Positions 1 through 64,000 of a stretch of 64,000 bases of DNA are shown piece by piece (within the stretch, counting starts at the first letter, position 1; the number at the start of each line of letters is the position of its first letter). A model generated the notes under the pieces. It had not been told where the DNA came from and did not search any database. It saw only the letters and a program-made list of their open reading frames with translations. The DNA is taken from contig NZ_JAKRCW010000005.1 in NCBI RefSeq assembly GCF_022346425.1, positions 62,001 to 126,000 on the forward strand. Reading direction: 5' to 3'. This DNA is from Pseudoglutamicibacter albus (GTDB lineage Bacteria > Actinomycetota > Actinomycetes > Actinomycetales > Micrococcaceae). The position numbers were made by a program, and so were the translations under genes.

Positions 1-275
1 ATCTGGGATACGTCCTTACCCTCGCGGCCGCTGATCCAGTGGATCGGGGCATCCAAATGGGTTCCGATGTGCTCACCGGTACGGATGTTGTGGTGCTTCC
101 AGAACGGGCCCGGCTCGTCATAGGCCGAGACCTGTTCGAGGCTGAAGTCATTCAGGTTCGGGAACGGGTCAGGCAACGTCAACGTCGGAGTCTCAGACGA
201 CAACGGCGCCGTAAGATCCACCATCTCTATCGAACCGGATGCCACCCCGGCCAAGAACGCCTCTACTGCAGACAT
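1..275 (-). CDS. Cyclase family protein (kynurenine formamidase-like), 3' part cut by window edge
   Basis: Reading the minus strand from ATG at 275–273 gives an open frame of 91 codons that runs off the left edge. The translation starts MSAVEAFLAG and contains the motif HIGTHLDAPIHW, the metal-binding HxGTHxDxPxH signature of the PF04199 cyclase family (KynB-type formamidases and related amidohydrolases). A GGAGG ribosome site lies 5 bases before the ATG. The C-terminal part is missing, so the substrate cannot be assigned; arylformamidase is one possibility. The plus-strand frame over the same bases is a shadow. Confidence 0.8.
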   Translation of the reverse strand, partial: MSAVEAFLAGVASGSIEMVDLTAPLSSETPTLTLPDPFPNLNDFSLEQVSAYDEPGPFWKHHNIRTGEHIGTHLDAPIHWISGREGKDVSQ

Positions 276-306
276 CGCCCCTCCAGAATCCAATACAACT
301 GCGCCG

Positions 307-355
307 ATGGTTAGTAATGCTTAGTTAAGAGCGTTTGGTTAACAATGCTAACCAT
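307..355. promoter_or_regulatory. Inverted repeat upstream of the cyclase gene, candidate operator
   Basis: ATGGTTAG at 307–314 is the exact reverse complement of CTAACCAT at 348–355, and the similarity extends imperfectly inward. The element is AT-rich compared with its surroundings and sits about 32 bases before the cyclase start, where a promoter and operator are expected. No regulator gene is visible beside it. Confidence 0.4.
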
Positions 356-422
356 CGTGATCCACGCCTCACTCGCAACCCAAACCAATGACGATGCATG
401 ACGTGGGCACCAGACGCACAGA

Positions 423-458
423 CCCTTACAGCACAAGACCCCCTTACAGCAAAAGGCC
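423..458. repeat. 18-bp tandem repeat, two copies, beyond the pnp terminator
   Basis: CCCTTACAGCACAAGACC (423–440) is followed directly by CCCTTACAGCAAAAGGCC (441–458), 15 of 18 identical. The second copy overlaps the outer arm of the pnp terminator. It resembles the other short tandem duplications found at gene ends in this window. Confidence 0.75.
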
Positions 459-485
459 CCGGAACCGTTGACTGGTTCCGGGGCC
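455..485 (-). terminator. Rho-independent terminator of pnp
   Basis: A perfect 12-bp GC-rich stem (455–466 with 474–485) and a 7-base loop lie about 50 bases downstream of the pnp stop. On the minus strand the stem is followed by TTTT. Confidence 0.85.
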
Positions 486-536
486 CGCGTATCAGCGAAT
501 CAGCTCAAGCGATCACGCCACGCGTGCGCTGACGCC

Positions 537-2765
537 TTACTCGGCGTCCTTCTCAGCTGCTTCCTCGTCAACGACTGGGGCGAGCGAGAGCTTGCCGCGG
601 TCGTCAACCTTGGTGATCTCAACCTGGAGCTTCTGGCCCACGCCCACAACGTCTTCGACGTCGTTGACGCGCTGGCCGCCGTTGAGCTTACGCAACTCGG
701 AGATGTGCAGCAGGCCATCCTTGCCTGGCGTGAGCGAAATGAACGCGCCGAAGGAGGTCAGCTTCACCACGGTACCGAGGTAACGCTCGCCAACCTCAGG
801 GATCTGCGGGTTAGCCATCGCGTTGATCGTTGCGCGTGCAGCTTCAGCCGCAGCGCCGTCAGTGGCGCCGATCAGGACCGTGCCGTCATCTTCGATCGAG
901 ATTTCAGCGCCGGTGTCTTCCTGAATCTGGTTGATCATCTTGCCCTTAGGACCAATGACCTCACCGATCTTGTCCACTGGGATCTTCACCGAGATGATGC
1001 GTGGAGCGTATGGGGACATCTCGTCTGGGGCGTCGATCGCAGAATCCATGACGTCCAGGATGTGAACGCGGGCCTCGTGAGCCTGCTTGAGTGCGGCAGC
1101 GAGCACGGAGGCTGGGATGCCGTCGAGCTTGGTGTCCAGCTGGATCGCGGTAATGAAATCGCGGGTACCGGCCACCTTGAAGTCCATGTCACCCATCGCG
1201 TCTTCAGCACCGAGGATGTCAGTCAGGGCCGCGTAACGGGTCTCGCCGTCCACCGTGTCGGTGACCAGGCCCATCGCGATACCTGCAACAGGGGCCTTGA
1301 GCGGAACACCAGCGTTGTACATCGACAAAGTCGATGCGCAGACTGACCCCATCGAGGTCGAACCGTTGGAGCCCAACGCCTCAGAAACCTGGCGGATCGC
1401 GTATGGGAATTCATCACGCGATGGCAGAACCGGAACCAGGGCGCGTTCCGCGAGGGCGCCGTGGCCGATCTCGCGGCGCTTCGGCGAGCCGACACGGCCC
1501 GTCTCGCCCGTGGAGAACGGCGGGAAGTTGTAGTGGTGCATGTAGCGCTTCGCCTTCTCTGGGGCGAGCGAATCGATCTGCTGCTCCATCTTGAGCATGT
1601 TCAGGGTCGTAACACCCATGATCTGGGTTTCGCCGCGCTCGAAGATCGCGGAACCGTGAACGCGCGGCAGAACCTCGACCTCGGCCAGCAGCTGGCGGAT
1701 GTCAGTCAAACCACGGCCGTCGATGCGGACCTGGTCCTTCAAGATGCGCTGACGCACGATGTGCTTGGTGAGTGCACCGTATGCCTTGGAGACCTCGGAT
1801 TCGCGTTCCTCGAACTCCTTGCCCTCACCGGCCAGAGCCTCAAGGACCTCTTCCTTCAGCGCATCGTCAGCGTCCTGGCGCTCCTGCTTATCAGCGATCT
1901 GGTAGACCTCTGCAAGCTTCTGCGCAGCGATCTTCTCGACTGCCTCGTAGGCGTCGTCTTCGAAGTCGAGGAAGATCGGGAACTCACGGGCAGGCTTAGC
2001 CGCGCGCGATGCGAGGTCAGCCTGCGCCTCAACGAGTGCACGGATGAATGGCTTGGCGGCTTCGAGGCCTTCAGCTACAACGGTCTCGGTCGGTGCCGTG
2101 ACCCCGCGATCGTGGATGAGTTCCCACGCGTGATCGGTAGCGCCAGCCTCGACCATCATGATCGCAACATCATCGCCAGCAACGCGGCCTGCAACAACCA
2201 TGTTGAACACGGCGTCATCAAGCTGGGTCTTGGTTGGGAACGCAACCCACTGTGGGCCTTCGCTGTCTTCGATAAGCGCGATGCGCACGCCACCGATCGG
2301 GCCGGAGAACGGCAGACCCGAAAGCTGAGTCGACATCGAGGAAGCGTTGATAGCGACCACATCGTAGTAATCATCCGGGTTGATCGAGGTCACCATGACC
2401 ACGATCTGAACCTCGTTACGCAGGCCCTTGACGAAGGACGGGCGCAGCGGGCGGTCCATCAGACGGCACGCGAGGATCGCCTCAGTCGATGGACGGCCTT
2501 CACGACGGAAGAACGAGCCCGGGATCTTACCCGCGGCGTACATGCGCTCTTCAACGTCGACGGTGAGCGGGAAGAAATCGAAGCCCTCACGCGGATGCTT
2601 ACCGGCGGTGGTTGCCGAGAGCATCGAGGTGTCATCATCGAGGAACACCATCGCCGAACCAGCAGCCTGCTTGGCTACGTGGCCGGTCTCGAAACGGATG
2701 GTGCGCTTACCAAAACGGCCGTTATCAATCACGGCCTCTGAATATTGAATGTCAGTAGCTTCCAC
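537..2765 (-). CDS. pnp: Polyribonucleotide nucleotidyltransferase (PNPase)
   Basis: Phosphorolytic 3'-5' exoribonuclease, part of mRNA turnover; 742 residues from the chosen start. Two RNase PH-like domains are visible (RREGRPST near residue 87 belongs to the first; the second carries the catalytic core), then a KH domain with GPKGK near 605 and a C-terminal S1 domain (about 660–730) with an acidic tail. The open frame continues upstream to 2939, but GTG at 2765 has GAGGAG nine bases before it and gives the family's usual N-terminus ([15 protein letters not shown], read as Met first), so I use it. It lies downstream of rpsO in the usual bacterial order. The leader holds a direct repeat, listed separately. 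Confidence 0.97.
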
Positions 2766-2850
2766 TACAGTTTTCTCCTCAAAATGCACGTCAACAACGA
2801 AACGCGTTTTCGCGGTTGGTGCTCGATCGAGGCCATCGGTACTGCAATCT

Positions 2851-2895
2851 GGCCGCCCTCTTGAGGACGAACATCCGGCCGCCCTGTTGAGGACG
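2851..2895. repeat. Direct repeat in the pnp leader
   Basis: A 19-base unit beginning GGCCGCCCT and ending TTGAGGACG occurs at 2851–2869 and 2877–2895 with one mismatch and a 26-base period. It lies 86–130 bases before the pnp start, between rpsO and pnp, so it would be in the pnp 5' UTR if the genes are co-transcribed. Confidence 0.8.
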
Positions 2896-3012
2896 TGTTC
2901 CGGACATACTGCACCGCGGGCCACTACCGAGGACCACACGCGATTCTCTAGTTAGCGTGAACGTCGGTGACGCTGTATTGGATTAGATATTGATGTTTGA
3001 ACTTCTGATGCG

Positions 3013-3045
3013 TTAACGCCCCGGAAAGGTCTTCCGGGGCGTTAA
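3013..3045 (-). terminator. Stem-loop after rpsO
   Basis: A perfect 14-bp stem (3013–3026 with 3032–3045) with a 5-base loop starts 10 bases past the rpsO stop. No long U tract follows on the minus strand, so it may terminate partially or act as a 3' stabiliser or processing site between rpsO and pnp. Confidence 0.65.
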
Positions 3046-3055
3046 ACGTGAGACA

Positions 3056-3325
3056 TTAGCGGCGCAAACCGAGGCGCTCGATCAGCGAACGGTAACGCTC
3101 AATGTCTACAGACTTGAGGTAGCCGAGCATGCGGCGGCGGCGACCGACCAGGGCCATGAGGCCACGACGGGTGTGGTGGTCGTGCTTGTGATGCTTCAGG
3201 TGCTCAGTCAGGTCAGAGATACGACGGGACATGACAGCGATCTGAACCTCAGGGGAACCAGTGTCGCCCTCGTGGATCGCGTATTCCTTGATGATCTCTT
3301 GCTTTACGGCCTGGTCAAGAGCCAT
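3056..3325 (-). CDS. rpsO: 30S ribosomal protein S15
   Basis: Primary 16S rRNA-binding protein of the small subunit; 89 residues, the family length. The sequence [20 protein letters not shown], the central [15 protein letters not shown] and the C-terminal [23 protein letters not shown] features match S15. The frame is open to 3469, but ATG at 3325 has AAGGAG at proper spacing and gives the conserved N-terminus, so the 48 extra codons are rejected. Confidence 0.98.
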
Positions 3326-3521
3326 GTATTTACTCCTTGAGAGTGTGCCGCGTACAGTGAACCCGCACGGGATCGCCCTCAACTGATATCGCTGGGCCAT
3401 CGTCGCCGGGGGTGGTAGCCACCGCGGACTGCAGCTAACACCAGTTATGAGTCTATCAAGCCGATCCAAAGCCCGCGATGAGCCTCAGAACACAGCGGCG
3501 GCGGGCCGCTTCACGCGAGTC

Positions 3522-4313
3522 TCACGTGCGTGTGTTGCGTACCGCGAGCGTCCTGTACGGAAGCTCGATGCACTCCCCCGGCTCAAATCCCAGATGCTCG
3601 TGCAAGTACCAGCGCAGGTTATCTTCAACCCGTTGCCGGGTCTTCTGATTCGCCCGCAACCAATAGGCTCGCGTGCGGGTCAGCTCAAACACCTGCTCAA
3701 CACTGAGCCGCTGCACCCAACGGTCTTCGCGGACCGCCTCGATACGCCACAGCGGCCCCGCCCGCGCGGCAGCTTGAGCATCCCGATGCACATCTCCGGC
3801 ATGCATGATCCGCGCTAAACGGTGCACCCACGGAACCTGCACATCCAGCTGATTCCACACAAGCCCCAGCACCGGGTCACTCGCTGCCTGGGTGATGCGC
3901 GCGGCCTCGGCGCCAGCCTCGATCGGATCAACCCAATGCCACGCTTGCGCGGCAACCACCGCATCGACCGTTTCCTCCAGCCCGGTGGACTCCCCCGTGC
4001 CGATCAACGTGTGTTCAACCCCAGGAACCTGTTTCCGCAGCACCTCAAGCATCGATACGGAAGGTTCAACCGCTATCACCCGATGCCCCGATGCAACCAG
4101 GTCGCGCGTGAACAAGCCCGTCCCCGCGCCGACCTCGACCACGCGACGGATAGCGCTACCACCCAGCAACCACGGCACGCACCACCGCGGATAGGTGGGC
4201 CGAACCGCATCGTAGTCGGCACCCGAACCAGCCCACGCAGAACCGATCAACGCACGCTTCGCGCCAGCCAGATTCGGCCCGCGCTGCGGAAGATTCGGGA
4301 CTTGCCCCGTCAA
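3522..4313 (-). CDS. Class I SAM-dependent methyltransferase
   Basis: 263 residues. The Rossmann motif I VEVGAGTGLFTRDL (near residue 58) is followed by the acidic residue of motif II in VIAVEPS, then a motif with AQAWHWVD typical of UbiE/Methyltransf_11-type proteins. A cytosolic small-molecule methyltransferase is likely; the substrate cannot be told. It sits between ribF and rpsO on the same strand, which is not part of the usual core order, so its link to translation is not implied. Confidence 0.85.
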   Translation of the reverse strand: MTGQVPNLPQRGPNLAGAKRALIGSAWAGSGADYDAVRPTYPRWCVPWLLGGSAIRRVVEVGAGTGLFTRDLVASGHRVIAVEPSVSMLEVLRKQVPGVEHTLIGTGESTGLEETVDAVVAAQAWHWVDPIEAGAEAARITQAASDPVLGLVWNQLDVQVPWVHRLARIMHAGDVHRDAQAAARAGPLWRIEAVREDRWVQRLSVEQVFELTRTRAYWLRANQKTRQRVEDNLRWYLHEHLGFEPGECIELPYRTLAVRNTRT

Positions 4314-4326
4314 ACCTGAACCGTTC

Positions 4327-5322
4327 TCAACCAGCGGCTACTTTGACCACGTCAGGGCGGGCTTTGGCATCAGCGCGCAGAATCTCACGAGCACGGTCAA
4401 CGTCCATGTGCATCTGCTCGATGAGCGCCTCAGGGCCGCGGTAGGTGATGGTTGGCCGTAAGTGGTCCACAAACTCGAGCACCACATCCTGCTCATACAA
4501 GTTAAAGTCCTCGACCTGCTCGCCCTCGGGACGGTCCATCACAAACGCCTCAGCGACACGCACCACGCCATCGAACGTCGGGTTCGTACCAATCGAGATC
4601 GCAGACGGCCACCACACCCCGGCCTGATCGATCAACCAGCCCGCATACACGCCGTCAGCCGGCATCAGACCGGTCGCGTCATCGGCCAGATTCGCGGTAG
4701 GGAAACCGAGCTCGCGGCCGCGCGCGAAACCGTGCGCCACCGTCCCGAACATGCGGTGATTACGGCCCAAAACCTCCGCCGCGGATTTCACATCCCCCAC
4801 CTGCAGCGCTTCACGCACCCACGTCGAGGACCAGCGCCGTTGCAGCCCCACATCAGCCAGCGTGACAACCTCGAAACCGAACTTCTCACCCAGCGTGCGC
4901 AAACACTCGATGTCACCAGCGTTGTCCAGGCCGAACCGCACGTCCTCACCCACCACCACGGCACGGGCATGCAACACATCCACCACGTAGTTCTTCACGA
5001 ACTCTTCAGGGGTCTGTTGCGCGAACTCCCACGTGTAGTTCAGGCGCAGAACCGCGTCAACCCCGGCCTCAGCACAGTGGATGTCCTTGATCTCATCAGC
5101 CATGATCGGGACCGGCGCAAACGCCGGCCGGTGCACCGTGGCAGGATGCGGGCTAAACGTCATCACAACACCGGCACACGGCGGCTCGCTCGCGGCAGCG
5201 AGCTCAACAACCCGTTCCAGCAAGGCCATGTGCCCGCGGTGAACGCCATCGAAATTACCGATCGTCACCACCGAACACGTCAGCGACTCCGGAACCTCAG
5301 AAGGATCCGTCCAAATATGCAC
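4327..5322 (-). CDS. ribF: Bifunctional riboflavin kinase / FAD synthetase
   Basis: Converts riboflavin to FMN and FMN to FAD; 331 residues, full length. The N-terminal nucleotidyltransferase domain has GNFDGVHRGH at 22–31. The C-terminal kinase domain has GFPTANL (near 205) and the later region around NPTFDG. It starts with ATG (MHIWTDPSEV). The methyltransferase gene begins 13 bases downstream, so the two may be co-transcribed. Confidence 0.96.
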   Translation of the reverse strand: MHIWTDPSEVPESLTCSVVTIGNFDGVHRGHMALLERVVELAAASEPPCAGVVMTFSPHPATVHRPAFAPVPIMADEIKDIHCAEAGVDAVLRLNYTWEFAQQTPEEFVKNYVVDVLHARAVVVGEDVRFGLDNAGDIECLRTLGEKFGFEVVTLADVGLQRRWSSTWVREALQVGDVKSAAEVLGRNHRMFGTVAHGFARGRELGFPTANLADDATGLMPADGVYAGWLIDQAGVWWPSAISIGTNPTFDGVVRVAEAFVMDRPEGEQVEDFNLYEQDVVLEFVDHLRPTITYRGPEALIEQMHMDVDRAREILRADAKARPDVVKVAAG

Positions 5323-5470
5323 AAAGACTCCTCGTGTGCTGAAGATCGATTCTCACGTCACCGCGGTGTGCGCTTGTCACCTCACGATGCGGTGGCCGGG
5401 CCGGATAAGCACCCGTCCGTGACACCCCGCGCTATTCTCTCACGAACGCCACGACCGCTGCGCTCTACGC

Positions 5471-5995
5471 TCACGCCGCGACCTTGTGGGGCCGGTGAAC
5501 CCACAGCCACCAGAAACCGATGATGGGCAGAACGAACGGAACATAACCGTAGCCTTGACCAAAATGGCTCCACACGCTCGCCTTCGGGAACAATTCAGGC
5601 GAGATATACGACAAGATCGAGACCGCAACCACACCAACGAACTCAACAATCACCGCCGCGAACGCCGCACGCCAGGCTGTGACACCCGGTAGAGCGAGTG
5701 CGACCGTAGCCACGATGTAGATCACAGCCGCGAGCGCCGAGAGCGAGAACGCGACCGGCGCGAGCGAGAAATCAGTCGCAATCTGATACACAGAACGCGC
5801 AAGAGCCGACAACGCAAACACGCCATACACCGCAACCAGGATCCGGCCAAGGCCCTTATTTTTCGTCTGCACTGGGCTATCTGGCTGCACTGCGTTATCT
5901 GACTGCGGTGCGTTATCTGGTTGCGGTGCGTTATCTGGCTGCGGTGCGTTATCTGGCTGTGCCGTATCCTTCACGTGATTATCCATTCCACTCAT
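5471..5995 (-). CDS. Membrane protein with N-terminal PQPDNA tandem repeats
   Basis: 174 residues. After about 45 hydrophilic residues made of four near-identical six-residue units (QPDNAP type) come four hydrophobic segments: ILVAVYGVFALSAL, a stretch around PVAFSLSALAAVIYIVATVAL, one around FAAVIVEFVGVVAVSILSYI, and VPFVLPIIGFWWLWV. The family looks like an uncharacterised actinobacterial membrane protein. A TTG at 5998 precedes the ATG at 5995; I take ATG, with AGGGA just upstream. It follows the 6018 membrane gene by 22 bases and is probably co-transcribed with it. Confidence 0.8.
   Translation of the reverse strand: MSGMDNHVKDTAQPDNAPQPDNAPQPDNAPQSDNAVQPDSPVQTKNKGLGRILVAVYGVFALSALARSVYQIATDFSLAPVAFSLSALAAVIYIVATVALALPGVTAWRAAFAAVIVEFVGVVAVSILSYISPELFPKASVWSHFGQGYGYVPFVLPIIGFWWLWVHRPHKVAA
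5891..5962. repeat. 18-bp tandem repeat, four copies, coding
   Basis: Units beginning TGCGTTATCT start at 5891, 5909, 5927 and 5945 and encode the PQPDNA-type repeats of the membrane protein. An 18-bp period keeps frame, so copy number could vary without breaking the gene. Confidence 0.9.
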
Positions 5996-5996
5996 C

Positions 5997-6023
5997 AATC
6001 CCTAGCCCACCGAATCCCTAGCC
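5997..6023. repeat. Tandem duplication covering the stop codon of the 6018 gene
   Basis: AATCCCTAGCC occurs at 5997–6007 and 6013–6023, identical over 11 bases with a 16-base period. The second copy contains the TAG stop (CTA at 6018–6020 on the plus strand); the first lies just past the gene and repeats the stop. Confidence 0.85.
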
Positions 6024-6398
6024 GGCAAAGAATCCTTGACCGTGCCACACCTGCTGCATACGAACCAGCATGACCAGCACAGTGAAGCCTGCCGCGGCCA
6101 TCACGGTGTTGGACCAGCGGGACTTATCCCCGATCGCCCACCATGCCGCCAAAGGAACCAGCAACAAAGCGGTCGCGAGGTATCCCCAGAACTCCCATCC
6201 AGCGCCTAGAAGCGGGGCAGAGCCGGCATGCCGCACCGCGGCCTGAATCCCGTACACCACCAGATACAGCTCAACCAACGCGAGGCTCAGAATCGAAGAG
6301 TCCGCCGGGAAGGTGCGGATCACCGTCATCGCGATACCAACGATCATCGAGATCACGCACACCACAACGCCCGCGATCGCGAAGCCATCCATCAACAC
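6018..6398 (-). CDS. Small integral membrane protein
   Basis: 126 residues with four predicted membrane segments: IAGVVVCVISMIVGIAMTVI, SLALVELYLVVYGIQAAV, GYLATALLLVPLAAWWAI and VMAAAGFTVLVMLV. I recognise no catalytic motif or named family. GTG at 6398 has GAGGAG eleven bases before it; ATG two codons later is an alternative. It probably forms a two-gene unit with the repeat-containing membrane protein downstream. Confidence 0.75.
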   Translation of the reverse strand: MLMDGFAIAGVVVCVISMIVGIAMTVIRTFPADSSILSLALVELYLVVYGIQAAVRHAGSAPLLGAGWEFWGYLATALLLVPLAAWWAIGDKSRWSNTVMAAAGFTVLVMLVRMQQVWHGQGFFAG

Positions 6399-6425
6399 GA
6401 CTACAGAATCTCCTCGAACAACAAC

Positions 6426-6520
6426 CTAGAAAGCCAACAACTGAGAAACCAGCAAGCTAGAAAACCACCGAAGGCGGGTCTGTGCCTAGCGCGGCGCGAA
6501 AACCAAGGCGGGTTTGGCCA
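6426..6520. repeat. Degenerate copies of the truB 3' end
   Basis: Three units resembling CTAGAAAACC start at 6426, 6441 and 6457 (minus strand GG(T/C)TTTCTAG type). The last continues as GAAAACCACCGAAGGCGGGT at 6460–6479, which matches GAAAACC AAGGCGGGT inside the truB end near 6498–6515. The gap after truB therefore looks built from copies of the gene's last codons, some still carrying TAG. Confidence 0.6.
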
Positions 6521-7394
6521 TCGAATGCGTGCCTTGAGCCTTGTTCTCGATCAAAGCGATCAAGTCACCGGCCGGGTCGATCGCCGCGGTCACCCCCGCC
6601 GACTCCGACGGCGTGATGCGCCGGCCGTGCCCGAGCTCAATCGCTTCCTGATCGCTCACGTGCCGGACCGGGAACAGCGCGCGGGCAGCATTCGCGAGCG
6701 ACAACACACTGAACTGCTGTCCCAGCTGCTCCAACGTGCGGGCCTGGCTCAAATTGAAGCCACCCACACGCGTGCGCCGCAACGCGGTCAGATGGCCGCC
6801 CACACCTAAAGCCTCGCCCAAGTCGCGCGCTAAGGCGCGCACGTATGTGCCAGAAGAGCAATCGACCACAACGTCAACGTCCATCGTCGTGCCGTCATCG
6901 GCGCGGCGAACATCCAAAACATCGAAACGGTTCACCGTGACGGCCCGGGCCTGCAACTGCACGTTCTCCCCGTCACGGACCCGCTGATAAGCGCGTTTAC
7001 CGTCCACCTTGATCGCCGAAACAGCCGAGGGCACCTGCTGAATCTCCCCCGTCAACCCGGCCACCGCATCGTCAAGCTGGGGGCGAGTCACCGCCGCAAC
7101 ATAACGACGCTCAAGGATCTCCCCTTCGGCGTCCTCAGTCGTGGTGGTTTCCCCCAAACGAATCGTAGCCACATAGGTCTTCGATTCGCCCACGATATAG
7201 GTCAGAAGCCGGGTAGCTCGACCCACACCGGCAACCAGCACACCGGTCGCCATCGGATCCAACGTGCCCGCATGCCCCACTTTCCGGGTACCAGCGAGCC
7301 GCCGCAAGCGACCCACCACATCGTGGCTGGTCATCCCAGCGGGCTTATCAACAACAACCAGGCCCGGGGTCGGTTCAGTCTGCGCTTGAGACAT
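6486..7394 (-). CDS. truB: tRNA pseudouridine synthase B
   Basis: Makes pseudouridine 55 in the T loop of tRNAs; 302 residues. The catalytic motif GHAGTLDPMATGVL places the nucleophilic Asp near residue 46, and DKPAGMTSHDVV near 16 is the usual N-terminal motif. The frame is open to 7466, but ATG at 7394 (MSQAQTEP) lies 8 bases after the rbfA stop and gives the family start. The pairing with rbfA is the common bacterial order. Confidence 0.96.
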   Translation of the reverse strand: MSQAQTEPTPGLVVVDKPAGMTSHDVVGRLRRLAGTRKVGHAGTLDPMATGVLVAGVGRATRLLTYIVGESKTYVATIRLGETTTTEDAEGEILERRYVAAVTRPQLDDAVAGLTGEIQQVPSAVSAIKVDGKRAYQRVRDGENVQLQARAVTVNRFDVLDVRRADDGTTMDVDVVVDCSSGTYVRALARDLGEALGVGGHLTALRRTRVGGFNLSQARTLEQLGQQFSVLSLANAARALFPVRHVSDQEAIELGHGRRITPSESAGVTAAIDPAGDLIALIENKAQGTHSMAKPALVFAPR

Positions 7395-7401
7395 ACAGCG
7401 C

Positions 7402-7830
7402 TTAAGCCTCGTCTTCCGGTGCCTTATACGGCTCAGCATCCCCAGCGTATTCTGCGCCCTCGGCAAGCTCAGCTACCGCAGCGTCCTTTTCACGGGCGGC
7501 ACGCAACAGCTCCTCAACGTGGGAGGCGTTCATCGGGACCTCATCCGGAACGAACTCCAAGGTTGGGGTCAAGCGAGTTGTTAGCTGCGAGCCCAGCTCC
7601 TTACGCAAACGGCCACGGTTGGCTTCGAACAGCTCAGCAATCTGAGCCTTCTGCTCATCGTCACCCAAAACCGTGTAGTAGACGGTCGCATTCTGAAGAT
7701 CATTCGTCACGCGCGCATCCGTGACCGTCACAGACTCCATCGCATCATCACGAACCACCTTCGTGAGAGCCTGCGCCATAACCACCTTGATGCGCTGGGC
7801 CAACTTAGCTGCACGCGGCGAACCAGTCAT
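7402..7830 (-). CDS. rbfA: Ribosome-binding factor A
   Basis: Late-stage 30S maturation factor; 142 residues with the single KH-type fold and the family features RIKVVMAQALTKVV, VTVTDARVTNDLQNATVYY and LTPTLEFVPDEV. The frame extends to 7926, but ATG at 7830 is preceded by GGAAGGAG at good spacing. An Asp/Glu-rich C-terminal tail follows the domain. truB is 8 bases downstream and infB is upstream behind a strong terminator. Confidence 0.96.
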   Translation of the reverse strand: MTGSPRAAKLAQRIKVVMAQALTKVVRDDAMESVTVTDARVTNDLQNATVYYTVLGDDEQKAQIAELFEANRGRLRKELGSQLTTRLTPTLEFVPDEVPMNASHVEELLRAAREKDAAVAELAEGAEYAGDAEPYKAPEDEA

Positions 7831-7946
7831 GATGTGCTCCTTCCCTGCGCACCACCAACAGTTGCGTGCGCTACCAACAATATTCTCTGCCTCCATCCTA
7901 TCGGTGCGTAGCCCCTGCCTTGACACCAGCCGGTCTCGCCAACGCG

Positions 7947-7997
7947 AAAGCCCGCGGCGGGCAAGAGCACATGTGCTCTCAACCCGCCGCGGGCTTT
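7947..7997 (-). terminator. Very stable double stem after infB
   Basis: A 15-bp outer stem (7947–7961 with 7983–7997) encloses a perfect 16-base palindrome (7964–7979, centred on ACATGT). Both ends carry AAA/TTT, so it could work in both directions. It separates infB from rbfA. Confidence 0.8.
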
Positions 7998-8018
7998 GTG
8001 TTTATAACGCTAGCTACT

Positions 8019-8058
8019 GGTCAGCAGACTAGGCTCGTGGTCAGCAGACTAGGCGCGT
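8019..8058. repeat. 20-bp tandem duplication at the infB stop codon
   Basis: The unit starting GGTCAGCAGACTAGGC occurs at 8019–8038 and 8039–8058 with one mismatch in 20. The second copy holds the infB TAG stop (CTA at 8049–8051); the first is a downstream copy that repeats the stop. Confidence 0.95.
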
Positions 8059-10967
8059 GGCTTCTCTTGAAGCTCCCACGTCTCGATGATGTCGCCTTCC
8101 TTGATGTCGTTGAAGCCACCCAGGCCGATACCACATTCGTAGCCCTCACGGACCTCGGTGGCATCATCCTTGAAGCGACGCAACGACTCGATCGTGAGCT
8201 TGTCATTGACGACCTTGCCGTCACGGACCAAACGAGCGTTCGCGTTACGGCGGATCAGGCCGCTACGGACAATCGAACCGGCGATGTTACCGAACTTCGA
8301 GGAACGGAACACTTCGCGGATCTCCGCCGAGCCAAGCTCAACTTCCTCGTATTCAGGCTTGAGCATGCCCTTGAGCGCGTTCTCGATGTCCTCGATCGCC
8401 TGGTAGATGACTGAGTAGAAACGCATGTCAACGCCTTCTTCATCCGCGTACTCAGAGACACGCTCTGCAGGGCGGACGTTGAAGCCGATGATAATCGCGT
8501 TATCGACCGTTGCCAGGTTGACATCGTTCTGCGTGATAGCACCCACGCCACGGTGGATCACACGCAACTGAACCTCATCGCCCACATCGATCTTGAGCAG
8601 CGAATCCTCAAGCGCTTCAACAGCACCGGATACGTCACCCTTGAGGATGAGGTTGAGGGTATCGATCTTGCCCTCAGCGACAGCGTCATCGAAGTTCTCA
8701 AGCGTAATGCGCTTACGGCGCTTAGCGAGCATCGCGTTACGGTCCGCTGCCTCGCGGCGCTCTGCGATCTGGCGGGCCGTACGCTCATCCGGAGTCACTA
8801 TGAACGTGTCACCAGCGCGCGGAACGTTCGAAAGACCCAAGACCTGCACCGCACGCGAAGGCAACGCGACATCGAGCGCTTCACCGTTCTCATCGAACAT
8901 CGCACGGACGCGACCGTGCGCCTTACCGGCAACGATCGTGTCGCCGACCGCGAGCGTACCCGACTGAACCAAAACGGTCGTGACCGCACCGCGGCCCTTA
9001 TCCAGGTTCGCTTCGATCGCGATACCGCGAGCGTCCTTATCCGGGTTAGCACGTAGCTCGAGCGCTGCGTCCGCGGTCAGAAGGATCGCATCCAAGAGGT
9101 CATGGATACCGATGTCCTGCTTAGCGGAGATCGGCACGAACATCGTGTCGCCACCGTAGTCCTCAGGGACCAGACCGTACTCAGCGAGCTGGCCCTTGAC
9201 CTTCTCAGGGTTGGCTTCCGGCTTATCGATCTTGTTCACCGCAACCACGATCGGCACGTCTGCCGCCTGAGCGTGGTTGAGCGCTTCAACCGTCTGCGGC
9301 ATGACGCCGTCGTCAGCTGCAACAACCAGCACAGCGATGTCAGTGACCTTGGCACCGCGGGCACGCATCGCCGTGAAGGCTTCGTGACCAGGGGTGTCAA
9401 TGAAAGTCAAGAGGCGTTCCTCTTCACCGTTGTCACCTTCGTGCATCGTAGAGATCTGGTATGCACCGATGTGCTGGGTGATGCCGCCGGCTTCACCCTC
9501 GATTACGTTGGAGCGGCGGATCGCATCCAGCGTGCGGGTCTTACCGTGGTCAACGTGACCCATGATGGTCACCACAGGTGGACGAGGCTCGAGCATGTCC
9601 TCGGTCTCGGCCTCGGCTTCTGCCTCGAGGTCGATGTGGAAGGACTCGAACAATTCGCGCTCTTCGTCCTCCGGGGACACGACCTGGACCTTATAGCCCA
9701 GCTCTTCACCGAGGATCTCAAACGTCGATTCATCCAGCGACTGGTTAGCCGTAGCCATTTCACCGAGGTGGAACAGCACCGTCACAAGTGCGGCTGGATC
9801 TGCCTTGATGCGTTCAGCGAAGTCAGCCAAGGTCGCACCGCGACGCAACCGAACTACCGTGTTGCCATCGCCGCGTGGAACAACCACGCCGCCGATGACT
9901 GGTGCGCCCTGTTGCTCCATCTCCTGGCGCTTGGCGCGCTTGGACTTGCGGTTGCGACCACGGCGTGGACCGCCGCGACCGAATGCGCCTGCCGCGTTAC
10001 CGCGACCGCCGCCGCGGCCACCACGGAAACCGCCTCCGCCACCGGAACGTCCGCCACCGCCTGGCCGACCGCCACCACCTGAACGGCCACCACCTGGACG
10101 CGGCTGATTGACGTTGAGGTCGAGCTTCTTAGGCATCATGTTCGGGTTAGGGCGGGGGCCGCCTGAACCCGAGGCCGCACCGCGTGGTGGGCGTGGCGCG
10201 CCTGGACGTGGGCCGCCCGAACCTGCAGAACCCTGACGTTGCCCGCCGCGGCCGCCGCCTTCGCCGCGCATGCCCTGCTGGTTTGAGAACGGGTTGTTGC
10301 CTGGACGTGGGGCACCACCACGGCCTCCACCCGGCCGTGGGCCTGGGCGTGCGCCACCGCGAGGTGGGCGTGGGCCAGCATCGTTGCCGCGACCCTGTGA
10401 GGATGGGGTGCTGAACGGGTTGTTACCTGGGCGTGGGCCTGGCTTTGGACCGGGCTTCGGCGCAGCAGCGCGCGGGGTCGCCTGAGGCGTTGCCGGAGCC
10501 TTCTTAGCCGGGCCTGGCTTAGCCGCTGGCGCCGGCTTAGCGTCAGGCTTCTCATCGGCTTTAGGGGCCTGCTTCGGGCCGGGCTTAGGACCCGGTTTAG
10601 GTCCAGGCTTAGGGCCCGGTTTCGGCGCTGGCTTCTCCGCCGATGCCGCCTTCTTTGCGGTAGCTGGCTTAGCTTCCGGCTGAGGGGCATCATCAGCTGG
10701 CTTAGCGGCAGCCGCTGGAGCTGGATCGGAGGTTCGGGTTCCCGCACCCTGAACCTGCGCAGTCTTCACCTTCGGTTGATCCGCCTGAGCGGAATCGCCG
10801 CCTGCTGCGTTCGGGAATGCTTCCCGCAAACGCTTGACGACCGGCGGCTCGATCGTGGAGGAAGCTGAGCGGACGAACTCGCCCATCTCCTCAAGTTTTG
10901 CCATGGCTTCCTTTGACGGAATGCCGAGCTCTTTAGCGAGCTCATGTACGCGGACCTTCTTGGCCAC
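8049..10967 (-). CDS. infB: Translation initiation factor IF-2
   Basis: GTPase that brings initiator tRNA to the 30S subunit; 972 residues, long as in other actinobacteria. An N-terminal IF2_N helix domain ([19 protein letters not shown]) is followed by about 300 residues rich in Pro, Gly, Ala and Lys, with KPGPKPGP repeats and RGG-like stretches. The GTPase domain has G1 GHVDHGKT (near 470), DTPGHEAF (near 522) and NKID (near 576), then the beta-barrel and C-terminal tRNA-binding domains. The start is GTG at 10967 with AAGGAG before it. Confidence 0.98.
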
Positions 10968-11165
10968 AGTTCTCCTTCTCTGGTCCGCGTATCCTTTTGA
11001 ACGCTCACGCGCATCAAGTAAAAGCGTTGCACGTGACGCGTAAGACCACGGACCCTAGATTTCGTGGTGTGCGCCCCGCTAAGCGGAACGCACGCTGATT
11101 TCCGAGCCTGAGGTTGTTCATCTCTGGCCCATCACCGTTGCGTGTTCATCGGGTTGCCACTCTTC

Positions 11166-11486
11166 TTAACCCGCTTTCTGATCGGTCATGGTTGAACCCT
11201 GGACACCGGTTATGCCCAGGTTGATGACGGCAAGCAACTCATCTTCATCAACGACACTGCGAGCCCTGAAGGCCCTGTTCGCTGCGTTCCGATTCACTGC
11301 CCGCCGTACACACTCGGGGTTACGGTGCACCCAAGCACCGCGCCCCGTTTTACGGCGTTGCGGATCCGGAACCACTCGCGCACTTCCGGGGTTTCGCACT
11401 AGCCGCAAAAGAACGGCTTGGTCATCGGTGAGCCTGCACCCTATACAGGTCCGGATGGGGCGACGTGAAGAACCTTTGTTCACCAC
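11166..11486 (-). CDS. ylxR: YlxR family RNA-binding protein (DUF448)
   Basis: 106 residues with the family signature RRPIRTCIGCR near the N-terminus and the basic segment GRGAWVHRNPECVRRAV. The family is a small nucleic-acid-binding fold normally found between nusA and infB, as here; in some Firmicutes it binds RNase P (RnpM), but that role is not shown for this protein. Two GTG codons in a row begin the frame (11486 and 11483); GGGAG lies shortly upstream. Confidence 0.93.
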   Translation of the reverse strand: MVNKGSSRRPIRTCIGCRLTDDQAVLLRLVRNPGSARVVPDPQRRKTGRGAWVHRNPECVRRAVNRNAANRAFRARSVVDEDELLAVINLGITGVQGSTMTDQKAG

Positions 11487-11541
11487 GGACTCCCATCCTC
11501 CGCCCCGTATTTGGGCGCAACAGACTGAACTTCTGACCTGT

Positions 11542-12522
11542 CTAGTCTACCGCGCTCTGACGCGCTGGCGAGACAACGTCGATTCTCCAGCCCGTGAGCT
11601 TGGCCGCAAGACGAGCGTTTTGCCCCTCCTTGCCGATCGCAAGTGAGAGCTGATCGTCCGGGACAACAGCGCGGACGTGGTGGAGGTCTTCGCTCAAAAC
11701 TTCAACCGAGAGCACCTTGGCTGGCGAAAGCGCGTGAGCTACAAACTGTGCAGGGTCTGGATCCCACGTGATGATGTCGATCTTCTCGTCGTTGAGCTCG
11801 GTCATCACCGCGCGCACACGAGAACCCATCTCGCCGATGCAGGCTCCCTTAGCGTTGAGGCCCTCAACGCGCGCACGCACCGCAAGCTTGGTGCGGTGGC
11901 CCGCTTCACGTGCGATCGAAACGATCTCGACCGTCTTGTCCTGGATCTCCGGGACCTCAAGTTCAAACAGTTTATGCACCAGCTGCGGGTGGGTGCGTGA
12001 AACCGTGATCGAGGGGCCTTTAGGGCCGCGGTGCACATCGGTGACATACACGCGCAGACGACGCCCGTGGCTGTAATCCTCGCCCGGTACCTGCTCCGGT
12101 GGCGGCAGGACCGCTTCAAGGGTTCCAAGATCAACCTGGACCATGCGTGGATCACGGCCCTGCTGGATCACTCCGGAGAGGATCTCGCCTTGCTTATCGC
12201 GGAAGGTGCCTAGGACGGCTTCGTCTTCAGCATCGCGCAGGCGCTGGAAGATCACTTGCCGCGCCGTCGCTGCTGCTACCCGGCCGAAGTCCGCAGGCGT
12301 GTCATCGAACTCACCGATCCGCTGGTTGTTCTCATCAACCTCAGGCGCCCAAATGGTGGCGACACCGGTTTTACGGTCCAATTCCGCACGCGCGCCGCGG
12401 ATAGCGCCCGGCTCCTTGTCATAAGCGAGGACAAGCGCATGCTCGATCGCGTTGATCAGCCGATCCAGCGGAATATCGCGGTCCTTTTCAAGCTGACGCA
12501 ACGCCGTCATATCAATATGCAT
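11542..12522 (-). CDS. nusA: Transcription termination/antitermination factor NusA
   Basis: Binds RNA polymerase and controls pausing and termination; 326 residues, the short actinobacterial form without the C-terminal acidic repeats. N-terminal domain (about 1–105), S1 domain (about 110–175) and two KH domains (conserved GxxG-like [11 protein letters not shown] and [11 protein letters not shown]) are visible. ATG at 12522 starts 2 bases after the rimP stop, with GGAGG inside the end of rimP, so translation is probably coupled. Confidence 0.97.
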
Positions 12523-12524
12523 TC

Positions 12525-13157
12525 TTAGGCCTCCTCGCCCGTTAGACCTGACTGTGCTGGATCTTCCATTGACTCTTCTGCCACATCCTCGGCGTCCTTT
12601 ACGGCAGCCAACCGTGCCGCCGCCGTCGCCTCGATGTCAACCTTCGCGCGACGAATGTCAGCATACTCGCGCCGCACCGGATCAAGCACCTTATCTTTCA
12701 TGCCCTTCTTAGGCGCAGGCTTGATCGGCTCGATCACAATGCCCTCGTCGTCGGCCTCAAGCACGGTGCCTGTGAAGTCTTCATCCTCGCCCACCACACG
12801 AATCACACGGCCCACGTTGCGCTGGAAGTGGCGAGGCTGTGTGAGCGGACGCGAAGCCCCCGGCGAGGAAACCTCAAGCTCATAAGCACCCGAGGAGGCA
12901 AGCAAACCGTTATCCAAAACCTCGCCCACCTGCTGCGAAACTTCGGCGAGCACATCGAGATCCACCGCATCCGTACCGCTTGGCAGATCAACCAGAATCT
13001 GCAGGGTTGGCGTGTTCCCACCTTTGACCGTGACGTCTTCAACGATCAAACCAGCATCGCTGATCACAGACTCGATAGCTCGCGTGATTGCTTCAGGAGC
13101 CCATGGCGAACCCTCGTGCCTCGACGCGTTATCGGCTGGCATGCTGTGGGATGACAC
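12525..13157 (-). CDS. rimP: Ribosome maturation factor RimP
   Basis: Assists 30S assembly; 210 residues, longer than many homologues because of N- and C-terminal extensions. The core contains [22 protein letters not shown] and [14 protein letters not shown], which are characteristic. GTG at 13157 has GGGAGGA upstream and fits better than internal starts. First gene of the rimP–nusA–ylxR run. Confidence 0.95.
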
Positions 13158-13220
13158 GCTATTCCTCCCTTTACGCTGTGTCTGTACAGATCTACCCTAC
13201 CCGCATGGCACCATAGCGTT

Positions 13221-14327
13221 ATGCGTTCAGTACAGGATTCCACGGAGCCAGCGACACAGGAGACGTCGCCGGCAACTCAGGAAGCTCCGCAGACCTCCGG
13301 CGACGGCCAGCAGGCCCAGGGTATCGACCAACAGTCCCCAGGCGACGGTCGGCGGGCACGGCGGGATACCCAACAGTCCCGCGGTTCCGGTTCACGGATG
13401 GGCCGCGCCGCCGTGTCTGTGCTGATGGTGAGCACATGCTGGTTAGGCGTCACAACCACCACGAGCAGCTATTCCGCTAACGCAAGGCCTGGAGACGCTA
13501 TATTCGATAAGGCGGTGTCCCGGACCGAACACAGCCCTGTGTACCGTGCCCGGGTTTTGCTCGCGCAGGTGGATCAGGCCTATAGCGGCGAGGATGTCAC
13601 GGCCGCGGCACGCACAGCCTATGAGCTGTTGAGTGGCTCGGACGCCTGGGGTGGGCCGGCTACTAACCGTGAGATGCGGTGGATCGAAGAACATGTAGCC
13701 GCTCAGAAAGCCAGCGGGCAGGATAACGCTAAAGACGCCGCCGTCCTCTCCGGTGAGCTTATGCAGTTGGCCTTGCGTCCTAGCGATAATGAGCAGCTGA
13801 GCCGTGAGGATGCATCCCGGCTGATCGCAGCCTCCGTCACGCTGTACTCGGCTTCCCAGAAAGCCGGTGCCCCACCCCTAGATAACGATGCGGCCGCAGT
13901 GATCAAGGAAGCGTTAGCTTCCGCAAGCCTCACCGACCCCGTGGCGGCTTTAGGGGGCGTGGTTGCCCTAGCGGACCCCAGCGAGCCTGAACAGGCCGCC
14001 GCCTTGTGGGATCGGACGGGCAGAACATCAGCCAAAATCACTGAAGCGGCACGCATCATCGCGCACCGAAACCCAGCAGACAGCAATCAGGAATGGTTCG
14101 AAGCCTCGCGCGATCTCACGCTCGGTCTCGGGAAAGCGTCCGGGCACCCTTATGCTGCTGCGACCATCGGGCCGCGGGAAGACTACCTCGCATCCGGGAC
14201 TGAAAAGCTCGCTTCAGCGCAAGCATCACTTGCTGAACCGCTGCAACACCTCGCGGCGCACTATCACGGCGAGGCGCGCATCGTGCTCATGGCTTTGTCT
14301 TTCCAGCTCGCCGGATACACGCGTTAG
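13221..14327 (+). CDS. Exported or membrane-anchored protein of unknown function
   Basis: 368 residues. About 60 hydrophilic, Gln/Ser-rich residues precede one hydrophobic segment (AAVSVLMVSTCWLGVTT). The rest is an Ala-rich, helical region with no motif I recognise. If translation starts at the internal ATG (13398) the hydrophobic part becomes a signal peptide, and Cys in VSTC could be a weak lipobox. Neither start has a clear Shine-Dalgarno site. A possible promoter (TTTACG 13170–13175, 17-base spacer, TACCCT 13193–13198) lies before the first ATG. It is divergent from rimP. Confidence 0.7.
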   Translation: MRSVQDSTEPATQETSPATQEAPQTSGDGQQAQGIDQQSPGDGRRARRDTQQSRGSGSRMGRAAVSVLMVSTCWLGVTTTTSSYSANARPGDAIFDKAVSRTEHSPVYRARVLLAQVDQAYSGEDVTAAARTAYELLSGSDAWGGPATNREMRWIEEHVAAQKASGQDNAKDAAVLSGELMQLALRPSDNEQLSREDASRLIAASVTLYSASQKAGAPPLDNDAAAVIKEALASASLTDPVAALGGVVALADPSEPEQAAALWDRTGRTSAKITEAARIIAHRNPADSNQEWFEASRDLTLGLGKASGHPYAAATIGPREDYLASGTEKLASAQASLAEPLQHLAAHYHGEARIVLMALSFQLAGYTR

Positions 14328-14340
14328 CTAGCCGGGCTCA

Positions 14341-14362
14341 CTAACTCAGCGAGCTAGCTCAG
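14341..14362. repeat. Short tandem duplication at the stop of the TSUP gene
   Basis: CTAACTCAG (14341–14349) and CTAGCTCAG (14354–14362) differ at one base with a 13-base period. The second includes the gene's TAG stop (14354–14356 as CTA); the first lies in the 26-base gap to the convergent gene. Confidence 0.6.
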
Positions 14363-15154
14363 TTGCCGAAGGGTGTCAGCCCCAACGCTGATGATGAGCG
14401 CGGTCACGACCACGAGGAACACGATCCGCACAAAACGTGAACCAGCTGAAACTGCCATACGCGAACCGATATAGCCCCCGAACATGTTCGCGATCCCCAG
14501 TCCGATACCGAGCGGCCACACGACGTGGCCTGCGGGGATGAAGAAGCACAACGCACCGAAGTTGGTGGCCCAGTTAGCGATCTTCGCGCACGCTGATCCA
14601 TCCAGGAACGAATACCCCAAAACCCCAACCAAGGCGATCACCAAAAACGATCCTGTGCCCGGCCCCAGCACACCATCATAAAACCCGATCGCGATACCGA
14701 TCCCCCACGCCCGAACATGGTGCTTCATGCTCGCATGCTTGAGCGCGGTTGAGGCCCCCATGTTCTTCTTAGCGAGCGTGAAAACGAAAACCACAACAAG
14801 CGCTACGAGGATGATGGGCTTGAAAACCTCGGTCGGCAGTATCGAAGCTACGGCCGCCCCACCCACCGAGGCGAGCCCCGCGGTGAGAGCAAGACCCAGA
14901 CTCGTGGCGAGGTCCGGCCGCACACGCCGACCATACGTGATAGCCGATGTCGTGGTACCAAAGATCGAGCCGACCTTATTCGTGGCCAAAGCCTGAACCG
15001 GGGTCAGCCCCGGAATCAGCAACACGACCGGAAGCTGGATCAACCCGCCGCCGCCAACCACCGAATCGACCCATCCCGCAAGGAAACCGGCGCCCAAAAC
15101 TAACAGGATCAACCCGATGTTGAGCGCGCCGGTGTCCGTGAGGATGTAGTCCAT
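14354..15154 (-). CDS. TauE/SafE (TSUP) family membrane permease
   Basis: 266 residues with about eight hydrophobic segments. The repeated family motifs are present: AGWVDSVVGGGGLIQLP in the first half and GFYDGVLGPGTGSF in the second. TSUP proteins export or import sulfite, sulfoacetate or other small organosulfur anions; the substrate here is unknown. It begins 8 bases after the proS stop on the same strand, so it may be read through from proS. Confidence 0.9.
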   Translation of the reverse strand: MDYILTDTGALNIGLILLVLGAGFLAGWVDSVVGGGGLIQLPVVLLIPGLTPVQALATNKVGSIFGTTTSAITYGRRVRPDLATSLGLALTAGLASVGGAAVASILPTEVFKPIILVALVVVFVFTLAKKNMGASTALKHASMKHHVRAWGIGIAIGFYDGVLGPGTGSFLVIALVGVLGYSFLDGSACAKIANWATNFGALCFFIPAGHVVWPLGIGLGIANMFGGYIGSRMAVSAGSRFVRIVFLVVVTALIISVGADTLRQLS

Positions 15155-15162
15155 AGGCGAGC

Positions 15163-16959
15163 TTAGTGAGCTGCGAGCTGGGCAACGTGCTCAACCACGG
15201 CATCGAGCGCGATATTCTCGGCCTCGCCCGTGGCGCGGTCCTTGACCTCAACCACGCCATCGGCCACGCCGCGGCCCACAACAACAGTGGTAGGGATACC
15301 GATCAGCTCAGCGTCACGGAACTTCACGCCCGCAGAAACCTTGGCGCGGTCATCGAGCATGACCTCCAAGCCGGCTTCATCGAGCTTGCCCGCGATGTCC
15401 TCGGCGGTTTCCGTGAGCTCTTCCCCCTTGCCAGCGATGATCACCACAACATCGGCAGGTGCCACAGCACGAGGCCACACCAAGCCCTTGTCATCATGAT
15501 GGGCCTCAGCGATAGCCGCAACCGCGCGGGTCACGCCCACGCCGTAGGAGCCCATCGTGACAACCTGCGCTTTACCGTTGGGATCCAAAACCTTCAGGTC
15601 CAACGCTTCAGCGTAGCGGCGGCCCAACTGGAAAATGTGGCCCATCTCGATGCCGCGGGTCGTCTTCAACGGACCGGAACCATCGGGTGCGGGGTCGCCG
15701 TCTTCCACCGCAACAGCCTCAAGCACACCATCCCAGCCGAAGTCACGGCCTGCAACCAAACCGAACACGTGATGGTCACGGAGGTTCGCGCCCGTGATCC
15801 AGCTCGAGCCTTCGACCACGCGAGGATCGACAAAGAATGGGACGCCCGAACGTGCTTCACGACCCAAAACGGCCTCATCCTTGGACAAGCCAGGGCCGAT
15901 GTAGCCCTTGACCAGTTCAGGGTGACGGCCGAGGTCATCATCTGTGGCAACCTCAACCTGGGATTCGCCGACGATACCCATGAGCTCACCGATGGTCGCC
16001 TCGATTCGTTTGAGGTCAGCCTGGCGGTTGCCGGGCACACCCACGACGGCGAGTTCTCGCTCACCGTTCGGTGTCACAACAACCAACGCAACGCACTTGA
16101 GTGTGTCCGCGGCGGTCCACGGGGTGTCCTTCGGGTGGTTCTCGTTCGCTGCGTCAACGAGCGTTTCGATGGTCTCGCTGTTCGGGGTCAGCTCAACGTG
16201 GGCGGCCGGCGCGTCGGTGTAGTCGATCGGGTCCAGCGGCGGCGTCGTCACGGCCTCAACGTTGGCGGCGTAACCGCCTGGGGAGACCACGAACGTGTCC
16301 TCGCCCGTTTCGGTTGGGTGCAGGAACTCTTCCGACTTCGAGCCACCCATCGCTCCCGCCATCGCGAACACCGGGCGGATTTCGAGGCTCAAACGCTCGA
16401 AAATCTTGAGGTACGCGGCGCGGTGAGCCGCATATGCCTCGTCGAGGCCTTCCTCATCCAGGGTGAAGGAATAGGAGTCCTTCATGATGAACTCACGGCC
16501 ACGCAACAGGCCAGCGCGCGGGCGGGCCTCGTCGCGGTACTTCGTCTGGATCTGGTACAGGTACACCGGCAGATCCTTATACGAGGAGTACATGTCTTTG
16601 ACCAAGAGGGTGAACATTTCCTCGTGCGTTGGCGCGAGTAGATAGTCGGCCTTACGGCGGTCCTTCAGACGGAAAATGTTGTCTCCGTATTCTTCCCAGC
16701 GGCCCGTCGCCTCATAGGGCTCTTTCGGAAGCAACGCCGGGAAATGCACTTCCTGAGCGCCGATCGCGTTCATTTCTTCACGCACAATGTTCTCAACCTT
16801 GTTCAGGACCTTGAGCCCCAGCGGCAGCCACGAATAGATCCCGGGTGCCGCACGGCGGATGTAGCCAGCCCGGACTAACAACTTGTGGCTTGCGAGCTCA
16901 GCTTCAGCAGGGTCGTCGCGCAGCGTGCGGAGAAAGAACGTTGAAAGGCGTGTTACCAC
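15163..16959 (-). CDS. proS: Prolyl-tRNA synthetase, bacterial type
   Basis: Charges tRNA-Pro; 598 residues, the bacterial form with an inserted editing domain. Class II motif 2 ([21 protein letters not shown]) and motif 3 ([13 protein letters not shown]) flank the editing insert (about 230–390). The C-terminal anticodon-binding domain ends the protein. GTG at 16959 is used, with GGGGAGG a few bases upstream. Confidence 0.97.
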
Positions 16960-17122
16960 AGGGCCTCCCCTTTCAGGGTGGATCGGGGTGTGCAGAGTGA
17001 ATCAGCAAATCGGTTGCGTTCACCGTTAGTATCCGGTGACGGCTCGTGTCCAGTGTAGTCTGCCCACGCATAGCGGCCGGCTATGTGGCGCGCTGCCGCG
17101 TGCCCGTCCCGGGATTCGATGC

Positions 17123-18040
17123 TCATAGCAGGACGGTCGCGAACATCCCGGTGGTTTGGAAACCCACCTTCTCATAGACGGCTCGAGCCGCGTGATTGTA
17201 GTCGTTGACGTACAGGCTCGTCACGGGCGCCCACGTGTGCGCATGGGCCACGACATCTGCCACGCGGCTCGCTGAAAGCCCGATGCCGCGGTGGTCCGGA
17301 TGCATCCACACGCCCTGGATCTGTGTAGCTTGGCCGGTCACAACCCCGAGCTCGGCTTTGAACCGCACCGTTGTGCCCGCCGCACCCGGCTCGAGCAAAG
17401 CCTGCCCGCACGCCAGCAACTGTTTGACCCGCGCCCTATAGGAGGCCTCCCCTACATCGAGGGGTGAATAGCCAAGCTCCTCGGTGAACATCGCAACGGA
17501 AGCCGGCCAGAACGCATCGAAATCACTCACATACCCTTGCCGGACTCGGCCAGACCCTTCGATCACAGCCGGGCCTTCCAACGTCATGAACGGCTGGGTG
17601 AGCCGCACACTACGCGGGTAGAAGGCCGGGCTGGTCTTCACCACATCCCAGATCCCTTCAACTCCTGCTTTCGGACCGAAAATCGAGGCGAAGCGCTTAC
17701 GGCTGGTCAGGACCCGCCGCCCGAACGCTTCACCGTGTTCCCGGGCTTGCTCGCCTTCATCCGCGGTCACAGGCACCACGTTCGCGCCCAGCCAGCACGC
17801 CGCAACCATCACGCCTGCATCATCGAAGCGGCCCAGGATGCGCGCGCCAGGCAACACATCGATCTTGCCGCCAACAACATCGAGTTGCTGCTGAACGAAA
17901 GCATGCTGGACAGGGTTGCGCGCGATCAACGCGAGCAACGCTGGCGCGTCCTCATTCGTGAGGGTGCGGATGCTGGGGTCCGGCGAGCGCAGATCCGCCA
18001 TCCGGGCGCCGGCCCGGTTCACGATCTGCCGGATCACCAT
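17123..18040 (-). CDS. GNAT acetyltransferase with N-terminal DUF4081 domain
   Basis: 305 residues. The first half matches the DUF4081 type found in actinobacteria. The C-terminal half has the acetyl-CoA-binding core: IQGVWMHPDHRGIGLSASRV and YVNDYNHAARAVYEKVGFQ. The acceptor is unknown. It lies 18 bases after ispG on the same strand, a neighbourhood common in this group. Confidence 0.88.
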   Translation of the reverse strand: MVIRQIVNRAGARMADLRSPDPSIRTLTNEDAPALLALIARNPVQHAFVQQQLDVVGGKIDVLPGARILGRFDDAGVMVAACWLGANVVPVTADEGEQAREHGEAFGRRVLTSRKRFASIFGPKAGVEGIWDVVKTSPAFYPRSVRLTQPFMTLEGPAVIEGSGRVRQGYVSDFDAFWPASVAMFTEELGYSPLDVGEASYRARVKQLLACGQALLEPGAAGTTVRFKAELGVVTGQATQIQGVWMHPDHRGIGLSASRVADVVAHAHTWAPVTSLYVNDYNHAARAVYEKVGFQTTGMFATVLL

Positions 18041-18058
18041 TGACGTTGAGACCGTTAC

Positions 18059-19216
18059 CTAGTGGACGGACACGGAAGGCGATGCGCCTTCGGTCTCGCT
18101 TGCGCCCATCTCCTCGGCGATGCGGTGGGCTTCTTCGAGCAGGGTTTCCACGATCTGGTCTTCACGGACCGTGCGGATGACCTCGCCCTTGACGAAGATT
18201 TGGCCCTTGCCGTTGCCGGATGCGACACCGAGGTCGGCTTCTCGTGCCTCGCCTGGCCCGTTGACGACGCAACCCATGACGGCCACACGCAGCGGAACCT
18301 TGAAGTCTTTGAGGCCTTCGGTCACGTTGTTGGCGAGCTCATACACATCGACCTGGGCGCGTCCACAGGACGGGCACGAGACGATTTCGAGCTGGCGTGG
18401 ACGCAGGTTCAGCGATTGGAGGATCTGCTCGCCGACCTTGATCTCTTCGACAGGTGGGGCCGAAAGTGAGACACGGATCGTATCGCCAATACCTTGGGAG
18501 AGCAGCGCGCCGAAAGCGGTTGCGGACTTGATGGTGCCTTGGAAGGCAGGACCTGCCTCGGTGACACCCAGGTGCAACGGCCAGTCGCCCTTCTGAGCGA
18601 GCAGCTCATACGCGCGAATCATCACGACCGGGTCAGAGTGTTTGACGGAGATACCGAAATCGTAGAAATCGTTTTCTTCAAACAGCGCGGCTTCCTGCAA
18701 CGCGGACTCAACGAGAGCCTCCGGGGTTGCGCGGCCGTATTTCTCCAGCAGGCGCTTATCGAGGGAGCCGCCGTTGATGCCGATGCGGATCGGGGTCCCG
18801 TGCTGCTTCGCGGCAGCGGAAATCTCTGCAACCTGGTCATCGAACTTGCGGATGTTGCCCGGGTTGACACGCACCGCACCGCAACCGGCCTCAATGGCTG
18901 CGTAGACGTACTTGGGTTGGAAGTGGATATCCGCGATCACCGGGATCGTGGACTGTTGCGCGATGACCTTCAGCGCATCGGCGTCCTTGTCTGTTGGGCA
19001 CGCGACACGGACAATGTCACAGCCAGCGGCGGTGAGCTCGGCGATCTGCTGCAACGTAGCGCCGATGTCGTGAGTCTTCGTGGTCGTCATCGACTGCACG
19101 GTGATCGGGTGATCCGAGCCCATACCGACGTTGCCGACCATCATCTGGCGGGTCTTGCGCCGCGGAGCCAACGTCATAGGTGGTGGTGTAGGCATTCCCA
19201 AATTAACCGATGACAC
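18059..19216 (-). CDS. ispG: 4-hydroxy-3-methylbut-2-enyl diphosphate synthase (flavodoxin type)
   Basis: Iron-sulfur enzyme of the MEP isoprenoid pathway; 385 residues. The [4Fe-4S] ligands are seen as SCPSCGR (Cys 281 and 284) and [10 protein letters not shown] (Cys 316), with the conserved Glu following. N-terminal TIM-barrel motifs include SMTTTKTHD and RVNPGNI. GTG at 19216 has GGAGG upstream. dxr, another MEP gene, is two genes upstream. Confidence 0.97.
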
Positions 19217-19324
19217 GAGGTGTCCTCCAAGAACTCATACGTGATAAACGAATCCACTGCTGTGCTCTATCTTCCCATGCCACTGCCGGCACCTTCACAT
19301 GCCTGAGGCGACATCTGAGGCAAG

Positions 19325-20677
19325 CTACAGCAGGGACACCGGTTTCACGAGGTCGGCATAGATCAAGATCACACCCATGACAAGCAATAAACCTGCAACA
19401 ACATAGGTGACCGGCAGCATCTTCGAAAGATCCACCGGTCCCGGGTCAGGGCGCTTGAAAATCTTGTTGAACGTTTTGCGGATCTTCTCCCACAAAGCCC
19501 CGGCGATATGCCCGCCATCAAGCGGCAAGAGCGGGATCAGGTTGAACACGAACAGCGCGACGTTCAGCGAACCCATCAGGCTCAGATAGCTTGCGAGCTT
19601 ATCTTTGACGCTGATCTGCTCGAAAGAGGTGATCTCGCCGGCGATGCGGCCCACCCCTACCACGGACATCGGCCCGTTCGGATCGCGTTCAGCTGGGCTG
19701 AACGCGGCCTGGGCAACGCCAGCAACTTTCTGCGGAAGCTGAGTCACAACACCAGAAACAGCTTTGACGTTCTCCCACACAAAACCCGGGACCTCACCTA
19801 CCGGCCGCGGCCGGATCTCAGCTGTCGAACCGATGCCAGCGAAACCCACCGACTCCACCTTGGCAGTACCGTCACGGTTCTTCTCAACCATCCCCAAAGG
19901 CGAAACAACAGGCCGAGCCGTCTCAACCGGAACCAACGTTGTGGTCGATGCGACACCATCGCGCTCATAACCGATGCTGAGCTCTTGATCAGGGCTTGCC
20001 TTGATCCGGTCCGTGAGTGCAGACCAATCAGTGTCGTCAAGCGAAACACCGTCAACCGAGGTAATGACATCCCCAGGCTTCAAGCCCGCCGCATACGCCG
20101 GCCCAGCTGGGGCACCCTCAGGGCAGCTCTGTCCCTCCCCCGCCGGGCGCGTGTTCTCGTCATCCACTGCTTGAAGACACTGATACACCTCAGACACCGT
20201 GGTCGTAGGAGTCGCGACCCCGAAACCAGTAAGAACAATCCCAAAGAACACGAACGCTAAAAGCAGGTTCATAAACGGGCCACCCAGCATGATGATGATC
20301 CGCTTATACACCGGCAAGTTCAAAAACAATCGCTTCTCATCGCCAGGCTGCAGAGTCTCAGCTTCAGCCTTCTTCGCCTCATCGGACAACTGCTGAAAAA
20401 TACCGGTGCGTGTAGGCCGCTGCTTGCCGTCCTGATGCGGCGGATACATACCGATCATCGTGATGTACCCACCCAGCGGCAGCAATTTGATCCCGTACTC
20501 TGTCTCCCCTTTACGGAAAGAGAACAGCGTAGGCCCAAAACCCACCATGTAGCGAGGCACGCGCAAACCGAAAGCCTTAGCCGGCAGTAAATGCCCCACC
20601 TCATGCAACGCAATCGAGATGCCGATACCCACCAGCATCACCAGCGCGCCAATCACATACGCCAGAACCTGATCCAT
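19325..20677 (-). CDS. rseP: Site-2 membrane metalloprotease (RseP/Rip1 family)
   Basis: 450 residues. The zinc-binding HEVGH is at 25–29 in the first membrane segment and the partner LDGG motif near 386 (NLIPLLPLDGGHI). A PDZ domain (about 195–270, GDVITSVDGVSLDD) lies between membrane segments. The family cuts anti-sigma factors and other membrane proteins by regulated intramembrane proteolysis; the mycobacterial member is Rip1. It is placed between dxr and ispG as in most actinobacteria. Confidence 0.95.
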   Translation of the reverse strand: MDQVLAYVIGALVMLVGIGISIALHEVGHLLPAKAFGLRVPRYMVGFGPTLFSFRKGETEYGIKLLPLGGYITMIGMYPPHQDGKQRPTRTGIFQQLSDEAKKAEAETLQPGDEKRLFLNLPVYKRIIIMLGGPFMNLLLAFVFFGIVLTGFGVATPTTTVSEVYQCLQAVDDENTRPAGEGQSCPEGAPAGPAYAAGLKPGDVITSVDGVSLDDTDWSALTDRIKASPDQELSIGYERDGVASTTTLVPVETARPVVSPLGMVEKNRDGTAKVESVGFAGIGSTAEIRPRPVGEVPGFVWENVKAVSGVVTQLPQKVAGVAQAAFSPAERDPNGPMSVVGVGRIAGEITSFEQISVKDKLASYLSLMGSLNVALFVFNLIPLLPLDGGHIAGALWEKIRKTFNKIFKRPDPGPVDLSKMLPVTYVVAGLLLVMGVILIYADLVKPVSLL

Positions 20678-20698
20678 CTCAATCCCAACCGGTAAAAC

Positions 20699-21961
20699 TC
20701 AAGCCCACAGCTTGCGGGCTTTATCGCGCGCCCACTCTTCGGCGGCCAAAACCCCTTCAACACTACGGCCATACTCTGCCGTGTTCGCATCCGAGTCATA
20801 AGCCTCAACCACCTCGGCCACGACCTCGACGATCCTCCGGAAACCGATCGCGCCGTCGTGGAAAGCATCCACCGCTTCCTCATTGGCTGCGTTATACACG
20901 GCCATGTGCGTCGGTGAAGCCTCTTGCGCTTTCTTCGCAAGCTCGATAGCAGGAAACGCCTCATGATCCATCGGGAAAAACTCCCACGTATGAGCCTGCG
21001 TCCAATCCACCGGTGTGCACGCCCCCGGCAAGCGATCCGGCCAATTCAAACCCAACGCGATCGGCAACCCCATGTCCGGTGGAGACGCCTGCGCAATCGT
21101 GGAACCATCCACAAACTCGACCATCGAATGCACCACCGACTGCGGATGCACCACCGGAACAATCCGCTCCAGCGGGACGTCGAACAGCAGATGCGCCTCA
21201 ATCACTTCAAGCGCCTTATTCACCAAGGTCGCCGAATTGGTTGTGACCACACGCCCCATATCCCAGGTAGGGTGAGCCAACGCCTGCTGCGGGGTGACAT
21301 CCTCAAGCTGCTCGGCACTCCAGCCGCGGAACGGACCGCCTGATGCGGTGATGATCAAACGCTCAACCTCGCTACGGGTTCCCGAACGCAAGGCCTGCGC
21401 GATCGCTGAATGCTCCGAATCCACAGGAACGATCTGCCCCGGCGATGCCGCATCCATCACCAGCCGGCCGCCAGCAACCAGCGACTCCTTATTAGCCAAC
21501 GCCACCACAGAACCGGCCTCAATAGCCGCCAGCGTAGGCCGCAAACCGCGCGAACCCGTGACCCCGTTGAGCACCACATCCACATCAGGCAACGCCGCAC
21601 ACGCGCGCGCCGCGTTGTCACCAACCACAACCTCAGGTACATAAGCGTCCAGGCCCGCGCCATCGACCTCAACCTCACCGACACCGGCAAGCTCAAGCCG
21701 CCCCTCACGTGAAGCAACCTCCTTAGCACCTGCCAGATGCAGCAAGAAGCCGCCGCGCACATCGTCGGCACTCATCTCCTCAGCGCCAGCCAAACCCACC
21801 ACACTGGTGCGGAACGCCACCGCCTGCAACGCTAATTCGCGAGCCTGCTGCCCCGCAGAAATAGCCCGGACCGCAAACCGGTCCCCCGCACGGGCGATCT
21901 GCGCCAAAGCCTGAGTACCGATCGACCCCGTCGAACCCACAATCACAACAGACCTAGCCAC
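20699..21961 (-). CDS. dxr: 1-deoxy-D-xylulose 5-phosphate reductoisomerase
   Basis: First committed MEP-pathway step; 420 residues. The NADPH-binding GSTGSIG is at 9–15, and VPVDSEHSAIAQ and the GGPFRGW substrate loop are present. The frame opens at GTG 21976, but GTG at 21961 (MARSVVIVGSTGSIG) has AGGGAG six bases before it, so I use that. It ends 21 bases before the protease gene. Confidence 0.96.
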   Translation of the reverse strand: MARSVVIVGSTGSIGTQALAQIARAGDRFAVRAISAGQQARELALQAVAFRTSVVGLAGAEEMSADDVRGGFLLHLAGAKEVASREGRLELAGVGEVEVDGAGLDAYVPEVVVGDNAARACAALPDVDVVLNGVTGSRGLRPTLAAIEAGSVVALANKESLVAGGRLVMDAASPGQIVPVDSEHSAIAQALRSGTRSEVERLIITASGGPFRGWSAEQLEDVTPQQALAHPTWDMGRVVTTNSATLVNKALEVIEAHLLFDVPLERIVPVVHPQSVVHSMVEFVDGSTIAQASPPDMGLPIALGLNWPDRLPGACTPVDWTQAHTWEFFPMDHEAFPAIELAKKAQEASPTHMAVYNAANEEAVDAFHDGAIGFRRIVEVVAEVVEAYDSDANTAEYGRSVEGVLAAEEWARDKARKLWA

Positions 21962-22206
21962 AACAAGCTCCCTCACAAACCGAACAACCCAGCATCAACA
22001 ATAAAAACCAGCAACCCCACCACACTGCTGCGGAAGCGCCCCAGCATCTACAGGCAAACGCGCCCCTGCTAGTGTGCCACGACTAGCCAACGCAGCTGGC
22101 ACCCGAAACCGGTGATAGCCCAACATTGAGGCAAAACCCAGGTGGGCACCATCTGGCCTAAGATAGATAAGCAATACATATTCATTCATTAGCACCCGGA
22201 GGAAAC

Positions 22207-22671
22207 ATGCGCCTGCGCCCCGTTGAACCTGCGGACCTCGAGCACTTCTTCGCTCACCAACAGGACCCGGACGCCAACCATATGGCGGCCTTCAGCGCCC
22301 GCAACCCCAGCGACCGCAGCGTCTTCGACTATCACTGGGGCCTCATGTTGCGCGACCCTAAAATCCAGGTGCGCACCATTGAGCACGATGGTGAAGTAGC
22401 CGGCTCGATCGTCATGGCTTTCCACGAGGACTACGCGGAGCTTTCCTTCTGGACTGATAAATCCTTCTGGAACCAGGGAGTCACCACCGCCGCCGTGGAA
22501 GCGATGCTCGAGGAATTCCCGCAACGGCCCGTTCGCGCATCCGTGGTGGCTGACAACGTGGGAACACACAAAATCCTTGAAGGCCGCGGTTTCAAACAAG
22601 TCGACCAGACCAGGGACTTCTCCAACGCGCGCGGAGAAATCGTCGCCGAAGACCACTTCGAACTCAGCTGA
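22207..22671 (+). CDS. GNAT family N-acetyltransferase (RimJ/RimL-like)
   Basis: 154 residues, one GNAT domain: MRLRPVEPADLEHFF at the start, then SFWTDKSFWNQGVTTAAVEAML (acetyl-CoA loop) and ASVVADNVGTHKILEGRGF. GGAGGAA is placed well before the ATG. It stands alone on the plus strand between two minus-strand blocks. The substrate is unknown. Confidence 0.88.
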   Translation: MRLRPVEPADLEHFFAHQQDPDANHMAAFSARNPSDRSVFDYHWGLMLRDPKIQVRTIEHDGEVAGSIVMAFHEDYAELSFWTDKSFWNQGVTTAAVEAMLEEFPQRPVRASVVADNVGTHKILEGRGFKQVDQTRDFSNARGEIVAEDHFELS

Positions 22672-22684
22672 CACGCTGATCTCT

Positions 22685-22780
22685 GTAGCTAAAACACGTA
22701 GCTGATATGCGTAGCTGTGCTCCGTAACCGCACACCCTTGAGCAATAACAGGTGAGCAATAATATTTGAGCAATACAGTT
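22685..22780. repeat. Two short tandem arrays after the GNAT gene
   Basis: GTAGCT recurs at 22685, 22698 and 22711 (13-base period), continuing a pattern related to the gene end CTCAGCTGA. A second array, GAGCAATA at a 14-base period, follows at about 22739–22778 in three copies. No open frame or RNA fold explains them. Confidence 0.7.
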
Positions 22781-22784
22781 ATCT

Positions 22785-22826
22785 AACGTTTGGGCCCGGC
22801 ACCTTGTGGTGCCGAGCCCAAGCGTT
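22785..22826. terminator. Long stem-loop between GNAT and DivIVA-like genes
   Basis: A 19-bp stem (22785–22803 with 22808–22826), paired throughout apart from two G-U type positions, with a 4-base loop. It probably ends the minus-strand DivIVA-like transcript and could also serve the plus-strand GNAT gene. Confidence 0.75.
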
Positions 22827-22835
22827 GACAACGCG

Positions 22836-22867
22836 CTAGTGGGTCATCGTTCTAGTGGGTCGTCTTG
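22836..22867. repeat. 16-bp tandem repeat beside the DivIVA-like gene stop
   Basis: CTAGTGGGTCATCGTT (22836–22851) is followed by CTAGTGGGTCGTCTTG (22852–22867), 13 of 16 identical. On the minus strand each copy ends CCACTAG; the gene itself ends GACTAA just upstream, so the copies may derive from the gene end. Confidence 0.8.
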
Positions 22868-22873
22868 GCCGCG

Positions 22874-23461
22874 TTAGTCGATCGCGGCCATGAGTTCGAT
22901 GGTGCGGTCCAAGAACGCATCCACCTGGTTCTCTTCATAGCCTTCATCGCCCTCAGCGCGCCTAAACACCACACGGCGTACATCGTCAACGCTCAGGGGG
23001 ACATCGTGTTCGAAGTACTGGATGAGACGGTCACACAACGCGTCGACGTCTGCGATGTTATAGGACGGTACGTTCCGTTTGGATGGACGGCGGAAACGCT
23101 CCCCCGGCGCTCGATGCAGACGAGCCCGCAACACCATCGCGACCTGAGAGATATTCTCAAGCCAACGGTCGTGGCCTTCAGACTCGATCAGGGCGTTGCG
23201 TTCACGGGCCGCGAAGACGTCCTCGAGCCTGTCCAAAGCCGCATCGACTTCGCGAGGATCATAGCCGCCCCTGACCGGGTCGAACGTCGCCCGCCGCACT
23301 ACAGAGCTCGTGACAACGTCCCTGTTCAGGTTCTCCGCCTCATACGTCTTACGGGCACGCGCCAAGAAATCCTCGACCTGACCGGTGTCGTATCCAAAGG
23401 CGTCGTCAGCCACCCGTGCAAACAAAGTGCCAGCCAGACCGGCGTTATCCGTTCGAGCCAC
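22874..23461 (-). CDS. DivIVA domain-containing protein
   Basis: 195 residues. Two short motifs of the DivIVA type occur: FGYDTGQVEDFLARARKTYE near the N-terminus and GGYDPREVDAALDRLEDVF further on, with a third VDAFLDRTIELM near the C-terminus. Unlike Wag31/DivIVA it lacks a long coiled coil, so it is a short relative, perhaps linked to polar growth or division only by similarity. GTG at 23461 has AAGGAG upstream. It follows cdsA on the same strand. Confidence 0.8.
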   Translation of the reverse strand: MARTDNAGLAGTLFARVADDAFGYDTGQVEDFLARARKTYEAENLNRDVVTSSVVRRATFDPVRGGYDPREVDAALDRLEDVFAARERNALIESEGHDRWLENISQVAMVLRARLHRAPGERFRRPSKRNVPSYNIADVDALCDRLIQYFEHDVPLSVDDVRRVVFRRAEGDEGYEENQVDAFLDRTIELMAAID

Positions 23462-23511
23462 CGTGGCGCTCCTTCGATAGAGGTATGTGCAAGTGAGAGT
23501 TTATCTGAGGG

Positions 23512-25017
23512 TTAGGCCAGCGCTTCAGCCAACATAACCACTGCGTAGCCGAAAGGCATCGCAAACAAGAGAGAATCCAGGCGGTCCATCATGCCGCCGT
23601 GCCCCGGCAACAAGTTAGACATGTCTTTGACCCCGAGCGCACGCTTGACCATCGACTCAGCGAAATCGCCCAACGTGGCGCACACGACCGTCGCAATAGC
23701 CAAGACAACGCCAAGCCACCACGGTATCTGCAGAACCCACAGGCACAACGCGATACCCACGATGGTCGCGCCCAGTAGCGAACCTGCGAAGCCCTCCCAG
23801 GACTTCTTAGGGCTGATGCGTGCCGCCATCGGATGCTTACCCAGGGTCACCCCGACGATGTAGCCGAATGTGTCGTTAGAGACCACCAGCAGAACAACCG
23901 TGAGCAACGCGGCAGCGCCACGCTCGGTTTGGAAAATCAAGAACGCGAAAGAGGCCAGCAGCGGGACCCACCCCACCACTAGAACGCTCAGCCCGATCGA
24001 CTGTGAGCCGTGCGAACGCCCCTCAAGCAGGTTCCAGATCACCACGAGCACAAGGCAGGCGGTCAACCCCAAGGAGAGCGCGACAGGCCCGTAGATGCCC
24101 GCAAGCAACGGCAAAGCGACGCTCGTGATGAGAAGTGGTGCCAACGGAATAGGGATACCCGTGCGCGCCTTGAGCGCACGCGAGACTTCCCACGAACCGA
24201 TACCTGCAACCAAGCAACCGAGCGCGATCAGCAGATAGGGAAAAACAAAAAGCCCGAGACCAAGCACGGCGAGAAGACCCGCGCCCACGCCGATCGCCGC
24301 CGGAAGGTTACGGCCCGCTTTAGACGGTTTCGGCTCAGGCAAATCATTCGGATCAGGAACACTCAGCGGTTCCAGCGCCCCGTACGGTGCAGGTAGCGCA
24401 CCTTCTTCAGGCACGGCATCCTGCCCAGCCAACGCATCCCTGTCATACGTTGCAGTTGCATCCTGTTCAAACAGGGCAGTTGCATCGTGTCCGAACCGCG
24501 CCGGTGCTTCCTCTTGATGCGCTGCCGTTGCATCCTGCTCATACAGCGCGGTTGCATCCTGCTCAGCCTCCACAGCAGCGACAGGCTCAGGCGTTTCATC
24601 GTAGGCAGGCTCCCACGCCGCATTCTGGTCGGCCCTCCACCCTGGCATAACAGCCGGCTCTGGATCCGGCGCCTCAACGATAGGCTGCGGCGCTGTGTGA
24701 GTCTCCTGCACTGTGTTGGCCTCAGCCACGGGTTCGGTGGTGTCGGCTTGTGCGTTGCCGGTTTCGAGATCCGGCGCCTCAAGATCCGTCGTTTCGAGGG
24801 CTTCCGCTTCCGCTGCCGCGGCTGCCGCAGCTGCTGCTCGCTCGGCTTGACGACGTGCCCGCCTGCTCCCGGGTGCTGCAGGACGCCTTGAAGCGCGCGA
24901 TGGCGCATCGACATACGTCGATGCGGCACGGCGCGCTCGCGTCTCATCAACAGACACCGATGAGCCCAGCCCCTCGACAGGGCTGGACTCATTCCGGAAA
25001 CCAGACGTGTGCGTCAT
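23512..25017 (-). CDS. cdsA: Phosphatidate cytidylyltransferase with long disordered N-terminus
   Basis: Makes CDP-diacylglycerol from CTP and phosphatidate at the membrane. The signature lies at the C-terminus: SPKKSWEGFAGSLLGA and GDFAESMVKRALGVKD followed by PGHGGMMDRLDS. About seven membrane segments start near residue 240. The preceding 235 residues are hydrophilic and low complexity (Ala and Glu runs, repeated QDATA units), much more than the family needs. The ATG overlaps the frr TAA by one base, which suggests coupled translation. Confidence 0.94.
   Translation of the reverse strand: MTHTSGFRNESSPVEGLGSSVSVDETRARRAASTYVDAPSRASRRPAAPGSRRARRQAERAAAAAAAAAEAEALETTDLEAPDLETGNAQADTTEPVAEANTVQETHTAPQPIVEAPDPEPAVMPGWRADQNAAWEPAYDETPEPVAAVEAEQDATALYEQDATAAHQEEAPARFGHDATALFEQDATATYDRDALAGQDAVPEEGALPAPYGALEPLSVPDPNDLPEPKPSKAGRNLPAAIGVGAGLLAVLGLGLFVFPYLLIALGCLVAGIGSWEVSRALKARTGIPIPLAPLLITSVALPLLAGIYGPVALSLGLTACLVLVVIWNLLEGRSHGSQSIGLSVLVVGWVPLLASFAFLIFQTERGAAALLTVVLLVVSNDTFGYIVGVTLGKHPMAARISPKKSWEGFAGSLLGATIVGIALCLWVLQIPWWLGVVLAIATVVCATLGDFAESMVKRALGVKDMSNLLPGHGGMMDRLDSLLFAMPFGYAVVMLAEALA
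24430..24575. repeat. Imperfect repeats coding the QDATA units of CdsA
   Basis: GTTGCATCCTGCTC-type units recur several times in this stretch and encode EQDATA/HDATA repeats in the CdsA N-terminus. Spacing is irregular but in frame. Confidence 0.7.
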
Positions 25018-25574
25018 TAGATCTCGAGGAGCTCGGCTTCCTTGTTCTTAGTCAACTCGTCGACCTGCTCGCCGAACTCACGAACCATCTGGTTCAGTTC
25101 GTTCTCGCCGCGCTTGACGTCGTCTTCGCCAACGCCGCCGTCCTCTTCGAGTTCCTTGAGCATGTCATTGCCCTTACGGCGATGGTTACGCAGGGCTACC
25201 TTGTGCTCTTCAGCCTTGGTGCGCACAAGCTTGACGTACTCGTTACGGCGTTCCTCGGTCAGCTCCGGCATCGTGATGCGGATCTGACGGCCATCGTTGG
25301 ATGGGTTAGCGCCGATCTCCGAATCGGAAAGCGCCTTCTCGATCGCGCGGATCGAGGAGGCATCGTAAGGGTTGATGAGGATAGTGCGCGCATCCGGCAC
25401 CTGGAAGGAGGCCAGCTGCTGAAGCGGGGTGAAGGAGCCGTAGTACTCAACCATCACTTTGGCGTATAGGCCCGGGTTTGCCCGGCCGGTACGGACAGTT
25501 GCGAAGTCTTCTTGAGCTGCTTCGATCGTACGTTCCATAGCGGAGCGGGTTTCGCCCAGCACTTCCTGGATCAT
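25017..25574 (-). CDS. frr: Ribosome recycling factor
   Basis: Splits post-termination ribosomes with EF-G; 185 residues, the family length. The core includes FATVRTGRANPGLYAKV, YYGSFTPLQQLASFQVPDAR and NDGRQIRITMPELTEERR. The frame is open to 25619, but ATG at 25574 (MIQEVLGETR) has AAGGAG at ideal spacing. It sits between pyrH and cdsA as in most bacteria. Confidence 0.98.
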   Translation of the reverse strand: MIQEVLGETRSAMERTIEAAQEDFATVRTGRANPGLYAKVMVEYYGSFTPLQQLASFQVPDARTILINPYDASSIRAIEKALSDSEIGANPSNDGRQIRITMPELTEERRNEYVKLVRTKAEEHKVALRNHRRKGNDMLKELEEDGGVGEDDVKRGENELNQMVREFGEQVDELTKNKEAELLEI

Positions 25575-25744
25575 CGGAACTCCTTCGAGGGTTCTATTTA
25601 CACCGTCAACGTGCACCACAGGTTATACGTACCAAAGGTGCATCTTGTCATACATCTTAGGCTACTCACTCGCTTTGCTAAGCCCCAGGGCTACCCTGTT
25701 TGGCTTCTAGCGTTACCACCTACCCCATGGGCTAGGCCGCCACT

Positions 25745-26470
25745 TTAGGCGACTGTGACGTGAGTTCCCTGGGCGGTGCCGCGGATCGCTGCCGCAACGT
25801 TGCCTTCGCCTTCCATACCGAAAACGAACATTTCCAGGCCGTTATCCTTACACATCGTCATCGCGGTCTGATCCATGACCCGGATGTTGCCGGCAAGGGC
25901 TTCGCTGTAAGTGAGTTTCTCGAACTTCTTGGCGTCAGGGTTGGTTTTCGGGTCCGCGGTATAGACACCGTCGACACCGGATTTGGCCATCAAAACCTGG
26001 TCAGCGTGGACTTCAAGCGCCCGCTGGGCCGCGACCGTATCGGTTGAAAAGTATGGGAGGCCAGCACCTGCACCGAAGATCACAACGCGGTCCTTCTGCA
26101 GGTGACGGATCGCGCGGCGTGGAATGTACTCTTCAGCGACCTGGGACATCGAAATGGCGGACTGGACGCGGGTCTCAACACCGGTCTGTTCCAGGAAGTC
26201 CTGAAGCGCCAGGCAGTTCATGACGGTTCCGAGCATCCCCATGTAGTCAGCGCGGGAACGGTCCATACCGGATTCCGCGAGCTCAGCTCCGCGGAAGAAG
26301 TTGCCGCCGCCAACAACGATCGCTGTTTCTACCTCGCCCACAGTCGAGGCGATCTGTTCGGCGATGCGCCGCACGGTCGCCGGGTCCACGCCCAGCTTGC
26401 CGCCACCAAACACCTCTCCCGAGAGCTTCAATAGGACTCGCCGACGCTGCTTGCTAGGGGTGTTCGACAT
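25745..26470 (-). CDS. pyrH: Uridylate kinase
   Basis: Phosphorylates UMP to UDP; 241 residues, amino-acid-kinase fold. The motifs [39 protein letters not shown] and [14 protein letters not shown] are all typical. A TTG at 26473 precedes ATG at 26470; AAGGAG is placed for the ATG. The 170-base gap to frr has GC-rich short stems but no clear gene. Confidence 0.97.
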
Positions 26471-26694
26471 CAAGGCTCCTTTAGGCGTTCAAGGTGGGTA
26501 GGCAATCGACCTTTATTTTCGCATACGCCGCCCGCCACTATTCGAGGCGTGTCAGTTGCGTCACTCACGAGCCCTGCCCCATTGCACTCCAGGATGATGC
26601 GGATCACACGAGCTATGCCGCCTCAGCGTGGATCGGCACGACGCGCCGCCGGCCTTGGATGCGGAATCAATCACTATGGCTGGCTTTAAACGGT

Positions 26695-26725
26695 TGTGCC
26701 CGCACTCGTGACGAGTGCGGGCACA
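26695..26725 (-). terminator. Terminator of rpsB–tsf
   Basis: A 13-bp stem (26695–26707 with 26713–26725) around GTGAC lies 40 bases past the tsf stop. On the minus strand it is followed within a few bases by a TTT run. Confidence 0.8.
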
Positions 26726-26764
26726 CCTGGTGTCTATCGGAGCATGAGGCCCCTACCAGCGTTG

Positions 26765-27601
26765 TTAGGCGCCAACGCGGAAACGTGCGAAGGCGACAGC
26801 CTTAACACCAGCTGCATCCAGGACCTGCTGGATGGACTGCTTGGTGTCCTTAGCGAATGGCTGATCAACCAGGACCTTCTCCTTGAAGAAGCCGGTCATG
26901 CGGCCGTCGATGATCTTCGGCAGTGCCTGCTCTGGCTTACCCTCGGCGCGTGCGGTCTCTTCAGCGATGCGGCGCTCTTCAGCGACCAGGTCCTCTGGGA
27001 CGTCCTCGCGGGTGAGGTAGACAGGAGCCATAGCTGCTGCGTGGACAGCCACGTCGTGAGCTGCGGTTTCAGCGGCTTCACCGGTGCCGTCGACTGCGAA
27101 GAGAACGCCAACCTGTGCCGGCAGGTCCTGCGAGGTCTTGTGCAGGTATGCCTTCACGAGTGGGCCTTCAACCTTTTCGATGCGGCGCAGCTGGATCTTC
27201 TCGCCCAGAACACCGCTGAGCTCCTCGATCTCCTCGGCGACAGTGTTCTCGCCGATCTTTGCGGCCAGCAACGCGTCAACGTCAGCGACGTTGTTAGCTA
27301 CTGCGGCATCGAGGGCCTTGTTTGCCAGCTCAACGAACTTCTCGTTCTTAGCGACGAAGTCAGTCTCAGCGTTGAGTTCGAGCATGTAGCCTGCACCGTC
27401 AACAACCTTTGCGGCCACGAGGCCTTCAGCGGTTGCGCGGCCTTCACGCTTGGATGCCTTGTTGAGGCCCTTCACGCGGATGATCTCGAGGGCCTTAGCG
27501 GTATCGCCGTCAGCCTCGTCGAGAGCCTTCTTGACATCCATCATGCCGGCGCCGGTGCGCTCACGCAGTTCCTTGATGTCTGCGGTGGTGTAGTTCGCCA
27601 T
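26765..27601 (-). CDS. tsf: Elongation factor Ts
   Basis: Nucleotide exchange factor for EF-Tu; 278 residues. The N-terminal module MANYTTADIKELRERTGAGM and MDVKKALDEADGD, followed by GLVAAKVVDGAGYMLELN and AETDFVAKNEKF, are characteristic. It lies 42 bases after rpsB on the same strand. Confidence 0.98.
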   Translation of the reverse strand: MANYTTADIKELRERTGAGMMDVKKALDEADGDTAKALEIIRVKGLNKASKREGRATAEGLVAAKVVDGAGYMLELNAETDFVAKNEKFVELANKALDAAVANNVADVDALLAAKIGENTVAEEIEELSGVLGEKIQLRRIEKVEGPLVKAYLHKTSQDLPAQVGVLFAVDGTGEAAETAAHDVAVHAAAMAPVYLTREDVPEDLVAEERRIAEETARAEGKPEQALPKIIDGRMTGFFKEKVLVDQPFAKDTKQSIQQVLDAAGVKAVAFARFRVGA

Positions 27602-27643
27602 TCGAGTTATCCCCGTTCGTAGGAAGTTGTGATGGACGGAAAA

Positions 27644-28480
27644 TTACTTGGACTCGGTAGCCGCCTGGCCACCGTCTTCTTCAGCCTTCTCAGCTGGAGC
27701 TTCCTCAGCCTGTGCGGTTGGGTTCTCACCCTCGAGGAGTTCGCGCTCCCACTCCGCCATTGGCTCTTCGGCTTCGCCCTTGTTACCGCCCTGGCGAGCC
27801 ATGAGGCCCTCTGCGACGGCGTCTGCGACAACGCGGGTCAGCAGGGATACGGAGCGGATGGCGTCGTCGTTACCTGGGATTGGGTACTGGACCTCATCTG
27901 GGTCGCAGTTGGTGTCGAGGATCGCGACAACTGGGATGCCCAGCTTGGTTGCCTCGTCGACTGCGAGGTGTTCCTTCTTGGTGTCAACAACCCACAGCAT
28001 GGATGGGGTGCGGTTCATGTTGCGGATACCGCCGAGGTTTGCGCGCAGCTTGGTCAGCTCGCGCTCAAGCAGCAGCAGTTCCTTCTTGGTGTACTTCGAA
28101 CCTGCTACGTCGTCGAAGTCGATCTCTTCGAGTTCCTTCATGCGGTTAACACGCTTGGAAACGGTAGCGAAGTTGGTGAGCATGCCACCCAACCAGCGGT
28201 GGTTGACGTATGGCATGTTCACGCGCTGAGCCTGCTCAGCGATGGCTTCCTGGGCCTGCTTCTTAGTGCCGACGAACAGGATCGTGCCACCGTGGGCGAC
28301 GGTCTGCTTGATGAAGTCGTATGCGCGGTCGATATAGGACAGCGACTGCTGCAGGTCAATGATGTAGATGCCGTTGCGCTCGGTCATGATGAAGCGGCGC
28401 ATCTTTGGGTTCCAGCGGCGGGTCTGGTGGCCGAAGTGGACACCGGAATCGAGCAACTGGCGCATGGTCACGACGGACAT
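27644..28480 (-). CDS. rpsB: 30S ribosomal protein S2
   Basis: 278 residues. Family features include [43 protein letters not shown] and the conserved [18 protein letters not shown]. An acidic, Ala/Glu-rich tail of about 40 residues extends the C-terminus, common in actinobacteria. ATG has AAGGAG upstream. Confidence 0.98.
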
Positions 28481-28882
28481 TGCGTTCTCCTTGTACGGGC
28501 ACGGTGGCCCTGTTGTATTTGACGGTTATTGGCCAGGCATTGCGCCGGCCCCTAGTGAAAACGCACCGTTTGGTCGCTTCATCCGTTTCCAACATCGCAC
28601 CAAGCCTGGACAGGTTTGGCTGTTGTTGGACCGTGGGATGGGCGTGCGCGTCACCGATATGTTCGCCTGGGATATTTCAGACGTACACATGTGACGGGCA
28701 GCGTTGTCACGCGAAGTCAGTTTCGGGCACACGAAAACGCGCGCACAAAACTGCTGTCACTAGTCTACAGCATGTTCTGGTGCCGATTTTCCGCTGATCC
28801 ACACCCTCTCAAGCCTCGGTCTTTTATCCACATTCTCGTCCGCTAGCGCCCCGCAGCTTGGATCACGAGGTGGACTGTAACC
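28481..28882. other. 402-base gap between divergent rpsB and LytM genes
   Basis: No open frame here has a start, ribosome site or family support. The gap must hold the rpsB–tsf promoter and leader on the minus strand and the LytM gene promoter on the plus strand. I see no confident -35/-10 pair, RNA gene or long repeat. Confidence 0.6.
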
Positions 28883-29437
28883 ATGAAAACCCGCACCCTC
28901 TCCCCCGGAACTCTCCGTTCAGCACTGTTGTGCATCCTTCTGGCAGTGAGTGCGGTGACGCTGACCGCCGCGAAACCCGTGCCACCCACCGGGCGTGAGC
29001 CCACCGGCTCCGAAACCTGGGAGGACGTCGGCATGCTACGTGGCTTCGAGGCACCTGAACAGGTTTGGAGCGCAGGAACCCGCGGTGTTCAACTGAAAGC
29101 CGCGAAAGGGGACGCGGTCGTGGCACCCGTCGATGGCGTGGTCAGCTTTGTAGGTAAGGTTGCCGGCCGCCCCGTGGTCGCTATCCGGTTGCCTTCCGGT
29201 TGGCGGACAACCATCGAACCGGTCGATGCGACAGTCACCAAAGGCCAACACGTCACCGCCGGCGAGCGCATCGGGACCGTCGCCTCGGGTGGCCCGTGCG
29301 ATCAACGCTGCGTCCACTGGGGTTTAAAGACAGGTAGCGGAGCTAACGTCACGTATAAAGACCCTCGAACGCTGTTATCGAAACAGCCTTCCGTCTTATG
29401 GCCGGATGCGAACACCCCGCCAGGGACTAGACGATGA
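28883..29437 (+). CDS. Secreted LytM/M23-fold protein with degenerate active site
   Basis: 184 residues. A signal peptide (charged MKTRTLSPGTLR, then a hydrophobic run ending near TAAKP) leads into a peptidase-M23-like beta fold. The expected metal motif of the type GHRGVDLAA is here GTRGVQLKA, so both the His and the Asp ligands are replaced; a single His remains in RCVHWGLK. It is therefore probably not a working endopeptidase but a regulator or binding protein. A Cys pair (CDQRC) may form a disulfide. The position next to rpsB is usual in actinobacteria. Confidence 0.82.
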   Translation: MKTRTLSPGTLRSALLCILLAVSAVTLTAAKPVPPTGREPTGSETWEDVGMLRGFEAPEQVWSAGTRGVQLKAAKGDAVVAPVDGVVSFVGKVAGRPVVAIRLPSGWRTTIEPVDATVTKGQHVTAGERIGTVASGGPCDQRCVHWGLKTGSGANVTYKDPRTLLSKQPSVLWPDANTPPGTRR

Positions 29438-29487
29438 AGGGCTGGACGATAAAAGGACCGGATGGTGAGGGTCTGGACGTTAGCTCC
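29424..29487. repeat. Four-copy degenerate array starting at the LytM gene stop
   Basis: Units of 15–16 bases related to CTGGACGATAA begin near 29427, 29442, 29458 and 29473. Each carries a stop triplet at the same place: TGA (the real stop, 29435–29437), TAA, TGA and TAG. Confidence 0.75.
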
Positions 29488-29507
29488 GCTACCTTGGTGT
29501 GGTTCAC

Positions 29508-31598
29508 CTAGCTTGCAACACGTGGATGAGTTTTCTCCCAGGTCCTTTCGAAGATCGGCTCCTGGTTGTTGTAGGCAACAACGTGTGAGTAGGTGTAGAT
29601 GTTCTCGGCATCACAGCTCATGCGTGTTGCCGCAACAACCTTGGTGTCCCAGTCCATGTCTGGCCGGCGCATCCCCACAGTCCAGACCGATTCGGTGCGT
29701 GCAGAGAGCGGATCGTCCTTATTGATCCAGTAGGTCTCAACCGTGTCTTCGTCATAATGCAACCCATCCGGGTACACGCGCGTGCCACCATAGGCGGGGT
29801 CCACCTGCAACACGGTCTCGTTGGCGACCACGTCTTGAGAGATCAGCCGTTCAGGGCGCGCCGCACCCGCAGCCCCTGCTTCGCCTGCCTCTGGATACTT
29901 CACATCCAACGGAACCAGCCGGACTGGATCATCGAAGCTCACCGAAGCATCCGCAGCGGCACGCTCTGCCGCGCCTTCTCCATCGGTGGGTTCACGCACC
30001 GGCAGCACCAGCGCGCTCGCAGCAGGATCGATGCTGAACCCTTCCCCGCCTGGCTGCGGCCAGACCCACGGCCAGTAGGCGCTCGAAACAGCTACACGGA
30101 GCACGTGGCCGGCAGGGAAACGGTAGCCCACGCCCGTGATCGGGACCTCAACATCAACCCACTCACCAACAGGCATCGCTACGGCCTGATCGCGGCCTTC
30201 GCGGGCGCTGAAGTTCAGGTTGCCGCGGGTCACCAGGGTCGAAGAGCCGTCTTGAGCGACATCGTTGATGCGCACATACACTTGGCCACGTTCGGTCGGC
30301 GATGAGACCCGTAGCTTGACTGAAGCGTTGCCGAGCACGTCGATGTCTTCTGTCACGGGGAAGTCGAAAACAACTGACTTACCGTCATCGCTACGCTGGT
30401 CCACCGGCAAGTCAGCTGCGTTGCCGTACGGGAAGTAACGGCCGGCGTCTGCACCCACATCCTGTGCTGAGGCCACACGCACCTCAAGAGCGCCATCGCT
30501 GTTGGTGCTCTGCGCGGCGAACGGTGAAACATGCGCACCGTCCAGGCTCAGCTCGGTTGGTTTGATGTGCGGGCTAGGCCACTGGTTTTCTGCAACCCAG
30601 CGGCCCGGCATCTTGTCATAGGCGGAACGCGGCGGCACCGAATCGGTGATCCAGCCCCGGAATAGCGGAGTATCCATCGCGCCGTTGTCTTCGCCCTTGA
30701 GCCAGTGATCCCACCAGCGCAGGGTCTCACCCAAGAAGTCGATGTGCGGGCCGGGGCGCAAGTCGCGGTCAGGATACTGATGCGCCCACGGGCCTACGAT
30801 GCCGCGGACATTCTTACCGAGTGCGGACAGATGCTCGGTCAGCCGCAGGACGGTGTCACGGTATGGGTCATACCAGCCGCCCACCGCCATGACCGCGGCG
30901 TCAAGCGAGCTGTAGTCTTCGCACACAGAGCCGTGTTTCCAGTAGTCGTCACGGACCTGGTGCCCAACCCACGTGTCGATGAACGGCTCGATGTTCTCAA
31001 GCCGGTACTTCCACTGATCGAGCCACTTCTCGCCCCACACCCGCTTATCAACCGGGCGGGATTCGAACGCGAGCATCGTTCCGGCCCACGCGTGCATGTC
31101 GATCCCGAGCATCGAGCCGCCGAAATAATGCACGTCGTTGTCGTAGCGGTCATCAGTTGAGCACACTGTGACGATCGCTTTCAACGCTTCTGGCTGATAG
31201 CTCGCTAGCTGCAGCGAGTTGAACCCGCCCCAGCTGATGCCGAACATACCAACCTTGCCCGTGCACCAGTCTTGCTTGGCGATCCACTCGATCACCTCAA
31301 GCCCGTCATCGTGCTCTTGCTGATCGTATTCATCCCCCGGTACGCCTTCACTGCTGCCGTGGCCGCGGATGTCCACGCGAATGGATGCGTAGCCGTGGCC
31401 TGCATAGAACGGGTGCCGTTCGTGATCGCGCGGGGCAGTCCAGTCACCGTGGCGGTACGGCAGATACTCCAGGATCGCTGGAACCGGATCATCAGTTACA
31501 GGCATCCACGCTTTCATCCACAAACGGGTGCCATCGCTGAGAGGAATCCAGTCCTCAACGATCTCGACTTTAAACGGAAGGTCTTCAGGTTTCAGCAT
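29508..31598 (-). CDS. CocE/NonD family hydrolase (X-Pro dipeptidyl-peptidase type)
   Basis: 696 residues. The N-terminal alpha/beta-hydrolase has the nucleophile motif GISWGG (Ser near 122), an oxyanion-type region LPYRHGDWTAPRD, and the catalytic His in GPWAHQYPD. A C-terminal jelly-roll domain (PF08530 type) follows. The family includes X-prolyl dipeptidyl aminopeptidases and cocaine esterase. The gene lies 42 bases after a peptide transporter gene, so release of dipeptides from imported peptides is a sensible role. TTG at 31604 is an alternative start to ATG at 31598. Confidence 0.88.
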   Translation of the reverse strand: MLKPEDLPFKVEIVEDWIPLSDGTRLWMKAWMPVTDDPVPAILEYLPYRHGDWTAPRDHERHPFYAGHGYASIRVDIRGHGSSEGVPGDEYDQQEHDDGLEVIEWIAKQDWCTGKVGMFGISWGGFNSLQLASYQPEALKAIVTVCSTDDRYDNDVHYFGGSMLGIDMHAWAGTMLAFESRPVDKRVWGEKWLDQWKYRLENIEPFIDTWVGHQVRDDYWKHGSVCEDYSSLDAAVMAVGGWYDPYRDTVLRLTEHLSALGKNVRGIVGPWAHQYPDRDLRPGPHIDFLGETLRWWDHWLKGEDNGAMDTPLFRGWITDSVPPRSAYDKMPGRWVAENQWPSPHIKPTELSLDGAHVSPFAAQSTNSDGALEVRVASAQDVGADAGRYFPYGNAADLPVDQRSDDGKSVVFDFPVTEDIDVLGNASVKLRVSSPTERGQVYVRINDVAQDGSSTLVTRGNLNFSAREGRDQAVAMPVGEWVDVEVPITGVGYRFPAGHVLRVAVSSAYWPWVWPQPGGEGFSIDPAASALVLPVREPTDGEGAAERAAADASVSFDDPVRLVPLDVKYPEAGEAGAAGAARPERLISQDVVANETVLQVDPAYGGTRVYPDGLHYDEDTVETYWINKDDPLSARTESVWTVGMRRPDMDWDTKVVAATRMSCDAENIYTYSHVVAYNNQEPIFERTWEKTHPRVAS

Positions 31599-31640
31599 GT
31601 CCAATCCCTACCTCTAAGTTGTGGCTTCTACGCTGCGGAT

Positions 31641-33263
31641 TTAGGCGACTGCTTGGATGCGGCGGGTCATCCATGGGCTCACCAGAATGAGGAACACACC
31701 GTAAGCCACAATCAGCCCGCCTTGAATACCGAAGTAGGCAGTAGCGTTAGAGAAGTTATCGAAGTCGAACAGTTTCACAATCTGGGCCTGCAAGCCTTGA
31801 ACCAGCGCCATCGCGGCGAACCAGACCGCCATCGTCTGGCTTGCGAATGCACGCGGGGCCAGCTTGGTGGTCGCGCTCATCCCGGAGGTCTGCAGGATCA
31901 GGTCGCCTAGGCCTAGGAAGATATAGCAGCCGATGAGCCAGGCGCTAGCCAGCAGACCCATCGCAGGGGTTACCGCGGCACCCATCGCAACGGTCAAGAA
32001 CGCAAGCCCGCCGAGGATCGTACCGATACCGACCTTGGTTGCAACCGACGGTTGGCGCCGGCCCAGCTTGACCCACAGCCACGCCAGAACCGGCCCCATG
32101 ATGATCTCGACGATCGCCGTCAGCGAGATGTACCACGTGGATGGGTAGTCGAAGCCGAACGCGGTGTTATCGGTCTTGTTCAACGCCAAGAAGTTCAGCG
32201 TGTTACCGGTCTGGAAGTAAGTGAGGTTGTAGGCGATCAAGGCGATCAGCAACAACACGTAGGGCCCGAGGTTGCGGCGTTCAACCGCGGTGACCTTCTT
32301 GGAGAAATACATCCACAGCAGAAACGCTGCCGGCACGATCATCGTGATGATGCTAACCGCGTTGACCACGTTATCTAATCCGTCAGTCGAACGGGTCCCA
32401 AAGAAGATGCCCACGGCCACAACCGCTACGGCAGCGGTCACGATGATCCAGAAGTTGGCATCCGGTTTGAACGCGGCACGCACGAGCACTTGGCGGCGCT
32501 TACCACCCAGGTTCCGGCCCATCGCGATATAGAGGATAAGACCGAGGACCATGCCCACCGCGGCCGATGCGAACCCGAGATGCCAGTTGATGTTCTGACC
32601 CAGCCAGCCTGCAACGAGCGGGCCGAGAAACGCACCGATATTGATACCGGCGTAGTAGATCGCGAAACCGGAGTCACGGCGGGCATCGCCCTTACCGTAA
32701 AGCTCACCGACCTGGGTCGCGACGTTCGGCTTGAGCAGGCCCGTACCGAGAATGATCAACCCTAGGCCGATCCATGTGGTCACCTCGGCAGGCAGGCCCA
32801 TACAGATGTGGCCTGCCGCGATGATGATCGCGCCCCACAGGGTCGCCCGCCCTGTGCCCACGATGCGGTCGGCAACCCACGCGCCAGCGATACCCAGCAG
32901 GTAGACCAAGGCACCGTATGCCGCCACGATCGAGGATGCGGTGGACTCTTCGTAGCCGAGCCCTCCGTTGGCGATCGCATCAGCGAAATACAGAGCGAGG
33001 ATCGCTTGGAAACCCAGATAAGAGAAACGCTCCCAAATCTCGAGGTTGAACAGCGCGAACAACCCCATGGGGTGGCCCATGAACCTGCGGTCCTGATGCA
33101 CGTGCGCATCGTGTTCAGTAGCTTGGGCGAGCTTCTCTTGCGGAATCCGCTCTTCAGCGATCTGCACGCCGTCGATCAAGACCTCCCCCGGTGAGCCCTC
33201 TACCGGGATTGGGTCTTGAGTGAAGTCACCTTCTACCTGGCCCTGTTGTTCGTCTCTACTCAT
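31641..33263 (-). CDS. POT/PTR family proton-coupled peptide transporter
   Basis: 540 residues. About 65 hydrophilic residues precede 12–14 membrane segments. The family features NLEIWERFSYLGFQAILALYF (ExxER-like helix 1), GAWVADRIVG and IYYAGINIGAFLGP are visible. Imports di- and tripeptides with protons. It forms a pair with the CocE-type hydrolase downstream. The upstream region has a GTGACA/TGTCAC palindrome. Confidence 0.93.
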   Translation of the reverse strand: MSRDEQQGQVEGDFTQDPIPVEGSPGEVLIDGVQIAEERIPQEKLAQATEHDAHVHQDRRFMGHPMGLFALFNLEIWERFSYLGFQAILALYFADAIANGGLGYEESTASSIVAAYGALVYLLGIAGAWVADRIVGTGRATLWGAIIIAAGHICMGLPAEVTTWIGLGLIILGTGLLKPNVATQVGELYGKGDARRDSGFAIYYAGINIGAFLGPLVAGWLGQNINWHLGFASAAVGMVLGLILYIAMGRNLGGKRRQVLVRAAFKPDANFWIIVTAAVAVVAVGIFFGTRSTDGLDNVVNAVSIITMIVPAAFLLWMYFSKKVTAVERRNLGPYVLLLIALIAYNLTYFQTGNTLNFLALNKTDNTAFGFDYPSTWYISLTAIVEIIMGPVLAWLWVKLGRRQPSVATKVGIGTILGGLAFLTVAMGAAVTPAMGLLASAWLIGCYIFLGLGDLILQTSGMSATTKLAPRAFASQTMAVWFAAMALVQGLQAQIVKLFDFDNFSNATAYFGIQGGLIVAYGVFLILVSPWMTRRIQAVA

Positions 33264-33287
33264 TTACAATCTCACAATCGTTCCTCG

Positions 33288-33319
33288 GTGACAGTGCCAT
33301 GGGTAAGTGACAATGTCAC
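33288..33319. promoter_or_regulatory. Candidate operator GTGACA-A-TGTCAC between peptide transporter and trhO
   Basis: A perfect 13-base palindrome lies at 33307–33319, and a degraded copy (GTGACAGTGCCA) at about 33288–33299. Both are 25–55 bases before the transporter start, where a repressor site is expected. The binding protein is unknown. Confidence 0.5.
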
Positions 33320-33424
33320 GCATTACTATCAGTCGTTACCGATAGTCGCTTCTACTTAGTACTTTCAACACTATTCCAACGCTAACACTCAGCCGGCGCT
33401 GATCGCCGGCGTAGAATAAGGGGT

Positions 33425-34342
33425 ATGTCCGTTCAGAAAATTGTGTTGTTCTACGTGTTTACTCCGCTGGCAGATCCAGAGGCTGTGCGTTTGTGGCAGT
33501 ACACGCTGGCTGAAAGTTGCAACCTTAAGGGGCGCGTGATCATCTCGAAGGATGGCATCAACGCGACCCTCGGGGGCGATATCAGCGATGTTAAGAAATA
33601 TGTGAAGAACACGCGCTCCTATGAGCCGTTCCGTTCTGCAGACATCAAGTGGTCGGATGGCTTGGGAGATGACTTCCCGCGCCTGTCCGTCAAGGTTCGC
33701 CCTGAGCTGGTGACGTTCACGACCCCGAATGAGATCGAGGTGGACGCCAGCGGCGTGGTGGGTGGCGGCGAGCGCCTCAAGCCTGCGCAGTTGCATGAGC
33801 TCATGGATGCCCGCGGTGAGGATGTTGTTTTCTTCGATGGCCGCAACGCGATGGAGGCGGAGATCGGCCGTTTCCGCAACGCCGTAGTCCCGAACACTGA
33901 TACGACGCGGGATTTCATCGAAGAGATCGAGTCCGGTAAATACGACGATCTTAAAGACAAGCCTGTCGTGACGTATTGCACCGGTGGGGTTCGTTGCGAA
34001 GTGCTGACGGTTCTCATGAAGAACCGTGGTTTCCAAGAGGTCTATCAGCTCGATGGCGGGATCGTCCGCTACGGCGAAGCCTACGGCAATGACGGCTACT
34101 GGGACGGATCGCTATATGTGTTCGATAAGCGCATGCACATGGAGTTCGGTTCCGGCGCCGAAAGCCTCGGCTCGTGCATCGAGTGTGGCGAACGCACTCC
34201 GGTGTTCGTCAACTGTGTGCACCCATCGTGCCGTTCGCAGTTCTTGCGTTGCGAAGCCTGCACTGCCGCGGGCAAGCACCCTGAATGCCCAGAATGCATG
34301 AAGCAGGCGGCCGCCGCCCCCGCAGCACTGGCGGCCAACTAA
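33425..34342 (+). CDS. trhO: tRNA uridine(34) hydroxylase, rhodanese type
   Basis: 305 residues, YceA/TrhO family, which makes 5-hydroxyuridine at tRNA wobble position 34. An N-terminal acylphosphatase-like domain precedes a rhodanese domain with the active-site loop YCTGGVRCE (Cys near 185). The C-terminus is Cys-rich ([23 protein letters not shown]) and may bind zinc. AAGGGG is very close to the ATG, and a TAGAAT hexamer at 33412–33417 would put transcription start almost at the ATG, so the mRNA may be leaderless. Confidence 0.93.
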
Positions 34343-34363
34343 ACAGCGCTGACGACCAACTAG
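34321..34363. repeat. 21-bp tandem duplication at the trhO stop codon
   Basis: The last 21 bases of trhO (34321–34341, ending CCAACTA) are followed by a copy at 34342–34362 with about 16 of 21 identical. The copy repeats the stop position as TAG, in frame with the gene. Confidence 0.75.
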
Positions 34364-34388
34364 GCCGAGGCTGCATAGCTTTTAACCG

Positions 34389-34430
34389 CGATGGCGGGCT
34401 CACCACTAACTTGTGGTGAGCCCGCCATCG
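34389..34430. terminator. Bidirectional terminator between trhO and tRNA(CAT)
   Basis: A perfect 18-bp stem (34389–34406 with 34413–34430) with loop TAACTT. It ends trhO on the plus strand and can serve the tRNA gene on the minus strand. Confidence 0.85.
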
Positions 34431-34492
34431 TTGTCATGACCTGGCGTCAGTAGCGCGCCGTACCGGCCTGCACTGGCCGAGGTTGTGACGTG

Positions 34493-34566
34493 TAGGGCGT
34501 GCGGGGCTTGAACCCGCGACCCAAGGATTATGAGTCCTTTGCTCTAACCAACTGAGCTAACGCCCC
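34493..34566 (-). tRNA. tRNA with CAT anticodon (elongator Met, or Ile read by lysidine-modified C)
   Basis: The minus strand folds as a complete cloverleaf: acceptor GGGGCGT with ACGCCCT (G1–U72 wobble), D arm GCTC/GAGC, anticodon stem AAGGA/TCCTT with loop CTCATAA, T arm GCGGG/CCCGC around TTCAAGC, discriminator A. CCA is not encoded. Sequence alone does not settle Met versus Ile2; the normal first-pair region argues against the initiator. Confidence 0.95.
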
Positions 34567-34894
34567 GTAGTGGCTGCTGGAAGCGGCCTAGCTACGAGAG
34601 ATAAGCCTAACGGAAGCGTGCCTGTTGCGTGAAAAAGTATCCGGGGCGAGTCCAGCGCGCACGGTACGCTCATGCCTGGCATCAGCTATTCGCGCCACGA
34701 CACTGCGCCTCCGTACTGTACCTAAAGAATCCTCACGGCACACTGAGGCGCCTATGTTGAAACTGAGATGCAGCTGAGAGTTTTCTCGCCTTGTTTGAGT
34801 TTCGGCTTCCTATTCGGGCTTTCACCTAAACTTTGTGGTGGACTAAGGGGACGTCATCACGGAGATTATGGTAATGCGCCAAAGAGAGGCCTCA
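34567..34894. other. 328-base gap between tRNA and hut regulator
   Basis: It holds the tRNA promoter on one side and the regulator promoter on the other. No gene, strong repeat or RNA fold stands out. Two in-frame ATG codons at 34868 and 34874 precede the start chosen for the regulator. Confidence 0.5.
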
Positions 34895-35749
34895 ATGTCG
34901 AAAGTTCCTGCGGCAGACGCAACACTTCGCGTCCTCTCCTACTTGGCGTCCCAACCTCGCCCCACAGCCGCAAGTCACATCAGCCGTGCCTTAGACATTC
35001 CACGTTCGAGCCTCTATGACCTCTTGCAGGCACTCGTTGCCCGGGGCTATGTGATCCACCATATGGAGGACCGCGCGTACGGCCTCGGCCCGTCGGCTCA
35101 TGAGCTTTCCTCGGGCTATAACCGCCATGCACCCTTGGCACGCCTGGGTCGCCGCATCGTCGAAGCGCTTGTGGATCGGGTCGGCGAATCTGGGCACCTT
35201 TCGATTCTGCGCGGGCAGGAAACCGTGTACCTCGTTGAGGCTCGGGCGCAAAACCGCACGAGCCTCGTGACCGATGTGGGTGTGCGCCTCGATGCTTTGC
35301 GGACCGCGAGCGGCCGCGCGATCCTTGCGAAGCTACCGAATCAGCAGATCAACGCGCTTTTCCGCTCAGGCCCTGAACGCACGCGAGCGGCTATTGCCAT
35401 CCGAATGACGCGCGAGCTCGGTTACGGCTGGGAGGACGGCCTGGTCAGCCCGGACTTCTGTTCGGCCGCCGTTCCGGTCCTGGATGCTTCCAAGTGGCCG
35501 ATCGCCGCGATCGCTTTGACGTGGAAACGGGGCAAGGCGTCTCTTGATCAGCGCGTCCTTGACGACCGCGTTGAGGAGCTCCATGAGGCCGCAGCTACCC
35601 TGCAGCGGCGCCTCGGCATCCTCGCACCCAAGATCGCTCACCAGCCGAACGAGATCATCGAGCAAGAAGGCGTGACGGTCCTCTCGCCCGAACTAGCCGC
35701 GAATATAGACGACAGCTCGGTCAGGTCACACATCATCACCGAGGCATAA
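34895..35749 (+). CDS. IclR family transcriptional regulator, likely of the hut genes
   Basis: 284 residues from ATG 34895 (MSKVPAADATLRVLSYLA). An N-terminal winged helix-turn-helix (AASHISRALDIPRSSLYDLLQALVARG) is followed by the IclR effector-binding domain (about 75–250). GAGAGG lies well before this ATG; upstream ATGs are possible but add residues the family lacks. It immediately precedes hutU, hutI and hutH on the same strand, so control of histidine use is the simplest guess. Confidence 0.9.
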   Translation: MSKVPAADATLRVLSYLASQPRPTAASHISRALDIPRSSLYDLLQALVARGYVIHHMEDRAYGLGPSAHELSSGYNRHAPLARLGRRIVEALVDRVGESGHLSILRGQETVYLVEARAQNRTSLVTDVGVRLDALRTASGRAILAKLPNQQINALFRSGPERTRAAIAIRMTRELGYGWEDGLVSPDFCSAAVPVLDASKWPIAAIALTWKRGKASLDQRVLDDRVEELHEAAATLQRRLGILAPKIAHQPNEIIEQEGVTVLSPELAANIDDSSVRSHIITEA

Positions 35750-35794
35750 ACCGCCCCCTCTGACCTCGCATTGTCCGGTATCTCGGACGCGCCT

Positions 35795-35808
35795 CGCGTG
35801 ATCACGCG
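35795..35808. promoter_or_regulatory. Palindrome upstream of hutU, candidate regulator site
   Basis: CGCGTGATCACGCG is a perfect 14-base palindrome ending 12 bases before the proposed hutU -35 box. T5 follows on the plus strand, so weak terminator function for the regulator gene is an alternative, but without a loop a DNA-binding site is more likely. Confidence 0.5.
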
Positions 35809-35820
35809 GTTTTTAGTGCG

Positions 35821-35849
35821 TTGAGACTATTTTCATGATGAGCTATCTC
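35821..35849 (+). promoter_or_regulatory. Candidate hutU promoter
   Basis: TTGAGA (35821–35826), a 17-base spacer and TATCTC (35844–35849) lie 38–66 bases before the hutU ATG. Spacing and position suit a housekeeping sigma factor. Confidence 0.45.
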
Positions 35850-35886
35850 CAGGCCACAAACCCGGCTTCAACATAAGGAGACCATC

Positions 35887-37590
35887 ATGAGCTTTGCCCA
35901 CTTGACCTCCCCCGGCCACGAACCACGCGAGGTTCGTGCACCCCGCGGAACCGAGCTCACTGCCCGCTCGTGGCAGGCAGAAGCGCCTCTGCGCATGCTC
36001 ATGAACAACCTCGACCCAGAAGTTGCAGAACGCCCAGATGACCTCGTGGTCTACGGCGGCACAGGCCGGGCAGCACGCTCGTGGGAGGCTTACGACGCCA
36101 TCGTGGATTCGCTCAAAGAGCTCGCCGATGACGAGACGTTGCTGGTCCAGTCGGGCAAACCAGTTGGCATCATCCGCACCAACGTGTGGGCCCCACGCGT
36201 GCTGATCGCTAACTCGAACCTCGTGGGCGACTGGGCCAACTGGCCAGAATTCCGCAAACTCGAAGACGAAGGCCTCATGATGTATGGCCAGATGACCGCG
36301 GGTTCCTGGATCTATATTGCAACCCAGGGTATTTTGCAGGGCACCTTCGAGACGTTCGCCGCGGTTGCTAAGAAGCGTTTCAACGGAACCCTGAAAGGCA
36401 CCGTCACGCTGACCGCGGGTTGCGGCGGGATGGGTGGAGCGCAGCCGCTCGCCGTGACGCTCAATGGCGGTGTTGCACTCGTGGTCGATGTAGACCGCAA
36501 CCGTCTTGAACGCCGCCGTTCCAAGCGCTACTTGGATGAGATCGCAGATGACCTGGATGCCGCGGTAGCGCGCGCTCAGCAGGCCGTTGAGGCTGGCGAG
36601 GCCGTCTCGATTGGGATCGAAGGCAACGCGGCCGCGGTGTTCCCCGAGCTTTTGCGCCGGCACAAGGCTGGTGAGCTGAGAATCGATGTTGTCACCGACC
36701 AGACTTCGGCCCACGATCCGTTGTCGTATCTACCTGCAGAGATCGCTCTTGAGGACTGGGACCGCGAAGCCGAGGCCGATCCGGTGGGCTTCACTAAGAA
36801 GGCACGCGAATCGATGGCCGCCCACGTTGAGGCGATGGTTGGTTTCCAGGATGCCGGTGCAGAGGTTTTCGATTATGGCAACAGCATCCGCGACGAGGCT
36901 CGCCATGCAGGTTTCGAGCGCGCATTCGACTTCCCTGGCTTCGTTCCGGCCTATATTCGCCCGCTGTTCTGCGAGGGTTTGGGTCCGTTCCGTTGGGTTG
37001 CACTCTCGGGCGACCCGGAGGATATCCGTGTGACCGATGAGGCGCTCAAGGAACTGTTCCCTGAGAACGAGCACCTGCATCGTTGGCTGGATGCCGCCGC
37101 TGAACACGTCGAGTTCGAAGGCTTGCCAGCCCGTATCTGCTGGCTGGGTTACGGCGAGCGCCACCAGGCCGGCCTGTTGTTCAACCGTCTGGTTGCCGAA
37201 GGTAAGGTCACCGCGCCGATCGTGATTGGCCGTGACCACTTGGATTCCGGTTCTGTGGCCTCTCCGTACCGTGAGACCGAGTCGATGCTGGATGGTTCGG
37301 ATGCGATCGCTGACTGGCCTCTGTTGAACGCGCTGACCGCGGCCAGCTCGGGCGCAACCTGGGTTTCGCTGCATCACGGCGGTGGCGTGGGCATGGGGCG
37401 TTCGATCCACGCTGGCCAAGTGGGTGTCGCTGACGGTACCGAGCTTGCGGCGGCCAAGCTCACGGCGCTGCTGACCAATGACCCTGCGATGGGTGTTTTC
37501 CGGCACGTTGATGCCGGCTATTCGCGCGCCGTTGAGGTTGCCGATGAGCGTGGTGTGCGTGTGCCGATGAACCCACGCGTGCGGGACTAG
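35887..37590 (+). CDS. hutU: Urocanate hydratase
   Basis: Second histidine-degradation enzyme, converting urocanate to imidazolonepropionate with tightly bound NAD; 567 residues, family length. Characteristic stretches are [48 protein letters not shown] and the active-site region [16 protein letters not shown] is placed ideally before the ATG. First of three co-directional hut enzyme genes. Confidence 0.98.
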
Positions 37591-37642
37591 GCCGCATCCG
37601 CGGATACTCACATCAGCTCAAGCGTGTTTGAGAGGAGCGCTG

Positions 37643-38851
37643 ATGACTTCGACCCTATATAGCTCGATTGGTGAGCTGTGGTCGTTTGACCCCGAGCATG
37701 GCGCGGTTGATTCCGCGAAGCTCGCTACATCGGCTGATGCCGGTGTTATCGCTAATGCCGCGCTGGTGGTTGAGGACGGCGCGATCGCGTGGACTGGTCC
37801 GGCCTCGGCAGCCCCTGACGCCGATGCGCGCGTTGATCTTGCCGGTGCTGCCGTGGTTCCGGGGTGGGTTGATTCTCATTCCCACATGGTTTTTGACGGC
37901 GACCGCTCCGCTGAGTTCGAGGCCCGGATGGCTGGCCAGGCGTATGCTGCCGGCGGGATCGCGGTCACAACTGAGGCGACCCGTTCCGCGTCCGAGGCTA
38001 AACTCGATGCGCTGGTTGCCGATCGTGTAGCGCAGGCCGCAGCCTTAGGCACCACGACGCTGGAGACCAAGACCGGCTACGGCTTGGATGTGGATTCAGA
38101 AGCCCTCGCCGCACGTGTCGCTGCCCGCCACGTTGAGGAAGTCACGTTCTTAGGTGCTCACCTGGTCCCGCCTGAATACGAGCATGACCGTGCCGCCTAT
38201 GTCGATCTGGTGTGTGGTCCGATGCTGGATGCGGTTGCCGATCATGTTGGCTGGATCGATGTATTTTGTGAACAGGGTGCGTTCACTGTCGAGGAGTCGA
38301 TGCGGGTTCTGCAGGCCGGGCAGGCGCGCGGGCTGGGTTTGCGGGTGCACGGTAACCAGATTGGGCATACGGGCGGGGCCGCTATGGCGGTTGAGCTCGG
38401 GGCGGCAAGCGTTGATCACCTGAACTTCTTGAGTAGTGAAGATATTGAGATGCTCGCCGCCTCCGATACGGTCGCGACGATCCTTCCGGCGTGCGATCTG
38501 TCCACGCGTGCACCGCTAGCGCCAGCGAGGGAGCTGCTCGATGCCGGCGCTACGGTCGCGATCGCATCGAACCTGAACCCTGGAACCTCCTATACGTCTT
38601 CGGTTCCGTTCTGCATCACCACCGCGGTGTTGCAGCAGCAGATGACCCTTGCCGAAGCGATCCGCGCGGCAACCCTCGGCGGGGCGGCAGCGTTGCGGCG
38701 CACCGACGTCGGGCATCTTAGCCGCAGCGCACCTGCGAACTTTGCCGTGCTCGATGCGCCCGCCGCGATCCATATGGCCTACCGGCCAGGCATGGTCGGC
38801 GTCCGCGCAACCGTGAAGAACGGCCGCATCATCGCCGGCGCACTCGACTAA
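37643..38851 (+). CDS. hutI: Imidazolonepropionase
   Basis: Amidohydrolase that opens the imidazolone ring to N-formimino-L-glutamate; 402 residues. Metal ligands sit in DSHSHMVFDGDR, FLGAHLVPPE, RVHGNQIGHTGG and SNLNPGTSYTSS. A TTG at 37628 opens the frame, but ATG at 37643 has GAGGAG upstream. The gap to hutU is about 50 bases. Confidence 0.96.
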   Translation: MTSTLYSSIGELWSFDPEHGAVDSAKLATSADAGVIANAALVVEDGAIAWTGPASAAPDADARVDLAGAAVVPGWVDSHSHMVFDGDRSAEFEARMAGQAYAAGGIAVTTEATRSASEAKLDALVADRVAQAAALGTTTLETKTGYGLDVDSEALAARVAARHVEEVTFLGAHLVPPEYEHDRAAYVDLVCGPMLDAVADHVGWIDVFCEQGAFTVEESMRVLQAGQARGLGLRVHGNQIGHTGGAAMAVELGAASVDHLNFLSSEDIEMLAASDTVATILPACDLSTRAPLAPARELLDAGATVAIASNLNPGTSYTSSVPFCITTAVLQQQMTLAEAIRAATLGGAAALRRTDVGHLSRSAPANFAVLDAPAAIHMAYRPGMVGVRATVKNGRIIAGALD

Positions 38852-38909
38852 CCACCCTGGGCCCCTGTGGCTCACGTATTGACTGTGTAATTTCATGAAG
38901 GAGCACGCA

Positions 38910-40451
38910 GTGTCCCTACACCAGAATCTAGAGAACTCTTCCCCGTCCACCGTGGTGCTGAACCCGAGCGGTGTGAGCGCCGAGGACGTCATTGCGGTGG
39001 CGCGTCATGGCGCCCGAATTGAGCTGGGCCCGGAGGTTTTCCAGACGGTGGATGCGGTCCGCCAACACGTTGAGGACCTCGCGGCCTCCACAACCCCGGT
39101 CTACGGGGTTTCCACGGGTTTCGGTGCGCTTGCTGATACCTCGATCCCGCAGGAGCGCCGCACCCTGTTGCAGTCGAGCCTGATCCGTTCCCACGCGGCC
39201 GGTACCGGCCCGGAGGTTGAGCGGGAGGTTGTGCGTGCGCTCATGTTCTTGCGTGCCCGCACGCTCGCCACCGGCCGCACCGGTGTGCGGTTCGTGGTGC
39301 TTGAAAACCTCGTGGGGCTTCTCAACGCTGGCATCACACCCATCGTCCATGAGTACGGTTCGCTGGGTTGCTCAGGTGATCTCGCTCCGCTGGCTCACTG
39401 CGCGATCGTGTTGCTCGGTGAGGGGCGGGCCCGCGATGCCGAAGGCATTGAGCGTCCCGTGCCTGAACTGTTAGAGGAAGCCGGCATCGAGCCGCTGGAA
39501 CTGGCAGAGAAGGAGGGGCTTGCGCTCATCAATGGCACCGACGGCATGCTCGGCATGTTGCTCATGGCGCTGGCTGATCTGCGTGAACTGGTCGATGTCG
39601 CAGATCTGACCACTGCGATGTCGATCCAGGCTCTGCGTGGCCGTGACACCGTGTTCGCACCACAGCTACACGAACCGTTGCGTCCGCATCCGGGGCAAGC
39701 GCGCTCGGCCGCTAACGTGTACCGCTGGCTCAAAGACTCCCCGATCGTTGCCGATGTCATGAAGGAAGGCTCCCGCGTCCAGGACGCGTACTCGTTGCGT
39801 TGCCACCCACAGGTTGCTGGTGCTGTGAGGGACACGATCTCTCACGCCTCAACCGTTGCTGAACGCGAGCTGGCCTCGGCTATCGACAACCCTGTCGTGT
39901 TGGAAGACGGGACCGTCACTTCGAACGGTAACTTCCACGGGGCGCCTGTCGCCTATGTTTTGGATTTCCTCGCGATCGCGGCGGCTGATCTGGCGTCGAT
40001 CTCTGAACGCCGTAGCGACCGGATGCTCGATAAGTCCCGCAACTTCGGTTTGCCGCCGTTCCTCGCTGATGACCCGGGCGTGGACTCCGGTTTCATGATC
40101 GCCCAATACACCCAGGCAGGCCTGGTTGCAGAGATGAAGCGGCTGGCCTCCCCCGCCTCGGTTGATTCGATCCCGTCTTCTGCGATGCAAGAAGACCACG
40201 TCTCGCTGGGTTGGCATGCCGCACGGAAGCTCCGCACCTCGGTTGATGCGTTGCGTCGCGTCCTGGCGATCGAGCTCATGACGGCGGCCCGCGCAATCGA
40301 GTTGCGTGCCCCGCTCAAACCATCACCTGCCACGGCAGAGGTCATCGAAGCGTTCCGCGCGAGCGTGCCCGGCCCGGGCCCCGACCGTTTCCTCGCACCC
40401 GACATCGAAGCGGCAGTCGAGTTCCTCGCAACCCACCCCTGGCACAGCTAG
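38910..40451 (+). CDS. hutH: Histidine ammonia-lyase
   Basis: First enzyme of histidine degradation, releasing ammonia to give urocanate; 513 residues. The MIO prosthetic group forms from a tripeptide in GSLGCSGDLAPLAH, here Cys154-Ser155-Gly156 rather than the more common Ala-Ser-Gly. YGVSTGFG and the Tyr/Asn active-site residues (for example GNFHGAPVAY) are present. The frame opens at ATG 38895, but that ATG lies within the ribosome site AAGGAG that serves GTG 38910. No hutG follows; a terminator does. Confidence 0.97.
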   Translation: MSLHQNLENSSPSTVVLNPSGVSAEDVIAVARHGARIELGPEVFQTVDAVRQHVEDLAASTTPVYGVSTGFGALADTSIPQERRTLLQSSLIRSHAAGTGPEVEREVVRALMFLRARTLATGRTGVRFVVLENLVGLLNAGITPIVHEYGSLGCSGDLAPLAHCAIVLLGEGRARDAEGIERPVPELLEEAGIEPLELAEKEGLALINGTDGMLGMLLMALADLRELVDVADLTTAMSIQALRGRDTVFAPQLHEPLRPHPGQARSAANVYRWLKDSPIVADVMKEGSRVQDAYSLRCHPQVAGAVRDTISHASTVAERELASAIDNPVVLEDGTVTSNGNFHGAPVAYVLDFLAIAAADLASISERRSDRMLDKSRNFGLPPFLADDPGVDSGFMIAQYTQAGLVAEMKRLASPASVDSIPSSAMQEDHVSLGWHAARKLRTSVDALRRVLAIELMTAARAIELRAPLKPSPATAEVIEAFRASVPGPGPDRFLAPDIEAAVEFLATHPWHS

Positions 40452-40467
40452 GGAGAACAGCTAGGGA
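40444..40467. repeat. Tandem duplication at the hutH stop codon
   Basis: ACAGCTAGGGA occurs at 40444–40454 and 40457–40467, identical over 11 bases with a 13-base period. The first copy contains the hutH TAG. Confidence 0.85.
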
Positions 40468-40477
40468 TAGAGACAAC

Positions 40478-40516
40478 TCGGCGCCTCAGCTAGCACGAAC
40501 ATAGCTGAGGCGCCGA
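40478..40516. terminator. Bidirectional terminator between hutH and a glycosyltransferase
   Basis: A perfect 15-bp stem (40478–40492 with 40502–40516) with a 9-base loop lies 27 bases past hutH. It fits the convergent arrangement. Confidence 0.8.
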
Positions 40517-40572
40517 ATCGTTGATGAAGCCGGGCAACCCTGAGCGCCGGTAAGTTCCTAGCGCGAGGGCCC

Positions 40573-41787
40573 TTAGAGGTAGTCGCGGACGTCAGCTCCG
40601 CGGTAGAGAGCCTCGAACGTGGAGATCGTTTTCTCTTCGCCGTGGGTCAGCGCGAGCTGGTGGCCGGCCTCCCCCATCTCGGCGCGTTCGGCCGGTGAAA
40701 GGTCCAGGATGCTTGCGAGCTTAGCCGCGAGGTCTTGATCATCGCCTGGGGTGAAGAGGTAGCCGTTGACGCCGTCCTTGACCAGGTGCGGCAGGGCGAG
40801 CGCGTCGGCGAGCACCACAGGTCGGGACGCTGAGAGCGCCTCGAGCGTCACGAGCGACTGGAGTTCCGCTGTTCCCGGCTGGCAGAAGACATCCGCGCAC
40901 AGGTACTCCTGACGCAGGGTTTCATCGTCAACGAATCCGAGGAAGTGGACGCGGTTCTCAATATCCAGCTCCTTCGCTAGCGCTTCGAGCTTGGGCCGCT
41001 GTTCACCTTCGCCTACGATCCGCACGTGGGGTTGCGGATGCTGCTTGAGGCGGGCCATCGCTCGCAGAAGAACATCGATGTTCTTCTCCACGGCAAGCCG
41101 GCCAGCGAACAACACTGTCTGATAGTCGCGTTGCGGTAGGGTCTCGTCCTTGCGCAGCTCATAGTGGGCCGAGTCGATGCCGTTGGAGAGCGGCAAGACG
41201 TGTTTGAGGCCAGCGTTCTCGCGCATCGCGCGCGCCGCGAGCGGGGTCGGTGTGGTGACCACGTCGGCTTTGCCCATGATCTTGCCCATGTCGCGCCACG
41301 AGTTACGGGAGACGATGTTGAGGAACCACTGCGGGAACGGGAGGAACGGTTCGAGGTTCTCCGGCATGAAGTGATTCGTTGCGATCAAACGGATGCCGCG
41401 TTTGGTGGCTTGCTTCTGGGCTGCGTGGCCGATCATGTAGTGGCACTGGATGTGCACCGCATCGGGCCTGATCTCATCCATGACCTGGCCCGCGATCTTA
41501 TTGGCGGTCAACGGGGTCACAAGCCGGTAGGTTTCGTGTGTTGGCGCCTTATGCGAGGTGACACGGTGCACGGTGGCTTCCGGGCGATGCTCCACAAAGC
41601 TCGGGCCGCGGTCGCTACGTGCCGCAAGGACATGGACTTCATGGCCCCGCTTAGTCAGGTTGGATGCCAGCCGGTAGCAGAACACGGCCGCCCCATTGAC
41701 GTCGGGCGGATACGTATCGCAAGCGATCAGGATTCTCAGGGGAGTTTCCCGGGTCTCCAACGCAGGCTCCATTTCTCTCGACGCCAT
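40573..41787 (-). CDS. Glycosyltransferase family 4
   Basis: 404 residues, GT-B fold. The N-terminal domain has DTYPPDVNGAAVFCYRLASNL; the C-terminal nucleotide-sugar domain has LFAGRLAVEKNIDVLLRAM and the EX7E-like region QPGTAELQSLVTLEALSASRP. It resembles mannosyltransferases of the PimB/MgtA type of actinobacteria, but the acceptor is not determined. It follows the DMT-family gene on the same strand. Confidence 0.88.
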   Translation of the reverse strand: MASREMEPALETRETPLRILIACDTYPPDVNGAAVFCYRLASNLTKRGHEVHVLAARSDRGPSFVEHRPEATVHRVTSHKAPTHETYRLVTPLTANKIAGQVMDEIRPDAVHIQCHYMIGHAAQKQATKRGIRLIATNHFMPENLEPFLPFPQWFLNIVSRNSWRDMGKIMGKADVVTTPTPLAARAMRENAGLKHVLPLSNGIDSAHYELRKDETLPQRDYQTVLFAGRLAVEKNIDVLLRAMARLKQHPQPHVRIVGEGEQRPKLEALAKELDIENRVHFLGFVDDETLRQEYLCADVFCQPGTAELQSLVTLEALSASRPVVLADALALPHLVKDGVNGYLFTPGDDQDLAAKLASILDLSPAERAEMGEAGHQLALTHGEEKTISTFEALYRGADVRDYL

Positions 41788-41804
41788 CGGCTACAACCTC
41801 TAAA

Positions 41805-41829
41805 TTCTATCGAACCTTCTATCGAACCT
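41805..41829. repeat. 12-bp-period tandem duplication at the stop of the DMT gene
   Basis: TTCTATCGAACCT occurs at 41805–41817 and 41817–41829 (overlapping by one base). The second copy contains the gene's TAG (CTA at 41819–41821); the first repeats it in frame downstream. Confidence 0.9.
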
Positions 41830-42727
41830 CGGTGCGCTCAGGGGCCACCGAATCAGGATGGTGCCGGGACAGCTGCAAGACCCCGATAATCGCGATCACG
41901 CCCGCGGCGATCATTCCCAGCGCAATGTACCACGGCAATCCAGGCATGAGCTCACCCAAAATGATGACCCCGATCAGCACGCCCACCATAGGATCGATCA
42001 CGGTCAAACCTGCAACCACGAGTTCTGGCGGGCCGGATGCGTAGGCGTGCTGGTTGAAGTACTGCCCCATGATGCCCACGATCACGATCGCGATCATCGC
42101 ACCCCACGGAACCTGCTTCCACCAGGTCATCTCCGGGTCCCAGTGCAGGAACGTCACCGCGATCGTGCGAACCAGGACCGCGGTGAAACCGAACAGGATG
42201 CCCGCCCCGACGATGTAGAAAATGGCGCCGCCTTTATGGCGCCTGTGAACCAGGGCCAGGATCGCGAGGATCAGGCTGCTGATGCCCAACAGGATGATGA
42301 TCAGAACACGCTGATTACCGGTCACGAAGGTTTCGTGAGTCGCCTTGATCGCAAGCAGCACGAAACCGATCGCGCCGATCGTGCACACCGTGATCGCACG
42401 CCAGGTTGCACCGTTGATGCGGATCTTGCGGTCCCACGAGTTGATGATGGTCGTCAAAACCAGCGCCACCGCCCCCAACGGTTGAACCACCGTGAGCGGG
42501 GCGAGCGAGAGCGCAACGATGTTGAGGACCACGCCGGTGATCATCAAGAGAAGACCGATGAGCCACGTGCGGTTCTTCAGCATCTCCAGGATCTGCCGCC
42601 CGCTGACCTCACGGCCGTGCGCGTTGCGTACGGCCGCGGCTTGACGCTGCGTACCCAAGGCAAGAAACGCGGCCGATACGAGGGCCGCCGTGACAGCTAA
42701 CCAGACCATGTTATGTGGTGTAGACAT
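41819..42727 (-). CDS. DMT-superfamily membrane transporter (NIPA/EamA-like)
   Basis: 302 residues from ATG 42727 with about nine membrane segments, arranged as in multidrug/metabolite or NIPA-type permeases: LTVVQPLGAVALVLTTII in the first half and GLTVIDPMVGVLIGVIILGE in the second. Substrate unknown. The frame is open to 42766, but those codons cross a strong stem-loop, so ATG at 42727 is chosen although no Shine-Dalgarno site precedes it; M20 (MVWLAV) is another option. Confidence 0.8.
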   Translation of the reverse strand: MSTPHNMVWLAVTAALVSAAFLALGTQRQAAAVRNAHGREVSGRQILEMLKNRTWLIGLLLMITGVVLNIVALSLAPLTVVQPLGAVALVLTTIINSWDRKIRINGATWRAITVCTIGAIGFVLLAIKATHETFVTGNQRVLIIILLGISSLILAILALVHRRHKGGAIFYIVGAGILFGFTAVLVRTIAVTFLHWDPEMTWWKQVPWGAMIAIVIVGIMGQYFNQHAYASGPPELVVAGLTVIDPMVGVLIGVIILGELMPGLPWYIALGMIAAGVIAIIGVLQLSRHHPDSVAPERTEVR

Positions 42728-42728
42728 G

Positions 42729-42761
42729 CACTGGCAGGCCGGGGTTACCGGCCTGCCAGTG
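42729..42761 (-). terminator. Stem-loop directly before the DMT gene
   Basis: A perfect 14-bp stem (42729–42742 with 42748–42761) with loop GGTTA. It is 46 bases past the holin-like gene and ends one base before the ATG of the next gene. No U tract follows. Confidence 0.7.
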
Positions 42762-42806
42762 TTCACAGAGAATGTTCAAAGCGTGGATTCGAGACTGCTC
42801 TAAGCC

Positions 42807-43643
42807 CTACTTGGAGGCTTTAGCAGCCTTCTTCGCTTTCTTCTTCTTACGCTTCTTCGAGATGCCCAGGATCACGAGCAGAGCCGTAGCGATACCTGCG
42901 GCCGCGCCCAGGATCGGCATGACCTTCTCGCCAGCGGCACGGTTGGCCTCATACGAGTCACCACCGGTGCTGACCAGGCCGGTACGCTGAGCGACCGAGC
43001 CCACACGAGCCTTGACATCGGACTGGCGTCCCAGGGTGTCACGCAACTGAGCCAAGTGCTCACGGCGGCGGGACAAGCGGCGCTTCAACTCGCCCTCGGA
43101 AGGCTTCTCCGAATAGGTCTGCGAGTGATCCTCACGGGAGTTCGGGTTGGTCTGCTTCTTGGACGCTTCCTTCTTGCGCTTCTTCTCTTCTTCCTTTTCC
43201 TTTTGCTTCTGCTCAAACTCAGCGATGCTGAAGGCGGTTCCCTGCGAAAGCACACCCATGTCATAACGCAGGCGCGTTGCCGCGTTCTTAGGGATCTCGA
43301 TTGCTTCAGGAACGATGTTCTTTGCGCGGGTCACACCCACGAGAACAAAGATCAAAGCCAAAATCAGGAAGAACGCAGAGACCAGCAAGGCGGAAACCCA
43401 CAGTGGCATCACGGTTGCCAAGCCCGCGATCGCGGCGACAACCAGTGCGATCACCAGCAAGCCCAAAAGGCCCAAACCTGCGGCGAGCAGTGCAACAGCA
43501 ACGCCCAAGGAAACGCCCTTGGCCTGGAGCTGACGCAGAGTCAACTGCACTTCGTCATTAATCTGTTTAGGGGCCAAACGCATCATCACAGATGCGGTCT
43601 GACGCAGGTTCTGCGGTTGAGGCAACTGCTCCTGCTGTGTCAT
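42807..43643 (-). CDS. Phage-holin-superfamily / DUF3618-like membrane protein
   Basis: 278 residues. The N-terminal part has two adjacent membrane helices (LGVAVALLAAGLGLLGLLVIAL and SALLVSAFFLILALIFVLVGV) typical of the actinobacterial holin superfamily used in annotation. A highly charged Lys/Glu segment then leads to a DUF3618-like region (GELKRRLSRRREHLAQLRDTLG) and a last helix followed by a Lys-rich tail. The holin label does not imply phage origin. ATG at 43643 has AGGAG upstream; the longer frame to 43730 is rejected. Confidence 0.8.
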   Translation of the reverse strand: MTQQEQLPQPQNLRQTASVMMRLAPKQINDEVQLTLRQLQAKGVSLGVAVALLAAGLGLLGLLVIALVVAAIAGLATVMPLWVSALLVSAFFLILALIFVLVGVTRAKNIVPEAIEIPKNAATRLRYDMGVLSQGTAFSIAEFEQKQKEKEEEKKRKKEASKKQTNPNSREDHSQTYSEKPSEGELKRRLSRRREHLAQLRDTLGRQSDVKARVGSVAQRTGLVSTGGDSYEANRAAGEKVMPILGAAAGIATALLVILGISKKRKKKKAKKAAKASK

Positions 43644-43759
43644 GAAATCCGGTCTCCTAGCACACTCGGTACAAACCGGGTGCGAATCGCTTGTGGTTCC
43701 TGGTAGTGGTTCCTTGTACAAAACTACCACCGTTTACTCAGAAAGATGAGTTTCAGTTT

Positions 43760-43775
43760 CCTGCTCTCAAGCAGG
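43760..43775 (-). terminator. Short stem-loop after the second glycosyltransferase gene
   Basis: A 6-bp stem (CCTGCT/AGCAGG) with a 4-base loop and an A-rich rather than U-rich continuation on the minus strand. Weak candidate. Confidence 0.35.
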
Positions 43776-43781
43776 TCTCAG

Positions 43782-44867
43782 TCATCTCTCTTTGGCGTGA
43801 TATAAAGTGCGTGCTTCCTGGCAAGCCCGCCATAAATCCTCGGCAGAACGCTCCCACGAATAGTGGGCAGCACGCTCGCGGCTGAGGCCACTACGGGCCG
43901 CAAACTCATGCGTATTCTCAAGCGAACGAACAGCGGACGCAAAGCCCGCATCGTCATCCGCGTCAACAAAAAGCGCGGCGTCTGCACCTATCTCACGGAA
44001 GATCGGGGTATCAGCACACACCACGGGCGTGCCCAACCCCATCGCTTCAACCAGCGGGATCCCGAACCCTTCCGCCTTCGATAACGTGACCGAAGCCCGG
44101 GCACGCCGCAAAAGCTCGGCATACTCCTCCTCGCTCACCCCATCATGGAAAACAACCGAGGCCCCCGCAGGGATCAACGCTTCAAGATCACGACGCCTAT
44201 CCGGCCTGATCTTGGACAATAAACGCAACGTGTAGCCAGGCAAGTGAGCCATCCCCCGGATCAACGTCTCAACGTTCTTGTACTCCATGAACGAACCCAT
44301 ATAGACCAGCTCATTGGCTGCGCCCTCGTTCGGATCGCGGGGCTGACCCATCGGTGCTGAAGCGTTAGAGACAATCCGGATAGGTCTACGCGTGAGCTCA
44401 TGCTTGAGCATCAGCGAAGCAGTCGTGTGAGAAACCGTAGCCACAACATCGGCGCGGTTCAGTAGAAACCTCTGCGGCCAATACGCCTTATGGAACAAAC
44501 GCCACAACAGGCGCACCGGAGCCGGTAAGAAACCCGGCGGAGTAGGGTGCTGATAGTAAATCAAGTCATGCAGCGTGAGCACCAGCGGGAAGCGACGCCC
44601 CAGCGAACCCATCGTCTGCATCGGACTGAACACCACATCCGGGCGCAAACGATTCACTCGCAAGGACGTCAACGGTTCAAGCGGCGAAGTCGGTGAATTG
44701 ATCACAACATAGGGCACCGCCGGTAGCATCGGCAGCTGAGCCTCATCCGAGATCAGCATCCGCACATCATGGTTGCGAGCCAACGCCTCAATCAACGACG
44801 CGGTGAAACGCGAAATCCCATCGTGATGATCAGTGCGCGTATAACGCGCATCAACAACCAACTGCAC
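43782..44867 (-). CDS. Glycosyltransferase family 4 (mannosyltransferase-like)
   Basis: 361 residues, GT-B. Motifs: LVLTLHDLIYYQHP in the N-terminal domain; VYMGSFMEYKNVETLIRGM and the EX7E-like SKAEGFGIPLVEAMGLGTPVV in the C-terminal domain. The sugar donor and acceptor are unknown. GTG at 44867 is preceded by GGGGGAG. It is the second GT4 gene within 5 kb, separated from the first by two membrane genes. Confidence 0.88.
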   Translation of the reverse strand: MQLVVDARYTRTDHHDGISRFTASLIEALARNHDVRMLISDEAQLPMLPAVPYVVINSPTSPLEPLTSLRVNRLRPDVVFSPMQTMGSLGRRFPLVLTLHDLIYYQHPTPPGFLPAPVRLLWRLFHKAYWPQRFLLNRADVVATVSHTTASLMLKHELTRRPIRIVSNASAPMGQPRDPNEGAANELVYMGSFMEYKNVETLIRGMAHLPGYTLRLLSKIRPDRRRDLEALIPAGASVVFHDGVSEEEYAELLRRARASVTLSKAEGFGIPLVEAMGLGTPVVCADTPIFREIGADAALFVDADDDAGFASAVRSLENTHEFAARSGLSRERAAHYSWERSAEDLWRACQEARTLYHAKER

Positions 44868-44939
44868 GGACTCACTCCCCCGCGTACAGCTGCAACATGA
44901 AGCAGCTTCAACCTGGAACGGCTATGGCCTGGAAAAGAA

Positions 44940-44970
44940 AAACCCTGGAACAACTTTGGTTCCAGGGTTT
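44940..44970 (-). terminator. Terminator of the tRNA-Asn gene
   Basis: A perfect 12-bp stem (44940–44951 with 44959–44970) followed on the minus strand by TTTTCTTTTCC. Nine bases past the tRNA end. Confidence 0.9.
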
Positions 44971-44978
44971 CAGTTCAG

Positions 44979-45050
44979 CTCCCCCGACTGGATTCGAACC
45001 AGTAACCACTCGATTAACAGTCGAGTGCTCTGCCGTTGAGCTACGAGGGA
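44979..45050 (-). tRNA. tRNA-Asn (GTT)
   Basis: Complete cloverleaf on the minus strand: acceptor TCCCTCG with CGGGGGA, D arm GCTC/GAGC, anticodon stem CTCGA/TCGAG with loop CTGTTAA giving GTT, T arm with GTTCGAATC, discriminator G. CCA is not encoded. Confidence 0.97.
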
Positions 45051-45117
45051 TCAACAACAGAAGAAGACTTTACCAGGGGTTTACAGGGAAGGCAAAACCG
45101 CCTGATACGTTGCCGAT

Positions 45118-47070
45118 TTAGAGCGCGCCCGACTGATATTTGCGGCGTTCCATCTCCAACTCCAGAAGCTGTCGATGCAGCTGCTCGACCCGCTCGGGGT
45201 TATCCGAAGCAACCCGTTGCAGTTCTGCAGCAAGATCAGCTTTCTGCCGGTTGACCTGCATCGCGAGCAAACGGTTCACGATCCCCTTGCAATAGCGCCG
45301 CAGCTCGTCTTCGTTTGAGGCAGGCAACGGCGCGACCGCCATCTGCGACACCAAGGCGGCCAAGGGTTCCGGGACCTGCTCACGGATCGTCTCAACCCAC
45401 ACCGCCGTTGAAACCTGCATGCTTGCAGCCACCACAATCGCGTCCTTGATCGCCGCGTGCGCCGGAGTCAAGAACCGTGTCTCAAAAAACTTAGACCACG
45501 CATCCGCATCGATCAGGTGCGGATTCTGGATCACAACCTCAAGCGCATCCCACTCGATCTTGGTTGCCGGATCCGATATGTTCACGCCCGCCGGTGCAGA
45601 AGGACTCCCAGGCTCGCCCGAGAAACCATGCGGCGACCCGTTCACATGAGGCTGCATTCCGCGCCCGCCGCTGCCCCGCTGCGCTGAAACCTGCTGATAC
45701 GGTCCCTGCTGATACGGACCCTGCCCACTGGGGCCGTGCTGGCCGCCCCGTCCGGCCTGGGCCACAGCACGCCGGACCTCAGCAACCTCCATGCCAAGCC
45801 AACCGGCAACCTCACGGATGTAAGCAGGCCGCATCGCAGAATCCCGCATCGAGGCGATAATCGGCGCCGCGGCACGCATCGCCGAAACCCGGCCCTCAAC
45901 AGTTCCTAGATTGTGTTGTTTCAGCTCCGCCTTGAGCGCGAACTCGAACAACGGCGTCTTGTGCTCCAGGACCTCACGCAGCGCCTCATCCCCGCGCTTT
46001 TGCCGCACATCGCACGGATCCATGCCATCCGGGCCCACCGCGATGAACGTCTGGGCGACGAAACGCTGATCCTCACGGAACGCACGCAACGCCGCCTTCT
46101 GGCCCGCTTCATCGCCATCGAAGGTGAAGACGACCTCGCCACCGGAGCCGAAGTCCGAAAGCAAGCGCCGCGCAACCTTGATGTGGTCCGCGCCAAAGGC
46201 TGTGCCGCACGTGGCAACCGCGGTCGTGACCCCCGCCAGGTGGCACGCCATAACATCCGTATAGCCCTCAACCACCACGAGCTGCTTCTTCTTAGCGATC
46301 TCCCGGCGTGCCAAATCCACGCCATAGAGAACCTGCGACTTCTTATAGATCGCAGTCTCCGGGGTGTTGAGATACTTCGGCCCCGGATCATCCTCATAGA
46401 GTTTGCGGGCACCGAAACCGATCGTCGCGCCGGTCAGGTCACGGATCGGCCAGATCAACCGCCCCCGGAACCGGTCATAAATACCGCGCTGACCTTCAGA
46501 GAACAAGCCGGTCTCTTTGAGCTCATCCTCCGTGAAGCCACGGTTGCGCATCAACCGCAACAAGTTATCCCACCCCTGCGGAGCGTACCCCACACCGAAC
46601 TGCTCAGCATGTTCAGCGCTGAACCCCCGGCTCGTGAGCTCCTCCCGCGCCGTCTGCGCCTCCGGGGTCTGCAACTGCTTGCGGAAAAACTCCTCCGCAA
46701 CCTTGTGGGCATCCAAAAGACGCTGCCGGCGCCCCACCTGCTCCTTGCTAGGCCCCGAACCGCCATCCTCATAATGCAGCGTGACACCCACACGGCCAGC
46801 CAAATACTCGACCGTCTCAGCAAACGACGTCGAATTCATCTGCATCAAAAACGCGATGACATCCCCGGACTCGCCACAACCGAAACAGTGGAAGGAACCC
46901 ATCTGGGGGCGCACATGGAACGACGGCGTGCGCTCATCATGGAACGGACACAAACCCTTATACGAACCGATACCAGCGGATTTCAGTGAGACATATTCCT
47001 GGACGATCTCTTTAATATCAGTGCGTTCACGGACCTCATCGATATCCGCACGCTTAATCAGCCCTGCCAT
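45118..47070 (-). CDS. dnaG: DNA primase
   Basis: Synthesises RNA primers at the replication fork; 650 residues. CHC2 zinc finger with Cys41, His44, Cys62 and Cys65 (CPFHDERTPSF, FHCFGCGESGD); TOPRIM domain with VVEGYTDVMACHLAGV and FDGDEAGQKAA; C-terminal helicase-interacting region after a Gly/Gln-rich linker (GPYQQGPYQQ). It follows dgt on the same strand, 12 bases apart, as in many actinobacteria. Confidence 0.97.
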   Translation of the reverse strand: MAGLIKRADIDEVRERTDIKEIVQEYVSLKSAGIGSYKGLCPFHDERTPSFHVRPQMGSFHCFGCGESGDVIAFLMQMNSTSFAETVEYLAGRVGVTLHYEDGGSGPSKEQVGRRQRLLDAHKVAEEFFRKQLQTPEAQTAREELTSRGFSAEHAEQFGVGYAPQGWDNLLRLMRNRGFTEDELKETGLFSEGQRGIYDRFRGRLIWPIRDLTGATIGFGARKLYEDDPGPKYLNTPETAIYKKSQVLYGVDLARREIAKKKQLVVVEGYTDVMACHLAGVTTAVATCGTAFGADHIKVARRLLSDFGSGGEVVFTFDGDEAGQKAALRAFREDQRFVAQTFIAVGPDGMDPCDVRQKRGDEALREVLEHKTPLFEFALKAELKQHNLGTVEGRVSAMRAAAPIIASMRDSAMRPAYIREVAGWLGMEVAEVRRAVAQAGRGGQHGPSGQGPYQQGPYQQVSAQRGSGGRGMQPHVNGSPHGFSGEPGSPSAPAGVNISDPATKIEWDALEVVIQNPHLIDADAWSKFFETRFLTPAHAAIKDAIVVAASMQVSTAVWVETIREQVPEPLAALVSQMAVAPLPASNEDELRRYCKGIVNRLLAMQVNRQKADLAAELQRVASDNPERVEQLHRQLLELEMERRKYQSGAL

Positions 47071-47082
47071 GATGCCACCATT

Positions 47083-48543
47083 CTAGGGCTTCCCCTCGGA
47101 TGGCTTCTCCTCGGGTGTTTGCCCCTGAAGTGATCGCCCTTCAGGCGCTTTCCCCTCAGGCATAGAGACCGGGACGAAGAAATCATGCGTGCCCACCGCG
47201 GGCGGGAACTGCCCGCCACGCACCAACGTGAGATACCACTCAAGCGCTGAGGAATCTGTCAGCGATGCGACCTGATCGATCACCGCGCGGACCCGTGCGG
47301 CATCATCGACCGCCATGATGTAATCCTCACGGAAGATCGGATCCAGGTATTCACCTTCAGTCTTCAACAGCAGCTCAACCAGCTCACTAAGAACCTCAGC
47401 TTGGCGGCTATAGATCGGCTGACGCTCATCAACGGTCATGACATACGCGGTAGCCATGCCCTTCATGACAGCGATCTCAACCTCGGTTTCACGCGGAACC
47501 ACAAGGCTCGCAGCATAACGGGTCAACGGGTCCGTCCCGTACCGCTGTTGCGTGGCCTTGAGCGCTGCAGAACAGAAACGGCCAATGAACTGGCTCGTCA
47601 TATCCTTCAACGCAGCCAGCGAACGGCGGCCGCCATCGACCACCGGAACCCACTCTTCAGAACGCTCCAAACGCTTCAGCGCCTCATCGATCTCATCCTC
47701 AGGCGTCTGCGGGAGATACCAACGCCGCGTGTAATCGATCACCCGCGCCCGCCGTGCCTTCTCCTGAACCCACCGCAACTGAAAACGATGCGCGTTCACC
47801 GCGTCCTCAACATCGTGCACCGAATACGCGACGTCATCGGCCAAATCCATAACTTGGGCCTCAAGCGGGGTCGCTGAATCCTCGCGGCCATCACGAACCC
47901 ACCGGTACACCGGCTCATCATCGGCATACACGCCGAACTTACGGGTGGGGCGGCCCTCACGCGTCAGCGGAGCCTCTTGCCGCGTCCACGGATACTTGAT
48001 CGTCGCATCCAGGGTCGCCCGCGTCAGGTTCAAACCAGCCGAGGCGCCATTGGCGCGAAACGTCTTAGTCTCCAACCGGGTCAACAACCGCAAGGTCTGG
48101 GCGTTACCTTCAAAACCGCCGCACGCATCAGCCAGTTGGTCCAGGACCTTCTCCCCGTTGTGACCAAACGGCGGATGCCCCAAATCATGCGACAAACACG
48201 CGGTATCCACGACGTTGGGGTCACAGCCTAACGCGGCGCCGAGTTCGCGGCCCACCTGCGCGACCTCAAGCGAATGCGTCAAACGGGTACGCACAAAGTC
48301 ATCAGAAAACGGCGCAACAACCTGGGTTTTGGCACCCAGCCGGCGTAGCGCCGAGGAATGCAGAACACGGGCACGGTCGCGTTCAAACGCCGAACGGTAG
48401 GCCTTCTTAGGCGGCTCGGGAACCCAACGCTCCATATCGTGGGTCTCATAACCGGCGATGGAGGCGAGCGCTTCACCTGCAACGCCCACATGCGAACGTG
48501 GATGCACCGAATTCTGTTCTTGCTTTGAACGCTGCTCAGCCAC
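47083..48543 (-). CDS. dgt: dGTP triphosphohydrolase-like protein
   Basis: 486 residues. HD-domain metal site: RTRLTHSLEVAQVGRELG (His) and HDLGHPPFGHNGE (HD pair). The family hydrolyses dNTPs to nucleosides and triphosphate. GTG at 48543 overlaps the end of dusB by 8 bases, so translation is probably coupled. The last ~25 residues are a repetitive Pro/Glu/Gly/Lys tail (units such as PEGKAPEGR, PEEKPSEGKP) not needed for the enzyme. Confidence 0.94.
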   Translation of the reverse strand: MAEQRSKQEQNSVHPRSHVGVAGEALASIAGYETHDMERWVPEPPKKAYRSAFERDRARVLHSSALRRLGAKTQVVAPFSDDFVRTRLTHSLEVAQVGRELGAALGCDPNVVDTACLSHDLGHPPFGHNGEKVLDQLADACGGFEGNAQTLRLLTRLETKTFRANGASAGLNLTRATLDATIKYPWTRQEAPLTREGRPTRKFGVYADDEPVYRWVRDGREDSATPLEAQVMDLADDVAYSVHDVEDAVNAHRFQLRWVQEKARRARVIDYTRRWYLPQTPEDEIDEALKRLERSEEWVPVVDGGRRSLAALKDMTSQFIGRFCSAALKATQQRYGTDPLTRYAASLVVPRETEVEIAVMKGMATAYVMTVDERQPIYSRQAEVLSELVELLLKTEGEYLDPIFREDYIMAVDDAARVRAVIDQVASLTDSSALEWYLTLVRGGQFPPAVGTHDFFVPVSMPEGKAPEGRSLQGQTPEEKPSEGKP

Positions 48544-49741
48544 CGGAAATATCCAATTCAGCGTGGGAAATCATGGCCTTATGCTCATCGTTGAGGTAGC
48601 GGGAATCCAGCCAGTTCTGCGGCAGGTGCGGCCGTTTAGGGCTGCCAGCTCTCCCGCGTGTTCCTTCCGCGGCTCTCCCCGGATAAGGCGCGTCCCAATC
48701 CAGCTTGGCGAGTAGATCGTCCAACTCATCGAGTGCCGAAACCCTCGCAAGCCCAGAACGGACTTCCCCTCCGACCTCATAGCCTTTGAAATACCACGCG
48801 ACATGCTTGCGCAGATCCTGCAAGCCACGGAACTCATCCTCGAAATGCTCGATGAGCAGGTCAGCATGGCGGCGGAACACACCGGCCACATCGCCCAGTG
48901 TTGGCCTGTAGCGCACCGGCGAACCGTTCAAAGCGGCCTCAAGATCACCGAAAAGCCACGGCTTGCCCTGAACGCCGCGGCCGATCTGGACGCCGTCAAC
49001 CCCGGTTTGCTCAACCATCTCCACGGCGTCTTCGGCACTGAAAATATCGCCGTTACCGATCACCGGGATGTCAGGGAGCGCCTCGCGGAAACGCGCAAGC
49101 GCCTTCCAGTCCGCGTGCCCCGAATAATGCTGGTTCATGGTGCGGGCATGCAGTGCGATCGCGTCCACACCCACATCGCGGGCCATCTTGCCCGTCTCGA
49201 TATAGGTCAAGTGATCGTCATCGATGCCTTTGCGCACCTTGACCGTCAGCGGAACGTTGCCCGCGTGCGCTTCCTCTACTGCGCCTGTGAGCAGACGCTG
49301 GAACAGATCGATCTTCCACGGCAAGGCAGAACCTCCGCCTTTACGCGTGACTTTGGGTGCCGGGCAACCAAAGTTGAGGTCGATGTGGTCGGCGCGCCCC
49401 TCCTCAACCAACATACGGACCGCCGCGCGCACCGTATTAGGCTCCACACCATACAGCTGAACCGAACGGACCCGTTCAGCCGGATGATGCTTGATGATGC
49501 GCATCGACTCCCGGGTACGTTCAACCAAGGCGCGCGAGGTCACCATCTCGCACACAAACAAGCCATCACCGTATTCAGCGCACAAACGGCGGAACGCCGA
49601 GTTCGTGATCCCCGCCATCGGCGAAAGCACCACTGGCGAGGCGAACCTGAGGTCCCGAAGACGCAACTCAGGCAACGTGAGCTTGACCGGATGATCAGTC
49701 TCACCGGTGCTCAACGAGGCGATAGGGCTTGCAATAGTCAC
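48536..49741 (-). CDS. dusB: tRNA dihydrouridine synthase
   Basis: FMN enzyme that reduces uridine in tRNA; 401 residues. SPMAGITNSAFRRLC, HIDLNFGCPAPKVTRKGGGSAL (catalytic Cys in GCP), VKVRKGID and GNGDIFS are typical; it fits the DusB/Nifr3 branch. GTG overlaps the TGA of the YibE/F gene (GTGA). Confidence 0.95.
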   Translation of the reverse strand: MTIASPIASLSTGETDHPVKLTLPELRLRDLRFASPVVLSPMAGITNSAFRRLCAEYGDGLFVCEMVTSRALVERTRESMRIIKHHPAERVRSVQLYGVEPNTVRAAVRMLVEEGRADHIDLNFGCPAPKVTRKGGGSALPWKIDLFQRLLTGAVEEAHAGNVPLTVKVRKGIDDDHLTYIETGKMARDVGVDAIALHARTMNQHYSGHADWKALARFREALPDIPVIGNGDIFSAEDAVEMVEQTGVDGVQIGRGVQGKPWLFGDLEAALNGSPVRYRPTLGDVAGVFRRHADLLIEHFEDEFRGLQDLRKHVAWYFKGYEVGGEVRSGLARVSALDELDDLLAKLDWDAPYPGRAAEGTRGRAGSPKRPHLPQNWLDSRYLNDEHKAMISHAELDISGG

Positions 49742-51225
49742 GATTCTATGGTGCCACGACCCTCCGTCAGCCGGCCACGCAAACCGCCACCGCGCCGCAC
49801 ATCGGCCCGCCGTGTTGGCTCGGTGCCTTGGAGCGAGGCTTTGACCACGATCACACCGATCAGCGTTGTCACCGGGATCGCGATGACCAGTCCGATTGAA
49901 GCCACGAGTGTTCGCACGACCTCTTCGGCGAGGTGACCGGTGGTGAGGAACTTCAGCATCGAATAGTCATACAGGCTCATCATGAGCAGGGTCGCGATCG
50001 CCCCGCCCGCGTAGGCGAACACGATTGTGTACACAGTGGATGCGATGTGGTCGCGGCCGATGCGCATCGCGGACCTGAATAGCTCCCGCACTGTGGCATC
50101 CGGTTTAGCGTCGGCAAGCTCCCACACGGCCGAAGCCTGGGTGATCGTCACGTCATTGAGCACGCCAAGGCCAGCGATGAACAAGCCGCACAACACGATG
50201 CCGGACAAAGAAACGTTTGGAACTACCTGATTCAGCGTATAGGTGGAGTCCTCCCCCTGGCCTAACAGGGATGCGCTGTCGGTGGCCCACACCGCGATGC
50301 CGGCGGTCACGAAAAGCCCCACGATAGTACCGAGCAACGCTGTTGTAGTTCGAGCTGAGAGCCCGTGGGCGAAATACAAGACCACGAACATGATCGCGAT
50401 CGCGCCCACCAGCCCGACCCATAAAGCGGGCTTACCCGCGAGCAGGGCCGGGAACATGAACCAACCGAAAATCAGGAATGAGAACGCGAGCCCGATCAGT
50501 GCACGGAAACCACGCCAGCCAGCAACCACGATCACCAACAGCGCGTACACGATCGAGAGTAACGCGACAGGAAAATCACGGTTGTAGTCGATGAACGTCG
50601 CAGTCGTTTCCGCACCGGCTTCCGCACCGGATTCACCGCCCGGCTCCACGCCTGCTTCTCCACCCGGTTCCGCGCCAGCGTTGCCATCGCCAGCGTTTCC
50701 CTCACCAGCGGAGGTGTTGATGAGCATGACCCGCAGCTTGTCCCCGACCTCAGGCGGGTCGTGATTCTCAACCTCTGGTGGGATCTGCACCGGAACCAGC
50801 TGATCCGTTTCCGGGTCTGTGACGTATGGGACTCGACACGTCGCATCCGACTCGATCTCGACCCGGCCGGCGTGGGTTTCGGTGGCCGCGCAACTGCCCT
50901 CGGAATCGACTTTGTCCACCGGCAACGTCACGATGCTGACGCCTGGAGCCGCAGAATACGGTTGCCCCAAAGACTCAGGGCGGTCATTCGGGCTCGGCCA
51001 CAACCACACAAGGCCGGCGATCGTGAGCAATGCGAGCGGAATCAGGATCGAGGTCAGAACGATCGTTGCACGGCGCCGCAAACGCGGATCAGCGATCGGC
51101 GCATCATGGCTATGCCCGTGCACCTCAAGAGGGGCATGGTTCTCAGCACGATGCGGGCTACCTTCAGCCTGATGCGGGCTGCGGTGACGCCCGCCAGCAC
51201 CACCCTGGTGACGTGCTCTACGCAT
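49738..51225 (-). CDS. YibE/F family membrane protein
   Basis: 495 residues from ATG 51225. A His/Arg-rich cytoplasmic N-terminus (QGGAGGRHRSPHQAEGSPHR), one membrane segment, an extracytoplasmic region with a Gly/Glu/Ala repeat stretch, then seven or so membrane segments carrying the family features FGWFMFPALLAG and GVLNDVTITQASAVWEL. Function is unknown; the His-rich end could bind metal. The longer frame to 51285 would overlap the GNAT gene by 68 bases, the chosen start by 8. Confidence 0.85.
   Translation of the reverse strand: MRRARHQGGAGGRHRSPHQAEGSPHRAENHAPLEVHGHSHDAPIADPRLRRRATIVLTSILIPLALLTIAGLVWLWPSPNDRPESLGQPYSAAPGVSIVTLPVDKVDSEGSCAATETHAGRVEIESDATCRVPYVTDPETDQLVPVQIPPEVENHDPPEVGDKLRVMLINTSAGEGNAGDGNAGAEPGGEAGVEPGGESGAEAGAETTATFIDYNRDFPVALLSIVYALLVIVVAGWRGFRALIGLAFSFLIFGWFMFPALLAGKPALWVGLVGAIAIMFVVLYFAHGLSARTTTALLGTIVGLFVTAGIAVWATDSASLLGQGEDSTYTLNQVVPNVSLSGIVLCGLFIAGLGVLNDVTITQASAVWELADAKPDATVRELFRSAMRIGRDHIASTVYTIVFAYAGGAIATLLMMSLYDYSMLKFLTTGHLAEEVVRTLVASIGLVIAIPVTTLIGVIVVKASLQGTEPTRRADVRRGGGLRGRLTEGRGTIES
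50608..50710. repeat. Repeats coding the Gly/Glu linker of the YibE/F protein
   Basis: Short units encode GNAGDGNAGAEPGGE-type repeats in the loop after the first membrane segment. The period is 12–24 bases and stays in frame. Confidence 0.65.
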
Positions 51226-52156
51226 CCGTGGCAACGATGTGAGTCGTCGTGACGATCGTGGCCAGACCCTTCGGGCCAAGCTCATCGATCACACGGCCCA
51301 ACGGGACCATCGCGGTATCCACCTCAAGCTGGACCGGGTACTGATGCACCAGCATCGCCAAGAGGTCGCGGCACGCTTGGGATGCCCGAGCCTCATCAAG
51401 CTCAGGGTTCCACCCCAGAAGCACCTCGGTCGGAGCATCCGGGCGGGCCGGCTCATACGAGACCGCGAACGCGAGAATCGGCGCACCCTCACCCATCGCA
51501 CGGTCACGAACCACAACGGCGCCCTTCGCGCCGGTGTGAGGCCCCAACAACATGGTCTGTGTGAGCCCGACCGTCATCGCTGAAGGATCCCACTCATGTG
51601 TGGCGTTATAGAACTCGGCGACAGTGGTGGAAAGCTCAACCGAACCGGTCGCCGCCTCTTCAAGCACAAGCCCGTCTTCAGCGAACTCCGGCAAAGGCAA
51701 CGCGGACGGCTCAACGACCACCAGCATCGACTTATTGACCAGCCCGAAGCCCTCAGCTGCGAGAAATCCAGCCGCACCATCGGCATCCGGGTTCTCCCCC
51801 GCATCGGCCACCGTGTAACGCGACTTCAACTGAGCCCCCGCTGGAAGCTCCGCTTTCAAAAGCGCAAGCAGCTGATGCCCGATCCCCTGCCGACGTTCAG
51901 CCGAAGCCACCTCAACATAGAACCAATACCGTTGCGGGTGCAGGCTCGAGGAATACACCACGCCAGCCGCGATCGGGACGCCATCCAGTTCAGCGACAAT
52001 ACAGCGAGCGAACGGCTCATCGCTCGAGGGCCGCAACATGGCTCGGTCTTCGTGCGCCTGCGGAGTGCGGGGCCCACCCCACACCTCAAGCAGACGCAGA
52101 TCGTCACCTTCCGCCCACGGGCGAAACGTTAGGCCCTCAAGCTCAGCCGCACTCAT
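51218..52156 (-). CDS. GNAT family acetyltransferase
   Basis: 312 residues. The N-terminal half holds the acetyl-CoA motif [20 protein letters not shown]; the C-terminal half is a second, more diverged GNAT-like part. A tandem-GNAT layout is likely. ATGA overlap with the glyS stop (52153–52156) suggests coupled translation. Substrate unknown. Confidence 0.85.
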
Positions 52157-53541
52157 ACAGCTCCCATCAGTTGGGTTGCCAGGTAGGCAGGCAACTCATC
52201 GATCGCGACGCGTTCTTGCTGCATCGTGTCACGCTCGCGCACGGTCACTGCGTTGTCATCAAGCGAATCGAAGTCCACCGTGATGCAGAACGGCGTACCG
52301 ATCTCGTCCTGGCGGCGGTAACGGCGGCCAATAGCGCCCGCGTCATCGAAGTCAACGTTCCACTGCGCACCGAGCTTGCGAGCCAGCTCACGCGCCAGCG
52401 GGGACAGCTTCTCGTTACGTGAAAGCGGTAGAACCGCGGCCTTCACGGGCGCCAGGCGACGGTCAAGTTTCAACACGGTGCGCACATCGGTTCCGCCCTT
52501 TGTGTTCGGCGCCTCGTCCTCATGATAGGCATCAACCAGGAACGCCATCATCGAACGGGTCAAACCGAAGGACGGCTCAACTACGTACGGCACGTAACGC
52601 TCGCCCTTGGCCTGATCGAAGTAGGACAAGTCCGTCTTGGAGTGTTCGATGTGCTGCTTGAGGTCGTAATCGGTGCGGTTAGCGATACCCATGAGCTCGC
52701 CCCACTCCGAACCCTGGAAACCGAAACGGTATTCGAGGTCGATCGTGCGCTCAGAATAGTGGGCGCGCTCATCTGCAGGGACATCGAACTTACGCAGGTT
52801 ATCCGGGTCAACACCGAGCTCAACGAACCAGTTCCAGCAGTCCTCAACCCACTCATCGAACAGTTCAGAAGCCTGCTCAGGCGGGGTGAAGTATTCGATC
52901 TCCATCTGTTCGAATTCGCGGGTACGGAAGATGAAGTTACCCGGGGTGATCTCGTTGCGGAACGCCTTACCGATCTGGCCGATACCGAACGGCGGTTTAC
53001 GGCGCGCCGAGTTCACGACGTTGAGGAAGTTCACGAAAATACCCTGGGCGGTCTCCGGGCGCAGGTAGTGCAGGCCCGATTCGTCATCGACGGCGCCAAG
53101 GTAGGTCTTCATGAGCCCCGAGAACTGTTGTGGCTCGGTCCACTTGCCGCGGTTACCGCAGTCAGGGCACACGATCTCCGCCAGACCTTCTTCCGGCATG
53201 CGGCCCTTCTTAGCCTCGTATGCCTCAAGCAGGTGGTCTTCGCGGTGGCGGCGGTGGCACGAGAGGCATTCCACGAGCGGGTCAGTGAAGGTCTCTACGT
53301 GACCGGAAGCCTGCCAGATGGGGGTCGGGATAATGATCGAAGAGTCCAGGCCCACCATGTCCGAACGGGAACGCACAAACGTGTTCCACCACTGGCGTTT
53401 GATGTTCTCCTTGAGTTCCACACCTAGCGGACCGTAGTCCCAGGCAGAGCGGGAACCGCCATAGATTTCACCTGCCTGGAAAACGAAACCACGCCGTTTA
53501 GCGAGTGAAATGACCTTATCCAGCTTGGACGCTGCTGCCAT
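52153..53541 (-). CDS. glyS: Glycyl-tRNA synthetase, dimeric type
   Basis: 462 residues, alpha2-type enzyme (glyQS). Class II motifs: [36 protein letters not shown] (motif 2) and [12 protein letters not shown] (motif 3); Cys residues in [13 protein letters not shown] and VCPDCGN form the zinc insert. The frame reaches 53604, but ATG at 53541 (MAAASKLDK) gives the usual length; GGAG is about ten bases upstream. Confidence 0.97.
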
Positions 53542-53741
53542 GTTGAGTGAACTCCATCGGTTGATACGGGCCGCCGGCTGCGGTCCGTTATGGTCTGCCG
53601 TCAATCCTAACGGTTGAGCTGATTTTTGGCCCGTTTTGAACCTTGCTAGCCCAAATATGTGCCCACCGCGAAATCCTCGCCCAGCTCAGAAACGCTCCGG
53701 GCGCGCGTGCGCGGATCCTCGGCGCGTGAGAACCTTGGAGC

Positions 53742-53978
53742 ATGAGTTCGGTAGACATCATTGACGTGCCCGTACGCACCGCAGGCATCCGTTTGGGCCA
53801 GTTTCTGAAACTAGCCAACGTGGTTGAAGACGGCGTGCAGGCACGCGAAGAGATCGCTGAGGGTAGTGCAACCGTCAACGGCGAGGTCGAGACCCGCCGA
53901 GGCCGGCAACTAGATTTCGACGACGTGGTCGGCTTCCACGACTACGTGTTGCGTGTGGCGCGCGAAGACGAAGCCTAG
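53742..53978 (+). CDS. Small S4-domain RNA-binding protein (YbcJ-like)
   Basis: 78 residues, almost only an S4 domain: IRLGQFLKLANVVEDGVQAR and GSATVNGEVETRRGRQL. Related small proteins are linked to RNA or ribosome binding. GGAG is directly beside the ATG, too close for normal use, so a leaderless mRNA is possible. It diverges from glyS. Confidence 0.87.
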   Translation: MSSVDIIDVPVRTAGIRLGQFLKLANVVEDGVQAREEIAEGSATVNGEVETRRGRQLDFDDVVGFHDYVLRVAREDEA

Positions 53979-54014
53979 CCGCAGCGGCCAGTCTCGGGCG
54001 GCCAGGCCTGGCGC

Positions 54015-54689
54015 CTATACCTGGGCGCCGAGCACTTTAGCGGTCAGGAACTCGCCGATGTGGCGGATCTCTGCTTGCCCCACTCCGTGGCCGATGCCTT
54101 GGTAGTTGACCTTGGTGAGGTCCGTGTTCGCTCGCGCCCACGCGTTCGTCGGTTCGATGAACCGCTCCGGGATCACCGGGTCTTCCGGATCGCGTCCCCA
54201 GAACATCGGCAGCTTCTCTTCGCGTGCGGCCAGCTCTTGGTCTTTGAAGAAGTCCGCACCGGTTTCATCCTTGAACTGTTCCAGCGTGAAACCGGACAAG
54301 CCCACGAGCGCGTCCACCGCGGAAGGATCACGGCGGGCCACCGCGGTCGCCATCGCCATACCTTGAGAGAAACCCAGTAGCGTGACCGATTCGTGGTGCT
54401 TCTTCCGTTCAGCGACCCAGTGTGTCAGGTCCTCCACGACTTGGCTGTAATCAGCCGAGTTGAACTCCAGGTCCTGGCTTGAAAGCGGGAACCACGCGTA
54501 GCCGCCAAAACCCAGTGCAAGCGGTGCTCGCACTGACATCACAGCGAACTGGCCCGGAAGCATGCTCGCAATAGGTAGAAGGTCGCGTTCATCCGCGCCA
54601 AAACCATGCAAGAAAGCCAAGAGCGGCGCAGACTCATTCACGCCCTCCGGCACATGTTCAACTACAAACGGTTCCCACTTTTCACTCAT
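54015..54689 (-). CDS. Phospholipase/carboxylesterase family hydrolase
   Basis: 224 residues, alpha/beta-hydrolase. LHGFGADERDLLPIA near residue 28, nucleophile GFSQGMA (Ser near 108), acid in DPVIPERF and His in GIGHGVGQ. The family includes bacterial short-chain carboxylesterases. It begins 12 bases after the metX stop and may share its transcript. Confidence 0.9.
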   Translation of the reverse strand: MSEKWEPFVVEHVPEGVNESAPLLAFLHGFGADERDLLPIASMLPGQFAVMSVRAPLALGFGGYAWFPLSSQDLEFNSADYSQVVEDLTHWVAERKKHHESVTLLGFSQGMAMATAVARRDPSAVDALVGLSGFTLEQFKDETGADFFKDQELAAREEKLPMFWGRDPEDPVIPERFIEPTNAWARANTDLTKVNYQGIGHGVGQAEIRHIGEFLTAKVLGAQV

Positions 54690-54701
54690 ATAACCATCCT
54701 G

Positions 54702-55898
54702 TCACGCACTTGGCGGCACCGGGCCCAAAAACGCACGGAACGGCGCATCCAGCTGGTGCCCATCGGTCAGAAAACCGTCGTGGCCCACCGGGGTCGAAAC
54801 CATGTGCACAGGAACATCACCCGGCAGCGCATCCGCGATCCGCTGGGACTCTTGCGGATAATACAGACGGTCCGTGTCCACGGCCGCGATGAAGAACTCA
54901 ACGCCCACTACCTCGGCGAGAGCCGCTTCGACTCCCCCGCGGCCCCGACCAACGTCATGGCTCATGAGCGCCTCAGTGAGGGTCAGGTAGGCGTTGGCAT
55001 CGAAACGATTCACGAGCTTATGCGCTTGATGGTCCAGATACGACTCGACCGCGTAGCGGCCGCGTTCATCACGGCCAGCAGATCCCAGCGGAAGTTCGCT
55101 ACCTTGCGGCGAACGCCCAAAACGATGGTCCAGCTCGGCAGCGGAGCGGTAGGAGACGTGGGCGAGGCGGCGAGCTATACCTAGGCCACGCTGCGGGCCG
55201 GCCCCGTTCCCGTGGCTGTAATAGTCTCCGCCGTGGAATTGTGGGTCGAGCCGGATCGCCTCAGTTTGGATCTGCGCGAACGCGATCTGCTCGGCCGATG
55301 ATTCAGCGGTCGCGGCGATCACCGCGCATTTGGTGACGTGTTGCGGATAGCTCACGGCCCATTCGAGCGCACGCGCCCCGCCCATCGAGCCACCAACAAC
55401 GGCGTGCCACGCCTCAATGTTGAGTGCGTGCATGAGGCGCAGTTCAAGCTCGACCATGTCGCGGATCGTGACGAACGGGAAACGCGAACCATACGGTTGC
55501 CCGTCCTCGGCCAGCGAGGCCGGGCCGATCGTGCCTGAGCACCCACCCAAGGCCGCCGGAACCACTGCGCAATACATGGTGGTGTCCACCGGCTTACCCG
55601 GGCCAACGACCTCGCGCCACCAACCAGGCTGCGGTGCATCCGCATCGGTCACTGACGCATCGTTAGCCGGCACATCGTTAGCCGGCGCTCCGTCGGCTGC
55701 GTGGGTGTCGCCGGTCAGCGCGTGCAAAACGAGGACCGCGTTACTGCGCTCAGCGTTGAGCTCGCCGAAAACCTCGTACGCGATATGGGTTTGGGGAAGG
55801 TGCCCGCCTGTCTCTAGATCCAGCGGGCCCAGCGGGAGGATCTTCACAGCGCTCTCGGGGGCGTTGTGTTGTGAGTGTTCTCGTACATCCAACGTCAT
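54702..55898 (-). CDS. metX: Homoserine O-acetyltransferase
   Basis: Activates homoserine for methionine synthesis; 398 residues from ATG 55898. GGSMGGARALEW carries the nucleophile Ser171; Asp is in VDTDRLYYP and His in VGHDGFLTDG. An insert near residues 70–90 contains the repeat PANDVPANDASVTD, coded by a 15-bp tandem repeat (CATCGTTAGCCGG at 55658 and 55673). Lies downstream of metY, probably under the same SAM riboswitch. Confidence 0.95.
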   Translation of the reverse strand: MTLDVREHSQHNAPESAVKILPLGPLDLETGGHLPQTHIAYEVFGELNAERSNAVLVLHALTGDTHAADGAPANDVPANDASVTDADAPQPGWWREVVGPGKPVDTTMYCAVVPAALGGCSGTIGPASLAEDGQPYGSRFPFVTIRDMVELELRLMHALNIEAWHAVVGGSMGGARALEWAVSYPQHVTKCAVIAATAESSAEQIAFAQIQTEAIRLDPQFHGGDYYSHGNGAGPQRGLGIARRLAHVSYRSAAELDHRFGRSPQGSELPLGSAGRDERGRYAVESYLDHQAHKLVNRFDANAYLTLTEALMSHDVGRGRGGVEAALAEVVGVEFFIAAVDTDRLYYPQESQRIADALPGDVPVHMVSTPVGHDGFLTDGHQLDAPFRAFLGPVPPSA

Positions 55899-55963
55899 AA
55901 CGCTGCTTTCGCTTCGTGAGTTTCTATCGCTTTCGTTGCTACATGCCAATGTCCCGGCGCTAG

Positions 55964-57295
55964 CTAGGCGCGGGCGGCGTGGAAGGCGTCGAAGCCCTTC
56001 TGCAGGTCGGCGATGATGTCATCCACGTGTTCAAGGCCCACTGAGAGGCGGACTGTGCCTGGGCCTACGCCGGCGGCTCGCTTCTCTTCCGGAGACAGCT
56101 GGGAGTGGGTTGTGGATGATGGATGCGCCACGAGCGAGCGGACGTCACCGAGGTTGGCCAAGAGCGAGTGCAGCTCGAGCGCGTCCACGAAGGCGCGGGC
56201 CGCTTCCTCGTTGTCTTCAGCTCCCCTGATCTCGAAGGAGACGATCGCGCCCACCCCTTCGGGTGCGTAGTGGCGGCCACGTTCATACCACGGGCAGGAT
56301 TCCAAGCCGGCATAGATGGTCGCGGAGACGTCATCGCGCGCTTCGAGCCATTGAGCGACCTTCTGCGCGTTCTCGATGTGCCTCTCAACACGCAGAGAGA
56401 GCGTTTCGAGGCCTTGGGCGATCAGGAAGGAGTTCATTGGGGAGATCGCAGCGCCGGTGTCACGCAACAACTGCACGCGGATCTTCAGGATGTAAGAGAG
56501 GTTCGCACCCAGTGGCGAGCCAACACCCATATCGCGGCCGTAAACGATGCCGTGATAGGACTCATCCGGCTGGTTGAAACCCGGGAAACGCTCCGGGTGT
56601 TGGGTGTAGTCGAAGTTTCCTGAGTCAATAATGACCCCGCCCATCGCGGTTCCGTGGCCGCACAGGTACTTGGTTGCGGAGTGAACCACGACGTCGGCGC
56701 CCCATTCGATCGGGCGCAGCGAGTACGGGGTTGCCAGCGTGTTGTCAATGATGAGCGGTACGCCTGCCTCATCGTGTGCAATCGCGGCGATGTTTTCGAT
56801 GTCGAACACGTCTTGGCGCGGGTTACCGATGGTCTCGCCGAAGAAGGCCTTGGTGTTCGGCTTGATTGCCCCGCGCCATGCATCCAGGTCGTCTGGATCT
56901 TCCACGAACGTGACCTCGACACCGAGCTTAGGCAGAGTGTGCTTGAAGAGGTTCTGCGTCCCGCCATAGAGGGATGGCGATGCGACGATGTGATCGCCGG
57001 CTTCCGCAACATTGAGGATCGCATAGCTCGTAGCCGCCATTCCGGAGGCGACGAACAGCGCACCGACGCCGCCTTCGAGGCTTGCCATGCGGTTCTCGAT
57101 GACCTCGGTGGTCGGGTTACCTAAGCGCGTATAGATAGGCCCCAGCTCGCTCAGCGCAAAGCGGTTGGCAGCAGCCTCGGTGTCAGGGAAAACATACGCG
57201 TTGGTCAGGTGGATCGGTAACGCTTGCGAACCCGTGGTCGGGTCTGGAGTCTGGCCGGCGTGGATCTGACGAGTTTCGAACTTTTGTTGCGACAT
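55964..57295 (-). CDS. metY: O-acetylhomoserine sulfhydrylase
   Basis: PLP enzyme that joins sulfide to O-acetylhomoserine to give homocysteine; 443 residues. HSATKYLCGHGTAMGG contains the PLP Lys; YTRLGNPTTEVIENRMASLEGG and SGMAATSYAIL are typical of the Cys/Met metabolism family, OAH branch. ATG at 57295 gives MSQQKFETR; the frame to 57337 lies in the riboswitch leader. Its ribosome site (AGGGG) can pair with CCCCT upstream. Confidence 0.95.
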   Translation of the reverse strand: MSQQKFETRQIHAGQTPDPTTGSQALPIHLTNAYVFPDTEAAANRFALSELGPIYTRLGNPTTEVIENRMASLEGGVGALFVASGMAATSYAILNVAEAGDHIVASPSLYGGTQNLFKHTLPKLGVEVTFVEDPDDLDAWRGAIKPNTKAFFGETIGNPRQDVFDIENIAAIAHDEAGVPLIIDNTLATPYSLRPIEWGADVVVHSATKYLCGHGTAMGGVIIDSGNFDYTQHPERFPGFNQPDESYHGIVYGRDMGVGSPLGANLSYILKIRVQLLRDTGAAISPMNSFLIAQGLETLSLRVERHIENAQKVAQWLEARDDVSATIYAGLESCPWYERGRHYAPEGVGAIVSFEIRGAEDNEEAARAFVDALELHSLLANLGDVRSLVAHPSSTTHSQLSPEEKRAAGVGPGTVRLSVGLEHVDDIIADLQKGFDAFHAARA

Positions 57296-57305
57296 ATACA
57301 GTGCA

Positions 57306-57326
57306 CCCCTTGATTCATAGGAGGGG
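57306..57326 (-). promoter_or_regulatory. Hairpin that can hide the metY ribosome site
   Basis: CCCCT (57306–57310 on the plus strand, the AGGGG ribosome site on the mRNA) can pair with AGGGG at 57322–57326. Together with the riboswitch this suggests control of translation start. The stem is only 5 bp. Confidence 0.4.
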
Positions 57327-57382
57327 CTTGCCCGCATACACCGGTTGAATTGACGTAACGTCCGCCCGGATACGGGCGGGCA

Positions 57383-57499
57383 GAGCCCGCGCTTGCCACA
57401 GCGGCATTCCCGTGTGACCAGGTCCTCACCCGGGGCACCCCGCCGCGGACGGAGGGTTGCCGGCCAGCAAACCGGGGTTTTGCACTGGCACTCATGACC
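57383..57499 (-). promoter_or_regulatory. SAM-IV riboswitch upstream of metY
   Basis: The minus strand begins GGTCATGAGTGCCAG and contains GCTGGCCGGCAACCCTCC, GGGGTGCCCCGGGTGA and the 3' pseudoknot strand GGCAAGCGCGGG, the layout of the actinobacterial SAM-IV class. The 117-base aptamer ends about 88 bases before metY. A 7-bp hairpin (57362–57379) follows and could be part of the switch. High SAM is expected to lower metY and metX expression. Confidence 0.93.
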
Positions 57500-57582
57500 T
57501 TGGCAATTAGCCTACAACACGCCAACCCACTGGCACCACATAACACCCACCACACCCGGTTTGATCCACAGGCCGGACTTCA

Positions 57583-57600
57583 ACTTAGGTAAACCTAAGT
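57583..57600. promoter_or_regulatory. Perfect palindrome ACTTAGGT-AA-ACCTAAGT, candidate operator
   Basis: Two 8-base arms around AA lie 35 bases before the VOC gene and about 84 bases before the 5' end of the SAM-IV aptamer on the other strand. The half-sites TTAGGT/ACCTAA resemble DtxR/IdeR metal-box halves, but the centre is shorter than the known 19-bp box. Confidence 0.55.
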
Positions 57601-57634
57601 AGAGATGTGGCTCACACAGTGTCAGATTTAACCC

Positions 57635-58276
57635 ATGAAGCTCGATCACGTTTCTTATGCTTGCGGGCCAGAAGGCCTCATCACCACCGCAGACCGTATC
57701 GCCGATCAGCTCGGGCTCCGGTACGTCAAAGGAGGCGTGCACCCACGCTTCGGAACACGCAACGTGTTCTTCCCCCTCCACAACCACCAGTACCTCGAAG
57801 TCGTTGAGGTACTAGACCACCCGGCCACTCTCCAGCAGCCGTTCAGGAAGGCAGTACGCGCCCGAAGCGAGATGGGTGGCGGATGGATGGGCTGGGTCGT
57901 CTCAGTAGAGGACCTCACACCTATCGAGGAGCGCCTGCAACGCGGCGCGGTCCCCGGTTCGCGTAAGTTCCCCGACGGGCGAGAGCTCACGTGGCGCCAG
58001 ATCGGCATCAACGGGCTCATCGCAGACCCTCAGCTTCCCTACTTCCTCCGCTGGGACGAGAGCTTCGAGGACCTGCACCCATCCCGGGCTGAAGAGCCAC
58101 ACGGGGAAATCGTGGAACTCACGATCTCCGGTAACCGCGAACGCATCGACGAATGGCTCGGCCACCCAGGTGAAGACTTCAAGGGTGAGGTCACATTCAA
58201 CTTCACTTCCCCTTCCGGGATGCCGGGCCTGCAATCGGTCACGTTGAAGACCCCGAAGGGCCTCGTAACCCTCTAA
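57635..58276 (+). CDS. VOC-superfamily glyoxalase-like protein
   Basis: 213 residues. MKLDHVSYACGPEGL and LHNHQYLEVVEVLD give the repeated beta-alpha-beta-beta units and possible metal ligands of a glyoxalase-like domain (PF13468 type). Substrate unknown. No ribosome site precedes the ATG (ATTTAACCCATG), so a leaderless mRNA is likely. The palindrome upstream suggests its own regulator. Confidence 0.85.
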   Translation: MKLDHVSYACGPEGLITTADRIADQLGLRYVKGGVHPRFGTRNVFFPLHNHQYLEVVEVLDHPATLQQPFRKAVRARSEMGGGWMGWVVSVEDLTPIEERLQRGAVPGSRKFPDGRELTWRQIGINGLIADPQLPYFLRWDESFEDLHPSRAEEPHGEIVELTISGNRERIDEWLGHPGEDFKGEVTFNFTSPSGMPGLQSVTLKTPKGLVTL

Positions 58277-58318
58277 CAGCGTTGGCCCGGCGGCGGCTGA
58301 CAGGGCCGACGGCGCGGG

Positions 58319-59146
58319 CTAGCTGCCGTACCCGAACCATGCCGTGAGCAGCGGGTAGCCCACAAACGCGACCGCATCGAGTAAGAAGTGCGCCCAGATG
58401 AGCGGCATGATGCGGCGTTTGTGTAGGTAGTAGAGCCCAAAGATCACGCCCATCGCTACGTTGCCGATGAACGGCCCGATGCCTTGGTAGAGGTGGTAGG
58501 AGCCGCGCACTACGGCGCAGAAGATGATGATCGCGGTAGGCGTCCATTTCAGTGTTGCGAGCCGCTCATGCAGATAGGCGAGCACCACGATCTCTTCAAG
58601 TAACCCGTTCTTGAGTGCGGCCAACAGCAACACGGGCACGCTCCACCACGCATCCGGCAGGCCTGAGGTCGTGATTGCGGTCGTGACACCGAGCGCCCTG
58701 CCCACCGCGTATACCGCGAGGGTTCCTACGCCGATGAGCACGAAGAATGCGAAACCCACTGCGGCGTCGCTACCGCATCGTTGACCGTCAATGCCCCACC
58801 TGCGCCAAGGCTTATTGCCCGGCCAGCGTGAAAGAAGGTAGATCACGAGCGCTACCGGGGCAAGCGCAAAGAAGATGCCGGCAAGCTGATACAGCAGATC
58901 AATCCACTCACGCGTGCTAGTTGAGGTGTTGAGGGCCGCGGTCCCGGAGGAGATGGGGCCGCGCGTGATGGTGTCGAGCAAGTCGATGAGCGCATACACC
59001 CCGGATTTGCCCAAAGAGAGCGCCAGGACGATGCCGATCTCCCACCCCAGGGCCTTTCGCGAGGGCGCCCCCAGCTCGCCCAGGCCGGGCGTCTTCGCTG
59101 AGCCGTCACCGTCTGGGGTGTGTGCGTGTGGGGATTGGGCACTCAT
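58319..59146 (-). CDS. CPBP (CAAX-like) intramembrane metalloprotease
   Basis: 275 residues with about seven membrane segments. Conserved motifs are LLEEIVVLAYLHERL (EE pair), RGSYHLYQG (His) and WAHFLLDAV (His/Asp). Substrate unknown. ATG at 59146 is chosen; the frame to 59188 would run past the divergent start region. Confidence 0.87.
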   Translation of the reverse strand: MSAQSPHAHTPDGDGSAKTPGLGELGAPSRKALGWEIGIVLALSLGKSGVYALIDLLDTITRGPISSGTAALNTSTSTREWIDLLYQLAGIFFALAPVALVIYLLSRWPGNKPWRRWGIDGQRCGSDAAVGFAFFVLIGVGTLAVYAVGRALGVTTAITTSGLPDAWWSVPVLLLAALKNGLLEEIVVLAYLHERLATLKWTPTAIIIFCAVVRGSYHLYQGIGPFIGNVAMGVIFGLYYLHKRRIMPLIWAHFLLDAVAFVGYPLLTAWFGYGS

Positions 59147-59179
59147 GCATCCGATTATGCTCGGTAGGCTGGATGCATG
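59144..59179. promoter_or_regulatory. Inverted repeat containing both start codons of a divergent pair
   Basis: CATGCATCC (59144–59152) and GGATGCATG (59171–59179) are perfect inverted copies 18 bases apart. Each holds the ATG of one of the two divergent genes, so both start as GGATGC-ATG. The middle has overlapping -10-like boxes, TATGCT (59156–59161, plus) and CATAAT (59154–59159, minus). Confidence 0.6.
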
Positions 59180-60085
59180 GCCAGGCAACCCACGAGCGAA
59201 GAAGTTGAACGCGCCAACGCTTTATACCCTGCCGCGGATTGGGTTTCTGGCCGGGTTGAGGAATCTGGGAAGTCGAACCTGGTTCTCATCCCGGCAGACC
59301 CGGTTCCTGAGGTTGTGTTCCGGATGGCCCGGACTCGTGAGGAGGCGCTCGCCCAAGCCCGCCGTGCCGCGTTAGCGGATGCGCTTGCCCCGCATGTTCC
59401 GTGGCTCGTCCCTGAATCCCGCTCCCCGATCGATTCCGCCGGCGGGATCATCCAACGTTTCATCCCAGGTGCCGCCCACCCGCTACACCAAGGCGACCCT
59501 GCAGTATTGGGGCGGATTATTACCGACCTGCAAGCGGTTCCGTTGAGCGCCTACGAAGGCCTGGTTGGCGCGCCCTGGGAGGCAGAACCTCAATGGACCC
59601 AGGCCCGCGCCGATGCCGCGATCGATGCGCTTGAGCCCGATGTGCGGGCAAGTGCCGCTACCGTGTTAGCTACTCTGGGTCAGATGGAGCAAGCCATGGG
59701 ATCCGCGGTGGGCCAAGGCGCCGCTCTTCGCGGTTCACTCCGGCGTGGTTTAGTGCATGGGGACTTAGCGGGCCGGAATATGCACTGGCGTGATGGCGAG
59801 CTGATCGGGATCCTCGACTGGGACAAAGCATCCTTGTGGGACCCAGCGATCAATCTGGCGCATCTATCCCTGTGGCACGGCCAAGACGTGATCGACCCGT
59901 CAGCCCCGGATGAGTTCTTCGCGGCTCGAGCCCACGTGTGGAACGGGTCATTGGCGTTGACTCGCGTGGCTGACGCCGCACTACGCGGTGGCGTGAAAAC
60001 CTGGGGCCGGCTTTTGAGGAAGACCCAGCCGCGCATCATCCGGGCCGCTCAAGCCGCACACGTATGCCGCGAGCTGCTGCAGTAA
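59177..60085 (+). CDS. APH-family phosphotransferase
   Basis: 302 residues. The kinase loops LVHGDLAGRNMHW (catalytic Asp) and GILDWDKASLWDPA (metal-binding Asp) define the aminoglycoside phosphotransferase / kinase-like family. The substrate may be a small metabolite rather than an antibiotic; nothing here points to resistance. Shares a start element with the CPBP gene. Confidence 0.87.
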   Translation: MARQPTSEEVERANALYPAADWVSGRVEESGKSNLVLIPADPVPEVVFRMARTREEALAQARRAALADALAPHVPWLVPESRSPIDSAGGIIQRFIPGAAHPLHQGDPAVLGRIITDLQAVPLSAYEGLVGAPWEAEPQWTQARADAAIDALEPDVRASAATVLATLGQMEQAMGSAVGQGAALRGSLRRGLVHGDLAGRNMHWRDGELIGILDWDKASLWDPAINLAHLSLWHGQDVIDPSAPDEFFAARAHVWNGSLALTRVADAALRGGVKTWGRLLRKTQPRIIRAAQAAHVCRELLQ

Positions 60086-60095
60086 TCCCCTCGGC

Positions 60096-60143
60096 CTCAT
60101 ACTGTTGAGCTCGCTACGGGGCTCATACTGTGGAGCTCGCTAG
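60096..60143. repeat. 26-bp tandem duplication at the stop of the 60140 gene
   Basis: CTCATACTGTTGAGCTCGCT (from 60096) and CTCATACTGTGGAGCTCGCT (from 60122) differ at one base. The second copy includes the gene's TAG (CTA 60140–60142); the first repeats CTA downstream. Confidence 0.95.
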
Positions 60144-60331
60144 TTCGAGCGGTAGGTCCGCACGCCCGGTTTCTTTGGCGGTTCAATAGGCCAGAACGCT
60201 ACAACCGCCCACCAGGATGCGATCATCAACACGACCGTGATACCGATGATGAGGCTCACGTTAGGGACAAAGAAGAGCAGATACGCGACGATCACGGCGC
60301 CAAACAGTGCGCCGAAATATTTGTTGTCCAT
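60140..60331 (-). CDS. Small two-helix membrane protein
   Basis: 63 residues with two hydrophobic helices (FGALFGAVIVAYLLFFV and SLIIGITVVLMIASWWAVVAF) and a basic, Pro-rich tail. No family recognised. The ribosome site is weak (GGAGA is about 25 bases away). Codon use and the clean two-helix profile support a real gene. Confidence 0.65.
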   Translation of the reverse strand: MDNKYFGALFGAVIVAYLLFFVPNVSLIIGITVVLMIASWWAVVAFWPIEPPKKPGVRTYRSN

Positions 60332-60440
60332 CGTTGTCGGTGTTCACGTTCTTCTCCGGAGATTACTTGCCGCATCCGGCTGAGCTGTTGAAGGCCCGCC
60401 CAGTTCTGTTAGATGAGCACTGCTGCGTGGATGCGCGAAA

Positions 60441-60465
60441 CGCCCGGGGTCTGTGACCCCGGGCG
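60441..60465 (-). terminator. Terminator of tpx
   Basis: A perfect 11-bp GC-rich stem (60441–60451 with 60455–60465) with a 3-base loop, followed by TTT on the minus strand, 16 bases past the tpx stop. Confidence 0.85.
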
Positions 60466-60481
60466 CCAGCACGTGTGTGGT

Positions 60482-60976
60482 TTAGAGGACGTTGAGGACC
60501 TCGTCGTACGCTGGTTCCTCACCCACGCTTGGAGTCAGGGAGGAGTAGAGCACGGTGCCGTCCGTGTCGATCACGATGACGCCGCGAGCCATGAGGCCCT
60601 TCATTGGCCCGTCTGCGAACTTGATGCCGTAGTCCTCGCCGAAGCTCGAACGGAATGCCGAGGTCGCAACAACGTTGTCGATGCCTTCAGCACCGCAGAA
60701 GCGGCCGAGCGCGAACGGAAGGTCCATGGACACAGTCACAACAACCGTGTTCTCAAGGCCCGCTGCACGCTTATTGAATTCGCGAACGGACTGGGCGCAC
60801 ACCCCGGTATCGATCGACGGGAACACGTTCAACACAACGCGCTTGCCTGCGTAATCCTTGAGGGTTACGTCTTCAAGGTCGGTGTTGACGGTAGTGAACT
60901 CTGGGGCGGCCTTACCTACAGCGGGGAGGTCGCCAACCGTGTTGAGGGTCTTACCTTGGAACTCGATAGTAGCCAT
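60482..60976 (-). CDS. tpx: Thiol peroxidase
   Basis: Thioredoxin-dependent reduction of peroxides; 164 residues. Peroxidatic Cys60 in PSIDTGVCAQSVREFN and resolving Cys94 in GRFCGAEG match the atypical 2-Cys Tpx group. AAGGA before the ATG is suitable. Single-gene unit with its own terminator. Confidence 0.97.
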   Translation of the reverse strand: MATIEFQGKTLNTVGDLPAVGKAAPEFTTVNTDLEDVTLKDYAGKRVVLNVFPSIDTGVCAQSVREFNKRAAGLENTVVVTVSMDLPFALGRFCGAEGIDNVVATSAFRSSFGEDYGIKFADGPMKGLMARGVIVIDTDGTVLYSSLTPSVGEEPAYDEVLNVL

Positions 60977-61068
60977 AGCCTTATCCTTTCAGAGGTGCCC
61001 CAGCATTTGGCAAGGGTTTAGCCTCAGGCTTAGCCAACAGCGGACATCAGCGCCACGCTTCCGGCGCT

Positions 61069-61099
61069 TGCGGACGGGCAGCGTCTGCGGACGGGCAGC
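61069..61099. repeat. 17-bp-period direct repeat between tpx and rbsK
   Basis: TGCGGACGGGCAGC occurs at 61069–61082 and 61086–61099. A weaker third piece (CCGGATGGGCGAG) follows, and GTCAGCG is duplicated at 61117 and 61129, the second covering the rbsK TGA. Confidence 0.8.
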
Positions 61100-61129
61100 C
61101 TTTCCGGATGGGCGAGGTCAGCGGTTCTG

Positions 61130-62023
61130 TCAGCGTACTGGCAACACGCCGTAGGATGCTTGGGCTCCGGGACGGGTCACGGTGTCGGCGGCGTAACGGC
61201 TTGCGTAGGAGGCCGCTTCGGCGAGGCTGTCCCCTGCCGCGAGCCGCGCAGCAAGCGCCCCGACATACGCGTCCCCGGCACCGGTGGTGTCAACGGGTTT
61301 CACGGTGTGAGCTGGGATCTTGTGTTCGCCGGTCTCGTCCATCACGTGTGAACCGCTTGCGCCCAGGGTCATGACCACCGAACGCACTCCGGCGGCTTTG
61401 AGCTCACGGACGATCTCCTTATCGCTCAGCCCCTCAGGGTCGCCGCCGAGCATCTTCAGCGCCCCTGCGCCCTCGTGTTCGTTGACGACCAACGGGTCAG
61501 CCCGCAAGATCAGATCAGCCGGGACGTCGATGACGGGTGCGAGGTTGAAAACCACCCGGTCCTCGGCCGCCGCGAAGGCAGCCTGGATTCCCGTGACCGG
61601 GATTTCACCCTGCAACACAACCACACCTTCAACAGCGTGGGCGCGTGCCTGCACGGCCCCTGCATCAAGGTGCTGATTAGCGCCGGCGATCACGATGATC
61701 GTGTTTTCTGCCCCGTGGTCCACCGTGATGATCGCGGTTCCTGTTGGTTCGTCTTCACGCACGAGCACGTGGCTCAAGTCAACACCATCCGCTGTGAGCA
61801 GTTCGTGGGCCTCCCGCGCGGCATCGTCGCTTCCGATGGCAGTGATGAACCGGACGCGGGCGCCAGCTCGCGAGGCCGCGAGCGCTTGGTTTCCGCCCTT
61901 GCCACCAGGGGAATGCACGAGTGTACGCCCTAGGAGGGTCTCACCTGGCCCCGGTAGGCGGTGCACGGTAGCGGTGATGTCCAGGTTGGTGGACCCCACA
62001 ACGGTGACGGTTGGCTTACTCAT
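61130..62023 (-). CDS. rbsK: Ribokinase (PfkB family)
   Basis: Phosphorylates ribose; 297 residues. STNLDITATVHRLPGPGET, the anchor SPGGKGGNQALAASR and the catalytic DTTGAGDAYVGALAARL are typical of ribokinase. Other sugar kinases of the family cannot be fully excluded. The frame is open to 62113, but ATG at 62023 (MSKPTVTVV) has AAGGAG upstream. No ribose transporter is adjacent. Confidence 0.9.
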   Translation of the reverse strand: MSKPTVTVVGSTNLDITATVHRLPGPGETLLGRTLVHSPGGKGGNQALAASRAGARVRFITAIGSDDAAREAHELLTADGVDLSHVLVREDEPTGTAIITVDHGAENTIIVIAGANQHLDAGAVQARAHAVEGVVVLQGEIPVTGIQAAFAAAEDRVVFNLAPVIDVPADLILRADPLVVNEHEGAGALKMLGGDPEGLSDKEIVRELKAAGVRSVVMTLGASGSHVMDETGEHKIPAHTVKPVDTTGAGDAYVGALAARLAAGDSLAEAASYASRYAADTVTRPGAQASYGVLPVR

Positions 62024-62034
62024 GCGCGCTCTCC

Positions 62035-62162
62035 TTGCGTGATGCGCTCTACGTTGCGTGATGCTCGAAACTGCATCGTGTGTGGCACTGACGCGGTGTA
62101 TGAACGGCGCCATGTAGGAACTGGCGCGGTGTATGAAGTGGCAGGCTATTTAAAGTGGCAGG
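62035..62162. repeat. Three successive short direct duplications between gatB and rbsK
   Basis: TTGCGTGATGC is at 62035 and 62054; CTGACGCGGTGTATGAACG at 62088 matches CTGGCGCGGTGTATGAAGT at 62121; AAGTGGCAGG is at 62136 and 62153. Together they make up most of this gap, which has no gene. Confidence 0.8.
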
Positions 62163-62233
62163 GCGTTAACCGCTGGTCCCCGCCTCGTGGTGAGGACCAA
62201 CGGTCACCATCCCGAGACGGGGAGCAAGCGAGG

Positions 62234-63727
62234 CTAGTTGATCTTCTCGAGGATGATCTCGCGGACTCGGCCTGGATCAGCCTGACCGCGGGTCGCCTTC
62301 ATGATCGGGCCCATGAGGGCGCCGATGACCTTCTGGTTGCCAGCCTTGATCTTTTCGACCACGTCCGGGTTATCCGCCATCGCTTGTTCGACGGCTTCGG
62401 TCAACGCGCCGTCATCAGATACGACGGCCAGTCCACGCTTCTCAACGATTTCGGCCGGGCTACCTTCACCGTCAGCGACGTGTGTAAGGACCTGGCGGGC
62501 GATCTTGTTGTTGATCTTCTTCTCAGCGATGAGGTTTTCGATCTCCACGACGTGAGCCGGGGTGATACCGGTTTCGGTGACGTCCTTCTCCGCTTCGTTA
62601 GCGATGCGGGAGATCTCACCCATCCACCATTTACGTGCAGCTGATGCGCTCGCGCCGGCTTTCTCGGTCTCTTCGATCGTGTCGATGAGGCCCGCGTTGA
62701 CGATGTCGCGGAACTCTTCATCCGAGAAGCCCCACGCCGCCTTGAGGCGGGAACGTTTAGCGGCTGGGAGTTCCGGCAAACGTTCGCGAAGTTCAGCGAC
62801 CTGGTCGGCGGTCGTGACGATCGGTACGAGGTCTGGCTCTGGGAAGTAGCGGTAGTCATCGGCATCGGACTTCGGACGGCCCGACGATGTCGTGCGGGTA
62901 TCCTCGTGCCAGTGTCGGGTCTCCTGGACCACGGTCTCACCGGCATCGAGGATGCCTGCGTGGCGGCACATCTCGTAGCGCACGGCACGTTCGACGGAGC
63001 GCAGCGAGTTCACGTTCTTAGTCTCGGAACGGATACCGAATTTCTCGGAGCCGATCGGCATGAGCGAAACGTTCGCATCGCAGCGGACGTTACCGCGCTC
63101 CATGCGGGCATCAGAGATATCGAGGGCCTTGACGATGTCACGGATCGCTTCAACATACTTACGTGCAAGCTCGGGAGCATCAGCGCCTGCACCCGTGATG
63201 GGGCGGGTCACGATCTCCACGAGCGGCACACCTGCACGGTTGTAGTCAACGAGCGAGCTCGATGCACCCTGGATACGCCCCGAGGAACCGCCGACGTGGG
63301 TGAGCTTACCCGCGTCCTCTTCCATATGTGCGCGTTCGATCTCGACCCTGTAGACCTTCCCGGAGTCCAGCTCGATGTCGAGGTAGCCGTCGTAAGCGAT
63401 CGGCTCGTCGTACTGCGAGGTCTGGAAGTTTTTAGGGGTGTCCGGGTAGAAATAGTTCTTGCGGGCAAAACGGCAGTATTCCGCGATGCTGCAGTTCAGT
63501 GCCAAACCCAGCAGGATCGCATACTCGACGCCGGCTTTGTTCACCACCGGAAGCACGCCCGGAAGGCCGAGGTCGACCTCGTTGACATTGGTGTTCGGGT
63601 CGTCACCGAATTCGTTGGGTGCTGAGGAGAACATCTTGGTTTTAGTGTTCAGCTCAACGTGGACCTCGAAGCCAAGCACTGGCTCATAGCGCGTCAGGGC
63701 TTCGTCGAAATCAACAATCTCTGTCAT
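62234..63727 (-). CDS. gatB: Aspartyl/glutamyl-tRNA amidotransferase subunit B
   Basis: 497 residues. Part of GatCAB, which amidates Glu-tRNA(Gln) and Asp-tRNA(Asn). GFEVHVELNTKTKMFSSAP near the N-terminus, YCRFARKNYFYPDTPKN, and the C-terminal YqeY-like domain ending VIGALMGPIMKATRG are characteristic. GGAGG precedes the ATG and the gene starts two bases after gatA ends. Confidence 0.97.
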   Translation of the reverse strand: MTEIVDFDEALTRYEPVLGFEVHVELNTKTKMFSSAPNEFGDDPNTNVNEVDLGLPGVLPVVNKAGVEYAILLGLALNCSIAEYCRFARKNYFYPDTPKNFQTSQYDEPIAYDGYLDIELDSGKVYRVEIERAHMEEDAGKLTHVGGSSGRIQGASSSLVDYNRAGVPLVEIVTRPITGAGADAPELARKYVEAIRDIVKALDISDARMERGNVRCDANVSLMPIGSEKFGIRSETKNVNSLRSVERAVRYEMCRHAGILDAGETVVQETRHWHEDTRTTSSGRPKSDADDYRYFPEPDLVPIVTTADQVAELRERLPELPAAKRSRLKAAWGFSDEEFRDIVNAGLIDTIEETEKAGASASAARKWWMGEISRIANEAEKDVTETGITPAHVVEIENLIAEKKINNKIARQVLTHVADGEGSPAEIVEKRGLAVVSDDGALTEAVEQAMADNPDVVEKIKAGNQKVIGALMGPIMKATRGQADPGRVREIILEKIN

Positions 63728-63729
63728 GT

Positions 63730-64000
63730 TTAGTTAGCCTCCTGAACGCGGGCTGCTACTTCCTCGTTGAGGTTTGGTGCCTGGGCGAGGATCGGGCCGC
63801 CGTTGCTTTCTTCAAGTGCGGCCTCAGCGGCTGCAGCGATGCGGTACATGCGTGCGTCCTCATGTGCTGGGACGAGGAACTGCACCCCCACTGGGAGGCC
63901 CTCGGAGAGCCCTGACGGGATCGAGATACCAGGGATCCCCGCGAGGTTCGCTGGGATGGTCGCGATGTCGTTGAGGTACATCGCAACCGGGTTATCGATC
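63730..64000 (-). CDS. gatA: Glutamyl-tRNA amidotransferase subunit A, C-terminal part
   Basis: The frame enters from the right edge and ends at 63730. The visible C-terminal 90 residues include [29 protein letters not shown] and LPVGVQFL, which are typical of GatA near the amidase core end. The active-site part lies outside the window. Confidence 0.93.

Follow-up and report, generated by a model that had tools for sequence, protein, structure and literature searches.

We found that the two genes diverging at this site, one for an intramembrane protease and one for a kinase, are very probably served by a compact pair of leaderless promoters that face away from each other and have a -10 box each, the inverted repeat that spans their start codons being no operator. 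Across the sequences compared, conservation falls not on the repeat but on the -10-like hexamers that precede the two start codons by 6-7 bases. The pair is ordinary in kind, its predicted promoters being of a known leaderless type, and it illustrates on how little DNA two leaderless genes may get by. RNA polymerase would bind either of two sigma-70-type -10 boxes, CATAAT on the minus strand or TAGGCT on the plus strand, and transcription would start at the A of each gene's own ATG. The resulting mRNAs would carry neither a 5' UTR nor a Shine-Dalgarno site (judged by eye to be absent for the predicted leaderless starts), and their translation would be leaderless. The features are listed in Table 1, with positions in the window, i.e., the whole stretch of 64,000 nucleotides that was analysed.

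Table 1. Genes, predicted promoter elements and repeat arms at the divergent site
Feature	Position	Strand	Details
Protease gene, CPBP/Rce1-like intramembrane	58319..59146	-	275 aa, ATG start at 59146; Pfam PF02517, E 1.5e-14
Left arm CATGCATCC	59144-59152		Protease start codon plus six bases; identical in 4/4 genus genomes
Intergenic region with both predicted promoters	59147..59176		30 bp
Protease -10-like box CATAAT	59159-59154	-	7 nt before ATG; 5 bp from TAGGCT
Kinase -10-like box TAGGCT	59165..59170	+	6 nt before ATG
Right arm GGATGCATG	59171-59179		Six bases plus kinase start codon; varies between species of the genus
Kinase gene, APH-like phosphotransferase	59177..60085	+	302 aa, ATG start at 59177; Pfam PF01636, E 6.4e-13

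The first-pass annotation had placed the only -10-like boxes, overlapping each other, in the 18 bases between the repeat arms. Boxes at leaderless spacing do lie there, but they do not overlap; the hexamer that overlaps CATAAT is a second one on the plus strand, TATGCT (59156-59161), at a spacing of 15 nt from the kinase ATG. A box is found 6-8 nt before each of the two starts. The plus box fits TANNNT at spacing 6. The minus box is off the strict TANNNT consensus, fits only the weaker NANNNT, and is the protease box throughout this genus. A consensus promoter scan picked up just one weak site, which lies on the minus box; the plus box gave no hit (shuffles average 0.4).

Boxes of this kind are known from the literature. 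A TANNNT motif about 10-12 bp upstream of starts is given as a mark of leaderless bacterial genes (PMC3160421), and a study of M. tuberculosis describes leaderless genes with the same motif and without a -35 consensus (PMC3898074). As described in these two papers, the TA-led leaderless genes of Actinobacteria have in common with our site a box of the TANNNT type that precedes the start codon by about 6-8 nt, no requirement for a -35 consensus, no predicted 5' UTR, and ATG or GTG starts. Our site differs from them in having two predicted starts back to back within 31 bp and CATAAT as its minus box. Juxtaposed divergent promoters are reported to be common in M. tuberculosis, where, according to a figure legend, the divergent neighbours prpD and Rv1129c both give leaderless mRNAs (PMC3898074). 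The window pair resembles prpD / Rv1129c in that its genes are divergent neighbours and leaderless (for the window, by prediction only), but that pair includes a regulator, whereas the window pair joins a membrane protease and a kinase.

By their sequence signature, leaderless starts are ordinary in this species: TANNNT before candidate starts peaks at 6, 7 and 8 nt (18, 17 and 12 of 311 genes), against 0-8 genes at every remaining spacing between 0 and 29. These counts come from 400 kb sampled from a genome of the same species, called as 80% coding, with unverified longest-ORF starts as gene starts. This sample holds 41 divergent pairs with a gap <400 bp, two of which, the window pair included, are boxed on both sides (TANNNT, or CATAAT as here). 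The second such pair (L094, about 4430-4529) has its starts about 99 bp apart.

Divergent adjacent protease-kinase pairs, picked by eye from match tables, are present in 42 of 149 Micrococcaceae genomes, from 9 genera; no adjacent divergent pair was dropped, genomes in which the two matches lie apart are left out of the count, and genomes within one genus are not independent in the counts. Starts were taken by script from ATG/GTG candidates, partly by their boxes, with the same lists used for a control at other spacings. At a spacing of 6-7 nt, TANNNT precedes 33/42 protease and 29/42 kinase genes, and at twelve other spacing pairs it precedes 0-3 protease and 0-4 kinase genes (strict TANNNT is missing at 6-7 nt in 9/42 protease and 13/42 kinase genes). 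The looser NANNNT is found at 6-7 nt in 42/42 protease and 36/42 kinase genes, with up to 16 and 8 at other spacings. Both genes are boxed (NANNNT at 6-7 nt) in 36 of the 42 pairs, and the other six all belong to genus g23. Protease loci without an adjoining kinase match have NANNNT at spacing 6-7 in 12/15 cases and TANNNT in 8/15, these 15 loci being a subset of such genomes counted with no other-spacing comparison; the protease promoter seems, from these sequences, to be independent of the kinase partner.

Leaderlessness is not universal among the pairs, because the six g23 kinases (G025, G052, G075, G111, G126 and G141) lack NANNNT at a spacing of 6-7 nt. The g23 proteases keep their box, as TATGAT or TAGGAT, and the kinase shows an apparent switch between a leaderless and a leadered start. 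Purine-rich, Shine-Dalgarno-like stretches were seen by eye before the starts of several of the pairs unboxed on the kinase side.

Closer relatives allow the site to be compared base by base. Four genomes of the genus, two from the window's species and two from other species, agree completely in the left arm, in the 18 bases of the spacer and in the predicted start distance of 31. The 30-bp intergenic region is 29/30 identical to G003 and 28/30 identical to G002 (the two other species), and in the same comparisons the fourfold-degenerate sites of both flanking genes are 46-56% identical, which indicates that the region is under strong constraint. Two ideas of the first-pass annotation are well supported by these patterns: that the genes have almost no 5' UTR, each start codon being preceded at 6-7 nt by a conserved -10-like box, and that they share promoter DNA, with these boxes standing in a near-invariant intergenic region. 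Beyond the genus, the predicted boxes are kept across relatives while spacing and repeat vary. The predicted start-to-start distance is 13 in g20, 25 in G138, 31 in g1, 37-38 in g11, 64-65 in g22 and 147 in two g14 genomes. This natural spacing series (13 to 147 bp, same two genes) could be used to gauge how small the distance between divergent promoters may become before their polymerases interfere.

With predicted starts 31 bp apart, the -35/upstream contact zone of each gene would overlie the start region of the other. We infer from this distance that one polymerase would cover both starts, so that initiations would compete. The mutually exclusive transcription proposed in the first-pass annotation is plausible in a narrow form, with one polymerase at a time and exclusion of single initiation events only; given fast promoter clearance, the expression of the two genes need not be exclusive. 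One may go further and suppose that the pair is maintained as a leaderless promoter working both ways, the start codons serving also as the contact zone of the opposite promoter, and that the products are made alternately or in a fixed ratio, with g20 as the extreme case. We regard this extension as unlikely.

In g20, 12 bp with the core CATAGGATCGATGGTATG separate the start codons in 5/5 genomes with the pair (L102-L106), and each predicted -10 box has its first base at the base pair that also holds the opposite start codon's initial letter. This core is predicted to be a near-palindromic two-way leaderless promoter. Three sites with one mismatch to it were found, in g12 and g25 genomes (L099-L101).

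Symmetric promoters were originally described in a paper of 2021. It is distinctly improbable that our site is a single promoter of this sort, in which CATAAT on the minus strand and TATGCT on the plus strand would be overlapping -10 elements and plus-strand transcription would begin about 9 nt ahead of the kinase ATG. The two hexamers do overlap, in a stretch that is identical throughout the genus, and bacteria are described as commonly having two-way promoters whose -10 elements overlap (PMC10268837). Within the genus this arrangement is inseparable from separate boxes, because the stretch is invariant there. The other genera argue against it: TANNNT lies 14-15 nt before the kinase start in 4/42 pairs, all four of the window's genus, whereas outside the genus it is found at 6-7 nt in 25/38 pairs and at 14-15 nt in 0/38. 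The bidirectional, near-symmetric promoters of PMC10268837 have in common with the window pair that opposite-strand starts share promoter DNA. That class, however, is delimited by a distance of 7-25 bp between start sites, and the window pair differs in its predicted 31 bp and its separate boxes; g20 (13 bp) and G138 (25 bp) would fit that class if their predicted starts hold.

As first described, the inverted repeat is perfect, with both ATGs in its arms (minus strand, 59146-59144; plus strand, 59177-59179), 9/9 complementary positions and 18 nt between the arms, and the 2.22 Mb genome holds a single such pair of arms when gaps of 10-30 nt between them are allowed. Only six bases per arm need to match, because the other three are the start codons; caution is warranted with any mirror repeat that spans two start codons, since these supply part of it themselves. 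When the gene starts called in the 400 kb sample were paired, 27 of 48,205 pairs (5.6e-4) had a 6/6 upstream match. With the sample's 41 close divergent pairs scaled to about 227 per genome, simple arithmetic gives a chance expectation of about 0.13 such start-codon repeats per genome. The single 9-mer GGATGCATG has 18 genome sites, arms included, vs 6 for the reversed pattern and about 23 expected from the mean of 0.67 per 64 kb in window shuffles, scaled to the genome; the window has 3 sites, a number reached by 2/100 shuffles. Set against chance, the repeat and the enrichment of its arm are uncommon, not compelling.

The third copy of the 9-mer in the window, at 56877-56885, lies within a minus-strand ORF (55964-57337) and is not preceded by a -10-like hexamer. 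Inspection by eye of the 16 other genome sites, unmapped to genes, gave no sign of a regulon; among them, L110 has TANNNT 6-7 before the ATG, and L111 and L112 have NANNNT at that spacing. An RNA hairpin formed by the repeat was set aside, as neither transcript holds both arms if both begin at the ATGs.

If the repeat were an operator, a dimeric regulator bound to both arms would control both genes. The perfection and uniqueness of the arms, the invariance of the left arm and spacer within the genus and the over-representation of the arm in the window and, against the reversed pattern, in the genome all favour this, which we nevertheless hold to be highly improbable. Immediately upstream of the kinase ATG stand six bases that read GGATGC in both genomes of the window's own species, and GGAGGC and GGTGGC in the two other genus genomes; these one or two changes in the right arm are the sole ones in the 30 bp, and they break the symmetry. 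The six-base arm match is 6/6 in the window's species, 5/6 and 4/6 in the congeners, and extends to 1-4 of 6 bases in those pairs of other genera that were scored. Complete matches are confined to 2/36 scored pairs, both of the window's own species (the six g23 pairs are unscored). Neither the two flanking genes nor the next ones out include a recognised regulator. We rejected the operator because the repeat breaks within the genus. The proposal of one protein bound to the repeat finds no support, as genus-level changes disrupt the right arm and the scored pairs of other genera do without the repeat; its conservation in relatives, on which the proposal had been made to depend, does not extend beyond the species. 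The sequences are best explained if the mirror repeat is a coincidence confined to this species, made up of two ATGs and a chance match of the six discriminator bases.

That distant promoters inside the opposite gene serve both genes, the boxes being mere decoration, agrees with the consensus scan that gave one weak site and left the plus box unmatched, but it has next to no likelihood given box positions conserved in 9 genera and a 30-bp region near-invariant against the 46-56% at silent sites.

The predicted start of the protease stands at a position common to the genus, and its N-terminus reads MSS in relatives vs MSA in the window. For the kinase, the matches to NCBIfam models all scored far under the cut-offs and do not give a substrate. 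The sole named record returned for it is from Pseudoglutamicibacter cumminsii (79% identical), whose sequence at the divergent site is that of G003 of the same genus; by this identity the window would belong to Pseudoglutamicibacter, family Micrococcaceae. The next genes out are a glyoxalase-like gene, a 63-aa ORF without family and a redoxin gene. The G+C content of the kinase gene is 0.67 at third and 0.73 at first codon positions, in contrast to its neighbour, with 0.78 at third and 0.60 at first positions; from these values the kinase gene could be faster-evolving or later-arrived. Directly past it are two near-identical copies of CTCATACTGTKGAGCTCGCTA (60096-60116 and 60122-60142), and this repeat is shorter in a same-species genome (L004) and so varies between strains.
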